Virus record (IMG/VR): IMGVR_UViG_3300020186_000043
Span: 1 to 39,748 of that record
Source of the DNA: a virus
Length of the DNA: 39,748 nucleotides
Strand: one strand, 5' to 3'
Shown here piece by piece: positions 1 to 39,748 of this stretch. Numbering within the stretch: position 1 is the first letter of the stretch; each line of letters begins with the position of its first letter. Position numbers and translations under genes: made by a program. The notes under the pieces were generated by a model. The model made no database searches, was not told the origin of the DNA, and was given only the letters and a program-made list of their open reading frames with translations.

Positions 1-230
1 CGCACGGTGATCTGTGGCTCGCTGAACAGCGGCAAAACCGTGTTCAGCTAAACTTTGACCCGGTGCAGACTGAGGCCTACAACTATGGGCTACAATATTT
101 TCATGGCGACATTTTTACCGCACGCTACGAGGAAGTAGAAGCCGTCAAGCAATTTATCAAAACGACCGTCAGCGTGCAGCCAGGCAGCGACCAAATCGAG
201 ACAATTAAACTGGTGACAAAGAATGTCTGA
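1..230 (+). CDS. C-terminal fragment of a tail protein (possibly Gp37-like)
   Basis: The frame starting at base 3 is open from the window edge to a TGA at 228-230, giving about 75 residues. The gene is cut by the window start. The end of the protein reads as alternating polar and hydrophobic strands, with a segment FHGDIFTARYEEVEAVK followed by a threonine- and valine-rich end. It precedes fibre-like genes and overlaps the next start codon, as expected for the end of a tail-tip gene. The style resembles the C-terminus of the siphovirus ReqiPepy6 Gp37-like family. That assignment rests on recollection of the family and is tentative; that it is coding is well supported by frame, overlap and context. 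Confidence 0.55.
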   Translation, partial: HGDLWLAEQRQNRVQLNFDPVQTEAYNYGLQYFHGDIFTARYEEVEAVKQFIKTTVSVQPGSDQIETIKLVTKNV

Positions 231-519
231 CCTAGCTTATTTCAAGGATTTGTGGAAGGAGGTGCAGACGCTGCGTAAGCGTATCAGCGAACTGGAGCAT
301 GACGATACCGCCATGCAAACGCTCGCGCTACGAGACGGGATTGCAACGCCCACAACCGCAGCCGCCATTGGTCAGATTTATGTGGATAGCGGCGGCACAG
401 TACGCATTCGTTTTAGCGATGGTACGGTGCGTGAGTTTACCACGACCGCCATTGTACTCGGTACAGAATCGCTCGATTTTAGCGTTGATACGAACAGCAT
501 GTATTTGGGGCTGGTCTGA
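223..519 (+). CDS. Small tail-associated protein, function unknown
   Basis: This 98-residue protein starts at an ATG that overlaps the stop of the upstream tail gene, so translation is probably coupled. The first 30 residues form a charged amphipathic helix (KDLWKEVQTLRKRISELE) suited to trimeric coiled-coil assembly. The remainder is beta-rich, with GGTVRIRFSDGTVREF resembling a short beta sheet. A helix followed by a small beta domain is common in tail accessory or fibre-base proteins. The family is not recognised; the tail role is inferred from position between a tail gene and a fibre-like gene. Confidence 0.75.
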   Translation: MSDLAYFKDLWKEVQTLRKRISELEHDDTAMQTLALRDGIATPTTAAAIGQIYVDSGGTVRIRFSDGTVREFTTTAIVLGTESLDFSVDTNSMYLGLV

Positions 520-529
520 GGGGTAAATT

Positions 530-2341
530 ATGGCGACAGAAATCAAAGACGGCGCGGCTACACAGAAGTATCTAAAAAGTACTGGCGCGGGCAGCATTGG
601 GGATGGCTTCGTAGTCGAGCATCTCGACACCAATAGCGCGGCCATCAAAACCGCAGTTGAACTAATTGACAACGCCATTGCGGGTGCAGAAATGCAGGTG
701 GACGTTATCACCATGCCTACCGTCACCATTAGCGATGGCGGCGGCTCGATTACCATAGATGGCACAATTAGCGTTAGCGCACTCCCCGCGGGAACCAATA
801 ACATTGGTGACGTGGATGTGTTAACGTTGCCTGCGTTGGCGGCAGGAACGAACAATATCGGTGACGTAGACATTCTCACCATTGCCGCGGGTGACAATAA
901 TATAGGTAATGTGGACATTGTCACGTTGCCTGCACTCCCCGCCGGAACGAATAATATCGGTGATGTAGATGTTCTTACGCTACCAGGTACGGCGGCAGAG
1001 GCTACGGCGTTGCCATCTCTGCGCGTAGTTGTGGCTGCGGATGATGGCGTTGATACTCACACGTTGCAAACCGACGCAAGCGGTAATCTCAAAGTCAACA
1101 TTCAGGCTGGCTCAAGCGCTGGGACTGAGTACACCGAAGGCGCAATTGACACCACGATTACAGGTACGGCGATTCTCGGCGAGGGGCCGAGTGACACGCT
1201 AACGCCGCTGAAACTAGACGCCTCTAGTAATCTTTATGTCAACGTGGCGGCGGGTGGCACGTCAGGCGTGCAGTACACCGAAGCCGACATTGACGCGACG
1301 ATTACGGGTACGGCAGTGATGTGGGAGGATGCCTCAGATACGCTACGCGTGGCGTCTGCGACCAAGCCTCTGCCTACCGCGATTATTACAGCTCTTCCCG
1401 CTGGAACTAGCAACATCGGTGACGTTGACATTCTGACTATCGCGGCGGGCGACAATAATATAGGTAATGTGGACATTGTTACTGTTCCCGCCGACCCGTT
1501 TGGCGCGACGGCTGATGCGGCTGTTACTGCGGGAGCGACGGGTTCTATTTCCGCAAAATTGCGCTCAATTTCTCGTGACCTCGTGGCTAACGTTGTATTG
1601 GCAGCCGGGGCTAATGCGATTGGCAAACTGGCGGCAAATACTGGCGTTGACATCGGTGATGTTGATGTGCTAAGCGTTGTCCCTGGAACGAGTGCAACCT
1701 CATTGGGCAAAGCAGAAGATGCAGTTCACACCAGTGGTGATACTGGTGTGATGGATTTGTCTGTACGCAAGGATACGGCGACTGCTCTAGCTGGCACTGA
1801 CGGCGACTATCAGCCGTTGATCACCGATGCGAGCGGCAGATTGCATGTAACTGTTGGTAACATTGCAGCCGGAACTGCCCACATCGGCGCGGTGGGTTCA
1901 TCCGACACACTAATTGAGGTGGCGCCAACAATGGATACATCGGCTTATGCAAGTGGCGATGTACTGATTAGCGAGACAGATATTGCAAGTGCAGGTCGGG
2001 CTACGGGTACAACGATTATTCTCCAAAGCCTATTGTTAGTAGACAAGGATGATCAAAAGGCGGCAATGACGTTTTACTTCTTTGACCGCACGGTAACGTT
2101 TGGCACAAAGAACGCCGCGCCTACTATTAGCGATGCAGACGCGGCTTTCTACATGGGGCATGTCGATGTTTTAGCGGGGGACTGGGATGATTTAGGCGGC
2201 GTTTCGGTCGCAACGCTTCGCGGTATTGGGCTAGAGATGAAGCCGAATGCAACGAGCATCTTTTTCACCGCGATAACAGGCGGCACGCCTACTCATACAG
2301 CTTCAGGCTTAATTTGTAAATTTGGCTTCCTAAGATCGTAA
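530..2341 (+). CDS. Repeat-rich tail/fibre structural protein
   Basis: This is a 603-residue protein. The motif NIGDVD(V/I)LT or a close variant recurs about seven times (roughly residues 88-145, 290-318 and 372-380). A second motif, YTE-x-x-ID-TITGTA followed by a DTL segment, occurs twice near residues 205-275. These short Gly/Asp/Val/Thr repeats are typical of elongated beta-structured phage fibres. The last 150 residues lack the repeats and look like a compact beta domain, possibly receptor binding. It lies 10 bases after the preceding small tail gene, with GGGG 6 bases before the ATG. A virion surface role is inferred; no catalytic motif was seen. Confidence 0.8.
   Translation: MATEIKDGAATQKYLKSTGAGSIGDGFVVEHLDTNSAAIKTAVELIDNAIAGAEMQVDVITMPTVTISDGGGSITIDGTISVSALPAGTNNIGDVDVLTLPALAAGTNNIGDVDILTIAAGDNNIGNVDIVTLPALPAGTNNIGDVDVLTLPGTAAEATALPSLRVVVAADDGVDTHTLQTDASGNLKVNIQAGSSAGTEYTEGAIDTTITGTAILGEGPSDTLTPLKLDASSNLYVNVAAGGTSGVQYTEADIDATITGTAVMWEDASDTLRVASATKPLPTAIITALPAGTSNIGDVDILTIAAGDNNIGNVDIVTVPADPFGATADAAVTAGATGSISAKLRSISRDLVANVVLAAGANAIGKLAANTGVDIGDVDVLSVVPGTSATSLGKAEDAVHTSGDTGVMDLSVRKDTATALAGTDGDYQPLITDASGRLHVTVGNIAAGTAHIGAVGSSDTLIEVAPTMDTSAYASGDVLISETDIASAGRATGTTIILQSLLLVDKDDQKAAMTFYFFDRTVTFGTKNAAPTISDADAAFYMGHVDVLAGDWDDLGGVSVATLRGIGLEMKPNATSIFFTAITGGTPTHTASGLICKFGFLRS
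893..921 (+). repeat. 29-bp exact repeat inside the fibre gene (copy 2 at 1451-1479)
   Basis: The 29 bases from 893 to 921 recur exactly at 1451-1479. They encode the DNNIGNVDIV segment of the fibre repeat. The flanking repeat units have diverged at silent and conservative positions while this stretch is unchanged, which suggests a recent exchange between repeat units of the same gene. Confidence 0.8.
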
Positions 2342-2352
2342 GGATTTAAACG

Positions 2353-2427
2353 ATGGCATACAAAGACACCTATCTATTAATCAACGAGGAACAAATCATT
2401 CGCGCTGTCACGGTGGCGGTAGCATGA
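2353..2427 (+). CDS. 24-residue micro-ORF coupled to the LamG gene
   Basis: An ATG at 2353 opens a 24-codon frame (starts MAYKDTYLLINEEQ) that ends in a TGA overlapping the ATG of the next gene (ATGA at 2424). An AGGA lies 9 bases before its start. It may be a true micro-protein or a leader whose translation delivers ribosomes to the LamG gene, which has no clear ribosome-binding site of its own. No family is recognised. Confidence 0.45.
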   Translation: MAYKDTYLLINEEQIIRAVTVAVA

Positions 2428-3158
2428 CTTTACTAGCGGCAACGCGCCGAACATTGCTCTCCCCAAATTTACCGTGGTGGCGTAATAGTTCCCCTCTCTC
2501 CAATTCGCTCGTTGGCTACTGGAAACTAGACGAGGCTAGTGGCAATGCCCTAGATAGTCTTGGATCGAACACCCTAACTGACACCAATACGGTCACAAGC
2601 GCGACTGGCCTCGTCTATTCAACGGCGAGAAGTTTTGCTTCAGCGAGTAGCGAATATCTGAACATTGCCGACAATGCCGCATTAAGTACAGGAGATATAG
2701 ACTTTTGGTTTTCAGGTTGGTTTTATCTGAATTCCTCTCCAAACACCTCAGGGTACGACATTTTAGGCAAATGGGATGTCGCCAGTAATTCAGAATACTT
2801 CCTGGAACTCTATACAGCCGCATCTCAGGTTCATTTCAGATGGGGTGTCTCTAGCAATGGAACGTCTGCAACAGGCGATCTGGACAATATAGAAACGGTT
2901 GCTAACACTACCTGGCATTTCTTTGCCTGCTGGCATGATAGTGTCGCTAATCAGACAGGATACCGATTAAACAGCCAAACAAGAACACTTTCCTACAGTA
3001 CGGGTGTACGGGACGGTACATCTGCATTTACCATAGGTCGTGCGATAACGACACGATATTTTGATGGTCGGATTGGCCCGGTTATGATGGGGAAAGGCTA
3101 TATTCCGACAAGCGACGAATTGGACTTTCTATATAATAATGGCCTGGGGCGACCGTGA
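2424..3158 (+). CDS. LamG/concanavalin A-like lectin-fold protein
   Basis: This 244-residue protein matches the LamG-like jelly-roll pattern. It has an opening LVGYWKLDEASGN near residue 28, a repeated-strand core with SEYLNIAD, FWFSGWFYL and a mid-domain W-HFFACWHD strand, and a closing DGRIGPVMM strand followed by a helix-like tail. In phages this fold usually sits in fibres or tail spikes and binds carbohydrate. It is the last gene before the terminator at 3264, so it closes the late operon. No signal peptide is seen, which fits a virion component. The glycan target cannot be told from sequence. Confidence 0.85.
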   Translation: MTLLAATRRTLLSPNLPWWRNSSPLSNSLVGYWKLDEASGNALDSLGSNTLTDTNTVTSATGLVYSTARSFASASSEYLNIADNAALSTGDIDFWFSGWFYLNSSPNTSGYDILGKWDVASNSEYFLELYTAASQVHFRWGVSSNGTSATGDLDNIETVANTTWHFFACWHDSVANQTGYRLNSQTRTLSYSTGVRDGTSAFTIGRAITTRYFDGRIGPVMMGKGYIPTSDELDFLYNNGLGRP

Positions 3159-3237
3159 GAGCCAGGGTAACTGGCGCGGCCAGTAATTCTATCGTATGGC
3201 ACGCGACGAGTAGGGTTTGGATGGTTTCGACATAGGA

Positions 3238-3291
3238 GCAACCAGAGGTTGCCTAGCAAACAGAAGCCCTGGCACAACCGCCAGGGCTTTT
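3238..3291. terminator. Intrinsic terminator between convergent operons
   Basis: The main hairpin has arms 3264-3273 and 3280-3289 (AAGCCCTGGC / GCCAGGGCTT) around a 6-base loop. A run of four T follows on the plus strand (3288-3291). A smaller hairpin (GCAACC-AGA-GGTTGC, 3238-3252) lies just before it. On the minus strand the main hairpin is followed by TTCTGTTT, so it may stop both the rightward late operon and the leftward early operon. The rest of 3159-3414 holds nothing else convincing. Confidence 0.85.
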
Positions 3292-3414
3292 CGATTCTCC
3301 CTTTGCCCTGATGGGCGGGTATTTGCTGGCAATGAGTCCAGCAATCTCTCAAGTGCGTTAACAGCCTGCGTTAAGCAGTTTATTGCCATGCTCAGGGCGT
3401 TGCTGTGTTCTGTG

Positions 3415-3621
3415 CTATTCCTCACCGCCAGTGAGGTTCTCGACGATGATGTCGATTGCCTCCTGCTCGGTGAGGCAGTTGACCGTCTCGTCGTTGCAGG
3501 CGACCCAGAATTTACCCTCCAGGTCAAGCCCCACCATCAAGTCTCCGCCAATTAGACGGCCTATTGTGTCGGCGCGCTCTACAGATTCCTCTGCTATTCT
3601 GCGTGCTTGTTGCTCGTTCAT
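3415..3621 (-). CDS. Small acidic protein, last gene of the leftward operon
   Basis: This 68-residue protein starts MNEQQARRIAEESVERAD and is mostly helix at the start, then a beta-like centre (GGDLMVGLDLEGKFWVACND) and an acidic helix at the end. A GAGGAG sequence lies about 9 bases before the start. It is the promoter-distal gene of the leftward operon. No family is recognised. Small acidic phage early proteins often bind host factors, but nothing in the sequence shows that here. Confidence 0.7.
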   Translation of the reverse strand: MNEQQARRIAEESVERADTIGRLIGGDLMVGLDLEGKFWVACNDETVNCLTEQEAIDIIVENLTGGEE

Positions 3622-3665
3622 GGTTTTTGTCTCCTCTTGTGCATGTGGTTGATTGCGCTAGTTGA

Positions 3666-3998
3666 TTACTCGTCGGCTACCTCGATGGCTTCCAAGTGGT
3701 CAGCTACCTGTCGCCATGTTGTGCCGATGCCCCGGAAACTATGGGCGGGGCCGGCGTCTAAGCGGTAGAATCCCTTGATGCCGTTGGTTTCCAGTAATCC
3801 TACGTCGCTTCGGTTGGCAGCAACCCATTGTTGGAGCCACGATTGCGTGATACTGCGGGGTTGATTGTTGTTCATGTTCTCCTCTTGGGTGACAAGTGCG
3901 TCTAGTAGTTCTATCATCGTGACTTCGTAGCGTGCTGCTAGTACCTTGAGCCGTCGTCGTGTGCTGTCCAGTACTTTGATGGTGGTTACGTCGTTCAT
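3666..3998 (-). CDS. Ribbon-helix-helix-like N-terminus joined to an unknown domain, with a likely internal start
   Basis: This is a 110-residue frame. Residues 4-38 (TTIKVLDSTRRRLKVLAARY and onward) fit a ribbon-helix-helix DNA-binding fold: a short basic strand and two helices. Residues 42-110 are a separate segment with LQQWVAANRSD and YRLDAGPAHSFRGIG. A strong ribosome-binding site, GAGGAG, lies 3 bases before an in-frame ATG at 3875 (residue 42, MNNNQPRS). The second segment may therefore also be made alone as a 69-residue protein. The start at 3998 overlaps the stop of the upstream gene (ATGA). Function is probably regulatory, by inference from the fold. Confidence 0.7.
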   Translation of the reverse strand: MNDVTTIKVLDSTRRRLKVLAARYEVTMIELLDALVTQEENMNNNQPRSITQSWLQQWVAANRSDVGLLETNGIKGFYRLDAGPAHSFRGIGTTWRQVADHLEAIEVADE

Positions 3999-4366
3999 TT
4001 GTATTCTCCTTCGAGTTCGCGCATGGCTGCGACGGCATCCCGGCGATGGCTCTCGTAGTCTGCGTCATTGCCCCATCGCGCACTGTACTCTGCAATGCGC
4101 TCGCGCACGTCGCCTTCGTCAATCCCCAGCTTGGCGGCGAGCGCTTCTGCTTCGTCGTCGGTGGCCTCGCTGTCACTGATATATCTGGCCCACCAGTCGT
4201 AGGTGTGCTGGCTGGCGATGTAGGCGTTTTCTTCCTCCGACCAGACAAACTGGCCGTCTCTGAGTGCGCCTGTGTTGCCAATGAGGTCGGCGACCCAATT
4301 GACGCCGTTGTCGCTAATGATGGTCAGGTCTGTGCGCTCGTTGGTTTCTGTGATGATGATGTTCAT
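3995..4366 (-). CDS. Acidic protein of unknown function
   Basis: This 123-residue protein begins with a short beta segment (MNIIITETNERTDLTII) and continues with an acidic, helix-rich region containing two tryptophan patches (NWVADLIGN and YDWWARYISD). It has a strong translation start: AAAAGGAG lies 7 bases before the ATG, within a 27-base module repeated before two neighbouring genes. Its end overlaps the next start by 4 bases. The pattern SEATDDEAEALAAKLGI looks like a small helical bundle. No family is recognised. Confidence 0.75.
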   Translation of the reverse strand: MNIIITETNERTDLTIISDNGVNWVADLIGNTGALRDGQFVWSEEENAYIASQHTYDWWARYISDSEATDDEAEALAAKLGIDEGDVRERIAEYSARWGNDADYESHRRDAVAAMRELEGEYK

Positions 4367-4387
4367 TTTGGTTCTCCTTTTGGCTAG
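4361..4387 (-). repeat. Repeated translation-start module (other copies at 4801-4827 and 5126-5152)
   Basis: Three successive leftward genes are preceded by nearly the same 27 bases, read on the minus strand as (CTAGC)CAAAAGGAGAA-(A/C)CAAAATGA. The copies at 4361-4387 and 5126-5152 differ by one base; the copy at 4801-4827 differs at a few outer positions. Each carries the ribosome-binding site and the start codon. These are probably duplicated gene-start cassettes. Confidence 0.85.
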
Positions 4388-4473
4388 GTGTTTCGGCCTT
4401 CTGGCCTCATTCAGCGCCGGTCAATTTCCGGTCAGACACCGAGCAGTTTTGCGACTTGCTCAGGTCGATTTAA

Positions 4474-4806
4474 CTAAACCAGTTTTTTGTTCTTGAGGTC
4501 GTCAATCAATTTTGACGCCTCGACGGAGGTGAGTCCGCGAGCAACCATCGCTCGCAAATTGTGGATGGCCTCGAAGGCCTGAGCCTTCAGCGTTGAAAGA
4601 GTAATCGGATTGCGACGAAGGCGAATGTTCAGAAGTTCAGCGTACCACAGCGAGACCTGGCCCTCAAGCATTTGGATTTTCACTTCGGACCCTCCGTTCT
4701 GGCGTAATTCCTCAATTGTGACTTCCAGTCCAGCGAAATAGGGAGCCGATTCGATTCCGTCAATCATGCTGTTGATATAGTCGAGTTGCTTCTGTGTGGC
4801 GGTCAT
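4474..4806 (-). CDS. Helical protein of unknown function
   Basis: The start chosen is the ATG at 4806, because AAAAGGAG lies 7 bases before it and the repeated start module precedes two neighbours in the same way. The frame is open for 26 more codons upstream, but those overlap the previous gene and lack a ribosome-binding site. The 110-residue product begins MTATQKQLDYINSMIDGI, an opening seen in several phage and plasmid helical proteins. It is almost entirely helical, with a basic patch (LNIRLRRNP) and a charged C-terminus. No domain assignment is made. Confidence 0.75.
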   Translation of the reverse strand: MTATQKQLDYINSMIDGIESAPYFAGLEVTIEELRQNGGSEVKIQMLEGQVSLWYAELLNIRLRRNPITLSTLKAQAFEAIHNLRAMVARGLTSVEASKLIDDLKNKKLV

Positions 4807-4831
4807 TTTGTTTCTCCTTTTGGTGTGATGT

Positions 4832-4855
4832 GGTTTAGAAATCGGTTTAGAAATC
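4832..4855. repeat. Perfect 12-bp tandem duplication containing a stop codon
   Basis: The 12-mer GGTTTAGAAATC occurs twice head to tail at 4832-4843 and 4844-4855. On the minus strand this places two copies of GATTTCTAAACC at the end of the 94-residue gene (stop at 4847-4849), so the stop codon and the last two sense codons are duplicated. The second TAA is a backup stop in the same frame. Confidence 0.9.
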
Positions 4856-5131
4856 GCTATTTGCAGCATCTGCGCTGCGTACAAATTGAGCGTATGTCAT
4901 GCCTGACGGTTGGGCGACGGGTGCGACTGCCTCGGTGTCAATGGTGAGGGCGTAGGATGCAATCAGTTTGTTGACCTTTTCGATATTGACCTGCCAAGCC
5001 TTTTTGTCAGCGACCCACTTGCCATCCATGTAGCTTTTGATGTAGTCCTTCATTGCGAAGGTTTCGCCGGTGAGCATGTCGCCGGTGAGTTGTAGTTTTA
5101 AGCCCTTGCGGTTGGTGATGTTGATGTTCAT
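4847..5131 (-). CDS. Small protein with a KDYIK...GKW...KKAW motif
   Basis: The ATG at 5131 is chosen for its AAAAGGAG ribosome-binding site in the repeated start module; 43 further open codons upstream contain a promoter and are not expected to be translated. The 94-residue protein has a beta-strand start (MNINITNRKGLKLQLTG) followed by AMKDYIKSYMDGKWVADKKAWQ. The pattern of a helix ending in GKW and then KAW recalls a small nucleic-acid-associated module found in phage and plasmid proteins and in HARP-like domains. This is a resemblance only. The C-terminal 40 residues look helical and then disordered. Confidence 0.75.
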   Translation of the reverse strand: MNINITNRKGLKLQLTGDMLTGETFAMKDYIKSYMDGKWVADKKAWQVNIEKVNKLIASYALTIDTEAVAPVAQPSGMTYAQFVRSADAANSDF

Positions 5132-5178
5132 TTTGTTTCTCCTTTTGGCTAGTGGTTCGTTTGTTATGCCTTGATACC

Positions 5179-5207
5179 ATTCTACCACAAGTAAGACCCG
5201 ATTGCAA
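5179..5207 (-). promoter_or_regulatory. Internal leftward promoter
   Basis: On the minus strand TTGCAA (5202-5207) is followed after 17 bases by TAGAAT (5179-5184), with a TG one base before the -10, an extended -10. The sequence upstream (CTTTGCCTA directly before the -35) matches the main leftward promoter at 9007-9035, as does an ACTCGT further upstream. It would give extra transcription of the last four leftward genes, starting with the one at 5131. Confidence 0.7.
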
Positions 5208-5263
5208 TAGGCAAAGTGACGAGTTTTGAATATTCGTTGCTGTGCGTTGGGCGACGCCAAACC

Positions 5264-5779
5264 CTATCTGCGGCTAGTCCCCTGCCCTGGCCGCTGCGTG
5301 AGTGTGGCGCGAGTGTCGAAAAATAGCGACAGTGGCGCACGCTTCGCGGGGTTGTTGTAGCCCCATTTGCCACCCACCCAATTGTAGCTAAGTTTCCCCC
5401 ATTTGGGTTCGCATTCGTAGTAGCACCACGCAAAGTGGATGCCATCCATGCCGCTTGACGCTACCAGGTGCGCGTAGTTAGCCCACGGATGCCGTTCCCA
5501 TTCAGGCGGGAACGTGTGCATCCAGTCAGCCGCGACAGGGGTCGCCGCGTGCTGTGCGACTGCGAGGGCATCGCTCACCTCCTGTTTGTCCATCGCTTCT
5601 ACGCACTTGGGGCAGTAGTCGCGCCGTACCGCACCCTTCCAACCGCCACCCACTATGCTCCGCACCCATCCTGTGCGTTTCGCCTCTGTCCTTGCCGCCC
5701 GTGGCGACAACTCGTGCGCGGCAAAGTGTACCGCGCCGCACTTGTCGCAACTTACTCTAAATCCACGCTCAAGAGCCAT
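5264..5779 (-). CDS. Zinc-ribbon-like protein
   Basis: This 171-residue protein has two cysteine pairs, CDKCG near residue 11 and CPKC near residue 56, consistent with one four-cysteine zinc site. The segment between is basic (RAARTEAKRTGWVRS) and suits nucleic-acid contact. The second half is rich in aromatic residues (WERHPWANYAHL, FAWCYYECEPKWG, YNWVGGKWGYNN). The ATG follows a GGGAGGGGG stretch and overlaps the end of the upstream gene. It may be a transcription-related or host-takeover protein; the family is not recognised. Confidence 0.75.
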   Translation of the reverse strand: MALERGFRVSCDKCGAVHFAAHELSPRAARTEAKRTGWVRSIVGGGWKGAVRRDYCPKCVEAMDKQEVSDALAVAQHAATPVAADWMHTFPPEWERHPWANYAHLVASSGMDGIHFAWCYYECEPKWGKLSYNWVGGKWGYNNPAKRAPLSLFFDTRATLTQRPGQGTSRR

Positions 5780-6110
5780 CGCCCACCCCCTCCCATCCCG
5801 CCGGCAGCGCGTCCAACCAGGTGCGTACCGTCAAATAGTCGTCGAGCAGTTGATCCGGCATGTTGCCAGCATCGTCGCCGAACATCCCCGCCAACCGATT
5901 CAGCACGCGATCCATGGCATCGGCTGCGTCTTTTGGCACACTCACCACCTCGCGCTCAGTGGCGCGGCAGAGGCGCACGTCACTAGGCAGAGTGTCTCCC
6001 CAAACCCCAAAATCGTCATTGACAAACATAGAGATTTCGGTGTAGTTCTCGACAGAGATTTCGGAGAAACTGCCCTGTTCGATTGGCTGCCACGTCGTCA
6101 CTGTTGCCAT
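5769..6110 (-). CDS. Hypothetical early protein
   Basis: This is a 113-residue acidic protein. The ATG at 6110 is preferred to a GTG one codon earlier because it overlaps the upstream stop as TGATG and has GAGGGGG at 7 bases. The N-terminal half is beta-like (WQPIEQGSFSEISVEN, a stretch with alternating polarity) and the C-terminal half is helical (AADAMDRVLNRLAGMFGDD). No conserved motif was recognised. Its tight coupling on both sides places it in the same transcript as the ERF gene. Confidence 0.7.
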   Translation of the reverse strand: MATVTTWQPIEQGSFSEISVENYTEISMFVNDDFGVWGDTLPSDVRLCRATEREVVSVPKDAADAMDRVLNRLAGMFGDDAGNMPDQLLDDYLTVRTWLDALPAGWEGVGDGS

Positions 6111-6451
6111 CACGCCACCCCCTCATTTTCTTCCGTGCCATCCAAACAATCGACGCACATTGGTTGCCACTGCCCGCGTTGCGCCTCGTCGAGCTGTGCG
6201 CGCAGGCTGTCGAGCTTGGCTTCGTAAATTTTGCAATACATCTCCGCAAGGCTGGTCGCTTGCAGAACTTCAATGTACGGCTCATTTTCTTTGAGGTAGC
6301 CCTTTGGCGTTTGGCAATTGATCATGTCTCTACGCACACGTTCACTCGAAACCAACGGCTCCACCGCTTCGCGTGCTGCCTTGTAGCCCTCGCTGTAGCC
6401 TAGTCCCCGCTCATAGTGGAGAGCATCATTCAACTCCTGTTGCTCGGTCAT
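6110..6451 (-). CDS. Coiled-coil protein with a terminal CxxC
   Basis: The start is taken at the ATG at 6451 (MTEQQELNDALHYERG) because AGGG lies 9 bases before it; an ATG at 6472 would add seven residues and has a poorer site. The protein of 113 residues is helical throughout, with KIYEAKLDSLRAQLDEAQRG forming a probable coiled coil, and ends with a CVDC pair and an acidic tail. A single CxxC pair may bind metal only in a dimer. Its stop overlaps the next start by one base (TGATG). Function unknown. Confidence 0.7.
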   Translation of the reverse strand: MTEQQELNDALHYERGLGYSEGYKAAREAVEPLVSSERVRRDMINCQTPKGYLKENEPYIEVLQATSLAEMYCKIYEAKLDSLRAQLDEAQRGQWQPMCVDCLDGTEENEGVA

Positions 6452-6515
6452 TGTGTCAATCCCTGCACCCATACGAAGCCTGGGTGCGTGGCGTCTAGTC
6501 GGCTATGGTGGGTGA

Positions 6516-7268
6516 TTAGGCTTCGATGGGCTGCGCGTCGTCCGCGACTTGCACGAGGCGGTCTTGCAATTTCTTGTCAAGCCCTTTGATGAGTTTTTTG
6601 GCTTCCGCGTCATAGAGTTGGTTTATTGTGTTTCGCGCTCCCTGGCTGCACCACTCGGCACTCTTAGCTTTGTTCGCTTCCCATTCGCCGTCACCCGGAT
6701 ATGCGAGTGGCCCCAGCCGGTTGATTTCCTTCAACTGGTCTGCGTTGGCCCGCGCCCGCGTTGACGCTGGCTCCTCAAATGGATTCTCAATAGGCTTGCT
6801 CGCGGCCTTTGCCTGTTGCGGCTTGGCAGCATCCTGCGCGGCTTCTGTTTCGTGTTCGCCGTCCTCATTGCCTACCCCTACATTGAGAAGCTTGGCGATG
6901 AAATACTTATGGCCGCTGGTAATAGCTTTGTACATCGCTTTGTCAGGCACAAAAAAGTCTGAACCACGACCTGCCCAAAACGCCATGAGTTCGCTTTCCC
7001 CGTCCATGATAAGCATCTCGAAATTGACGATGGCGTCATAACGCGTCTTGGCCTTGCCATAGCCATCAGTATAGGAGATTTCCGTCACCGACTCATTAAC
7101 GATGCGTGGCAGTATGACAATGCCCTGATTACTCAACGCGTCCCCGGCACGTTGCAGAATCTTATCAGCCGAAATGTAGGAGTAGTTTTGCGCCGTATTT
7201 GTCTTGTCTGGCATCAAAGCACCGACGGCAGTTGAGGCGGCGGCAAGTTTTGCAATAAGTGTGTTCAT
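6516..7268 (-). CDS. erf: ERF-family single-strand DNA annealing protein
   Basis: This 250-residue protein matches the ERF recombinase family. It has an N-terminal helix (MNTLIAKLAAASTAVGALMP), then NYSYISADKILQRAGDALS-x-QGIVILP near residues 28-55, a beta-rich core, and AITSGHKYFIAKLLNVGVGNED near residues 115-136, the ERF equivalent of the conserved lysine-rich helix. A Pro/Ala/Glu linker follows, and the last 80 residues form a helical tail common in phage versions. ERF proteins coat single-stranded DNA and promote annealing, serving genome circularisation and recombination. GGAG lies 8 bases before the ATG, inside the preceding small gene. No partner exonuclease is seen in the window. Confidence 0.85.
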   Translation of the reverse strand: MNTLIAKLAAASTAVGALMPDKTNTAQNYSYISADKILQRAGDALSNQGIVILPRIVNESVTEISYTDGYGKAKTRYDAIVNFEMLIMDGESELMAFWAGRGSDFFVPDKAMYKAITSGHKYFIAKLLNVGVGNEDGEHETEAAQDAAKPQQAKAASKPIENPFEEPASTRARANADQLKEINRLGPLAYPGDGEWEANKAKSAEWCSQGARNTINQLYDAEAKKLIKGLDKKLQDRLVQVADDAQPIEA

Positions 7269-7271
7269 CGT

Positions 7272-7424
7272 CTACTTCTCCTTGTCCTTTTTGGGTGCCG
7301 GCTTGGTTGCCTGCGTTTGATTGTCTGTGTCGGGTCGTGGTGCCGGTGCTAACCTGATTGCTATGAAGTCGGCAAACACTTTGCCCGTGCAAAAAATGCG
7401 CTTGTCCTTCGATTCGTTGATCAT
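7272..7424 (-). CDS. 50-residue basic protein upstream of the ERF gene
   Basis: The frame runs from an ATG at 7424, with AGGGTG five bases before it, to a TAG at 7272-7274, four bases before the ERF start. The product starts MINESKDKRIFCTGKVFADF and ends in a lysine/proline-rich tail (KPAPKKDKEK). The ribosome-binding site of the ERF gene lies within its last codons, so the two are coupled. It is probably a real small protein that may accompany ERF. No family is recognised. Confidence 0.6.
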   Translation of the reverse strand: MINESKDKRIFCTGKVFADFIAIRLAPAPRPDTDNQTQATKPAPKKDKEK

Positions 7425-7479
7425 GGCTGCACCCTAGCCCAGGCCGTGTGCTGCCTCCAAAGAGCATATATGATTTCCA

Positions 7480-7695
7480 TCAGTAGCCCCCCATGTCGTA
7501 AATCATTTGATTGTGGTAGTCACTGTCCCACTCCCGACGCCCCGACTTAACCTTTTCCCAGTTTTCACCGGCCAGTGCGCGGTCAACAGTCGAGCGTGAT
7601 ACGCCAAACTTCTCTGCCAGTTGCCTGCGGGTGACTTCACCGCAGGCATACAGGTTACACATCCGTTCATTTCGTTCTTCGGCTTCGTTCACCAT
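7480..7695 (-). CDS. Helix-turn-helix DNA-binding protein
   Basis: The ATG at 7695 is chosen because AAGGGAG lies 7 bases before it; the ATG two codons earlier is too close to that site. The 71-residue protein contains EVTRRQLAEKFGVSRSTVDR at about residues 20-39, a clear helix-turn-helix of the type seen in resolvases, transposases and terminase small subunits, followed by ALAGENWEKV, typical just after such a motif. It probably regulates the early operon or binds a replication site. Its start overlaps the end of the preceding 33-residue gene. Confidence 0.8.
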   Translation of the reverse strand: MVNEAEERNERMCNLYACGEVTRRQLAEKFGVSRSTVDRALAGENWEKVKSGRREWDSDYHNQMIYDMGGY

Positions 7696-7790
7696 TGGCA
7701 TTCTCCCTTTGCTTTTCCTCTTTGCGGCTTTTCTGTTAAGGCTCTCTCTATGTCTTTTGCCTGTCGCGGCAAAGTGATAAATTCCATCAT
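7689..7790 (-). CDS. 33-residue early micro-protein
   Basis: The frame starts at an ATG at 7790 that shares one base with the upstream stop (TGATG) and has GAGGA eight bases before it. It ends at 7689, seven bases inside the start of the helix-turn-helix gene. The product, starting MMEFITLPRQAKDIERALTE, is basic with one predicted helix. Overlaps on both sides and a good ribosome-binding site support it, although it is short. Confidence 0.55.
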   Translation of the reverse strand: MMEFITLPRQAKDIERALTEKPQRGKAKGECQW

Positions 7791-8050
7791 CAGTACATTC
7801 CTCGTGACCAAAACTCTCTGTCGAGCATATCTTCTTCTAGTTCAACAGCCTGCACAATTGCCTCGGTGGTGTCCTTCCACGCGCATATGTACCGTTCGAT
7901 GTTCTCTGTCTTCCAGAACCATTCAAGCGGCTGGCATTCTAGGCCAAGTCGCGCGTCGAGCATTGCGATTTCCTCAGGCGTAGCAAAGTCCATTTCTTCG
8001 GGCATAGCGTATGTTTCGGTGTTGACCTGTGTGGTGCTGAATGTGTCCAT
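7790..8050 (-). CDS. Acidic early protein
   Basis: This 86-residue protein is strongly acidic and helical (MPEEMDFATPEEIAMLDARL, then VQAVELEEDMLDREFW). AGGGAGA lies 10 bases before the ATG. The PEE-x-x-MLDARLGL segment may be a short protein-binding helix. No family is recognised. Acidic early phage proteins sometimes mimic DNA or bind host enzymes, but nothing here proves it. Confidence 0.7.
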   Translation of the reverse strand: MDTFSTTQVNTETYAMPEEMDFATPEEIAMLDARLGLECQPLEWFWKTENIERYICAWKDTTEAIVQAVELEEDMLDREFWSRGMY

Positions 8051-8099
8051 GATGTATAATTCTCCCTGTCTGAGTAAATGGTAAAAGTAGTTGCAGTGG

Positions 8100-8128
8100 G
8101 GGCCAGGGTGTTAGCGCACTCCTGGCCC
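8100..8128. other. Intergenic hairpin in the leftward operon
   Basis: Arms GGGCCAGG (8100-8107) and CCTGGCCC (8121-8128) pair fully, and an inner GTG/CAC adds three pairs with one bulge. It follows the stop of the 88-residue gene on the minus strand but has no T-run in that direction, so it is more likely an mRNA-stabilising or partial termination structure. On the plus strand TTCGTTTT follows it, which might stop antisense transcription. Confidence 0.6.
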
Positions 8129-8134
8129 TTCGTT

Positions 8135-8401
8135 TTACGCCGCCTGCGCCGCCTGATAACGAGCTAGATAGTCGGCTCTCTGAATTTCATGCAGATGTGG
8201 ATGTGTGGACAGTAGCAGCAAGTCGGCTGCTCCAATGTGTGAGCAGCCAATTGCATAGCTGCGTCTCAGTGCCTCGGTTTGTGCCTTCGTCGGCCTGGCG
8301 TACATGCCAGATGCTTGGCGTCGGCGTCGCGTCGCGGTGGCAAGCCGGGTGTGGAAGTCGCGCTGCGTTGGTGCGTCGGTGGTGGCGTATGCTGCGTTCA
8401 T
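8135..8401 (-). CDS. Basic early protein
   Basis: This 88-residue protein has a basic N-terminal third (TRLATATRRRRQASGMYARP) and a helical, alanine-rich C-terminus ending QAAQAA. AAAGGAG lies seven bases before the ATG. The region LRRSYAIGCSHIGAADLLLL may form a helical hairpin. Nucleic-acid binding is plausible from the charge; the family is not recognised. Confidence 0.65.
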   Translation of the reverse strand: MNAAYATTDAPTQRDFHTRLATATRRRRQASGMYARPTKAQTEALRRSYAIGCSHIGAADLLLLSTHPHLHEIQRADYLARYQAAQAA

Positions 8402-8409
8402 TGTGTGAC

Positions 8410-8436
8410 TCCTTTGTTATGCTAGTTTCTGAAAGT
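8410..8436 (-). repeat. Repeated gene-end/gene-start module (second copy 8671-8697)
   Basis: The 27 bases at 8410-8436 and 8671-8697 match at 23 positions. On the minus strand each copy holds the last codons of one gene (encoding FQKLA and a stop), the spacer GCATAAC and the AGGAG ribosome-binding site of the next gene. Both upstream proteins therefore end in the same FQKLA pentapeptide although the rest of their sequences differ. Confidence 0.85.
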
Positions 8437-8662
8437 TAGCGGCTGAAATTTCCAGAGCCACAAATTGCTTGCCCGTGAAGCGATAGCCGCCGCACCCGTC
8501 TCTGACTGATTCGTGGAGGTAGAAGATGGCCTTGCCATCTTTAATTTCGGCGTTAGCAACCAGGCGATTCCACCAGCTAACTACGATAGAGACGCTGTGT
8601 CCGGCAGTGATAAGTTGTTGCACCTTTTTAATGTGTTTGTTGACTTTTGTTTTGGTTCCCAT
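8417..8662 (-). CDS. Small basic protein ending in FQKLA
   Basis: This 81-residue protein starts MGTKTKVNKHIKKVQQLI and has a basic helical start, a beta-rich centre (IVVSWWNRLVANAEIKDGK, IFYLHE) and the C-terminus FQKLA shared with its upstream neighbour. GGAGGAG lies seven bases before the ATG. The alternating strands resemble a small barrel or a KTSC-like fold, but this is not secure. It belongs to the head of the leftward operon, so is probably made very early. Confidence 0.7.
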   Translation of the reverse strand: MGTKTKVNKHIKKVQQLITAGHSVSIVVSWWNRLVANAEIKDGKAIFYLHESVRDGCGGYRFTGKQFVALEISAANFQKLA

Positions 8663-8677
8663 GATGTATCTCCTCCG

Positions 8678-8935
8678 TTATGCTAATTTCTGAAACTTTG
8701 CGATGAACTTCCATTCGTTCGTTTCTTCTGCCCAGAGGCATCCTGCGCCGTCCCATGTGCCGTTTTGGTTGTCTACGCTGAAGTCACGCGTGATGGCGTC
8801 GATGTGGCGGTACTGGTTGCCGTGTCGCCCTTTCTCCCACCTCAGCGAGACAGAGAGGACGGTGTAGACGACACCGTATTCGTTTTTGTATTGCTCCCCC
8901 TTTTTGACCAGTGGCTTCTCGCTGATGACGTTCAT
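8678..8935 (-). CDS. First gene of the leftward operon, beta-rich protein
   Basis: The ATG at 8935 is chosen since AAGGAG lies ten bases before it; upstream codons of the same frame run back into the promoter. The 85-residue product has a segment KKGEQYKNEYGVVYTVLSVS, several strands and the C-terminus FQKLA. The end EETNEWKFIAKFQKLA resembles short phage proteins of the 'measure and report' beta type, without a recognised family. As the promoter-proximal gene it should be the most highly expressed. Confidence 0.75.
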   Translation of the reverse strand: MNVISEKPLVKKGEQYKNEYGVVYTVLSVSLRWEKGRHGNQYRHIDAITRDFSVDNQNGTWDGAGCLWAEETNEWKFIAKFQKLA

Positions 8936-9006
8936 CTGTGTGCTACTCCTTCGTGCCAGCGGGCTGGCGTGTGTGCGTCGGTGACTTCGTGTGCTGCTTA
9001 TGTTCC

Positions 9007-9035
9007 ATTGTAGCACGTATGTAGCACCATGTCAA
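9007..9035 (-). promoter_or_regulatory. Main leftward promoter
   Basis: On the minus strand a perfect TTGACA (9030-9035) is followed after 17 bases by TACAAT (9007-9012). A TG one base before the -10 makes it an extended -10 promoter. The spacer carries GTGCTAC twice, 11 bases apart, which could be an operator on one face of the helix. It would transcribe all leftward genes down to 3415, and its -35 region is preceded by the box TTGCCTA shared with other promoters here. Confidence 0.9.
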
Positions 9036-9118
9036 TAGGCAAAATAGGCTAAATACCTACGAGTTTTTAAGGGGTGGCGTATCGGCCTGTGGTGTGGTAT
9101 CGTCTATGAGGGTAGATC

Positions 9119-9236
9119 GTCTGTTGCCGGTGTGGATGCCGGCAACAGACTGAGCCATCGGCAGTGGAGTGCCAACAGCCTGACGCTATTATAGCACGCG
9201 TCTCTGTTGCGTCTCTGTTGCCGGCTGGCAACAGAG
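9119..9236. repeat. Cluster of CTGTTGC(C) boxes in the divergent control region
   Basis: Five copies of CTGTTGC(C), in either orientation, lie at about 9121, 9143, 9204, 9216 and 9227. Two pairs form perfect inverted repeats: arms 9119-9130 and 9139-9150 (12 bp each) and arms 9213-9222 and 9227-9236 (10 bp each). GTCTCTGTTGC is also directly repeated at about 9200-9221. The cluster sits between the leftward promoter and the rightward membrane-protein gene. It may be operator DNA for a phage regulator or a replication origin with iterons. Confidence 0.75.
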
Positions 9237-9253
9237 CGTCGTGGAGGGCGCGA

Positions 9254-10084
9254 ATGATGGAAGCAAAACCGAGGTACAACTACGTTTCCGCGCTGGAAGA
9301 TTTAGCACCGCCGCCAGCGCACGTTGAAATGCAACACGTTGCGCCACACCCCGTCATCGAAACCAATCTAGGCTTCGTTCTCACCATCGCCAATCTTCTG
9401 ATCACCGCCATCATCATCACGGCCATGATGTTAGATGGCACGCAAGCCATGAATGCCATCATTGCCGGGTCAATCTACTTTGCCGTGACTATGACGGGCT
9501 TTTCGTTGGTGGTAACGGGTGCGCTATCTGCCATCGTTGCATCAACGGCGCATGAGCGCACCGAACGCCAGCGCATAGAGTCGTATGAGGTGCTAGGCGC
9601 GTTGGCTATCGAATGGCGGCGCGATGTGGAGCGCAATCGCACTATTGAGATGCAAGCGCAGGCCATGCCGATGCAACTCACGCGCCGCATCGCTGCACTG
9701 GAAACTGAGCTATTGCAACGCGCCATAGCCGTAGACCCCATGCACACCCCACACACGTTTGTCACGGCTTACAGCAACGTATCAGAGGCAGCGCACAGTG
9801 ACATGGGGCCACAGGTGGATGCAAGCGCACAGGAGGCCGTGGCGTGGGCGTCGCAACTGTTTAGCGATACGGGGCTGCCCGATCCAAAGAAGCTGCAACT
9901 CGTCGGAGAGGTGAACGACCTGGGGCGATTACGTATAAAGGTCATCGGCTCAAAGAGGGGCGGCGGCTCGCGTGAGGCTGGACTTTTCTTGTTGCATCAC
10001 GGCGCAATTCAAAAAGTTACTGGCGGATTCCGTTTCAACTTAAAGCACTATCCCTCTCGCGAGGCTTTGAGGAATTTGCTATAG
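9254..10084 (+). CDS. Two-pass membrane protein with a soluble C-terminal domain
   Basis: The ATG at 9254 is preferred because GGAGGG lies five bases before it; upstream codons of the same frame run through the repeat boxes. The 276-residue protein has two membrane segments, LGFVLTIANLLITAIIITAM near residue 40 and IIAGSIYFAVTMTGFSLVV near residue 68. Basic helices follow (ERTERQRIESYEVL), then a C-terminal domain ending with FLLHHGAIQKVTGGFRFN that looks like a winged helix. It is the first rightward gene, next to the regulatory cluster. A superinfection-exclusion or host-membrane role would suit the position but is not shown. Confidence 0.75.
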   Translation: MMEAKPRYNYVSALEDLAPPPAHVEMQHVAPHPVIETNLGFVLTIANLLITAIIITAMMLDGTQAMNAIIAGSIYFAVTMTGFSLVVTGALSAIVASTAHERTERQRIESYEVLGALAIEWRRDVERNRTIEMQAQAMPMQLTRRIAALETELLQRAIAVDPMHTPHTFVTAYSNVSEAAHSDMGPQVDASAQEAVAWASQLFSDTGLPDPKKLQLVGEVNDLGRLRIKVIGSKRGGGSREAGLFLLHHGAIQKVTGGFRFNLKHYPSREALRNLL

Positions 10085-10140
10085 GGTGTCACCCCGTACC
10101 TGGGTAGTGGGGTGGGTGGAGGCTTACCACACCACACCCT
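10083..10140 (+). other. Structured sequence after the membrane-protein gene
   Basis: AGGGTGT (10083-10089) can pair with ACACCCT (10134-10140), and CACCCC (10090-10095) with GGGGTG (10109-10114). There is no T-run, so this is a weak terminator at best. It separates the first rightward gene from the promoter at 10180. Between 10140 and 10180 nothing else is seen. Confidence 0.4.
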
Positions 10141-10179
10141 AAGAAGCGGGGGAGACAGCTTGCGTAGTCTTATTGCCTG

Positions 10180-10208
10180 TTGACACAACGCCTCTTATGT
10201 GCTACGAT
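10180..10208 (+). promoter_or_regulatory. Rightward early promoter
   Basis: TTGACA (10180-10185) is followed after 17 bases by TACGAT (10203-10208), with TG one base before the -10. The box ATTGCCTG directly precedes the -35, and GTGCTAC overlaps the -10 exactly as in the main leftward promoter. It would drive the ribbon-helix-helix gene and the methyltransferase cluster. Confidence 0.85.
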
Positions 10209-10248
10209 TATGCCATAGCGAAAATAAGTTTATATCATGGAGGTTTTG

Positions 10249-10455
10249 ATGAGCAATGACGCAATGCTTCGCGTAAAGATGAGCAAAGACAAGCTTAACT
10301 CGCTGTCTGGCATGGCACAACGGTACGGCTGCAACAACATGAGCGATTATGTGCGGATGGCTCTGGACTATTTCGCGCAGCATCAGCCGCCAGTAGTGTG
10401 GTTGCCGAACCGTGACACCACCGACCGCGAGCTGAACGAAAAGGCGACGCGATGA
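10249..10455 (+). CDS. Ribbon-helix-helix protein
   Basis: The start is the ATG at 10249, with GGAGG five bases before it; an ATG four codons earlier overlaps that site. The 68-residue protein begins MSNDAMLRVKMSKDKLNSLS and continues YGCNNMSDYVRMALDYFA, the strand-helix-helix pattern of CopG/Arc-type repressors, with a C-terminal tail rich in proline and charged residues. It is the first gene after promoter 10180 and may control that promoter. Its stop overlaps the next start. Confidence 0.8.
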   Translation: MSNDAMLRVKMSKDKLNSLSGMAQRYGCNNMSDYVRMALDYFAQHQPPVVWLPNRDTTDRELNEKATR

Positions 10456-10538
10456 CACTCTTTTGGATAGCGATGGCCGTGAGCTTTTGCGCGACGCTGC
10501 TGCTGTGGGCGTGCGTGTACGTGGGGGGGGACGAATGA
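10452..10538 (+). CDS. 28-residue single-pass membrane micro-protein
   Basis: The frame begins at an ATG overlapping the previous stop (ATGA) and ends with a TGA overlapping the methyltransferase start (ATGA). It encodes a hydrophobic helix (LFWIAMAVSFCATLLLWACV) with a short GGDE tail. Coupling on both sides supports real translation. An 8-G run at 10523-10530 near its end also acts as ribosome-binding site for the methyltransferase. Confidence 0.6.
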   Translation: MTLFWIAMAVSFCATLLLWACVYVGGDE

Positions 10539-11218
10539 ACGCGATAGCGACCTTGTTTGAGTTGGATGTGCCTGCACCCGCCCATCCTGCAAAGTATACG
10601 GACGCCCTACTCGTCACGATGGCGCAGATGTTGCGCGGCAGCACGCGTATCCTTGACCCCTTTGCAGGGACGGGAAAATGTTTTTTGCTTGAAAGATTCC
10701 TCCCTGATTGCGTGGTTTCTGGCGTTGAGATCGAGGAGGAATGGTGTCTTATCAACCCGCGCACAACGCTCGGCAACGCACTGCACTTGCCGTGGCCTGA
10801 TGACACGTTCGACGCCGTAAATACCAGTCCCGTATATGGCAACCGCATGAGTGACACCTTTGTGGATGGTTCCAAGCGCATGACCTATACCGCGCTGTTA
10901 GGGCGCAAACTGCATCCTGATAATGCGGGGCAACTGCAATGGGGGCTGAAGTATCGCGAATTTCATGAGCGGGCATGGACGGAAGCGCGGCGCGTGCTGG
11001 TCGCGAGCGGCGCGTTTGTTCTCAATGTGAAAGATTTTATTCGGGATGGGAAACGCGTTGAAGTTACGGATTGGCATATCGAATGTTTAGAATCGCTTGG
11101 CTTTCGCCTGCTGCAACACGAGCAGATTGTCACCCCGTCGCACCGTTACGGGGCCAACAGTGAGGCGCGTATGCCTTACGAAAGCATTATCCTGTTCCGC
11201 TTGGAGCCGACGCAATGA
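10535..11218 (+). CDS. DNA methyltransferase (N6-adenine or N4-cytosine type)
   Basis: This 227-residue protein has the AdoMet-binding motif DPFAGTG at residues 41-47, an acidic VEIEEEW strand end near 64-70, and TSPVYGNR at 97-104. The last is a variant of the catalytic (D/N/S)PP(Y/F) motif in which the second proline is valine; similar variants occur in phage proteins. The motif order, AdoMet site first, suits the alpha/gamma-like arrangement. A conserved-looking segment LQWGLKYREFHERAWTEARR follows. It probably methylates phage DNA against restriction. No specificity domain is visible. The start overlaps the membrane micro-protein and the stop overlaps the next gene. Confidence 0.85.
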   Translation: MNAIATLFELDVPAPAHPAKYTDALLVTMAQMLRGSTRILDPFAGTGKCFLLERFLPDCVVSGVEIEEEWCLINPRTTLGNALHLPWPDDTFDAVNTSPVYGNRMSDTFVDGSKRMTYTALLGRKLHPDNAGQLQWGLKYREFHERAWTEARRVLVASGAFVLNVKDFIRDGKRVEVTDWHIECLESLGFRLLQHEQIVTPSHRYGANSEARMPYESIILFRLEPTQ

Positions 11219-11388
11219 CAGCCGACACCCTGTACATCATCGGCGTAGGGATGCTTGGCGGCGCAATGGCCGTCGTCGGCATGTGGGGGCGAACATGTCC
11301 AGGTTGCAAGGGCCGTCGCGTAAAACATAACACTGATGGCACGGTTGGCGAGTGTGGCGAGTGTGGCGGGACGGGAGAGGTGGAGTAG
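11215..11388 (+). CDS. 57-residue membrane protein with a DnaJ-like zinc ribbon
   Basis: The ATG overlaps the methyltransferase stop. The first 23 residues (TLYIIGVGMLGGAMAVVGMW) form one membrane helix. Behind it lie two CxxCxG-type pairs, CPGCKG and CGECGG, which resemble half of a DnaJ-type zinc module. A short basic stretch (GRRVKHN) lies between them. Membrane-anchored small zinc ribbons are seen in phages, but their role is unknown. It ends at TAG 11386-11388. Confidence 0.65.
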   Translation: MTADTLYIIGVGMLGGAMAVVGMWGRTCPGCKGRRVKHNTDGTVGECGECGGTGEVE

Positions 11389-11480
11389 GCACACACACAA
11401 CGCTACGTTCACGCGTGCGGGGCGGTGCAAAGCCGCCAGCGTCGTATGGTTTTCATTTTTGCATTCAGAAAGGGGCACTC

Positions 11481-11840
11481 ATGAAAAATAAGTTTGTAGT
11501 ACGACAGGGCGATATTTGCTTGATTCGCACGGACAATGTTCCCGCCAATCTCGTTCGCAAGCCGACCGAAGACAGCGCGGTGACGGTCGGCTTTGGCGAG
11601 GTAACGGGCCACCACCACTCCATACAGGACGCCGTATGGTATGTCGCACCCGAAACAACGGTTGAGGATTTGCATCAGTTCGCGCTGGGCAACGGCACTG
11701 TACCCGTTTTTGTGGTGCTGGACGAAGCGAGTGTTTTGACGCACCAGGAACACGCGCCGATCTCTTTGGACGCGGGCGTGTGGCGCGTGCTACGTCAACG
11801 AGAGTACACACCTGAGCGTGTTTTGTCCGTGCGCGACTAG
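11481..11840 (+). CDS. Conserved phage protein with a GEVTGHHH motif
   Basis: The ATG at 11481 follows AAAGGGG at six bases; upstream codons of the frame belong to the gap. The 119-residue protein begins MKNKFVVRQGDICLIRTDNV and has FGEVTGHHHSI near residue 39, a Gly/His-rich segment typical of a family whose members start with RQGD and carry GEVTGH(A/H)H. The His cluster suggests a metal site in a small beta barrel, which is inference. From memory, relatives are often next to DUF6745 genes, as here. The preceding gap (11389-11480) contains a GGCGG/CCGCC hairpin and no gene. Confidence 0.7.
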   Translation: MKNKFVVRQGDICLIRTDNVPANLVRKPTEDSAVTVGFGEVTGHHHSIQDAVWYVAPETTVEDLHQFALGNGTVPVFVVLDEASVLTHQEHAPISLDAGVWRVLRQREYTPERVLSVRD

Positions 11841-11848
11841 CCCGCCTC

Positions 11849-11874
11849 GGTGAGAGGTAGCAATACCTCTCACC
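11849..11874. other. Perfect 11-bp hairpin with a GCAA tetraloop
   Basis: Arms GGTGAGAGGTA (11849-11859) and TACCTCTCACC (11864-11874) close a GCAA tetraloop, a very stable GNRA hairpin. There is no T-run after it. It lies between the GEVTGHHH gene and the DUF6745 gene and may tune expression between them or protect the upstream mRNA end. Confidence 0.7.
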
Positions 11875-11901
11875 GTTATTCACCTTCCAGTGGAGAAAAT
11901 T

Positions 11902-13044
11902 ATGCAAAAGGTCACAAAACTTACCGCAGAGCAGGAGTCGTTGTTGCCCGCGTGGGCAGATAAATGGACAAGCATTGGCCTATCATGCGAGCCGTTGAAT
12001 TATGACGCCGCTGTAGATGCGGCGAAACGAGCTTATGCCGCCGCCAGTCTCCCCGCACCCGAACGCTTTGTCGTGTGCGACGGGCCTTTTAGTGGCGCAA
12101 TTGTCGCCGCAATTCTAATGACGGGTATCCCAGCCGGCGTTGGGGCCAGCGTTCGGGACAGCGTGTTGGACAGCGTGTGGGACAGCGTTCAGGCCAGCGT
12201 GTGGGACAGCGTTCGGGCCAACGTGTGGGACAGCGTTCAGGCCAGCGTTCGGGACAGCGTTGGGGCCAGCGTTCGGGACAGCGTTCGGGCCAACGTGTGG
12301 GACAGCGTTCGGGACAGCGTTGGGGCCAGCGTTCGGGACAGCGTTCGGGCTGGCGTGTGGGACAGCGTTGGGGCCAGCGTTCGGGACAGCGTTCGGGCTG
12401 GCCTTCGGGATAGCGTTTATGGCGCGCATGATGCACATTGGCTCGGCTTTTATGATTTCTTCCTCTCTAATTGCGGATTGGCTGAACAAGTCGCCCCGTT
12501 GCAACCGCTGATTGATCTGGCCTCGCATTGCGGCTGGTGGAGTCCATACGCCAATGTATGCATCCTCCAGCATCGCCACTGTGAGTTGCACCGTGACCCT
12601 GAGGGTCGATTGCACAATGCCAATGGCCCTGCCGTACTCTATCGCGACGGATGGGGCGTTTGGGCTTGGCATGGCGTTCATATTCCCATCGAAAAAGCGT
12701 GGATTATCGACGATCCGAATCGCATTGATGTGGCAGCCATTGATGGCGAGCGTAATGCCGAAATTCGCCGCGTGATGCTGGAACTCTTTGGCCATGATAG
12801 ATACATTGTTGAGAGCGGCATGAAGCCAGTTCAGACAGACACATATGGCGAATTGTTTCGGCGTGAAATTGCAGACGACGAGCCTCTGTGTATGGTGCGC
12901 GTGGTCAACAGCACGCCCGAATCAGATGGCGAATTGAAAAAATATATGTTACGCGTACCGCCCACCATGCAGACGGCACACCAGGCGATTGCATGGAGCT
13001 TTGACATGTCTGCGGCCGAATACGCACCAATGGCAGAGTCGTAA
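11902..13044 (+). CDS. DUF6745-type protein with an internal tetrapeptide repeat tract
   Basis: The ATG at 11902 has GGAG seven bases before it; a GTG four codons earlier lies in that site. The 380-residue protein begins with [19 protein letters not shown]. Residues about 80-175 are some 23 tandem tetrapeptides of the pattern V-(R/W/G)-(D/A)-S. The rest fits DUF6745: [20 protein letters not shown], then [28 protein letters not shown], and near the end NSTPESDG and YMLRVPP. The family is of unknown function and is mainly known from bacterial genomes. The tract resembles those of cellular relatives, so transfer from a bacterium is possible. Confidence 0.8.
12139..12420 (+). repeat. Tandem repeat tract encoding V-x-x-S tetrapeptides
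   Basis: A 12-base unit of the type GTTCGGGACAGC and close variants (GTGTGGGACAGC, GTTGGGGCCAGC) repeats about 23 times. Units alternate in higher-order groups. No stop codon occurs in most frames on either strand, so several long antisense frames here are by-products. The tract is open to slippage and recombination, so its length probably varies among relatives. Confidence 0.9.
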
Positions 13045-13297
13045 AAGCACCACACAGCGCAGGGTACGCCCGATGCCAGCCGCAACGCTGGCGCGCCACT
13101 TCAGCCGCTCCGCAGCCGCGCACAGTTCGGGGGTCTCCTTTCGTACCTCGTTAAATCAGCGGCAAGCTGCCCCTCATTAGTGACTGGTGAAAGGGTCAAC
13201 AGCAGCAGCGGGAACTCCTTTGGGTGTGTGAAGACGGTGGCATATGCGAGTGTGCCACCGTCGCACGCAAATTGTAGACAGAAAGGGTGGGCAGTAC
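13045..13297. other. 253-base intergenic region with two hairpins
   Basis: Hairpin one pairs GCCAGC (13075-13080) with GCTGGC (13087-13092). Hairpin two pairs GACGGTGGCA (13233-13242) with TGCCACCGTC (13253-13262), ten perfect pairs. No promoter with both hexamers was found. A GGGTGGG ribosome-binding region precedes the next gene. No coding frame in this region looked convincing. Confidence 0.55.
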
Positions 13298-13519
13298 ATG
13301 AGCGACGAACACGTTGACGACTTCCGCGAGCTAGAGGACTTCTGGCCTGACATGAATGACTTGGCTGACGGCGTGGACATATTCCTGGCGCAGTACGGGC
13401 CACCGTCGGGGCTTGGCTACGTAGCCTACCTCACAGCGCAGGCCGGCAGCATCAGCAGCCTGTGCAACGATTATGCCACGGCGATGGCACTAGGCAACGG
13501 AAGCGGGGCGGAAGGATGA
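13298..13519 (+). CDS. Acidic small protein
   Basis: This 73-residue protein begins MSDEHVDDFRELEDFWPDMN, a strongly acidic helix, followed by a more hydrophobic helix (FLAQYGPPSGLGYVAYLTAQ). The ATG at 13298 is chosen for the GGGTGGG ahead of it. Its stop overlaps the next start (ATGA). It opens a four-gene block with the methyltransferase and putative nuclease. Family unknown. Confidence 0.7.
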   Translation: MSDEHVDDFRELEDFWPDMNDLADGVDIFLAQYGPPSGLGYVAYLTAQAGSISSLCNDYATAMALGNGSGAEG

Positions 13520-13743
13520 GCAACCAATTTGCGGAATTAGCAACAGAGCTTGACAAGGAAAGTTGGGAATGGCTGTCGGAGAATCATCCGACCATTGCCG
13601 ACGCGGTAGAGATCACCGTTCGCAAGCGTGCCACACCTGAACAGGTGCGCGCGTTCGTTTTGCGGCGGTGCGGGGCCAACCGCGCTGAGTTTGCGCGCCG
13701 ATGCGAGAGTGCTGCGCGACATTTGGGAGCAACGAGCAAATGA
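13516..13743 (+). CDS. Small helical protein
   Basis: This 75-residue protein starts at an ATG overlapping the previous stop, with GGGGCGG just upstream. It is helical: FAELATELDKESWEWLSENH, then PEQVRAFVLRRCG and a basic C-terminus with FARRCESAARHLG. The basic end may bind DNA. Its stop overlaps the methyltransferase start. Function unknown. Confidence 0.7.
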   Translation: MSNQFAELATELDKESWEWLSENHPTIADAVEITVRKRATPEQVRAFVLRRCGANRAEFARRCESAARHLGATSK

Positions 13744-14900
13744 GCGAAGAACTGGCCGTCAAGCAGAAAATCACCATGTTGGCGATGCCGTTAGAGTCAG
13801 GGATTGCAGCGATTCGCGAGATTGATGATCCCAAGCGCGTGCGCCGGTTGTACATGGAGTTGAACCTAATGTCGAAGGCTATCGACCTCGCAGCAGATGA
13901 CACCGCTGAGGCCATACGCCAGCGCGACGAAACGCAACTCAAGTTGAGTACGTGGTCATTAGAGCTAGGCGCACAGGTAGCGCGGCTGTATGACGCTCTG
14001 CCGGATGGCCCGCAGGGCGCAGCCGTTCACCACAACGGCAATGTCAACTCGTCCACCGCGAGTGACGAGTTGACCGGCAAGGCGAAGTTCCTTGATGATA
14101 CAGGCGTAACACGCAATACCGTTTATCAGTACCGCAAGCTCGTGAAGTATGACGACGAAGTTGGCGAACTTGAAGACCTCGTTGTCAAGGTGGCAGAGCA
14201 GGAGACAAAAGCTGTGACGCTCAATGCCGCATTAAAGGTTATTCAGGCAGAGAAGAATGAAGCTAGACGACAAGAAAAGCAGTCGAAACTAAAAGAGTCT
14301 ACTGTCGAAATTGATAGCGGTCTATGGCACGGCGATATGCGCGAGCTTGGCGCACGTATTGAGAGCAACTCCGTTGACCTTATCCTGACTGACCCTCCAT
14401 ACCCTGGCGAATTTCTTCCGCTATTCTCCGAATTGTCTGTGCTGGCTGCGCGTGTGCTGAAGCCTGGTGGCCTATGCCTTGTATACAGCGGCCAAATCTT
14501 CTTGCCAGATGTAATGAGCCGACTATGCACAGCACTTGACTACGCATGGACATTTGCCATTCGGCACAGTGGCGGCAATCAGCGCATTTTCAAGATGAAT
14601 GTCAATACAGCATGGAAGCCAGTCATCGCGCTCTACAAGCCGCCGTTGTCTATTTGGTGGGACAGCTTCATAGATGTAGTAAGCGGCGGCAGGGAAAAAG
14701 ATTTGCACGAATGGCAACAGGCCGAAAGCGAAGCCGCTTATTTTATTGAACATCTGACATTGCCGGGTCAAATAGTCGTTGACCCATTTTGCGGGAGTGG
14801 TACGGTACTCAAGGCTGCAAAGAATTTGGGACGACAGTACCAGGGTATTGAACTTGATAGTGAACATGTACGGCAAGCAACCAGGAGGCTTTCAGCGTGA
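13740..14900 (+). CDS. DNA methyltransferase with an N-terminal helical domain
   Basis: The 386-residue protein starts at an ATG overlapping the previous stop. Residues 1-185 are helical, with FLDDTGVTRNTVYQYRKLVK near 117-136 looking like a helix-turn-helix. The catalytic domain has DPPYPGEF at 218-225 and the AdoMet-binding DPFCGSG at 349-355. The motif order IV before I is that of beta-class enzymes, N6-adenine or N4-cytosine. The N-terminal half could recognise DNA or a partner. The next gene encodes a putative nuclease read through an overlapping GTGA, so the two may form a modification-restriction pair or serve phage DNA protection. Confidence 0.85.
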   Translation: MSEELAVKQKITMLAMPLESGIAAIREIDDPKRVRRLYMELNLMSKAIDLAADDTAEAIRQRDETQLKLSTWSLELGAQVARLYDALPDGPQGAAVHHNGNVNSSTASDELTGKAKFLDDTGVTRNTVYQYRKLVKYDDEVGELEDLVVKVAEQETKAVTLNAALKVIQAEKNEARRQEKQSKLKESTVEIDSGLWHGDMRELGARIESNSVDLILTDPPYPGEFLPLFSELSVLAARVLKPGGLCLVYSGQIFLPDVMSRLCTALDYAWTFAIRHSGGNQRIFKMNVNTAWKPVIALYKPPLSIWWDSFIDVVSGGREKDLHEWQQAESEAAYFIEHLTLPGQIVVDPFCGSGTVLKAAKNLGRQYQGIELDSEHVRQATRRLSA

Positions 14901-15472
14901 CGCGAGCGAGAATGTATGGAGAGGATACACCTCTTGGCGATTGGGTGCGTCGCCACCCCGATCTTGATTCAAAACAAATCGGCTTAACAGTCAACGATAT
15001 TGACTTTCAGTTTCACAAATACAAGTTAAATATTGATGGCTTGGGGTCGCGCAGCGTCCACATGTTTTTGAATTTAGAGGCAAAAACACGCGGTGGAATG
15101 CCGTCAAAATCACAGCACCAAACTCTATTCTTCGAGCATCAATTACTTGACAAGCGGCTACCACTAAGAAATTCAGATGGCGGGCCGCGCGTTTCGGTTT
15201 GGCACTTTGGCTATTTTGTCCTGTCTATGCCGGGTGACTATCCAGGACAAATAGGCGATACCGTGAGATGGTGTCACTTTTCCGAAAGCGGAGAGCTTAT
15301 CCCATCAGTGATAAGCATCGGTCAACTGGTCGATGTGTTGGCTTTCCGATTGAACCCTTTGACGCTGATGGAAGTCACCCTGCGACGCCACCACAAAACA
15401 AGCAAGATTGTCTCTACTGAGGAGTCGGCACTTGGATTTGCCATAGAGCAAATCGTGACACGCAGGAGCTAA
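14897..15472 (+). CDS. Putative PD-(D/E)XK nuclease paired with the methyltransferase
   Basis: A GTG at 14897 overlaps the methyltransferase stop and has a consensus AGGAGG eight bases before it, so it is taken as the start. The 191-residue protein contains LTVNDIDFQFHKYK with Asp36 and then MFLNLEAKTRGG with Glu61 and Lys63, the D...ExK layout of PD-(D/E)XK nucleases. The motif is followed by a helix beginning SKSQHQTLFFEHQLL. The C-terminal half is beta and helix without further known motifs. It could cut unmodified host DNA. Nuclease activity is inferred from three residues and neighbourhood. Confidence 0.65.
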   Translation: MTRARMYGEDTPLGDWVRRHPDLDSKQIGLTVNDIDFQFHKYKLNIDGLGSRSVHMFLNLEAKTRGGMPSKSQHQTLFFEHQLLDKRLPLRNSDGGPRVSVWHFGYFVLSMPGDYPGQIGDTVRWCHFSESGELIPSVISIGQLVDVLAFRLNPLTLMEVTLRRHHKTSKIVSTEESALGFAIEQIVTRRS

Positions 15473-15474
15473 CC

Positions 15475-15693
15475 ATGAGCGAAGAACAAAGCCGCAGCGC
15501 GGCACAACTCAAATCATTCGTTGCCTATTGCGAGGCGCATCCCCAACTGCGCTTTTGGCAGGCACTTCTGAATTGGAGCGGATTCAAATTTATATTCGTA
15601 GCGTCTGAACGACCCATCTACCACAACGAATCTCTGATTTGGCGGGTGGGTGAAGTGCATGACCCGTACAACTGGGAAGAACGCAAGCCGTAA
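15475..15693 (+). CDS. Small early protein
   Basis: This 72-residue protein begins MSEEQSRSAAQLKSFVAYCE and has a hydrophobic centre (FWQALLNWSGFKFIFVAS) that may be a buried helix, then a tail rich in tryptophan. GGAG lies six bases before the ATG. It is the last gene before a convergent small repressor-like gene. Family unknown. Confidence 0.65.
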   Translation: MSEEQSRSAAQLKSFVAYCEAHPQLRFWQALLNWSGFKFIFVASERPIYHNESLIWRVGEVHDPYNWEERKP

Positions 15694-15769
15694 ACGAGCT
15701 AGGGTTGCCGCTCTCAGCACGCGGCACTTGCGGCAATGTTGCCTAGTCGTGTACTCACGAAGGAGCCAC

Positions 15770-15804
15770 GTGCTAGGCTGCCCAGCCCAAGCGCATTTTA
15801 GCAC
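15770..15804. terminator. Weak hairpin between convergent genes
   Basis: GTGCTA (15770-15775) pairs with TAGCAC (15799-15804), and inside it GGCTG-CC-CAGCC (15776-15787) forms a second helix. Only a short TTTT (15796-15799) is present. It lies in the 128-base gap between a rightward and a leftward gene and may stop either one weakly. Nothing else is seen in the gap. Confidence 0.35.
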
Positions 15805-15821
15805 AGTACGCGCAGAGCCGC

Positions 15822-15998
15822 CTAGCTGCTGCGCTCTAGTTCGCCCAGACGCTTACGCAGCATGTCGGCGTCGAACCAGGCGTCAAGGATGTAGACGATC
15901 TGGGCATGAAGTGACCGCTTCTCGGTCTTAGCTAGACCAAATAGCTTATCGTGGAAACTCGGTTCAATGCGAAGTGCAACCTGTTTTGTGTCAGTCAT
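15822..15998 (-). CDS. Ribbon-helix-helix repressor-like protein
   Basis: The ATG at 15998 has AAGGGG five bases before it; six more open codons upstream are not needed. The 58-residue protein reads MTDTKQVALRIEPSFHDKLF, then GLAKTEKRSLHAQIVYILDA, the strand-helix-helix pattern of Arc/MetJ/CopG repressors with a basic start and a helix-capping SLHAQ. It is transcribed away from a 19-bp inverted repeat that overlaps a rightward promoter, so it probably represses that promoter and itself. Confidence 0.85.
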   Translation of the reverse strand: MTDTKQVALRIEPSFHDKLFGLAKTEKRSLHAQIVYILDAWFDADMLRKRLGELERSS

Positions 15999-16007
15999 AA
16001 TCTCCCC

Positions 16008-16063
16008 TTGCAATGCAATCAAAATGATTGTATAATGATTCTGGAATCAATTTGATTGCATTG
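16008..16063 (+). promoter_or_regulatory. Rightward promoter within a 19-bp inverted-repeat operator
   Basis: TTGCAA (16008-16013) and TATAAT (16031-16036) are 17 bases apart. An inverted repeat has arms 16011-16029 and 16045-16063, which match at 18 of 19 positions (CAATGCAATC core). The left arm fills the promoter spacer and the right arm covers the region downstream of the -10. The adjacent ribbon-helix-helix gene is the likely binder; occupancy would block the promoter. No matching strong promoter for the repressor gene was found. Confidence 0.85.
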
Positions 16064-16106
16064 TACGTCAACGACAAGCACTTGTCAACGAAAGAGGGGC
16101 AGGAAG

Positions 16107-16751
16107 ATGAAGATTGATCCCAGGAAAGTAACACTAACTGAAGCCGATATTGAGCAATATCTTTGGGAGAACCCACGCTCAGTCAAATTCGAGGGCGGCG
16201 TTATTGATCACTGGCTCAAGCGTCAGTATACGGTCCCAAGCGGCATTATTGACTTGGTTGGGCAGACCACGAGCGGCAACTACGCAGTGATTGAAATTAA
16301 AAATGTGGAAATCGAGGCTAAGGCTATAGCGCAAGTATGCAGATATGCCTACGACTTCGATGCAATAATCATGAAATTGCAAGACGCTACACAAGTTGTA
16401 TATCCAGCGCACTGCCTAAAGGTGCTAGTGGGGCCAGGTGTATCCACTACAGTACTCCGTGAATGCGAAGCCTGCTATGTCGAATATGTTCAATTCGATG
16501 TTGAACTTACCCTGCACACATCGAGACGAAGTTGGACGCTAGAATTTGAAGAGCAAAGAGAAGAGACTTATACCAGACTGGCTGACGATGACGATTTGAT
16601 GGCCGCTCACGCCTTTTATGCTCAGAAGCGCGACGAGTTTGATGCGTGGATCGCGGGCGCAAGGAAAGATGATTCCGCCTCGGATTTGCCCGATCCAGGC
16701 ACCGATCAAGTCGATGACGAAGAAAACCCAGACGAAGATATTGAATTCTAA
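16107..16751 (+). CDS. NucS-like PD-(D/E)XK endonuclease
   Basis: The ATG at 16107 has GGGG seven bases before it. The 214-residue protein has TEADIEQYLWENPRSV near residues 11-26, then GIIDLVGQ with Asp49 and AVIEIKNVE with Glu63 and Lys65, and a helix KAIAQVCRYAYDF. This is the D...ExK core and helix of the NucS/DUF91-type nucleases, which act on mismatched or branched DNA. The C-terminal 60 residues are strongly acidic and probably flexible. It is the first gene behind the repressible promoter at 16008. Its precise substrate cannot be told. Confidence 0.75.
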   Translation: MKIDPRKVTLTEADIEQYLWENPRSVKFEGGVIDHWLKRQYTVPSGIIDLVGQTTSGNYAVIEIKNVEIEAKAIAQVCRYAYDFDAIIMKLQDATQVVYPAHCLKVLVGPGVSTTVLRECEACYVEYVQFDVELTLHTSRRSWTLEFEEQREETYTRLADDDDLMAAHAFYAQKRDEFDAWIAGARKDDSASDLPDPGTDQVDDEENPDEDIEF

Positions 16752-16761
16752 GGACATAACC

Positions 16762-17790
16762 ATGACACGTCGCATGATTGACTCCAGCATGTGGAGCAAT
16801 GAGAATTTCGCCGCATTGCCATCAATGGCACGGTTGCTACAGATCGGGATGATCAATCATGCCGACGATCAGGGGCGCGTCAAGGCCAACCCCATGTTCT
16901 TATCGAAGGAAGTCTTTCCTTACGACCGCGTGACGCCCACCAACGTCACGAAGTGGCTAGAGCAGATAGCCATCAACGGCACAATCATTCTGTACTCTGT
17001 CGAGGGCAAGCAATACGCCCAACTCACCAAATGGTGGGAGTACCAGTCACTACAGTATGCCGCCCCATCTGATTACCCTGCACCACCCGAATGGAAAGAT
17101 CGCATTCGCCGCACCGCCACAAAGGGATTTATCGCCACCCACAATTGGACGCTCACCAATGGCGTCACCGTCGATGATACATGCGATGAGCGCGGCAAGC
17201 TATTGCCTCCAAAACCACCTGAAAAGCCGTTTCTGTCAAACCCAAAGCCGCCTGGCATCAACGGTGAGTCACCACCGAGACAATCACCTGAAGATTCACC
17301 TGGATCACCACCTGAACCTACAAATAAACTTAACTTAATAGAACTTAACTTAAATGAAGATCAATCAACAGCAGCTAACGCTGCGATGCCGCCGCCAAGT
17401 TCATTGCCACAATGCGAAATTTTGGGACCAAAGGCACTGATTGCTGATTTACGTAACAGGAATTTCATGTACTTCGACCGCGATGCCAGCCGCATAGCTA
17501 CCTCGCTCATTTCTGACTATGGATGGACTCGCGTGATGGCAGCAGCAGACGTGGCAGAGAAACGCCACCTGGAAAAAATCAAAGCGGGGACGCGGGGCAT
17601 AAGTTCTCCAATGGCCTATATGCGAACAGTTTTGGACGGTAGTGATGAAGCAGCACGAAACGGAGCAAGCAATGGAAACCACAGCCGAAGTAATCAGCCA
17701 GACCATCAGAAACCTGAAGCGACACAGTACAGCATGGCAGAACACCAGGCCCACAACGCCCAGACAATCGCAGACGGACGCCCCTACTGA
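16762..17790 (+). CDS. Replication initiator/replisome organiser-like protein
   Basis: The ATG at 16762 has AAGGA seven bases before it; earlier codons overlap the nuclease gene. The 342-residue protein opens RRMIDSSMWSNENFAALPSM and continues LQIGMINHADDQGRVKANP, the opening of phage replisome organisers with a winged-helix DNA-binding domain. A proline-rich linker follows at about residues 145-195, then a C-terminal helical domain (ISDYGWTRVMAAADVAEK) like DnaD-type or helicase-loader-contacting domains. It precedes and overlaps a DnaC-like gene, the usual initiator-loader order. It probably binds the phage origin. Confidence 0.8.
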   Translation: MTRRMIDSSMWSNENFAALPSMARLLQIGMINHADDQGRVKANPMFLSKEVFPYDRVTPTNVTKWLEQIAINGTIILYSVEGKQYAQLTKWWEYQSLQYAAPSDYPAPPEWKDRIRRTATKGFIATHNWTLTNGVTVDDTCDERGKLLPPKPPEKPFLSNPKPPGINGESPPRQSPEDSPGSPPEPTNKLNLIELNLNEDQSTAANAAMPPPSSLPQCEILGPKALIADLRNRNFMYFDRDASRIATSLISDYGWTRVMAAADVAEKRHLEKIKAGTRGISSPMAYMRTVLDGSDEAARNGASNGNHSRSNQPDHQKPEATQYSMAEHQAHNAQTIADGRPY

Positions 17791-18559
17791 CGCGGCTTGC
17801 ACCTGTGGCGGCCACGGCTGGCTAGTGGCGGTCAACGCCGACGATGCTCGCGACACGGGCCATTTGGTGCGCTGTCCCGCTTGCACAGATTGGCTCAAGG
17901 TAAGCCGCTTGACGCCGGAGGAGCAAATGCACAGCCTTGACCAGATTATTGACCGCAAAGAGGACGCACGCGGCGAAATGTTGGCATTGCGCTTTCTGGG
18001 CAAGCAAATGCTCGCTGACCCGTTTGGCTTCCTGTCCATTTGGGGCAAAAAGGGCGCGGCTAAGTCGCTACTGCTCACGGCTCTTGTGGCTGAGTTCTGC
18101 CGCCAAAAGAGGCAAGCCGTCTACTTCAACGCCAGCGAGGTTGTTAGCCTGATCTCCTACGGTGAGGACAAGGCGATTGACGGCTTCCAGAAGGTTGGCA
18201 ACTACGAGGCCGCCAAAGCCTTGCTGAAAAAGATACCTGTTTTGGCGATTGACGAGGTGGACAAAATCAAATGGACGGCTTGGCAAGTGCAGCAAATTGG
18301 CGAAGTGATCGAGTATCGTCACCGCAACGTAGATTGCCGCGTGACCTTGCTGGCGATGAACAAGCCGCCGCACGAATGGCAGAATGCCGGGGACGTTGAG
18401 CATATTGCCAGCCGCCTAGAGGATGGCAGATTCTACCGCCAATGGCCGGAGAAGTACGCCGCCAAGCTACCCAAGTGTGCCAACGGCGTTATGGAGCTAC
18501 CCGGCTTGTTTGAGGTAACGTTGCCCGACATTCGCCCCACGCTGCGGAGGTGGTCGTGA
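17672..18559 (+). CDS. DnaC/IstB-like helicase loader ATPase
   Basis: The ATG at 17672 has GGAG six bases before it; two earlier starts (GTG 17642, ATG 17645) lack this. The 295-residue protein has an N-terminal zinc-finger-like part (CTCGGHGW and CPAC). Its ATPase core has Walker A GKKGAAKS at about 125-132 (glycine-poor but with the K-S pair) and Walker B VLAIDEVDK at about 189-197. Further on come a sensor-like LLAMNKPP and an arginine-finger-like IASRLEDGRF. It overlaps the initiator by 119 bases. The role is to load the host replicative helicase. Confidence 0.85.
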   Translation: METTAEVISQTIRNLKRHSTAWQNTRPTTPRQSQTDAPTDAACTCGGHGWLVAVNADDARDTGHLVRCPACTDWLKVSRLTPEEQMHSLDQIIDRKEDARGEMLALRFLGKQMLADPFGFLSIWGKKGAAKSLLLTALVAEFCRQKRQAVYFNASEVVSLISYGEDKAIDGFQKVGNYEAAKALLKKIPVLAIDEVDKIKWTAWQVQQIGEVIEYRHRNVDCRVTLLAMNKPPHEWQNAGDVEHIASRLEDGRFYRQWPEKYAAKLPKCANGVMELPGLFEVTLPDIRPTLRRWS

Positions 18560-18753
18560 GCGACACAAAAATTAGAACGCTTACTGCGCTCACGGGTACG
18601 CCTGTGACGAAAATGACCATCGTGCAGCTTTTGCGCGGCATGGCGACGGTCTGCCTGTTGCCGCCTGATTCGGAGTCGGTTGACCGTGCGTCTGTGTTTT
18701 CCAGCATCATGCTTGAGGCGTCGCGGCGCGACGGGGACAAGGTGACGCCGTGA
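18556..18753 (+). CDS. Small protein between the loader and a methyltransferase
   Basis: The GTG at 18556 overlaps the loader stop and has CGGAGG five bases before it. The 65-residue protein has TLTALTGTPVTKMTIVQLLR and a C-terminal helix (SVFSSIMLEASRRDG). Its stop overlaps the next start. No family is recognised. Confidence 0.6.
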   Translation: MSDTKIRTLTALTGTPVTKMTIVQLLRGMATVCLLPPDSESVDRASVFSSIMLEASRRDGDKVTP

Positions 18754-19340
18754 GCTACACGCTACATTTGGGTGACTGTCGCAAACAGATTGGATGTCTA
18801 GTCAACATAGATGCCATCGTGACTGACCCGCCCTATGGACTCGGCAAGAAATTAAACGGCGGGGGATGGGGTAATGTATCGGAGTGGGACTTTTTGCCAG
18901 ACATAGCTTTCCTGCTTGAGCTTGCGCCAATTGTTTGTGTCTGGGGCGGGAATTACCACGCGTTTCCCGCGTCTCGTGGATGGCTAGTGTGGCATAAGCC
19001 TGATGCGCCGCCAAGCATGGCGAACGTCGAACTGGCCTGGACAAATCAAGATATGAACTCCCGCATGATCTCACAGACCATTGCCGCGACAAACGCAGAA
19101 AGAGTTGGGCATCCAACACAGAAGCCTTTGCGTGTTATGCGCTGGTGTCTCGACACTCTTGGCATACCTGTTGGTTCAACTGTGGCCGACCCATTCATGG
19201 GGTCGGGAACAACTGGAGTGGCGTGCCAAATGTCAGGACGCAACTTTGTCGGATGGGAAATAAATCCCGCCTTTTACGCATTGGCCGAACGCCGTATTAG
19301 CCAAGCCCAAATGCCAATGCTATTCGAGGTGAACGCATGA
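18750..19340 (+). CDS. DNA methyltransferase (third in the region)
   Basis: The GTG at 18750 overlaps the previous stop, with AAGGTG five bases upstream. The 196-residue protein has the catalytic DPPYG at residues 26-30, HPTQKP at 121-126 and the AdoMet site DPFMGSG at 147-153. This is the compact N6-adenine/N4-cytosine layout. Being short, it lacks a large recognition domain. Like the other two it may protect phage DNA or mark replication. It lies between the helicase loader and a VRR-type nuclease. Confidence 0.9.
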   Translation: MSYTLHLGDCRKQIGCLVNIDAIVTDPPYGLGKKLNGGGWGNVSEWDFLPDIAFLLELAPIVCVWGGNYHAFPASRGWLVWHKPDAPPSMANVELAWTNQDMNSRMISQTIAATNAERVGHPTQKPLRVMRWCLDTLGIPVGSTVADPFMGSGTTGVACQMSGRNFVGWEINPAFYALAERRISQAQMPMLFEVNA

Positions 19341-19711
19341 GCAGACTCACTGAGCATCAAATGCAAAAATCCGTCATTGCCGAGCGCGATATTCGCGCCA
19401 ACCAGGACCCGCGCTGGGGGCTGCTAATGGCTTTTGTCAACGGTCAGTATCGACCAGGGCAGCGCATGGAACCGGGGCTTACGGCTGGCGCGCCTGACTT
19501 GATTCTGTGCGTACCGCGCGCCGCACAGGGCAAACATCCCGCCTACCACGGTGCATTTTTTGAGCTAAAGACGGGACGCAACAAGCCGAGTGCGGAACAG
19601 GAGCGAATCTTGCGCCTGCTGATTGAGCAGGGCTATTACGTCGGCGTTTATCGCGACGACCCCGCGGTGGTGATCGAAACTGTGCTTTGGTATCTGGGGG
19701 ACAGCCGATGA
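19337..19711 (+). CDS. VRR-NUC-type nuclease
   Basis: The ATG overlaps the methyltransferase stop. The 124-residue protein has GAPDL with Asp54, FFELKTGRNKPSAEQ with Glu76, Lys78 and Gln88, and QGYYVGVYRD near the end. This D...ExK...Q order is that of VRR-NUC nucleases, which are often stand-alone in phages and act on branched or flap DNA like Holliday-junction resolvases. It probably resolves replication or recombination intermediates before packaging. Confidence 0.85.
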   Translation: MSRLTEHQMQKSVIAERDIRANQDPRWGLLMAFVNGQYRPGQRMEPGLTAGAPDLILCVPRAAQGKHPAYHGAFFELKTGRNKPSAEQERILRLLIEQGYYVGVYRDDPAVVIETVLWYLGDSR

Positions 19712-20169
19712 GCATCTACGAGACCACCAGTGGACGCGCATTTGCCAATCACCCAGATTACGACGGCATGACAGGCCGCGTGACCTACCAGAACACCGTC
19801 ACGGGCATGACGATGGATGGTTGGAAAGTGCGGAACACAATCAGCTATGTGGACATAGGCAGAGCCGCGCAAGTTGACGCCGTTGACCCTGAGGCATTCC
19901 TAGACAGCGATGGCCCGTTCAAAAGGCGCGCCACTGTAAAGCATCCCGCCACCGAACTATTTTTGGTGCAAGTTCATGATGCCTTGCGCGAGCGTCCGTT
20001 AAACGTGGGCGAAATTGCGGCTCGCGTAGGTTGCAGGGTGACTCGCGTCAAAGGCTTGGTTCGCAACCATCCAGACCATTTCGTGATACTGGGGCGCGGG
20101 TCGTCGGGCAGTCTGTATGGCATTCCAGGCCAAGCCTACGCCGCGCCACTGCAAAAGAGGTCGGCGTGA
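19708..20169 (+). CDS. Protein with a predicted winged-helix domain
   Basis: The ATG at 19708 overlaps the nuclease stop and has GGGGGA six bases before it. The 153-residue protein has a Gly/Thr-rich first half (TSGRAFANHPDYDGMTGRV) and a helical second half with VHDALRERPLNVGEIAARVG and TRVKGLVRNHPDHF, consistent with a winged helix-turn-helix. It may be a transcription regulator of middle or late genes. Family unrecognised. Confidence 0.65.
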   Translation: MSIYETTSGRAFANHPDYDGMTGRVTYQNTVTGMTMDGWKVRNTISYVDIGRAAQVDAVDPEAFLDSDGPFKRRATVKHPATELFLVQVHDALRERPLNVGEIAARVGCRVTRVKGLVRNHPDHFVILGRGSSGSLYGIPGQAYAAPLQKRSA

Positions 20170-20405
20170 GCGACGTTTCCATGTTGCGCCCGCGCACGGA
20201 GGGATATTTTTTGTTCAGCGGTGTACGTCACTCGCGACCTGGCTATGTCGAGATGGTCTGTGAGCCTGTGCAAATTGTCGAAGTGCTGAGTGGCAAACAA
20301 AAAGAATTGGCGGTGACGATGTTCGGAAGGGGCACCAAATGGAGACTGGACACATTTGAGGGGACTTGGCGCGAGATTACAACAGGGGGGAAAGTGAGCG
20401 CATGA
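20166..20405 (+). CDS. Small beta-rich protein
   Basis: The GTG at 20166 overlaps the previous stop and has AAGAGG five bases before it. The 79-residue protein contains TEGYFLFSGVRHSRPGYVEM and LAVTMFGRGTKWRLDTFEG, alternating strands of a small barrel. Its stop overlaps the next start. Function unknown. Confidence 0.65.
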   Translation: MSDVSMLRPRTEGYFLFSGVRHSRPGYVEMVCEPVQIVEVLSGKQKELAVTMFGRGTKWRLDTFEGTWREITTGGKVSA

Positions 20406-20881
20406 GGCACAGTTGGAACCAGGGCGACATGTTCATGGGTACAATCGTTAGCGAGTGCCTGGCCTGTGGTGGCTTTCGCACTCGAAAACGATTGGCGAAT
20501 GTTGACTTTATCAACACGGGTACAATTTCCATCGACATGGTGGGCAAAACAAATAAGGGATGGACACTTGACGAAGGTACGCCACGTAGTTGCCCTGGCA
20601 AAAGAATTGAGGTCAAGCGCATGAGTGACATGACTGTTTACAGCCACAGAAATGGTGAATCAGGCGAACCAAAAGTAGCAGGATGGTATTGGTTTGACGG
20701 CGTCACATTATTTCCACCGCAAGAATATATAAAACGGCCCGTTCTGGTTGAACGAGAGGATGATGAGCTAGGTTCTAAATATTGGTATGGTGCAACTGAG
20801 GACGCGGACGATGCGTGCGCTGATGGCTGGCTAGAAGGCCACTGGTGGGGGCCAATCGTCCCGCCGTGGGAGGCCGCATGA
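20402..20881 (+). CDS. Hypothetical protein with several cysteines and an aromatic tail
   Basis: The ATG overlaps the previous stop, with a run of G upstream. The 159-residue protein has a CLAC pair near residue 19 and a further cysteine at the centre. A tryptophan- and acid-rich C-terminus follows (AGWYWFDGVTLFPPQEY, HWWGPIVPPWE). The WYW-PP pattern resembles phage proteins that report on DNA or cell state, none named. Coupled to both neighbours. Confidence 0.65.
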   Translation: MRHSWNQGDMFMGTIVSECLACGGFRTRKRLANVDFINTGTISIDMVGKTNKGWTLDEGTPRSCPGKRIEVKRMSDMTVYSHRNGESGEPKVAGWYWFDGVTLFPPQEYIKRPVLVEREDDELGSKYWYGATEDADDACADGWLEGHWWGPIVPPWEAA

Positions 20882-21231
20882 GCGACACAATCACACCTGG
20901 CCCGTGGCGCGCGTGCAAAGAGGGGGATTGCATATGCGGCATGATTTGGGCAGCAGACGGCAACACGCAGATAGGCGTGGTCTATGGGCCGTCACACGCG
21001 GGCGACGGTTGCGAGACAGGGCCAGAGTTCGTGCCGAGACGCGCAGAACAAATCGCTAACGCCAAACTGATTGCCAGCGCGCCCACGATGGCCGCACGCA
21101 TTGCCGAACTAGAGCAGCAACTTGCCGATGCCGCCGCCGAGAGAGTCACGCTGTGGCACACCATCGGCACACAAGCCGAATATATTGATGCGCTGGAAGC
21201 CGAACTTATAACGTTTGACGGTGATCTATGA
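20878..21231 (+). CDS. Conserved phage protein with PGPW start and NAKLIASAP segment
   Basis: The ATG overlaps the previous stop. The 117-residue protein begins MSDTITPGPWRACKEGDCIC and has RAEQIANAKLIASAPTMAAR in the middle. The PGPW opening and NA(R/K)LI-x-(A/S)AP segment recur in many small phage proteins, including the Ea22-type group. A C-terminal coiled coil follows (RIAELEQQLADAAAERV). Its function in other phages is not established. Confidence 0.8.
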   Translation: MSDTITPGPWRACKEGDCICGMIWAADGNTQIGVVYGPSHAGDGCETGPEFVPRRAEQIANAKLIASAPTMAARIAELEQQLADAAAERVTLWHTIGTQAEYIDALEAELITFDGDL

Positions 21232-21515
21232 GCCAGCCCGCAAACTATTTTTCCCACGCTACGGCGCGACCTATCCTCTGCCTACTCGTTGATGATTACG
21301 TTTTCGAGGTAGGCGAGCCGAATTGCAAGCCGCGCACGCGCTATCATGGCGTGTTCGTGCCACTGGGTGAGGAAAAGCCTACCCTGTCCGCATTTTATGA
21401 CGAGGTGTGCGACCGCGCCGAACAGAACATGGCAAGCACAGGCACAGTTAGCGGCGCACACTGGAATGCAATGCGTGTCATTCTGGCGGCAAAAGGCATT
21501 GAGGTGACGAGGTGA
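21228..21515 (+). CDS. Small early protein
   Basis: The ATG overlaps the previous stop. The 95-residue protein has a beta-like start (ILCLLVDDYVFEVGEPNCKP) and a helical end (FYDEVCDRAEQNMASTG, then NAMRVILAAKGIEVTR). No family is recognised. Only three bases separate it from the next gene. Confidence 0.65.
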   Translation: MSQPANYFSHATARPILCLLVDDYVFEVGEPNCKPRTRYHGVFVPLGEEKPTLSAFYDEVCDRAEQNMASTGTVSGAHWNAMRVILAAKGIEVTR

Positions 21516-21518
21516 GAG

Positions 21519-21857
21519 ATGCCGACTGAAAAGTCTATTGAAGCGCGAACGATGATAACAAGGCTTTACTGCGATTGCGGCGGCGAAATGTTGCCCACGG
21601 GCCTGGCATTGACTAGCTATCCGCCACAGTACCCGCACCGTTGCCAGTTGTGCGAAAAACAAACGACGCGTATTGATGTTTATCCGCGGGTCGAATATGC
21701 GCCTGTCGAGAGTGTAGCCAGCCTTGAGGCAGAGGTAGCGCGACAGCGGGCGCGGCTGGATGCAATGGAGGGGGGGGGAAGTGACAAGCCTATTGCTAAA
21801 GCGGGATTTATCGTGTACTATGGAGGAGAGAGCGCGCATGGCACAGTTGTCACCTGA
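21519..21857 (+). CDS. Zinc-ribbon protein with a TSYPPQYPH motif
   Basis: The start is the ATG at 21519 or the ATG at 21552. The first has GAGGTGAG just upstream, the second places the protein start at MITRLYCDCGG like related phage proteins. Cysteines at CDCGG and CQLC form a zinc ribbon around LTSYPPQYPHRC, a motif common in small phage proteins. A coiled coil follows and then a 9-G run (21770-21778). Beyond it the C-terminus looks unnatural and overlaps the next gene by 20 bases. With ten G the protein would end after three residues, so the run may be a slippage site or a sequence error. Confidence 0.75.
   Translation: MPTEKSIEARTMITRLYCDCGGEMLPTGLALTSYPPQYPHRCQLCEKQTTRIDVYPRVEYAPVESVASLEAEVARQRARLDAMEGGGSDKPIAKAGFIVYYGGESAHGTVVT
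21793..21821 (+). promoter_or_regulatory. Rightward promoter before the late switch region
   Basis: TTGCTA (21793-21798) and TACTAT (21816-21821) are 17 bases apart. GCCTATTG straddles the -35 exactly as in the other phage promoters here. It lies inside the end of the zinc-ribbon gene and in front of a 69-residue gene, a structured RNA and a terminator, so transcripts from it would meet the terminator at 22156-22201. Confidence 0.6.
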
Positions 21858-22047
21858 TGTAAAGCAGGCCATAGAGATGGCAGTAGTCAAATACAGAGCA
21901 GCACTCACGCGGCTGTACACAGATGACGACGCTGGCGCAATCACAACGGACGTTGGCAAGGAGGGGATTAGCATCAAAACTACTCCTGTGCGTAAAGATG
22001 AGCCGATTGTAATTGAGCAAGGCCGTGCGGTGAGAACGTGGAAGTAA
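21838..22047 (+). CDS. 69-residue protein just before the early/late junction
   Basis: The ATG at 21838 has GGAGGAGAG upstream. The protein is MAQLSPDVKQAIEMAVVKYR with a helix, then TRLYTDDDAGAITTDVGKEG and a basic C-terminus (GRAVRTWK). It is the only gene between promoter 21793 and the structured RNA and terminator. Its position suggests a regulator of late transcription, but sequence alone does not show this. Confidence 0.65.
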   Translation: MAQLSPDVKQAIEMAVVKYRAALTRLYTDDDAGAITTDVGKEGISIKTTPVRKDEPIVIEQGRAVRTWK

Positions 22048-22128
22048 CGCCGCCACTACATTCCGAAACTACTGGATTACTTCAGTCGTAGCTTGCCCGT
22101 GACGGCAAGAGTAGGATGCAGGGCGGCG
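22048..22128 (+). ncRNA. Structured RNA, predicted three-way junction
   Basis: CGCCGCC (22048-22054) pairs with GGCGGCG (22122-22128), and CTAC with GTAG just inside. Within lie two hairpins, CTACTG...CAG-tc-GTAG (about 22069-22091) and CTTGCC (22092-22097) with GGCAAG (22104-22109). The single-stranded junction ATTCCGAAA lies on the 5' side. This folds into an 81-base element right after the 69-residue gene and 27 bases before the strong terminator. It is not a tRNA: no T-loop, no anticodon arm, wrong lengths. It could be an antitermination or attenuation element. Confidence 0.5.
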
Positions 22129-22155
22129 CAGTAACTAAATAAATGATCAGCCCTT

Positions 22156-22201
22156 AAGGGGAGGTCAATTCGCAAAACGCGAATCGACCTCCCCTTTTTT
22201 T
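22156..22201 (+). terminator. Strong intrinsic terminator at the early/late boundary
   Basis: Arms AAGGGGAGGTC-A-ATTCGC (22156-22173) and GCGAAT-C-GACCTCCCCTT (22179-22196) close an AAAAC loop with one internal mismatch. A run of seven T (22195-22201) follows. This is close to an ideal terminator. The next gene starts only about 23 bases later with no room for a promoter, so late genes must be reached by read-through or antitermination. Confidence 0.95.
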
Positions 22202-22223
22202 GTTGGCACAACGAAAGAACATT

Positions 22224-22820
22224 TTGGCAACCAAACCTATTCCCGAAGTCAAAGTCGTCGCGATTGAACCCGAATTGGTGACGGACATTGCCGCGACGCT
22301 GACAACGCCAGGTGCGACGCCAAAGGGTGAGCCGCCGCCGACAATACCGACGACGCTTCTGTCGGAACTGTCATCGGCTATACCCCTACCCATTCCCGTC
22401 ACCGCGCCGGAACCGCTGCAAGTCGAAGTCGTGGGGGGTATCCCTGACCCGAAAACTTCTGTGATGACGCCTGAGCCGACGCCAGCGATAACACCGCTTC
22501 AGACTGTTACAACCTCGACAACGGCACCGACTCCCGCACTCGTGACGAAGGGACAAGGCACGACGTTACAGCCGACGACAACGGAAGCCGAAGACCTAGT
22601 TAGTGCGGGGCAGCGGACGATTAACCGCACTTGGGAATTCACTCAAAGTGCTTTGACAATAATGCTGACGCTATTATTTGCCTATTGCAAGATATATGGA
22701 ATAGTCGATACGTCCGTTGACATCGCTTTTACTTACGTTCTTGCCACATATCTGACGCGCTCAAACCATACCAAACAGGGTGGAATCCCGCCAGGTGGCT
22801 ACACGGGCCGCATATTATGA
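22224..22820 (+). CDS. Pro/Thr-rich membrane-anchored protein of the lysis region
   Basis: The start is uncertain: no ATG occurs before codon 89 of the frame. A TTG at 22224 has GAAAG six bases before it; a TTG at 22200 lies in the terminator T-run. From 22224 the product has 198 residues. Residues about 20-130 are rich in proline and threonine with repeated TP and TTT patches, like an extended cell-wall stalk. Two membrane segments follow (FTQSALTIMLTLLFAYCKIY and IAFTYVLATYL), then a short tail. Position before small membrane proteins and the endolysin suggests a lysis or wall-spanning role. Confidence 0.6.
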   Translation: MATKPIPEVKVVAIEPELVTDIAATLTTPGATPKGEPPPTIPTTLLSELSSAIPLPIPVTAPEPLQVEVVGGIPDPKTSVMTPEPTPAITPLQTVTTSTTAPTPALVTKGQGTTLQPTTTEAEDLVSAGQRTINRTWEFTQSALTIMLTLLFAYCKIYGIVDTSVDIAFTYVLATYLTRSNHTKQGGIPPGGYTGRIL

Positions 22821-22942
22821 GCCAGTCTACAAAAGCTTGGCTCTTGGCCGTGCTGTTTATATTTGCCCTAGCCATCCTCATCATCGTCGTACAGCAATTT
22901 TTGCAACTGAACGATTTGCCGCAATGGGTGTACAGGCAGTAG
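22817..22942 (+). CDS. 41-residue single-pass membrane protein
   Basis: The ATG overlaps the previous stop. The product has one strong membrane helix (AWLLAVLFIFALAILIIVVQ) then QFLQLNDLPQWVYRQ. It is likely a small holin-like or spanin-like protein in the lysis cassette. Coupling and hydrophobicity support it. Confidence 0.65.
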   Translation: MSQSTKAWLLAVLFIFALAILIIVVQQFLQLNDLPQWVYRQ

Positions 22943-22970
22943 AGGCCGTTAGGCCGCGAAGGAGCATAAC

Positions 22971-23144
22971 TTGGGCGACCCTATTTCATTACTCATTTAT
23001 CTGCTGGTACTTGTTCTCGTCTGCTACGTCCTTTTTTGGATACTCGGCCAGATTCCCATGCCGCAGCCGGTGCGCGTGGTCGTGACCGGCGTGATTGCGC
23101 TGATTGCGTTGGTGTACCTACTCAGGCAAGCGGGATTGCTGTAG
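22971..23144 (+). CDS. 57-residue two-pass membrane protein with a TTG start
   Basis: A TTG at 22971 has AAGGAG six bases before it. The frame encodes MGDPISLLIYLLVLVLVCYV, a short loop with PMPQPVR, and VVVTGVIALIALVYLL, two membrane helices. The fold and the lone Pro-rich loop resemble small two-pass membrane proteins of the Thivi_2564 type found in phages. It is probably a holin candidate. Stop at 23142-23144. Confidence 0.7.
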   Translation: MGDPISLLIYLLVLVLVCYVLFWILGQIPMPQPVRVVVTGVIALIALVYLLRQAGLL

Positions 23145-23147
23145 ACA

Positions 23148-23465
23148 ATGGATGATATGAGTTTTATTCAATGGCTTGTCGCCCAGACAGGCCTAACGGG
23201 AATTGCGGCACTCTCGATGTGGATCATGAAGACGATGAATGAACAGGCAGTTGTACGACGGACTGAGGATATGAACAGAGAACTAGCGCGGCATGAGGAG
23301 TCGCTTTCTCGCGAGCGCGAAAACTCCGAAATTCACCGTGAGGACAAGCGTACGCTGCTTGACGTGGTGCGCGCCAATACTGATAGCAACGCGCGCCTGA
23401 CGACGATTATCGCGAGTTTCGACCGGCACATTTACCCCGGGGGGAATGGAGAAAAGCGATCATGA
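23148..23465 (+). CDS. Membrane-anchored coiled-coil protein
   Basis: The 105-residue protein starts MDDMSFIQWLVAQTGLTGI with one N-terminal membrane segment (GLTGIAALSMWIMKTM), followed by a highly charged coiled coil (ELARHEESLSRERENSEIHR) and a short C-terminus. No good ribosome-binding site precedes the ATG. The topology resembles spanin-like or holin-partner proteins. Its stop overlaps the next start. Confidence 0.7.
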   Translation: MDDMSFIQWLVAQTGLTGIAALSMWIMKTMNEQAVVRRTEDMNRELARHEESLSRERENSEIHREDKRTLLDVVRANTDSNARLTTIIASFDRHIYPGGNGEKRS

Positions 23466-23761
23466 ATGAAAGCAAACTAATTTGGGTCTTACAAAGCAGA
23501 AAATTCTGGGCGGCGGTCATTGGCCTTGTTGCTATCTTTTACACAGCATGGCAGAGCGGCGGCGGCGTAGACCCTGACACGTTAGTCAATGCCATTCTAG
23601 GCATCGTTGCAGCATTTATGACCGCAACTGCGCTTGAGGATGGCTTGAGCAATCGCAACGCGACGACCACGACGTTGAGTACGCCGAGTGATAGCGTGCA
23701 GATACGCACAGGCGATAGCACCACAACCACGCAGCCGATAACGGGCGGGAGCAAGCCGTAA
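23462..23761 (+). CDS. Holin-like membrane protein
   Basis: This 99-residue protein has two membrane segments, KFWAAVIGLVAIFYTAWQSG and NAILGIVAAFMTATALEDGL, and a C-terminal tail rich in threonine and serine (ATTTTLSTPS). A short N-terminus, two helices and a polar tail directly before the endolysin is the standard holin arrangement. Lipid pore formation is inferred from this. Two bases separate it from the endolysin start. Confidence 0.75.
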   Translation: MNESKLIWVLQSRKFWAAVIGLVAIFYTAWQSGGGVDPDTLVNAILGIVAAFMTATALEDGLSNRNATTTTLSTPSDSVQIRTGDSTTTTQPITGGSKP

Positions 23762-23763
23762 GC

Positions 23764-25911
23764 ATGAAAAGTCTGCTTTACGGCCTGCATGACATCCAAG
23801 CCGCCCCCCATGTTCCGCCGGGGGGATGGGTGGTTGACGTGGTTGCAATGTCTGAGAATCCGCAACCTACTGACTATACAGCCCTAAGAGCCGATGTGAA
23901 TTGGATAGTTAGATTGTCGTGGGGCTACGGCTCGACAGGCACAATTCCGATGCCAAGTGGCTATCAGAACTTCGCGAACGCCTGCGCCAACTATGTAGCG
24001 AAGAGCCAGGGTGCAAACATTTGGATCATCGGTAATGAGGCGAATCATCAAAACGAGAGGCCCCACGGCACTTACATCACGCCTGCAATGTATGCAGAGT
24101 GTTTCGCCAAGTGCCGCAACGCTATCAAGCGCGGCAATCCCAACGCTCGCGTTGTTCCGGCACCGTGCGCGCCCTACCATGCCAGCCCCGTGAGTTGGCT
24201 AGACTATTGGCGCGACATGCTTGGCTATATCGCGGCGAATGGCGGCTGTGATGGCATTGCCGTGCACGCCTATACTCGGTCGAGCAACCCTGCGGACATT
24301 GCCAGCAGTGCCAAGATGGGGCCGCCGCTTGAAAAAACATACAGCGGCTTTCGCACCTATGAGGATGCGCTGGACGCTGTGCCGATGGCACTCGGCAACT
24401 TGCCAGTATACATTACTGAGTTCAATGAGTTGCTTGACGGTGGATGGGATGACCGCAATACAGGCGTGGTGCAGGCGGCATACGAAAATGTCAACGAGTG
24501 GAACAGCCGGTCGGATAGGGAAGACCGCTTGCCAATCCAATGCCTTGTCCTCTATCGCTGGCCCAAGTTCGACAGATGGTACATAGACGGTAAGAACGGC
24601 GTCATTGACGACTTTCGCGCGGCGGTGGAGCGCGGCTACCTCTCGCCAACAGGAGCAAACGCTGTGAATACACATATCCCCGTCGTAAGCCCCGGAACCC
24701 CCGCACCACAGCCGAGCTTGCCGCCGCGCGGTTGGGACGAGCGATTGACGCAGCGCGGGGTGACTGTCGAGACGCCTCCTATTGCGCCAGGGCAACAGTT
24801 CTGGCGAGTGGTCAAGGCGCGCTGGTATAACGAGGACGAAGCCGGGGGACGACACCATATTTACATTGAGACGTACAATCCGAATGGCAATCCTATGGCT
24901 GATGTGCCGTTTCGTGTTACGTGGCCCTCTGGAGAAACGCGGGGGCGCACGAATCTTCGAGAGGGGTTTGACGCTGCCAATTATCCTATGAGTAAATCAC
25001 TCAATGAGTTTAGCGTGATGATTCGGCCCGATATTGACGTTCCCTCCGAAACGCTCAAGGGTATCGGCATGGGCGCGGATGGCAACAGTGGCATCCACAC
25101 GTCAACGTCCGTCACGTTTCGGTTGGTGCGAATGCCACAGATCACGACTGGCAGCACTCCGGAAAATCCGGACACCTCACTGCCGCCGCCCATCATGCAG
25201 CCGCCTGTTACGTTTTTCGTGTCGGTAAAGTTGGGTGCGAACGTCCGCACGCAACCCCTAACGGGCAGCATCGTGACGGCCATCCCGTTTGGCGAACAAG
25301 TTTCTGTCATCGGCTATGATGCCGTGCGTCAATGGGCCTATGTGCGCTGGCAGGGCGTCGAAGGCTACGTGCTGGCCGCGCTACTCAGTTCGCGTGAGCC
25401 AAGCGTGCCTAGTGCGCCGACAGTGGTAGGCGACGGCCCAACGCCCGTTCAGCCGCCTCCGGGTGACAACTGGCAACGGTGCCTAGCTTTCATTTTGCGC
25501 TGGGAGGGCGGTTGGGCAGACGACCCCAATGATGTAGGTGGTGCAACGATGCGTGGGATCACCATCGGCACATACACGCGTTGGCGCGAGGCGCATGGGC
25601 AGCCCGCTCCGAGCAAAGATGACTTGCGGAACATCCCTGACGCCATTGTGGAGCAAATTTTCCGGGAGTGGTATTGGAATGAGTCAAAAGCCAACACGCT
25701 TGCATGGCCTATGTGCCTGGCGCAAATGAATATTGCCGTCAACGCTGGGCCTGGGCGCGCTATGCAGTTTTTGGCTGACAGTGGCGGTAACTTTCTGCTC
25801 TATAACGCAATCGCGTTGGAGTGGTACACAAAGATAGACGGCTGGAAGCATTTTAGTGCTGCGTGGGCGCGCCGATGTGCCGATGTGCTGCGCGAGGCAG
25901 CGGGCAAATGA
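23764..25911 (+). CDS. Endolysin with two glycoside-hydrolase domains
   Basis: This 715-residue protein has four parts. Residues 1-300 look like a (beta/alpha)8 glycoside hydrolase with IIGNEANH (Glu92) and YITEFNE (Glu219) as likely acid/base and nucleophile. Residues about 315-460 are a beta domain ending in a Ser/Thr-rich strand, perhaps carbohydrate-binding. Residues about 484-550 form an SH3b-type domain (VRTQPLTGSIVTAIPFGEQV) that would bind the cell wall. Residues 568-715 are a GH108-type muramidase with FILRWEGGWADDP (Glu581) and ATMRGITIG. Two catalytic modules in one endolysin point to a complex cell wall. Coupled to the holin-like gene. Confidence 0.85.
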   Translation: MKSLLYGLHDIQAAPHVPPGGWVVDVVAMSENPQPTDYTALRADVNWIVRLSWGYGSTGTIPMPSGYQNFANACANYVAKSQGANIWIIGNEANHQNERPHGTYITPAMYAECFAKCRNAIKRGNPNARVVPAPCAPYHASPVSWLDYWRDMLGYIAANGGCDGIAVHAYTRSSNPADIASSAKMGPPLEKTYSGFRTYEDALDAVPMALGNLPVYITEFNELLDGGWDDRNTGVVQAAYENVNEWNSRSDREDRLPIQCLVLYRWPKFDRWYIDGKNGVIDDFRAAVERGYLSPTGANAVNTHIPVVSPGTPAPQPSLPPRGWDERLTQRGVTVETPPIAPGQQFWRVVKARWYNEDEAGGRHHIYIETYNPNGNPMADVPFRVTWPSGETRGRTNLREGFDAANYPMSKSLNEFSVMIRPDIDVPSETLKGIGMGADGNSGIHTSTSVTFRLVRMPQITTGSTPENPDTSLPPPIMQPPVTFFVSVKLGANVRTQPLTGSIVTAIPFGEQVSVIGYDAVRQWAYVRWQGVEGYVLAALLSSREPSVPSAPTVVGDGPTPVQPPPGDNWQRCLAFILRWEGGWADDPNDVGGATMRGITIGTYTRWREAHGQPAPSKDDLRNIPDAIVEQIFREWYWNESKANTLAWPMCLAQMNIAVNAGPGRAMQFLADSGGNFLLYNAIALEWYTKIDGWKHFSAAWARRCADVLREAAGK

Positions 25912-26011
25912 GCATAAGCGCAGCAGTGCCAGGGTGCAGACGCGTAGCCTGTTGCGCGCTGGGGACTATGACAAACTGCAAACGGTTATCGCCGTGGGTT
26001 ATACGGATTGA
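25883..26011 (+). CDS. Possible small protein after the endolysin (frame uncertain)
   Basis: A frame from an ATG at 25883, inside the endolysin end, to TGA at 26009-26011 reads EHKRSSARVQTRSLLRAGDY then DKLQTVIAVGYTD, which is protein-like. A second frame from 25908, overlapping the endolysin stop, runs to the next gene start. Neither has a good ribosome-binding site. At most one is real; the first looks better by composition. Confidence 0.3.
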   Translation: MCCARQRANEHKRSSARVQTRSLLRAGDYDKLQTVIAVGYTD

Positions 26012-26023
26012 ACGGAGGTTTTG

Positions 26024-26248
26024 ATGAAAAACAGTGGGTTCTGGGCGTCACTCTCGATAGGTGCGATTGTGACGATGAGTATCGCCTTCGCCCTTAATCA
26101 GAACGAAGCGCAAGCGGCAACAAACAAGACTTTCCCGCTTTGCGAGCCGATTAACAGCGCGGCAACGATTATCGTGTACCGTTGCGAGCCAGATTATGGC
26201 GCGCCGTACTTGCTCAATAGCGTCGGATTTATGTTGATCGAAGAATAG
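26024..26248 (+). CDS. Small secreted or membrane protein
   Basis: The ATG at 26024 has GGAGG five bases before it. The 74-residue protein has a hydrophobic N-terminus (ASLSIGAIVTMSIAFALNQN) that fits a signal peptide with a possible cleavage after the AQA-A site. Two cysteines follow (FPLCEPI and YRCEPDYG), so a disulfide is possible. It precedes the secreted DUF1996 protein. Family unknown. Confidence 0.65.
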   Translation: MKNSGFWASLSIGAIVTMSIAFALNQNEAQAATNKTFPLCEPINSAATIIVYRCEPDYGAPYLLNSVGFMLIEE

Positions 26249-26257
26249 GCTGTAAAA

Positions 26258-27097
26258 ATGAAGAAGATCGTACTTTCCTTTCTTTTGTTCGTGGCACTTT
26301 GCATTGCGCCAACGCAAACCGTCGGTGCCGCTGACAGCGGGTGGATTGTCTCATGCAACTATTCACACTCGTTGCCCGACGACCCCATCGTTTCACCCAG
26401 CCAACCCGGCGGCTCTCACCTACACGACTTCGTAGGCGCGACCACCACCAACGCCGCGTCCACAGGAGAATCTCTTTTGGCGGGTGGCACAACGTGCCTC
26501 GTGCCGGGTGACAAGTCGGCTTATTGGGTTCCGGCACTTTACCGCAATGGGGTACGCCTTCTGCCACAGGGGACAAGCAAAAACGCTTTGTTCTACTACC
26601 GGCGTAAGGGCGCACCCGCCGGTGTAACCGTGCAGCCGTTCCCGCTTGGGCTGAAAATCATTGTCGGCAATGCAAAAGCCACGTCACCCGCTGAGAACCC
26701 GCAACTCGGCAGCCAGATCATTTGGAAGTGTGGGCCTGGCAGCGGAACGGATTTAGCCGCCCCGCCTACGCAATGTAGCAGCGGCATCATGGTTGTGTCG
26801 TTGCAGTTCCCGAATTGTTGGGACGGAACAAATCTGGACAGCGCAGACCATCGCTCGCACATGGCCTATCCAAGTGGCAGCAGTTGTCCCGCGACACATC
26901 CTGTCGTGTTACCACGCATCGAATCGTTCTTCCGTTATAACGTCGGCACGGCACCCATCGGCACAATCACGCTGGCGAGTGGCCCGTACTATACGATCCA
27001 CCAAGATTTCTTTAACGCCTGGGAGCCAGGCGTATTGCAGAGCTTGATTAACAAGTGCATAAATCCAGGCACCGACTGTGGAACTAATCCAAATTAA
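26258..27097 (+). CDS. Secreted DUF1996-family protein
   Basis: This 279-residue protein has a signal peptide (MKKIVLSFLLFVALCIAPTQ, cleavage near AGAA). The DUF1996 signature follows: CNYSHSLPDDPIVSPSQPGG, then SHLHDFVGATTTNAAST, SAYWVPALY, and near the end FPNCWDGTNLDSADHRSHMA with PATHPVVLPRIESFF and FFNAWEPGVLQSLINKC. Many cysteines could form disulfides. DUF1996 is known mainly from fungi and some bacteria and its function is unknown. Finding it in a phage late operon is unusual. It may be a released host-wall-active or dispersal factor, or a virion protein, which is speculation. Confidence 0.9.
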   Translation: MKKIVLSFLLFVALCIAPTQTVGAADSGWIVSCNYSHSLPDDPIVSPSQPGGSHLHDFVGATTTNAASTGESLLAGGTTCLVPGDKSAYWVPALYRNGVRLLPQGTSKNALFYYRRKGAPAGVTVQPFPLGLKIIVGNAKATSPAENPQLGSQIIWKCGPGSGTDLAAPPTQCSSGIMVVSLQFPNCWDGTNLDSADHRSHMAYPSGSSCPATHPVVLPRIESFFRYNVGTAPIGTITLASGPYYTIHQDFFNAWEPGVLQSLINKCINPGTDCGTNPN

Positions 27098-27816
27098 TGG
27101 CAATCGCGTTTGCGAATCTGGGCGCGTCGTTAGACCCAGATATCAATCTAACGACCAATCTAACGTCTTACGCCAGCGCATCGTGGACGCCGCCGACGGC
27201 CGATTTGCTGATTGTCTTTTGTCAGAACTCGGCGGCATCGGCGGCTGCCGCTGTCACACCAACCGTTTCGGGGAATTCGATTACCTACGTAGAGATTGCG
27301 ACGGTGATTAACGACATCAACCGCATAAGCCTATTCGCGGCGAATCTTTCCGGCGCGACGGCTGGCGCAACAACGTTTGCTTTTGCGGGCAATACGCAGA
27401 CCACTTTCAGAGCGTCATTTTCCCAAGCGACAGGTGTTAACCTAACAGGCGGCGTCGCGGCAGCTTTTGTGCAACAGCCTACAAACTCAGGCGCGGCTGC
27501 AACAAGTGGCAGCGTGACATTGGCAGCCGCCGGACATGCTGACAATCGCCCTATCGCTGGCTTCTGGCATACGGCGAATGAGCAGAGTACGCCTCGCACT
27601 AGCTGGACAGAACTCGACGACCTTAGGCTTGGCACACCACCGGCGACGTTGGAGACGCAGTACCGTAGTGACGCCTTTGAGACAACCGCCTCGGCAACAT
27701 GGGCGACCAGTGTTATCTGGGCGGGCATAGCCGCCGAACTCAAGGCAACGTTGGCCGCTGGAAAAGCACCACCATTCGCAGCACGAGCTTTACGTATGTG
27801 GATAAAACGGAGGTAG
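27097..27816 (+). CDS. Beta-rich structural/fibre protein
   Basis: The ATG shares one base with the previous stop (TAATG). The 239-residue protein is rich in Ala/Thr/Ser and in short strands (TPTVSGNSITYVEIATVIND, AGATTFAFAGNTQTT), with a conserved-looking ADNRPIAGFWHTANEQ. The last residues are basic (RALRMWIKRR). It resembles phage fibre or baseplate accessory domains; no catalytic motif is seen. Confidence 0.65.
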   Translation: MAIAFANLGASLDPDINLTTNLTSYASASWTPPTADLLIVFCQNSAASAAAAVTPTVSGNSITYVEIATVINDINRISLFAANLSGATAGATTFAFAGNTQTTFRASFSQATGVNLTGGVAAAFVQQPTNSGAAATSGSVTLAAAGHADNRPIAGFWHTANEQSTPRTSWTELDDLRLGTPPATLETQYRSDAFETTASATWATSVIWAGIAAELKATLAAGKAPPFAARALRMWIKRR

Positions 27817-27819
27817 CAA

Positions 27820-28302
27820 TTGGCACGAATTTATACATTGCCCTACACAGGGACGCTAACATTGGCGGGCGGTGACGCCGATCTATTTGAGATTAACCCA
27901 GCCGACGATAAACCAATTCGTCTGCGTGGCCTGATTCTGGGCCAAACGACCGAAGTGGCAGACGCGGCGGAGGAATCGCTACGCATTAGCATTATCCGCC
28001 TACCCCTCACGGTGACGAGTGGAAACGGCACGGCGGTAACGCCAGTTGCGCTCGATTCGCATGAGGCGGCGGCTGCATTTACAGCCGAATCCAACGGCGC
28101 AACGGTCGCGACGACATCAGGTGCCGTCGCCATTATAGAGGAATTTGCCTGGAACATCCGCATGAGCCCGCTTGAACGTTGGTGGCCTGATGAGCAGTTT
28201 GCACCGATGGCCTATCAAGCGGAGGCGTTGATTGTGCGCTGCCAAACGACGGTGGCTGACGATATTACGATTGCCATTACCGCCTACGTAGAAGAAATCT
28301 AG
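27820..28302 (+). CDS. Phage structural protein
   Basis: A TTG at 27820 has GGAGG six bases before it. The 160-residue protein starts MARIYTLPYTGTLTLAGG and has SLRISIIRLPLTVTSGNG and SPLERWWPDEQFAPM. Such proteins with a conserved beta core recur in tail regions of related phages. The role is inferred from place and pattern. Confidence 0.65.
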   Translation: MARIYTLPYTGTLTLAGGDADLFEINPADDKPIRLRGLILGQTTEVADAAEESLRISIIRLPLTVTSGNGTAVTPVALDSHEAAAAFTAESNGATVATTSGAVAIIEEFAWNIRMSPLERWWPDEQFAPMAYQAEALIVRCQTTVADDITIAITAYVEEI

Positions 28303-28309
28303 CTAGACC

Positions 28310-29848
28310 GTGCCGCACTTTATTCGTTACCGCAGGTCATTACGTAGGCAACGGCGTTTTGTCTTTAGCAAGACAGCGACGGGCGCGAGCTACAACCAGA
28401 GCGCGGGCGGAACCGTTACCCCCGCAGGCGCGATTAGCAAAGGTATCGCCAAGTTATTTGCAGGAACGTTAACGACCGCCGGTGCGCTGATTCGCCTAGT
28501 CGCTAAGTTATTCGCGGGGACGCTAACGAGTAGTGGCACACTCATTCGCAACGCAGGCAAAACGCTTGCAGGCACTTTAACAACCAGTGGAACCATCACG
28601 ACCGCACGCGGCTACGCACGCTCACTTGCGGGGACGCTGACAAGTGCTGGGGTACTCAGTACCGCACGCGGCTATGTTCGCTCCTTTGCAGGCACGTTGA
28701 CGACAGCGGGAAGCCTAGTACGGGCAACGGCGAAGGCTTTGGCAGGCACGCTAACGAGTAGCGGCGTTGTGACAAGAGTACGCGGTTATTTTCGCTCCCT
28801 TGCCGGAACGCTTACGAGTAGTGGCGCATTGTCCAGGACAGTCGTCTATGCCCGTTCACTCGCTGGCACATTAACGAGTAGTGGCGCGCTTACTACCGCG
28901 CGCGGTTATGTGCGCTCACTCGCTGGGACGCTCACCAGCGCGGGCGCACTAAGCCGTAATGCAGCAAAGGCACTTGCTGGCACGCTCACCAGCAGCGGTG
29001 TACTGAGCAGAGCGCGAACGTATGCCCGTTCTCTTGCGGGTACGCTCACCACTTCCGGCGCATTGCTGCGGGCAATCGCGAAGAGCCTTGCCGGAACACT
29101 AACGAGCGGCGGCGTTGTCTCAACCGCACGCGGTTACATTCGTTCCTTTGCAGGAACGTTAACGAGTAGTGGCACTATCGCCCGCAGCATAAGTAAAGCA
29201 TTTGGCGGGACGCTTACCAGCGCGGGAACACTTGTTCGTAAAACCGCTAAACTCCTGAGCGGCGTGTTAACGAGTGCGGGTGCGCTAAGTACAGAGTTGG
29301 CTGGCGGCTTTGCCCAAGCGGTGGGCGGCACGCTTACGCTGGCAGGCGCAATCACGCGACAGACTAGCAAGAGCCTAGCAGGTACGCTCTCAAGCGCAGG
29401 CAACATCCTACGCGCCATCGCTAAGTCATTTGCTGGCACGTTGACGCCCAGCGGCACATTGCAAACGGCGCGCACCTACATTCGCTTATTTGCCGGGACA
29501 TTGACGACGGCTGGCACGCTGGCACGCAATACCGGCAAGACGCTCACGGGGTCACTTGCTCCCAGCGGCGCAATTGCTAGAGCCATCAGCAAAGCCGTTG
29601 CGGGCGCGCTGAGTTTTATCGGCACACTAACCAGGACGCTGGCGGGCAGCAGTACGGCCTTGCTGGACGTTGCGCTCAGTGACAGTGCCGTCAACCTAGC
29701 GACGCTAAGTGATAGCGCGGTGTACGCCGCAAGTTTGGCAGATAGTTTGGTAAACACAATTAGCCTAGTCGATAGCGCGGTGTACGCCGCGACGTTACAA
29801 AGCAGCGCGGTCTACGCCGTGACCTTATCAGATACAACGAGGACATAA
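28310..29848 (+). CDS. Fibre protein built of 22 AGTLT repeats
   Basis: The GTG at 28310 is the start given by the frame; no clear ribosome-binding site precedes it. The N-terminus is basic (FIRYRRSLRRQRRFVFSK). From residue 33 to about 447 there are 22 units of 18-22 residues, each beginning with AGTLT(S/T)SG-x-(L/I) and often continuing ARGYxRSL or AKxL. A second, shorter repeat, LSDSAVYAATL and variants, forms the last 60 residues. Such regular beta repeats make long fibres. It is likely a side or tail fibre; repeat number may vary among relatives. Confidence 0.8.
   Translation: MPHFIRYRRSLRRQRRFVFSKTATGASYNQSAGGTVTPAGAISKGIAKLFAGTLTTAGALIRLVAKLFAGTLTSSGTLIRNAGKTLAGTLTTSGTITTARGYARSLAGTLTSAGVLSTARGYVRSFAGTLTTAGSLVRATAKALAGTLTSSGVVTRVRGYFRSLAGTLTSSGALSRTVVYARSLAGTLTSSGALTTARGYVRSLAGTLTSAGALSRNAAKALAGTLTSSGVLSRARTYARSLAGTLTTSGALLRAIAKSLAGTLTSGGVVSTARGYIRSFAGTLTSSGTIARSISKAFGGTLTSAGTLVRKTAKLLSGVLTSAGALSTELAGGFAQAVGGTLTLAGAITRQTSKSLAGTLSSAGNILRAIAKSFAGTLTPSGTLQTARTYIRLFAGTLTTAGTLARNTGKTLTGSLAPSGAIARAISKAVAGALSFIGTLTRTLAGSSTALLDVALSDSAVNLATLSDSAVYAASLADSLVNTISLVDSAVYAATLQSSAVYAVTLSDTTRT
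28406..29650 (+). repeat. DNA repeat array encoding the AGTLT units
   Basis: Twenty-two related 54-66 base units occupy the gene. They agree at the AGTLTSSG codons but differ in many synonymous positions (GCGGGGACG, GCAGGCACG, GCCGGAACG), so the array is old rather than freshly amplified. It is coding and not CRISPR-like, since no constant repeat or regular spacer is present. Confidence 0.85.
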
Positions 29849-29850
29849 TA

Positions 29851-30459
29851 ATGAACAGCACAGTCAACATGGCGGGCAATTTGGGATTCAAGGTGCAACG
29901 CGCACAGGGCGCTCCCCTCGCTTGGCGCATTCGTAACGCGCTGCGTCCGAGCTTTTGGAGTGGATGGGCGGCGGTGCAAATGGCCAAAGCCTTTAGTGCG
30001 CTGACAGGCTTCCCCATCCTTCACAGCCAGCTAGAAGTACAACTGCGCCGCAAGGACGGCAGCCGCGTCAACTACGGCGTGGTGGGCTATCGCGTCGTGA
30101 CCACGGCCTTTGTCACCTTCGTGGTGGATCAGTTGCAAACAGAAACGGCCGTCTTCGGCGATTTCAAATTTCATGACAGTGGCGTGGGTGTAACCGCTGA
30201 AGCCATCGGCAATACGGCGATGGAAACGACAGACGGCGAGGCGCGCGTGAGTGGTACGCAGACAGAGAGCGGAGCAACAGTTTACGTAAGTGTCGGAACC
30301 ATCGCCTACACTACTACTAAGGCTATAACCGAGCATGGTTTGTTCAACGACTTGACGGTAGGCACGCTGATGGATCGCACCGTGTTCACGGCCATCAACG
30401 TGGTAAATACTGATCAGATCACCTATACCTACTCGCTCACTGTATCGGCTGGCGGATAA
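29851..30459 (+). CDS. Conserved tail/structural protein
   Basis: This 202-residue protein contains VVTTAFVTFVVDQLQTET, then FKFHDSGVGVTAEA, RVSGTQTESGATVYVSVGTI, AITEHGLFNDLTVGT and LMDRTVFTAINVV. This series is common in tail-fibre-associated structural proteins of many phages. The N-terminal 60 residues are basic and vary more. It lies between fibre and baseplate-type genes. Mechanism unknown. Confidence 0.7.
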   Translation: MNSTVNMAGNLGFKVQRAQGAPLAWRIRNALRPSFWSGWAAVQMAKAFSALTGFPILHSQLEVQLRRKDGSRVNYGVVGYRVVTTAFVTFVVDQLQTETAVFGDFKFHDSGVGVTAEAIGNTAMETTDGEARVSGTQTESGATVYVSVGTIAYTTTKAITEHGLFNDLTVGTLMDRTVFTAINVVNTDQITYTYSLTVSAGG

Positions 30460-30474
30460 GTAAATGGGGGCAGC

Positions 30475-30771
30475 ATGGCAAACGGTTATCAAATAGGCGA
30501 TTTGGTTCGTATTGCGGGAATCTTCACCAACGCGGCGGGTACGGCGGTAGACCCCACTGCCGTTCTTGCCAAATACAAGACGCCGGCGGGCGTCATAACT
30601 ACGCTTACCTATGGCGTGGACGTGGCGTTGGTGCGCGACAGTGTGGGCAACTATCACGTGGACATCAATGCCGCCTCAGAAGGTCGCTGGCGATACCGCT
30701 TTTACTCGACAGGCACGGGCCAAGCCGCCAACGAGGAAGATTTCATCGTGTCGGGAAGCAGCTTCGATTGA
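30475..30771 (+). CDS. Small structural protein with an Ig-like beta fold
   Basis: This 98-residue protein starts MANGYQIGDLVRIAGIFTNA and ends with RWRYRFYSTGTGQAANEEDF, a strand pattern like a bacterial Ig-type or transglutaminase-adhesin domain. GGGGGC lies just before the ATG. It is probably an adhesin or fibre-tip accessory. Its stop overlaps the next ATG. Confidence 0.65.
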   Translation: MANGYQIGDLVRIAGIFTNAAGTAVDPTAVLAKYKTPAGVITTLTYGVDVALVRDSVGNYHVDINAASEGRWRYRFYSTGTGQAANEEDFIVSGSSFD

Positions 30772-31823
30772 TGCCAAACGTTTATTTGCCACAGGTGTTT
30801 GGCACCGGCCCCACCTCGCAAGGCGGCGCGTCTGTCGAACGCGTCGTCTTTGACCTCATGGCCTCCCATCCCGAACAAGGGCGCGTCGGCATGGCATGTG
30901 CTTTGTCAGCTAGGGGGCTAGCTTTTATGTTGGATTTCGGGTATAATGAAGGAGCAAACCACATAAAAAGTAGCGGAAGCGCGTCAACGCCCCGCTACCC
31001 TTTCAGTACATGCGATAGAGGCGCACGTACCATGTCTTATTCTATTCCCAACCCAACCGAACAATCAAATATCCCCTACGGCTACTGTCATTGCGGCTGT
31101 GGTCAACTGACGCACGTCCCTAATAGCAATCACCGCAAAAGCGGGTGGGTCAAAGGTGTGCCTATGCGTTACATTCGGGGACACCATAGCCCTAAGCTAC
31201 CTTTGGAGCAAGTCTTTTGGGCGCGTGTGCCTAAGCTCTCACCTGAAGAATGTTGGATATGGCAAGGAGCGGTCACGTCTGGAGGATACGGAAATATAAG
31301 GAATGAATACAAGTCGTTGAGTGCCCATCGTGTTGCATACGAGTTGCACTATGGAACAATCCCCCCCGAGTTGGTGGTGCGGCACAAATGCGACGTGAAA
31401 TTGTGTTGCAATCCCTTTCATTTGGAGATTGGCTCACATAAGGACAACTCGGAAGATATGGTACGAAGAGGTCGCAGTGCAAAGGGTGCAAGCAGTGGCA
31501 CCGCCAAAATTGCGTCATCAGACATATTGGAAATTTTGCGTTTGTACAATTCCGGTCTGACTCAAAAGCAACTCGCGCTTAGATTTGGCATTAGCCGCTC
31601 GAATATCGGACTCATCGTAAACCGACAGACATGGACGGATACCGAGGCTGTCGCAGGATATACCAAGCGCGAGCGGGCAACGAAACTCAAGAAATCCGAT
31701 ATTGAGGAGATATTCAATTTAGCCGAACAAGGATTGCTGCAAAGAGAGATTGCCGTGAAATTTGGAGTCTCCAGGAGTCGAATTGGTCAAATCTTAACTG
31801 GCCAAAGGCGGGCCGTTGAATAA
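30771..31823 (+). CDS. HNH homing endonuclease carrying a truncated CAP-gene N-terminus
   Basis: This 350-residue frame has a mosaic structure. Residues 1-45 (MPNVYLPQVFGTGPTSQGG and onward to HPEQGRVGM) match the start of the downstream CAP protein. From residue 88 (ATG 31032, MSYSIPNPTEQS) comes an HNH_3-type endonuclease: CHCGCG, AHRVAYELHYG, VRHKCDVKLCCNPFHLEIGS and HKDNSEDMVRRGR, then two helix-turn-helix units (QLALRFGISRSNIG and EIAVKFGVSRSRIG). The endonuclease may be read from 31032 alone. It is a free-standing mobile gene set into a CAP-type gene. Confidence 0.8.
   Translation: MPNVYLPQVFGTGPTSQGGASVERVVFDLMASHPEQGRVGMACALSARGLAFMLDFGYNEGANHIKSSGSASTPRYPFSTCDRGARTMSYSIPNPTEQSNIPYGYCHCGCGQLTHVPNSNHRKSGWVKGVPMRYIRGHHSPKLPLEQVFWARVPKLSPEECWIWQGAVTSGGYGNIRNEYKSLSAHRVAYELHYGTIPPELVVRHKCDVKLCCNPFHLEIGSHKDNSEDMVRRGRSAKGASSGTAKIASSDILEILRLYNSGLTQKQLALRFGISRSNIGLIVNRQTWTDTEAVAGYTKRERATKLKKSDIEEIFNLAEQGLLQREIAVKFGVSRSRIGQILTGQRRAVE
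30970..30998 (+). other. Hairpin upstream of the HNH start
   Basis: GTAGCGG (30970-30976) pairs with CCGCTAC (30992-30998), with an inner GCG/CGC. It follows a consensus-like TATAAT (30942-30947) and an AAGGAG (30949-30954) that lacks a start codon. Such a hairpin before a homing endonuclease could limit its translation, as known for T4 homing genes, which is inference. Confidence 0.45.
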
Positions 31824-32316
31824 ATTGTACTTGCCTCAGGCGTTCGGCAATGCCGCAGTTAGCAACCAAGGGGAGAATTCTGTTGCGCATGAAGTTTTTC
31901 TTTTAATGAGAGATCATCCGCTCCAGGGAAGAACGCGGATGATTTTTGACGAACGTCTGGCCGACATTGCCCATTCGCGCGTGATGAGCCAAGCGCGCGA
32001 CGGCTGGTCGGGGCATGTAGACCCACAGGGGCGTGGGCCTAATGCTTACTGTCGCATGGTAGGCTACCAACTTCCTGACTGGTATTTGCAGGATAACGAC
32101 GCGAACAACATTGAGAGCATCGCAGATTCAGGAGACGGCAGCGTCGAAGGCGTGTGGGACTCGTGGCTCGGCTCAACTGGCCATCGTATGCACATTTTAG
32201 CGACAGACAGTTTTTACAAGGCGCAAACTCAGGTTGGCATTGCGTATTACTATCTGGCGACAAGCAAGCATTTGCACTACTGGTGCATTCTTAGCGCGCC
32301 GCCGGTGGGGGAGTAG
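31816..32316 (+). CDS. CAP (SCP/PR1)-domain protein
   Basis: A TTG at 31816 overlaps the HNH stop and gives MNKLYLPQAFGNAAVSNQGE. The 166-residue protein shows CAP signatures: HEVFLLMRDHPLQGRTRM, GWSGHVDPQGRGPNAYCRM, SWLGSTGHRMHIL and VGIAYYYLATSKHLHYWCIL. CAP proteins are usually secreted and may bind lipids or cut proteins; this one has no signal peptide and probably is part of the virion or released at lysis. The ribosome-binding site is weak (AAAGG). Its N-terminus is the paralogous copy of the fragment fused to HNH. Confidence 0.85.
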   Translation: MNKLYLPQAFGNAAVSNQGENSVAHEVFLLMRDHPLQGRTRMIFDERLADIAHSRVMSQARDGWSGHVDPQGRGPNAYCRMVGYQLPDWYLQDNDANNIESIADSGDGSVEGVWDSWLGSTGHRMHILATDSFYKAQTQVGIAYYYLATSKHLHYWCILSAPPVGE

Positions 32317-32322
32317 GGGAGC

Positions 32323-32961
32323 ATGAGCGAGAAGATAAGCACGATTGGCGATTTGATACAAGACCGCACCAACCCGCGCAAGCACAACCCTCGTAACCTC
32401 AAGACGATTGTGGATAGCCTGCACGACGTGGGTTTTGCACGCTCCATTGTAATTGACGAAGACAATAACATCCTGGCCGGCAACGGCGTCACAGAAGCGG
32501 CTGCAATTGCAGGCATCGAAAAGGTAATCGAGATAGAAGCCGATGGCAATACCATTATTGCCGTGCGGCGTCGTGGCTTAACCGACGGGCAAAAGCAGCG
32601 GCTTAAATACTTTGACAATCGTAGTGGCGAATTAGCTGAATGGAATGTCGAGCAACTGTTTGCCGACATGGGCGCGGGGCTTGACCTGTCGGGCATGTTT
32701 CGCGAGGACGAGCTAGACGCGCTGCTGGCGGGGATGCAGCCGCTTGATGACCCTAATGCACATTGGCAGGGGATGCCAGAGTTTGAGCAGGATGATTTAA
32801 CGTCGTTTCGTTCGGTGCATGTTCACTTCAAGACACAGGCAGATGTAGACGCATTCGCCCAATTGATTGGGCAGGAATTGGGCAACAAAGCCCGTTCGGT
32901 TTGGTATCCTGAGGCCGAAAAAATAGATATGTATAGTGAGTTATACGTAGATGAATCCTGA
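32323..32961 (+). CDS. ParB-like protein
   Basis: The 212-residue protein has the ParB/Srx core: ISTIGDLIQDRTNPRKHNPR, LKTIVDSLHDVGFARSIVID, NILAGNGVTEAAAIAGIEKV and then VRRRGLTDGQKQRLKYFDNR. These match the ParB N-terminal fold that in phages accompanies methyltransferases or DNA-modifying systems, as in the TET/JBP phages. The C-terminal half is acidic and less conserved. It overlaps the next gene by 11 bases. Confidence 0.8.
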   Translation: MSEKISTIGDLIQDRTNPRKHNPRNLKTIVDSLHDVGFARSIVIDEDNNILAGNGVTEAAAIAGIEKVIEIEADGNTIIAVRRRGLTDGQKQRLKYFDNRSGELAEWNVEQLFADMGAGLDLSGMFREDELDALLAGMQPLDDPNAHWQGMPEFEQDDLTSFRSVHVHFKTQADVDAFAQLIGQELGNKARSVWYPEAEKIDMYSELYVDES

Positions 32962-33820
32962 TTATCCTGTTTACATTATATCCAAAGGCCGGTGGGATTC
33001 TCGTCTAACAAGTAAGGCACTTGAAAGAATGCGAGTTCCGTATCATATCGTGATAGAGCCGCAAGAATATGAGCAATACGCGGCGGTGATCGCCCCTGCC
33101 AAGATTCTCGTGTTGCCATTTAGCAACTTAGGACAAGGTTCAATCCCTGCGCGTAATTGGGTATGGGAGCATTCCTTAAGTATCGGCGCGGCGCGGCATT
33201 GGATATTAGACGATAACATTTATTACTTTTGCAGATTGCACAAAAACAGGAAGCTACACGCCGACACAGGGGCAATCTTTAAGGCGGCAGAGGATTTTTC
33301 GGATAGATACGAAAACGTGGCGATTTCGGGGATGCAATACTATATGTTCGCTAGTCAAAAGACAAAGATGCCGCCTCTCGCATTTAACACGCGTGTCTAT
33401 TCCTGCATTCTTATTCAGAACAATATCCCTTATCGTTGGCGCGGGCGATATAACGAGGATACTGACCTGTCGCTACGCGCCTTAAAAGACGGATGGTGTA
33501 CCGTCCTATTTAATGCGTTTCTCGCCCGCAAGCAACAAACCATGACAGCAAAGGGCGGCAACACCGAGTCACTGTACAAGCTGAACAACGGCGACGATGG
33601 GCGGCTTCTAATGGCGCAATCCCTACAGCAGCAGCATCCCGACGTTACCAAGATTGTCCAGAAGTGGGGACGCTGGCAGCATCATGTAGACTATCGCCCC
33701 TTCAAGAAAAACAGATTGAAATTTAAGCCTGGGATAGAGATGCCCGAAGGTACTAACAATTTCGGCATGAAGTTAGTTAAGCGCGACGCCACAGGCAAAA
33801 CGCCCGTACTAGTGGAATAA
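32951..33820 (+). CDS. TET-associated-type glycosyltransferase
   Basis: This 289-residue protein fits the phage TET-associated glycosyltransferase (TAGT) pattern: YIISKGRWDSRLTSKALERM, VIEPQEYEQYA, SIPARNWVWEHSLS, ARHWILDDNIYYFCRLHKNR with an acidic DDN metal site, LAFNTRVYSC, WRGRYNEDTDLSLRALK and MTAKGGNTESLYKLN. In phages that make TET/JBP oxygenases, such enzymes glycosylate 5-hydroxymethylcytosine in DNA. No oxygenase is in this window, so the base being modified is unknown. Its neighbour is ParB-like, as in those phages. Confidence 0.85.
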   Translation: MNPDYPVYIISKGRWDSRLTSKALERMRVPYHIVIEPQEYEQYAAVIAPAKILVLPFSNLGQGSIPARNWVWEHSLSIGAARHWILDDNIYYFCRLHKNRKLHADTGAIFKAAEDFSDRYENVAISGMQYYMFASQKTKMPPLAFNTRVYSCILIQNNIPYRWRGRYNEDTDLSLRALKDGWCTVLFNAFLARKQQTMTAKGGNTESLYKLNNGDDGRLLMAQSLQQQHPDVTKIVQKWGRWQHHVDYRPFKKNRLKFKPGIEMPEGTNNFGMKLVKRDATGKTPVLVE

Positions 33821-33838
33821 CTTTGGATACTTTACGCG

Positions 33839-34189
33839 ATGGGTGAACAACAGAAGGCAAACGAGAAATATAAAATTGACGACATCGTTACCGCCATCAA
33901 AGGCAGTAGCGGCATCAAGGCGAACATCATGCGTCGCCTCAATTGCAGCCGCAGCACGGTGGACAACTACCTGCGTCGCTATGCCACGGCGCAAGCTGCC
34001 TACGACGAAGAGACGGAGATGCCGCTTGACGTTGCCGAGTCTTTGGTCATCAGCGATATGGTGACGAATCGCAACGTCGAAACGGCGAAGTGGTATCTCA
34101 AGGCGAAGGGCAAGCGCCGCGGGTATACGGAGCGCACGGAAATACAGCACAGCGGCGAGATAGAAATGCTAATCAGGCTTGACAAATGA
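33839..34189 (+). CDS. terS: Terminase small subunit
   Basis: This 116-residue protein has a helix-turn-helix near residues 25-48 (SGIKANIMRRLNCSRSTVDN) and a basic C-terminus (LKAKGKRRGYTERTE). Size, basic charge and position directly before the large terminase identify it. It would bind the packaging site and regulate the large subunit. Overlaps the large subunit start by four bases. Confidence 0.8.
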   Translation: MGEQQKANEKYKIDDIVTAIKGSSGIKANIMRRLNCSRSTVDNYLRRYATAQAAYDEETEMPLDVAESLVISDMVTNRNVETAKWYLKAKGKRRGYTERTEIQHSGEIEMLIRLDK

Positions 34190-35493
34190 CAACCGAGATT
34201 AACTTTTCTGAACTATGCGGATTTTCTGACAAGCAATGGGCGGCGACGCATACAGCCGACGCTCATAGGTATACGCTGTTCGGTGGCAGTCGTGGCCCCG
34301 GAAAAAGTTACTGGTTGCGCTGGTATTTGGTGCGCTATTTACTGCGTCAAGCCGCTGCTGGGCGCATGGGCGTGCGTGTGATGCTGGGCTGCGAGGATTA
34401 CCCGTCGCTCTACGAACGCCAGGTAAGCAAGGTTCAGCTTGAATTTCCGATATGGCTGGGCGAATACATGGTAGGACGCAATGAGTACCAGTTGCGGCCT
34501 CAATATGGCGGCGGCGTGATTGCTTTTCGCAACTTGGACAATCCAAGCAAATATCAAAGCGCAGAATTTGCGGCGATGGCGATTGACGAAATCACCAAGA
34601 ACCCGCGCCGTACCTTTGACATTTTGCGCGGCTCCTTGCGCTGGGCGGGCATTGACGATGTGAAGATGATTGCGGCCAGCAATCCTGAGGCCAATTGGGT
34701 GCGTGACTATTGGATTGAAAAGAATCTACCCGAAGAAATGGAAGGTCACGAACACGAGTTCGCTTTTGTGCCTGCCTTGCCTGAGGACAATCCGCATTTG
34801 CCGCAAAGCTATTGGGAGATGCTAGACACGCTTTCCGGCGCACTGCGCATGGCTTGGCGCTATGGAGATTGGTACGCAGCAGTGGAGGGATTGGTGTACA
34901 GCAATTTTAATGCCGACAATATCACCGATCAGGAACCTGACAGAAGCCGTCCCTATGCGCTGGCAATTGATGACGGCTATGTTGACCCGCGTGCCACTTT
35001 GTTTATTCAGCCGCAACGCAACGGTGATTTGCTGGTCTTTGATGAACTGTACGAAACGCAAAAGCTGGAAGAAGAAACGATTAGCAACATTGAATCCACC
35101 TATGCCCATTACGAAATGGGCTTGCCCACGGTGGCGGCTGTGTCACATGAGGCCGTCGCCCTACGCAAACGCTTGAAGCAAGCAAAGATACGCGCTACGA
35201 ATTGGATGGAACATCGCGTAACGGGTTCATCCAGCACTCGCCTTGCGGCAATAACTTTGACACGCTCGATGTTCTGCGATGGCAAAGGCCACAGGGCTAT
35301 CAAAATACATCGTCGTTGCAAGCATTTGATAGACGAGATAAGCGTGGGCTACAAATATCCAGAAGGCAAGCACGGTTTTGAAACGCATCCTGCGGACGGA
35401 AACGACCACGCCGTTAACGCGCTAGAAGGATTCATTTGGGCAGCTTATGGCACGGTTGGCGAACGCCAACGGACACGGAGTAGAGAATATTAA
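34186..35493 (+). CDS. terL: Terminase large subunit
   Basis: This 435-residue protein has Walker A GGSRGPGKS at residues 33-41, Walker B MAIDEI at 131-136, and a later AIDDGYVDPRA as the first acidic site of the RNaseH-like nuclease. The segment VMLGCEDYPSLYERQVSK and WAAYG near the end complete the family pattern. It translocates and cuts DNA into the prohead. The start overlaps the small subunit; the stop shares one base with the portal start. Confidence 0.9.
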   Translation: MTTEINFSELCGFSDKQWAATHTADAHRYTLFGGSRGPGKSYWLRWYLVRYLLRQAAAGRMGVRVMLGCEDYPSLYERQVSKVQLEFPIWLGEYMVGRNEYQLRPQYGGGVIAFRNLDNPSKYQSAEFAAMAIDEITKNPRRTFDILRGSLRWAGIDDVKMIAASNPEANWVRDYWIEKNLPEEMEGHEHEFAFVPALPEDNPHLPQSYWEMLDTLSGALRMAWRYGDWYAAVEGLVYSNFNADNITDQEPDRSRPYALAIDDGYVDPRATLFIQPQRNGDLLVFDELYETQKLEEETISNIESTYAHYEMGLPTVAAVSHEAVALRKRLKQAKIRATNWMEHRVTGSSSTRLAAITLTRSMFCDGKGHRAIKIHRRCKHLIDEISVGYKYPEGKHGFETHPADGNDHAVNALEGFIWAAYGTVGERQRTRSREY

Positions 35494-37052
35494 TGATTGA
35501 CATTAGCCGCTTATCACCACAGGAACTTGACCGCTTTTTGCACCTTCAAGCCATTATCGACAGGCAGAAAGAGGCGCAGGATACGGTGAAGGAGTTGCGA
35601 AACTACTATTACGGCGCGCACCCTGTTTTGCTTACTACTCGGCAAAAGGAATTTCTAGGCGCGCTTGTCAACCCTGACCAGTTTCGCTTCAGCCACAACC
35701 TTGTTCGCACCATTATTGATACGTTGCGCGAACGTCTGAACGTGATCGGCTTTACTGTCAACGGCACGGCGGCGGGTGATTTGGAGGATGACAACCCGAT
35801 ACCTGAGGCGCAACTCGCCGCGCTGAAATGGTCTTGGTGGAACAGTAACCGCATGGACAGCCAGCAAATCAGGTTGCACCGCCGCACGTTGCGCGATGGA
35901 AAAAGCTACGCCATTGTGGACTTCAGCACGGAAACGGGCAGGCCGCGTATCAGCCTGCACAAAGCAGATGACGGCAAGACGGGTGTCACCTTCCATCGCG
36001 ACCCAACCGACAGCAATAAAGTATTGTTTGCCGCACGCTATTTTTATACCTATGACCCGCTGAAACCAGGCACAACGGGAATGGAGCGCAAGACCGTTTA
36101 CCTGGCGAACGAGATTAGAAAATACATGAAGCGCGGCAGCGGCGATTGGGAGCAGTATAGAGACCCAGAGGATGGAGACATTTGGCCCTTGCCGTGGCGC
36201 GACAATAACGGACAGCCGCTTGGCGTGCCTGTGTTTGAGTTTGAGAACCCAGGCGGGAGCGAAATGGCGCAGGTGATCGGCTTGCAGAACGCCATCAATA
36301 AAGCGTGGCTCGACGTAATAGCAGGAGCTGACAGTAGCGGCTTTCCGTTGCTTGTCACTGAGTACATGGGTGAGGGTGGTATGCCTGTGGTTGATGATGA
36401 TGACAATCTTGAAGGCACCGATGAAGTGCGGATGGCTCCTGGGCGCATGATTGAGGTAGACAACGCCCGCGTGCATCGCATCGAAGCAGCTAGCCTATCG
36501 CCCATGTTGGAGGTTGTCTGGGCGTTGGTAGCGGCAATGGCAGGTGTGGCGCGCGTGCCACAGTACACCTTGCGTCCGGCGGGCGGCAACGAAGTGCCAA
36601 GCGGCGAGGCACTCAAAATGCTAGAATCAGGGCTTGTCAAGCGCGCGCAGGAACGTCAATTGATTTACGGACAAAGCTGGGCGGACGTGACGAGCATGTG
36701 TGTCAAGGTAGCGCGCACCTTTGGCAGCGAGAATGTACCCGAACTTGACAATGCCGATGTGGGCGTCGTCTGGGCGTCGGCGGAAGTAAGAAATGAGAAG
36801 GTGGACGCTGAAACCGCGGTCTTGTATAAAGGCTTGGGCATGAGCGATGAATACGTGTGGGCGAAGGCGGGCGTAGAGCCGGAAATGATAGCCGCCTTCA
36901 AAGATAACGCACGCGCCGACCGCGCCAAAGATATGGCAGCAATTGCGGAAAGCCTACGCGTGAATCAAGCGCGACAGCAACCGCAGACACAACCGCAGCA
37001 GTTTGATGCCAATGAGCAGAACGGAGCTAATACAAATGTCCCAACCAATTGA
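35493..37052 (+). CDS. Portal protein (SPP1 Gp6-like)
   Basis: This 519-residue protein follows the large terminase directly. It has LQAIIDRQKEAQDTVKELRN then NYYYGAHPVLLTTRQ, HNLVRTIIDTLRERLNVIGF and FHRDPTDSNKVLFAARYF. Strands and the later long helices LKMLESGLVKRAQERQLIYG with ARVPQYTLRPAGGNEVPSGE match the SPP1-type portal family. It would form the dodecameric entry ring. Confidence 0.9.
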   Translation: MIDISRLSPQELDRFLHLQAIIDRQKEAQDTVKELRNYYYGAHPVLLTTRQKEFLGALVNPDQFRFSHNLVRTIIDTLRERLNVIGFTVNGTAAGDLEDDNPIPEAQLAALKWSWWNSNRMDSQQIRLHRRTLRDGKSYAIVDFSTETGRPRISLHKADDGKTGVTFHRDPTDSNKVLFAARYFYTYDPLKPGTTGMERKTVYLANEIRKYMKRGSGDWEQYRDPEDGDIWPLPWRDNNGQPLGVPVFEFENPGGSEMAQVIGLQNAINKAWLDVIAGADSSGFPLLVTEYMGEGGMPVVDDDDNLEGTDEVRMAPGRMIEVDNARVHRIEAASLSPMLEVVWALVAAMAGVARVPQYTLRPAGGNEVPSGEALKMLESGLVKRAQERQLIYGQSWADVTSMCVKVARTFGSENVPELDNADVGVVWASAEVRNEKVDAETAVLYKGLGMSDEYVWAKAGVEPEMIAAFKDNARADRAKDMAAIAESLRVNQARQQPQTQPQQFDANEQNGANTNVPTN

Positions 37053-37488
37053 AATGATTCGTGGTTCGGAACGATGCACTGTGTATAGTGAGCCGAAGTC
37101 AGACGCGCTTGTAGCCGACGGCTGGCAGCGCGTGCGCGACTTGCCTGTTGAGCGACAGCGCGAGTTAGCCGACTTGCCGCCATCACCCTGGAATGGCTAC
37201 GAAGACATGCGCGTTGAAGAAGTCCTAGAGAGAGCAAAGGGATTGTCGCCTGAGCGCATCAAGGAAATTGTCACCTATGAAAGTGCGACAAAAGGGCGTG
37301 TCAGCGTCGTCAACAAGCTGACGGGCAACAATGCGTCACAGGCGCAAGTTGAGGAACAGCCGCCAGTGACGGTGGAAACGGTCAAGGAAGGAGAATTGCA
37401 GACCGTCGAAACTGTTGAGATTGTGGCGACTGAGGATGTACTCGCAACACGTAAGCGTGGAGTGCCACGGGGAACCACGAGCGAATGA
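37036..37488 (+). CDS. Protein between portal and MuF-like head gene
   Basis: The ATG at 37036 is chosen with GGAG nine bases before it; codons from 37003 lie in the portal gene. The 150-residue protein has DALVADGWQRVRDLPVERQR and EEVLERAKGLSPERIKEIVT, helical with an acidic linker at the end (VETVKEGELQTVETVEIV). Gene order suggests a head assembly or scaffold-type factor. Family not recognised. Confidence 0.65.
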   Translation: MSQPIEMIRGSERCTVYSEPKSDALVADGWQRVRDLPVERQRELADLPPSPWNGYEDMRVEEVLERAKGLSPERIKEIVTYESATKGRVSVVNKLTGNNASQAQVEEQPPVTVETVKEGELQTVETVEIVATEDVLATRKRGVPRGTTSE

Positions 37489-38414
37489 ACCCGCTTTTGA
37501 GCGCACTTGTCGCCGCGGGACTTCTATCCCCCGCAGACGCGGCGCGCCTTAACCGACAACTGTCAACCGTCGCCGCGCGTGAGTATGCCGAGCAGCAAAT
37601 GCTGCTTTCTTTTGGTGGTGCTCTATCGGCACAACGTGACCGCCTTGTGGACGCTGTGCGCGCTGGCGATGGCCTGTTGAGCATCGCACAGCAGAACAGG
37701 CTATGGCAGGGAGAAAACGCGCGGCTATGGGCAAGCGTGCGTGAAACGGTGCTAGACGTAGCCAGCGAACGCGCCGTATTAGCCACTGCCAGCGCGGGCG
37801 ATGTTTCGATGTGGGAACTTGTCAACGAGCAAGTTGTCGAGTACGCAGATACCTACTATCTGAGCGATGCCGCCGATGACGTTGGCAGCATACCTAACCT
37901 GAACCAGACGAGCAGAACCCGTTTTACGCGCGCCTTTGTCGATTGGCAACGGGGCGAGTTGGAAACGGCGGGCTTTGCCGATGGCTTGCCGAATTTGATT
38001 CGCAGCTTAGAAAATATATTTGGCGCAAGTCGGGCAGAGGCGATTGGCGTCACTGAGACGACGCGCCTGTTTTCCTATGCCGAGCTTGCCGCGGGCCATG
38101 CGAACCCGTTCATCGAAGGCTGGCTATACAACACGGCGAATGATAGTTATGTTAGCGACTTGTGCCGTCCTGCGAATCAGTCGGTAATGATGAAGGGGCA
38201 AAACACGTTTCCCGATGGGCTGGGGCCGCCACCGCGCCATGTTCGGTGCAGATCATTTATCACCTCCATTTCACAAGGTGCATTGGACGTACTGCGAGCG
38301 CAGGGATTGATTAACGATAATCCACAGCCGTCTAGTCGCGGCGCGCGTTCCGCACCAGTCGAGGTGGAATCACCCGCGTTCGCAACCGTGACCGTTGGAG
38401 GCAATAATGGCTGA
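37485..38414 (+). CDS. MuF-like minor head protein
   Basis: The 309-residue protein begins with a hydrophobic helical start (LLSALVAAGLLSPADAARL), then a long helical domain. The MuF signature near residues 190-270 includes AEAIGVTETTRLFSYAELAA, then SDLCRPANQSVMMKGQN, LGPPPRHVRCRSFITS with conserved Cys and His. Such proteins accompany the portal and are packaged in heads. Its start overlaps the previous stop. Confidence 0.8.
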   Translation: MNPLLSALVAAGLLSPADAARLNRQLSTVAAREYAEQQMLLSFGGALSAQRDRLVDAVRAGDGLLSIAQQNRLWQGENARLWASVRETVLDVASERAVLATASAGDVSMWELVNEQVVEYADTYYLSDAADDVGSIPNLNQTSRTRFTRAFVDWQRGELETAGFADGLPNLIRSLENIFGASRAEAIGVTETTRLFSYAELAAGHANPFIEGWLYNTANDSYVSDLCRPANQSVMMKGQNTFPDGLGPPPRHVRCRSFITSISQGALDVLRAQGLINDNPQPSSRGARSAPVEVESPAFATVTVGGNNG

Positions 38415-38817
38415 AATCACCATAACGATTGACGCTCGTGCCGTACAGCAACTACTCGACCGCGCACCGCAAGCGTTAGAGACTGCCATTCGCGGCAGTC
38501 TCGAAGATTCGTCTACCCTATTTCGTGCAACGATGCAACGCTACCCGGCCCCGCCGCCAAACAGCAGCTATAGACGCACGGGTACGTTGGGCAGGTCTTG
38601 GTCAGTCAAGCCGATTACGCGCACGGCAAGCGGATGGAGTGTTGTCATTGGCAGCAATGGCAATATGGCTCCATACAATAGAGCAGTTCAGAAACGAAGC
38701 GAGCAAGCTAGGATTCACCGCGGTCGCTGGGTCACAGCCGAAACCGCAACGGAGCAAAGCCAATCACAAATTCAGCGTTTTGTGGATGCCAGAATACGTG
38801 CCGCCCTATCTGGATAA
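38407..38817 (+). CDS. HK97 gp10-like/minor head protein
   Basis: The ATG at 38407 has GGAGG five bases before it. The 136-residue protein opens MAEITITIDARAVQQLLDRA, has a mid-section with YRRTGTLGRSWSVKPITRTA and APYNRAVQKRSEQARIHRG, and closes SQIQRFVDARIRAALSG. The RTGTLGRSW pattern is common in gp10-like proteins. Its start overlaps the previous stop. A shortened copy lies at 39140-39256. Confidence 0.75.
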   Translation: MAEITITIDARAVQQLLDRAPQALETAIRGSLEDSSTLFRATMQRYPAPPPNSSYRRTGTLGRSWSVKPITRTASGWSVVIGSNGNMAPYNRAVQKRSEQARIHRGRWVTAETATEQSQSQIQRFVDARIRAALSG

Positions 38818-38846
38818 TGCCGAGAAAATGCTAGTGGAGATAGAAA

Positions 38847-39140
38847 ATGCCAACAGAGCAAGCGATACCCGTTGAGTATGTATTTATCGAATCACAAGGA
38901 ACTCACTACCCCAAGAAATGCTCCTTCTGTACGCATTTTCGCGAGGTTTGGGACGGCAAAGTAACTAAAGACGGGCTTCCTATGCCGAATGTGCATACGC
39001 CGATTTGCGAGGCGCGGTCTGAGTTTTACGGCGGCTATATGCAATCGGCGTATGTCCTGCAAGAGCATGACGTTTTGCCTTACCAACAATTGCACGCAGG
39101 CTGTGGTTCGTTTAAGTGGCAAAAAAGGGTGACGGGCTAA
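38847..39140 (+). CDS. Cysteine-rich protein, probably zinc-binding
   Basis: This 97-residue protein has CSFC near residue 25 and single cysteines in TPICEARS and HAGCGSFKW, making a four-cysteine site. GGAG lies seven bases before the ATG. It is placed between the gp10-like gene and its miniature copy. Zinc ribbons in head regions are rare, so its role is open. Confidence 0.7.
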   Translation: MPTEQAIPVEYVFIESQGTHYPKKCSFCTHFREVWDGKVTKDGLPMPNVHTPICEARSEFYGGYMQSAYVLQEHDVLPYQQLHAGCGSFKWQKRVTG

Positions 39141-39256
39141 TGGCTGACATCACCATCACCATCGACGCCCGCGCCGTATCTGAGCTACTTGCACGCGCGT
39201 CGCAGATTCAGCGGTTCGTAGACGCGCGCATACGTGCAGCAATGGCGGGGGTGTAA
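39140..39256 (+). CDS. Miniature internally deleted copy of the gp10-like gene
   Basis: This 38-residue frame begins MADITITIDARAVSELLARA and ends SQIQRFVDARIRAAMAGV. Its first 21 residues match residues 1-21 of the 136-residue gene at 38407 (MAEITITIDARAVQQLLDRA), and its last 17 match residues 120-136. The middle 98 residues are missing. It is an in-frame deletion copy, either a decayed duplicate or a functional short form. The ATG overlaps the previous stop by one base (TAATG). Confidence 0.75.
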   Translation: MADITITIDARAVSELLARASQIQRFVDARIRAAMAGV

Positions 39257-39448
39257 GTGGAGAGCAAGACGCCGTATGAAGTGATAGAAGCCAACCTATT
39301 GCAAACGTCTCGCAATTCATGTACAATAGAGCAGGATCAGCTTTGTGCGCCACTTGACTTGTTCCAGATAGAGCGCATGTTGATTCCGTTCCTGAATCAG
39401 ATTCGCAAGGCGCAAGGCAAAAAGCCGGTGATTGTACCAAAGGGCTAG
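39257..39448 (+). CDS. Small protein at the end of the head block
   Basis: A GTG at 39257 directly follows the previous stop, with GGGGGTG three bases before it. The 63-residue protein reads VESKTPYEVIEANLLQTSRN, then a cysteine-containing centre (QDQLCAPLDLFQIERM) and a basic helix (LIPFLNQIRKAQGKK). Family unknown. Confidence 0.6.
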   Translation: MESKTPYEVIEANLLQTSRNSCTIEQDQLCAPLDLFQIERMLIPFLNQIRKAQGKKPVIVPKG

Positions 39449-39546
39449 TTAACACCTAACCAAATATTGCACTAGCCCCACTTAAACGGCTACAAGTTTA
39501 ACAGCGGCGAGATCGACCTTAACGGGTCGGCCTCGTTGCTTTTTTT
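39442..39546 (+). terminator. Hairpin series and strong intrinsic terminator inside the late region
   Basis: Three hairpins follow one another: GGGCTAGT (39442-39449) with ACTAGCCC (39471-39478); TTAAAC (39482-39487) with GTTTAA (39496-39501); and the terminator, AGCGGCGAG (39503-39511) with CTCGTTGCT (39532-39540) plus an inner CGACC with GGTCG. Seven T follow (39540-39546). The next gene starts 25 bases later, so no promoter fits between. Confidence 0.85.
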
Positions 39547-39570
39547 ATTGGTTTTTTCAGGAGCCTACCA

Positions 39571-39711
39571 ATGGCCGCAGACGATTACCACCGACCTAGC
39601 AGGCCAAAGGGGGACACCAAGAACGTGTTTCCCTTCAACGTGAAAAAGACCCAGCCACCACCACCGCCGGCGACGCTGACACCAACGCAGCCGGTTGACT
39701 ATAACGAATAG
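39571..39711 (+). CDS. 46-residue proline-rich protein
   Basis: The ATG at 39571 has CAGGAG seven bases before it. The product opens MAADDYHRPSRPKGDTKNVF and continues with six prolines in a row region (KKTQPPPPPATLTP) and an acidic end. It may be a linker or a small head decoration protein. It starts the block after the terminator. Confidence 0.6.
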   Translation: MAADDYHRPSRPKGDTKNVFPFNVKKTQPPPPPATLTPTQPVDYNE

Positions 39712-39738
39712 CAGGTTTTAGCAAAGGACTGAGCGCAG

Positions 39739-39748
39739 ATGCTTATCG
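39739..39748 (+). CDS. Possible start of the next gene (cut by the window end)
   Basis: An ATG at 39739 has AAAGGA ten bases before it and reads MLI before the window ends. In the usual order a scaffold, protease or capsid gene would follow here. Confidence 0.25.

Follow-up and report, generated by a model that had tools for sequence, protein, structure and literature searches.

The window studied here, a stretch of 39,748 nucleotides taken as a whole, comes from an IMG/VR virus record with terminase, portal and head genes and carries a DUF1996 gene that recurs in many unrelated phages. Comparison of the carriers strongly supports the view that this gene is mobile cargo. Our preferred explanation, held tentatively and at a little less than an even chance, is that it encodes a Sec-exported, glycan-acting accessory protein, made late, that would help progeny leave the host or spread.

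A sequence-only reading had described a full DUF1996 signature on a phage-borne protein, and the profile search that it proposed as a check returned DUF1996. PF09362 matched with an E-value of 1.1e-46 and 160 bits (gathering cut-off, 27 bits), over the whole profile (1-237 of 237) and residues 42-255 of the protein. All residues of the fungal signature, D-X4-P...H-X-H...YW-X-P...CP...H-X-D-X3-GW, are present in order, with three spacers slightly shorter than in the fungal form and AW instead of GW; the strict published fungal pattern has no match in the protein, and a loosened pattern matches residues 42-255. The conserved residues of the domain are D42, H54, H56, Y89, W90, Y113, Y114, H248, D250 and W255, together with eight cysteines. 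Searches returned no other Pfam family up to E 10 and no PHROG match, a phmmer match to BamC (E 0.13) was dismissed as noise, and the antisense reading of the gene was rejected for its several internal stops. Membership in DUF1996 is, in itself, ordinary.

The virus contig G002 (L088, L167, L168; 52.9 kb) is collinear with the window over most genes, and its DUF1996 copy, 94% identical, lies in the same place. The ends of G002 overlap each other by 441 bases (93% identical) within the endolysin gene; G002 is therefore nearly complete, and the window probably covers about three quarters of a genome of this kind. Between the two DUF1996 copies, the signal-peptide-like N-terminus is the most divergent part, and the mature part shows a dS of 0.057 and a dN of 0.009. 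This dS is low relative to that of the portal (0.345), which suggests that the DUF1996 segment was recently exchanged. Against the copies in L003, L089 and L090, dS is saturated and dN is 0.21-0.32, and by the comparison with these three relatives the gene is under purifying selection. This selection and the conserved position in G002 establish the open reading frame as a real gene.

Table 1. Features in and around the DUF1996 gene, in window coordinates.
Feature	Coordinates	Strand	Basis or remarks
Membrane protein, possible holin	22200..22820	+	Hydrophobic segment; homology to L089 protein
Endolysin: GH108 muramidase, SH3_3 and unassigned N-terminal domain	23764..25911	+	Pfam, PHROG
Small protein, secreted or anchored in the membrane, at most 75 aa (ATG 26024)	26021..26248	+	Directly upstream of DUF1996
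DUF1996 gene, 279 aa	26258..27097	+	ATG 26258, TAA 27097; Sec signal peptide and one domain
Signal-peptide-like N-terminus, residues 1-25 (VGA-AD)	26258..26332	+	Hydropathy, low pLDDT
DUF1996 domain proper	26381..27022	+	Residues 42-255
239-aa protein	27097..27816	+	ATG overlaps DUF1996 stop at 27097

The endolysin upstream matched PF05838 (E 2e-22), PF08239 (E 7e-7) and phrog_315 (endolysin); its N-terminal domain appears glycosidase-like by eye and gave no significant PDB match. The small protein between endolysin and DUF1996 has a hydrophobic N-terminus followed by AQA-A, and it is 93% identical in G002, at the same position. The possible holin is 37% identical over 86 aa to a protein of phage G003 (L089 9521-9958) that directly precedes DUF1996 there. 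On the other side, the 239-aa protein has no Pfam or PHROG match and is 59% identical in G002. The earlier placement of DUF1996 between endolysin and structural genes thus holds for the endolysin; the genes directly downstream (27097-30771) belong to no named family, although it is plausible that they are structural, and the next identified virion genes are the terminase at 34186 and the portal at 35493. No promoter- or terminator-like site was found at 25700-27500, consistent with one transcript.

Elsewhere in the window, positions 28310-29848 encode a 512-aa protein of about 20-residue AGTLTSSG...R repeats that belongs to no family. At 30768-32316, a 351-aa open reading frame starts as a CAP-domain protein (YLPQVFG...) and runs into an HNH/HTH endonuclease. 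The frame after it is a complete CAP protein; its first ~45 codons are recoded, and beyond them it hardly differs from the CAP gene that G002 has as one intact copy (L088 5953-6453). From these sequences, it looks as if a homing endonuclease split the CAP gene and brought in a divergent 5' end to replace the original one. At 32323-33820, a gene for a ParB-like nuclease precedes one for a phrog_842 glucosyltransferase (beta-glucosyl-HMC-alpha-glucosyltransferase), which hints at DNA base modification. The sequences led to no host assignment: for terminase and portal, identity to phages, mostly of Actinobacteria, is no more than 24-29%, and no tRNA was found. A Chloroflexota host, suggested by a YLP motif, is only a guess.

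With respect to export, the N-terminus of the window protein (MKKIVLSFLLFVALCIAPTQTVGA followed by AD) has a basic start, a hydrophobic core (Kyte-Doolittle up to 3.1 over 12 aa) and small residues at -3/-1. In the AlphaFold2 model, pLDDT is low at residues 1-25 and rises above 97 after about residue 30. Hydropathy and the pLDDT profile thus agree with the signal peptide noted earlier, and the copies of G002, G003 and G006 share a similar N-terminus. Under a lenient secretion test, applied identically to both sets, signal peptides were found in 51 of 60 non-redundant viral DUF1996 copies (about 85%) and in 44 of 572 neighbouring ORFs (8%). That the viral DUF1996 proteins are secreted is strongly supported by these predictions.

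The AlphaFold2 model is confident (pLDDT 92.8, pTM 0.87). It has no fold match at E<=0.001 in the PDB or in BFVD, which holds viral models; the family profile matched no PDB chain by sequence up to E 10, and we found no solved structure for the family. The window protein matched no established glycosidase, lyase or LPMO family in Pfam or the PDB. A relation to LPMOs was rejected, the sole AA14 match (E 8e-4, L004) lying in a Ser/Gly/Thr-rich stretch outside the DUF1996 domain. Likewise, PHROG, PDB fold and BFVD fold searches returned no fibre, spike or adhesin family, and the ordinary fibre domain that would have spoken against the earlier reading does not appear among the matches of the predicted fold. 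Residues D42, H54, H56, W90, Y113, Y114, H248 and D250 are kept in all 47 aligned viral domains, across which the eight cysteines are nearly invariant. D42, H54, H56, H248 and D250, with Y113 and Y114, are candidates for a catalytic or metal-binding site.

In IMG/VR, a pattern scan identified at least 84 other environmental virus contigs, mostly unrelated, that encode DUF1996 relatives; the scan was pattern-limited, which makes this count a lower bound, and the best 80 of the 84 were kept. A phage copy had been taken for a rare acquisition, a view that these many unrelated phages contradict. Counting the phrog_2 family alone, a large terminase is present in 21 of 50 carrier records, one of them 322 kb long. 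In GenBank, phage MW202423 (Caudoviricetes sp. ctgwJ031; circular, deposited as complete) encodes UOF76731.1, a 494-aa protein annotated as hypothetical that matches DUF1996 with an E-value of 2e-38; it comes from a different phage, is 31% identical to the window protein and has a long N-terminal extension. Matches in Salmonella 'phages' were rejected as bacterial-genome contigs in a phage collection, with the gene beside DMSO reductase genes. The open-access literature searched yielded no paper reporting DUF1996 in phages or its recurrence as phage cargo.

Several carriers show further features. Many viral copies (L098, L099, L120, L143 and others) have N-terminal repeated modules of ~57 residues with the pattern W..vA.EG..F.v..VRYG..W..K..G.C.n.FG.DP..G.vK.CE, which has no Pfam match, and the viral protein at L105:9962-11668 ends in a calcineurin-like phosphoesterase domain (PF00149, E 4e-7). 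DUF1996 genes stand in tandem in L037 (a Saccharibacteria MAG, 1332-3538), L099 and L149. In L090-L093 (G004-G007), each terminase match contains one in-frame TGA, for example G006:C1:5260-6792, which may reflect an intron, a frameshift or recoding.

The gene appears to move as cargo because its nearest relatives, at 67-74% identity, sit in phages that have hardly anything else in common with the window. The copy in G003 (L089) is 74% identical, and the two phages otherwise share only the holin-like protein and a 27%-identical portal; with G006 (L092), whose copy is 67% identical, DUF1996 is all that is held in common apart from a generic HNH endonuclease match. Gene neighbours also differ widely among carriers. 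DUF1996 is preceded in G003 by an endolysin, a protein reading as a parallel beta-helix and the holin-like protein; it follows tail or tail-fibre genes in several carriers (L100, L120, L122, L126), has amidase or spanin genes nearby in others, and in L090 has the portal gene directly downstream. The proximity to lysis genes seen in the sequence-only reading is therefore true of the window, but this variation means that a tie to lysis is not general. In a tree of 78 DUF1996 domains, the 'virus' label requires about 10 changes, at least 5 of them on well-supported branches. A virus-dominated clade comprises 35 virus and 3 cell rows, and we do not claim it as phage-specific because the cellular sampling was of the 80 best. 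The nearest cellular relative of the window's phage group is a chromosomal copy in a WWE3 bacterium (55% identity), with CdaA-type and VanW genes as neighbours.

Among cells, 56 of the 396 genomes sampled in the phylum to which a Streptomyces genome belongs have DUF1996, so that its description as mostly fungal, with some bacteria, was an understatement. A Burkholderiales sample gave 4 of 399 and the phylum containing the WWE3 genome 3 of 287, starting genomes included in both; the Saccharibacteria genome, about 1 Mb in size, has three matches. The Beauveria bassiana proteins Vlp1-3 and Wsc1I (PF09362) resemble the window protein over the whole domain, including the signature D-X4-P, H-X-H, YW-X-P, CP, H-X-D-X3-(G/A)W. 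The fungal Vlp proteins, however, are vacuolar and reported without a recognised signal peptide (PMC4738358), whereas the window copy is phage-borne, single-domain and equipped with one. In the literature searched we found no enzymatic activity for any DUF1996 protein; the studies covered only fungal localisation and stress phenotypes.

Under our preferred explanation, the carriers would be lytic or mostly non-integrating phages, and DUF1996 would be made late in infection, together with lysis and head genes, and exported by the host Sec machinery via a cleaved signal peptide. It would then fold beyond the cytoplasm, forming as many as four disulphides. There it would act on a glycan beyond the host membrane, whether wall glycan, capsule or exopolymer, probably as an enzyme using the candidate site described above. 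Loosening of the polymer around the dying cell could then aid endolysin-driven release and let virions spread. By analogy, the glycan reading draws support from sugar-binding domains joined to some relatives: among the 52 cellular relatives sampled, 10 bear galactose-binding domains of the F5/8C type and one bears CBM96 (the other 41 have no recognised sugar-binding domain), and fungal members occur with CBM1, CBM6 or WSC domains (PMC7679414). In addition, the two neighbourhoods studied most closely, those of the window and G003, combine DUF1996 with lysis and glycan-acting genes, which is consistent with a part in release. A wall or polymer role, which the sequence-only reading had raised, is a reasonable lead. 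Like phage polysaccharide depolymerases, the window protein is proposed to open up the polymer that surrounds the host, but depolymerases of the classical kind belong to the virion, as tail spikes with a beta-helix fold, whereas the window protein has a Sec signal and another fold.

The first alternative, possible but distinctly less probable, is a secreted protein that binds glycans without catalysis, coating host or debris polymers or shielding the receptor, and so excluding other phages or keeping progeny from sticking to lysed fragments. The same linkage to sugar-binding domains (PMC7679414) fits this, as do secretion, the predicted richness in disulphides and the lack of enzyme homology; neither sequence nor fold matched a CAZy-type protein or a solved structure, a result compatible with an enzyme as well as with a binding protein. 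However, the invariant His/Asp/Tyr set in all viral copies exceeds what a lectin usually needs, and receptor shielding would pay most in lysogens, whereas most carriers are without an integrase.

Next, and unlikely, is a gene for lysogenic conversion or host fitness; whether active in a prophage or over a long infection, it would let the host use polymers as food or better withstand stress, much as DUF1996 proteins do in fungi. Beauveria DUF1996 deletions cause sensitivity to wall, osmotic and metal-ion stress (PMC4738358), the family is common in actinomycetes, and a tyrosine integrase (PF00589) is present in 8 of 36 carrier records. It is absent from the other 28, making lysogenic conversion less likely for the window phage, and no serine recombinase (PF00239) was found in the 36. 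Neither integrase type was found in the window, which is a fragment, in the near-complete G002 or in MW202423, and DUF1996 is positioned among late genes.

Less probable again is a virion component (tail tip, spike or capsid decoration) in contact with the host surface despite its signal peptide. Its position after tail-tip or tail-fibre genes in the four carriers named above and the long N-terminal modules of many viral copies would suit such a part, but signal peptides in about 85% of copies would divert it from cytoplasmic virion assembly, it moves at 67-74% identity between phages whose portals are 27% identical or undetectable, and it has no fibre fold match. Finally, a passive hitch-hiker of no use to the phage, although in keeping with how little else the carriers share, is very improbable given purifying selection, the putative-site residues kept in every viral copy, and the recurrent, clustered distribution among phages.

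Phages strip genes to what pays, and a signal peptide and an invariant site kept in unrelated phages point to an extracytoplasmic activity useful in infection. A bolder form of the preferred explanation, which we regard as doubtful, is that DUF1996 proteins are secreted enzymes of a class not yet characterised, acting on glycans through a fold absent from the PDB, and that they serve many unrelated environmental phages as a freely secreted, non-virion polymer-degrading factor that aids escape or spread. What is most interesting, and goes beyond what the sequence-only reading offered, is that unrelated phages repeatedly carry this gene as cargo, with its site conserved and its fold absent from solved structures. 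It would add a group of secreted phage proteins unnamed in current phage annotation (PHROGs). The family is large in fungi and actinomycetes, and the short single-domain phage copies, the window's included, lend themselves to expression and could open the function of the DUF1996 family as a whole to testing.

Follow-up and report, generated by a model that had tools for sequence, protein, structure and literature searches.

An HNH homing endonuclease gene within a phage CAP gene that probably carried a spare 5' end of its target

Homing genes must spare the function of the gene that they enter, and the usual answers are introns, inteins and intergenic sites. In fungal mitochondria, mobile open reading frames that carry an end of the gene they enter are reported for atp6, atp9, cox2 and nad3 of Glomus, atp6 of Allomyces macrogynus, atp9 of Rhizopus and cox2 of Mortierella (PMC3630166, in which Paquin et al. 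1994 is cited); according to that report, the endonuclease gene brings a foreign 3' end, the native end remains, and the hybrid gene is transcribed. In the mitochondria of Tremella fuciformis, 'introns with N-terminal duplication' have been described, one of six being confirmed as an intron by cDNA (PMC7315562). As for phages, the free-standing seg and mob genes of T4 are described as lying between genes, with co-conversion of their flanks, whereas mobE in nrdA of Aeh1 and mobA in T4 are given as cases of a gene split in two parts (PMC2988022). Homing endonuclease genes at the boundaries of exchange between phages are further reported to mark recombination borders, some of them interrupting genes (PMC10448857).

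The phage locus analyzed here resembles the fungal mitochondrial reading frames, as these are presented in PMC3630166, in combining an endonuclease and a foreign, diverged gene end with a native remnant and a hybrid gene. The native end is kept as a remnant both at a CAP gene (116 of 128 nucleotides identical to an uninterrupted relative) and in five helicase stubs (0.93-0.95), and at both targets the foreign end is joined in frame to the resident body. The fungal elements are mitochondrial, encode LAGLIDADG or GIY-YIG enzymes and replace the 3' end, whereas here a phage HNH_3 enzyme with helix-turn-helix (HTH) units is involved, and the end replaced is the 5' end in the CAP and helicase genes and the 3' end in three candidate loci. 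The duplicated part of the host gene within the insertion is shared with the predicted introns of Tremella, for which an exchange of gene fragments by gain and loss of elements has been proposed (PMC7315562), although those are mitochondrial and the phage locus carries no intron signal. As with the T4 seg and mob genes presented in PMC2988022, a phage endonuclease lies near or in a gene, but here the gene is whole owing to a spare start; where PMC10448857 describes interrupted genes in detail, it is the splicing of an intron or intein that restores them, and a spare gene end is not mentioned there. No phage homing gene with a spare gene end was found in the literature searched, in which subscription journals were thinly covered; the idea is known from fungal mitochondria, and within that literature its phage version appears to be new.

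The window, i.e. the whole linear virus record of 39,748 bases that was analyzed, contains a single HNH_3 gene. It lies in a plus-strand frame at 30768-31823 (351 aa) that comprises a CAP 5' stub of 128 bases (30771-30898, 42 codons and two bases of codon 43), a putative leader of 133 bases (30899-31031) and an intact HNH_3 endonuclease gene (31032-31823), and it is followed on the same strand by a complete CAP open reading frame (31816-32316, 166 aa) that starts with TTG and overlaps the HNH frame by 8 bases. The HNH protein has an N-terminal CHCGCG segment, an HNH core that is conserved in the alignment with its relatives, and two HTH units; it matches PF13392 (HNH_3, E 1.3e-13), HTH_3, HTH_7 and other HTH families in two stretches, and phrog_59 (7.3e-37), and no solved structure matches it by sequence at E <= 0.01. 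The CAP protein matches PF00188 with an E value of 5.4e-4 (21.2 bits, barely above the cut-off of 21.1). Open reading frames and domain matches thus bear out the layout given in a first-pass annotation of this DNA, namely a CAP-like start, an HNH_3 domain with two HTH units, and a TTG-started CAP gene overlapping the HNH stop. The resemblance noted there between the first 45 residues of the frame and the start of CAP also holds, since in a search of the record itself the CAP protein matches the stub at E 3e-6 (50% over residues 3-43); this match, together with the flank test described below, rules out a chance similarity of the two CAP starts. The HNH gene starts with the ATG at 31032, and its relatives align only from about there, so that residues 1-45 of the frame are not HNH-family protein and the stub cannot be a normal part of that family, an objection that the annotation had itself raised.

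At 30908-30923 the leader has a hairpin with T residues after it, and it also contains a TATAAT, but these promoter-like and terminator-like sites do not exceed those of shuffled sequences, nor does its fold (z -1.28), and Rfam gave 0 matches at E <= 1 in 30600-32400, leader included. The GC3 values of the new CAP 5' end (0.48) and of the HNH gene (0.51) are inside the spread of the window, in which 12.7% and 10% of the chunks, respectively, are as low, and composition was therefore dropped as a proof of foreign origin.

An uninterrupted form of the gene is present in a sister phage, L001 (IMGVR_UViG_3300020596_000029), which has one CAP gene, with which the CAP gene of the window aligns over its full length, and no HNH gene at that locus. 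The blastn match between the window and L001 stops at 30898 and resumes at 31948, which correspond to L001 positions 5128 and 5130. In the base-by-base comparison the left match ends after L001 5128 and the last right-side mismatch before a long identical run is at 5141, so that both junctions fall inside 13 bases, in codons 43-47. The start of the L001 CAP gene is identical to the stub at 116 of 128 nucleotides and to the start of the downstream CAP gene at only 71 of 126, whereas the L001 CAP body is identical to the downstream CAP body (31948-32313) at 358 of 366. These data mark the stub as the start of the resident gene and indicate that the working CAP start arrived with the HNH gene. 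The inserted element, of about 1049 bases, accordingly spans 30899-31947, with an uncertainty of about 12 bases at its right border, and consists of the leader, the HNH gene and a donor CAP 5' end of 44 codons (31816-31947) that is the source of the start codon; none of it is in L001, where CAP is continuous from 5128 to 5130. The resident 3' part follows at 31948-32316, with unbroken identity to L001 from a few bases past 31948, and the complete CAP-domain gene at 31816-32316 is a chimera.

The comparison with L001 thus supplies the empty site for the insertion of a homing-type HNH gene in CAP that had been proposed in the first-pass annotation, and places it, by the alignment with an HNH-less relative suggested there, at CAP codon 43. 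The annotation had also held that the two CAP 5' ends are no local copy of each other, in agreement with their identity of 68 of 127 nucleotides, and that the insertion re-supplies the 5' end of CAP, as found in the roughly 44 foreign codons joined to an L001-like body. It had, however, taken the upstream fragment as the piece carried in with the mobile gene, and here the assignment is reversed. Nine of the 42 codons of the stub differ from L001, 5 of them altering the residue, compared with 4 of 119 in the CAP body from 31957, 1 of which alters the residue; in this small sample, the differences would fit a dead stub and a maintained CAP gene.

The CAP insertion is known from one assembled record and one empty relative. 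Contig L002 is identical to the window over 5175 bases, but begins past the junction. L002 and L003, which is L001-like, come from one sample (3300020213) and both begin at the equivalent of window position 32138, as if strains with and without the HNH gene coexisted there and broke the assembly. As to the donor of the CAP start, the CAP protein matched only L001-L003 in viral contigs, with no match in named phages or in bacterial genomes, and among the HNH relatives listed none exceeded 56% identity over its best segment. In the genome scans the HNH protein had two weak matches, both in Chloroflexota MAGs; these donor scans rely on a few short peptide patterns, so that relatives can be missed, and a scan with two neighbor-gene queries returned zero matches even though one of them was L001 itself.

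We consider it likely (probability about 0.84) that an HNH homing endonuclease inserted at codon 43 of the resident CAP gene of the phage and brought with it a foreign CAP 5' end. The features expected of a homing endonuclease are found together in an HNH domain with a conserved core, a separate DNA-binding module (HTH) and the precise empty site of L001. The cleavage, homing and expression that we infer would run as follows. During co-infection, the predicted enzyme would cut the HNH-less allele near codons 43-47, and repair of the break would copy the HNH gene and the spare 5' end from the donor. At its right end the inserted piece carries a foreign copy of CAP that begins with the start codon and stops right at the point of insertion. 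The left border would be set by the predicted cut, and the right crossover by the first stretch common to donor and resident (about 23, 33, 44 or 345 codons in the cases described here). The resident start remains upstream as a stub, and the foreign start is joined in frame to the resident body, so that the HNH stop is immediately followed by a CAP gene that is chimeric but complete. By duplication, the element would achieve what introns achieve by splicing, which is unnecessary because a spare start is present.

The frequency of this arrangement was examined in HNH relatives chosen by HNH similarity alone (32 loci, the best 80 of 595 matches, 2 of them repeats, and 2 from genomes), which with the window amount to 113 loci in 108 clusters, 103 of them usable. 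Peptide likeness within about 330 bases on either side of the HNH gene was compared with 12,000 cross-locus scores. The score of the window, 85, was higher than all of these (null maximum 77), and 6 of the 206 strand tests on the 103 clusters had p <= 0.0025 (about 0.5 expected), i.e. those of the window, L024, L095, L125, L103 and L054. Two of them, L103 (a zinc-finger-like pair) and L054 (low-complexity, GC-rich frames), were judged spurious by eye. Looser BLAST matches between the flanks were seen in L130 (E 0.025) and L033 (E 0.009), and a duplication in L029 was set aside as tandem paralogs because both genes appear full length. Most of the HNH relatives in the 103 clusters show no terminal duplication, and with 6 of 206 tests the stub-bearing anatomy is a minority form among them. 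In named phages, the HNH gene overlaps or abuts the next gene in 6 of 9 regions, with flank matches at chance level.

The same anatomy recurs at a second gene. In L125 and L130 the HNH gene lies directly upstream of a DNA helicase gene (a phrog_16 match in L125) whose start overlaps the HNH stop, as in the window. Among 81 helicase loci (the best 80 of 488 matches, plus L125), an HNH gene was found just upstream in 26 and none was found in 55, which stand as the empty form of the site; 49 of these have at least 700 bases of upstream sequence. Related helicases also occur in named phages, namely Idiomarinaceae phage 1N2-2 and Alteromonas phages PB15 and XX1924. HNH-less helicases usually start with LR[DE]YQQRTIDQLYA or LRDYQQRTIDELYR (21, 14 and 11 of 59, a set that, also for the stub, L142-segment, L125-site and quick-tree AU figures below, includes the four loci L176, L177, L182 and L185). 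The resident start M(Q)LR[DE]YQQRTIDQLYA precedes the HNH gene in L133 (the L130 phage), L137, L142, L145 and L125, in five different upstream contexts, and in all five the left border of the commonest kind of HNH gene at the helicase, referred to as element A, follows QLYA. These five stubs of 42 nucleotides are 0.93-0.95 identical to the best HNH-less gene and 0.50-0.71 identical to the start downstream of them. A clear stub is lacking in 9 of the 15 loci compared, and for one more no upstream DNA is available; the left border in L147 falls at codon 2. Such stub-less forms may have arisen by decay of the stub or by conversion from upstream. Stub and HNH gene share one open frame only in L125 of the five stub-bearing loci, and their joint translation therefore looks incidental. 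A GCN-TGG motif at the insertion is common to the CAP and helicase targets, although two targets prove nothing.

In these helicases the 5' part of the target moves together with the HNH gene, whereas their 3' parts are scattered. Over residues 3-363, the 8 distinct element-A helicases are 0.86-0.97 identical among themselves and 0.51-0.80 identical to HNH-less genes, whereas over residues 363-531 the two comparisons are alike (0.68, 0.61, 0.61 and 0.43 versus 0.71, 0.67, 0.66 and 0.52 with HNH-less genes); in L142, some HNH-less gene is 100% equal in each of three segments between residues 363 and 483. Trees were built from 67 rows, 12 of them element A (8 distinct and 4 near-copies), with L125, L171, L172, L176, L177, L182 and L185 left out. 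The 12 element-A rows form one clade in the tree of residues 24-340 (100/100), whereas in that of residues 366-531 the element-A label needs 8 changes, at least 7 of them forced by starred branches, and the 12 rows come together in 0 of 200 bootstrap trees. Some clustering of the label persists there (8 changes versus a shuffled mean of 11.2), as the near-copies would cause. An earlier quick tree, which held odd rows and in which long branches were flagged, gave an AU p of 3e-48. Across 8 loci, HNH identity rose with that of the 5' part of the helicase (r 0.62, permutation p 0.009) and showed no such relation to that of the 3' part (r -0.10, p 0.58). The HNH of L125 is 75-79% identical to those of element A, and the 5' part of its helicase only 52-56%; residues 3-23 of that helicase are element-like (0.82 versus 0.65), and among the 13 segments after these, 8 lie closer to HNH-less genes and 5 to element A. 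At diagnostic sites the signal of a chimera in L125 is weak, with p from 0.02 to 0.4 depending on the cut.

A second HNH lineage has entered the helicase gene one codon beyond the element-A site. In L176, L177, L182 and L185 the HNH shares only about 43% identity with the nearest query, L171, and the resident stub is kept in all four (MLRDYQQRTIDELYRW or MLRDYQQRTIDQLYAW). The first 33 or so codons of these helicases differ from HNH-less genes (0.58, 0.53), and the sequence after them, up to residue 363, is 0.81-0.94 identical to HNH-less genes. The second lineage closely repeats the pattern of the window, with a stub, an HNH gene, a few tens of foreign codons and a resident body.

The arrangement could also result from an ordinary HNH gene located upstream of a donor CAP gene, if one-sided homing co-converted the start of CAP and left a stub, with no special cassette involved. 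Such a history would agree with the named phages, in which HNH genes commonly overlap or abut the next gene with chance-level flank matches, with the element-A loci lacking a stub, which look like ordinary upstream HNH genes, and with the variable right borders (about 23, 33, 44 and 345 codons). It accounts less well for a left border that follows the same residues (QLYA) in five contexts, and that the four second-lineage loci show shifted by a single codon, and for the recurrence of stub and spare start, which shows that the combination is not a single accident. What chiefly separates the two accounts is whether a locus with a stub can serve as the donor, and the repeated left border favors that it can; we regard simple co-conversion as a possible but doubtful explanation. 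An assembly chimera of two co-occurring phage strains might be suspected from the shared starting point of L002 and L003, but the junctions are in register within one gene, the HNH and CAP frames overlap by 8 bases, and the same anatomy appears in helicase contigs from several samples, which makes such an artifact very improbable.

Two homologous starts in tandem might also point to a local duplication of CAP, after which the HNH gene entered the first copy and the 3' part of that copy decayed. However, the stub and the downstream start agree at only 68 of 127 nucleotides, and a single L001 gene is matched first by the stub and then, in its next part, by the downstream body, the two meeting within 13 bases; no relative with two full tandem CAP genes was seen, L001 being the sole relative that shows the locus, and we give this origin very little credence. 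A self-splicing intron or an intein containing the HNH gene would be suggested by the preserved frame of the target and by the frequent occurrence of HNH genes in introns. The HNH frame has its own stop at 31821-31823 and CAP its own start at 31816 in another frame, which excludes an intein, and splicing is highly unlikely because Rfam, which may miss unusual introns, found no match and because a spare start would serve no purpose in a spliced gene.

Candidates at other genes include both ends of the target. In L024 (about 3878-4660), the 5' stub YTVDSRWDSKPAFTADQTYDR and the complete copy YTIDSRWDSTSISTAEETYQR of an endolysin-like gene (weak phrog matches) flank an antisense HNH gene; no HNH-less relative was found, the single locus returned being the same contig. 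In L095 (about 1746-2470, minus strand), a putative tail fibre gene ends with IDNSGNIRAAGTITGSVAP, and beyond an antisense HNH gene lies a diverged remnant ending with MDASGNMRCAGTVTPSVTP, a repeat of the last 19 residues of the tail-fibre-like gene. In L033 (3568-4597), the end of the HNH frame, RWKPRVREFTLADF, resembles the C terminus of the preceding gene, LWTPRIKEITLEDF, and L033 is possibly an instance at a 3' end in which the remnant has become part of the HNH frame. In the sister phage G001 (L040, G001:C1, about 1153-2290), an antisense HNH_3 gene at another gene has a diverged gene end on one side and, on the other, the resident last codons GRIL, a remnant of just a few codons; positions 22200-22820 of the window are the HNH-less form of this gene, and G001 is the only one of these four with such a third party. 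From their layout, L095, L033 and G001 look like candidate mirror images of the CAP insertion at 3' ends.

These cases raise the question of a general 'spare-end' class among the HNH homing endonucleases of phages, which would insert inside coding genes and carry the missing end, 5' or 3', with the HNH gene in either orientation, a generalization toward which we lean only slightly. If it is true, such elements would have an extra way to keep the target gene alive beside introns, inteins and an intergenic location, and a spare end would let homing genes reach conserved coding sequence without splicing. After decay of the stub they would resemble ordinary intergenic HNH genes, and spare ends could account for some of the HNH genes that touch or run into the start of the gene after them. 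Homing would then directly make chimeric proteins, with chimeric phage genes being built repeatedly and gene parts moved between lineages. Several pairs of empty and filled alleles come from this analysis.

Some differences between the window and L001 were also noticed in nearby genes. In the gene next to CAP (window 32323-32961, L001 5505-6056) the N-terminal part differs, although both copies start with MSEKI, and a later stretch, WNVEQLFADMGAGLDLSGMFREDELDA, is common; no HNH gene is present, and the difference may reflect the exchange of a module or what such an exchange has left behind. Upstream, at 28310-29848, the window encodes a 512-aa protein with many AGTLT-type repeats, whose L001 homologue has 670 aa and a different N-terminal part. 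The gene at 32951-33820 carries a TET-associated glycosyltransferase domain (PF20691, E 5.7e-48), a family name that points to possible base modification in the DNA of this phage.
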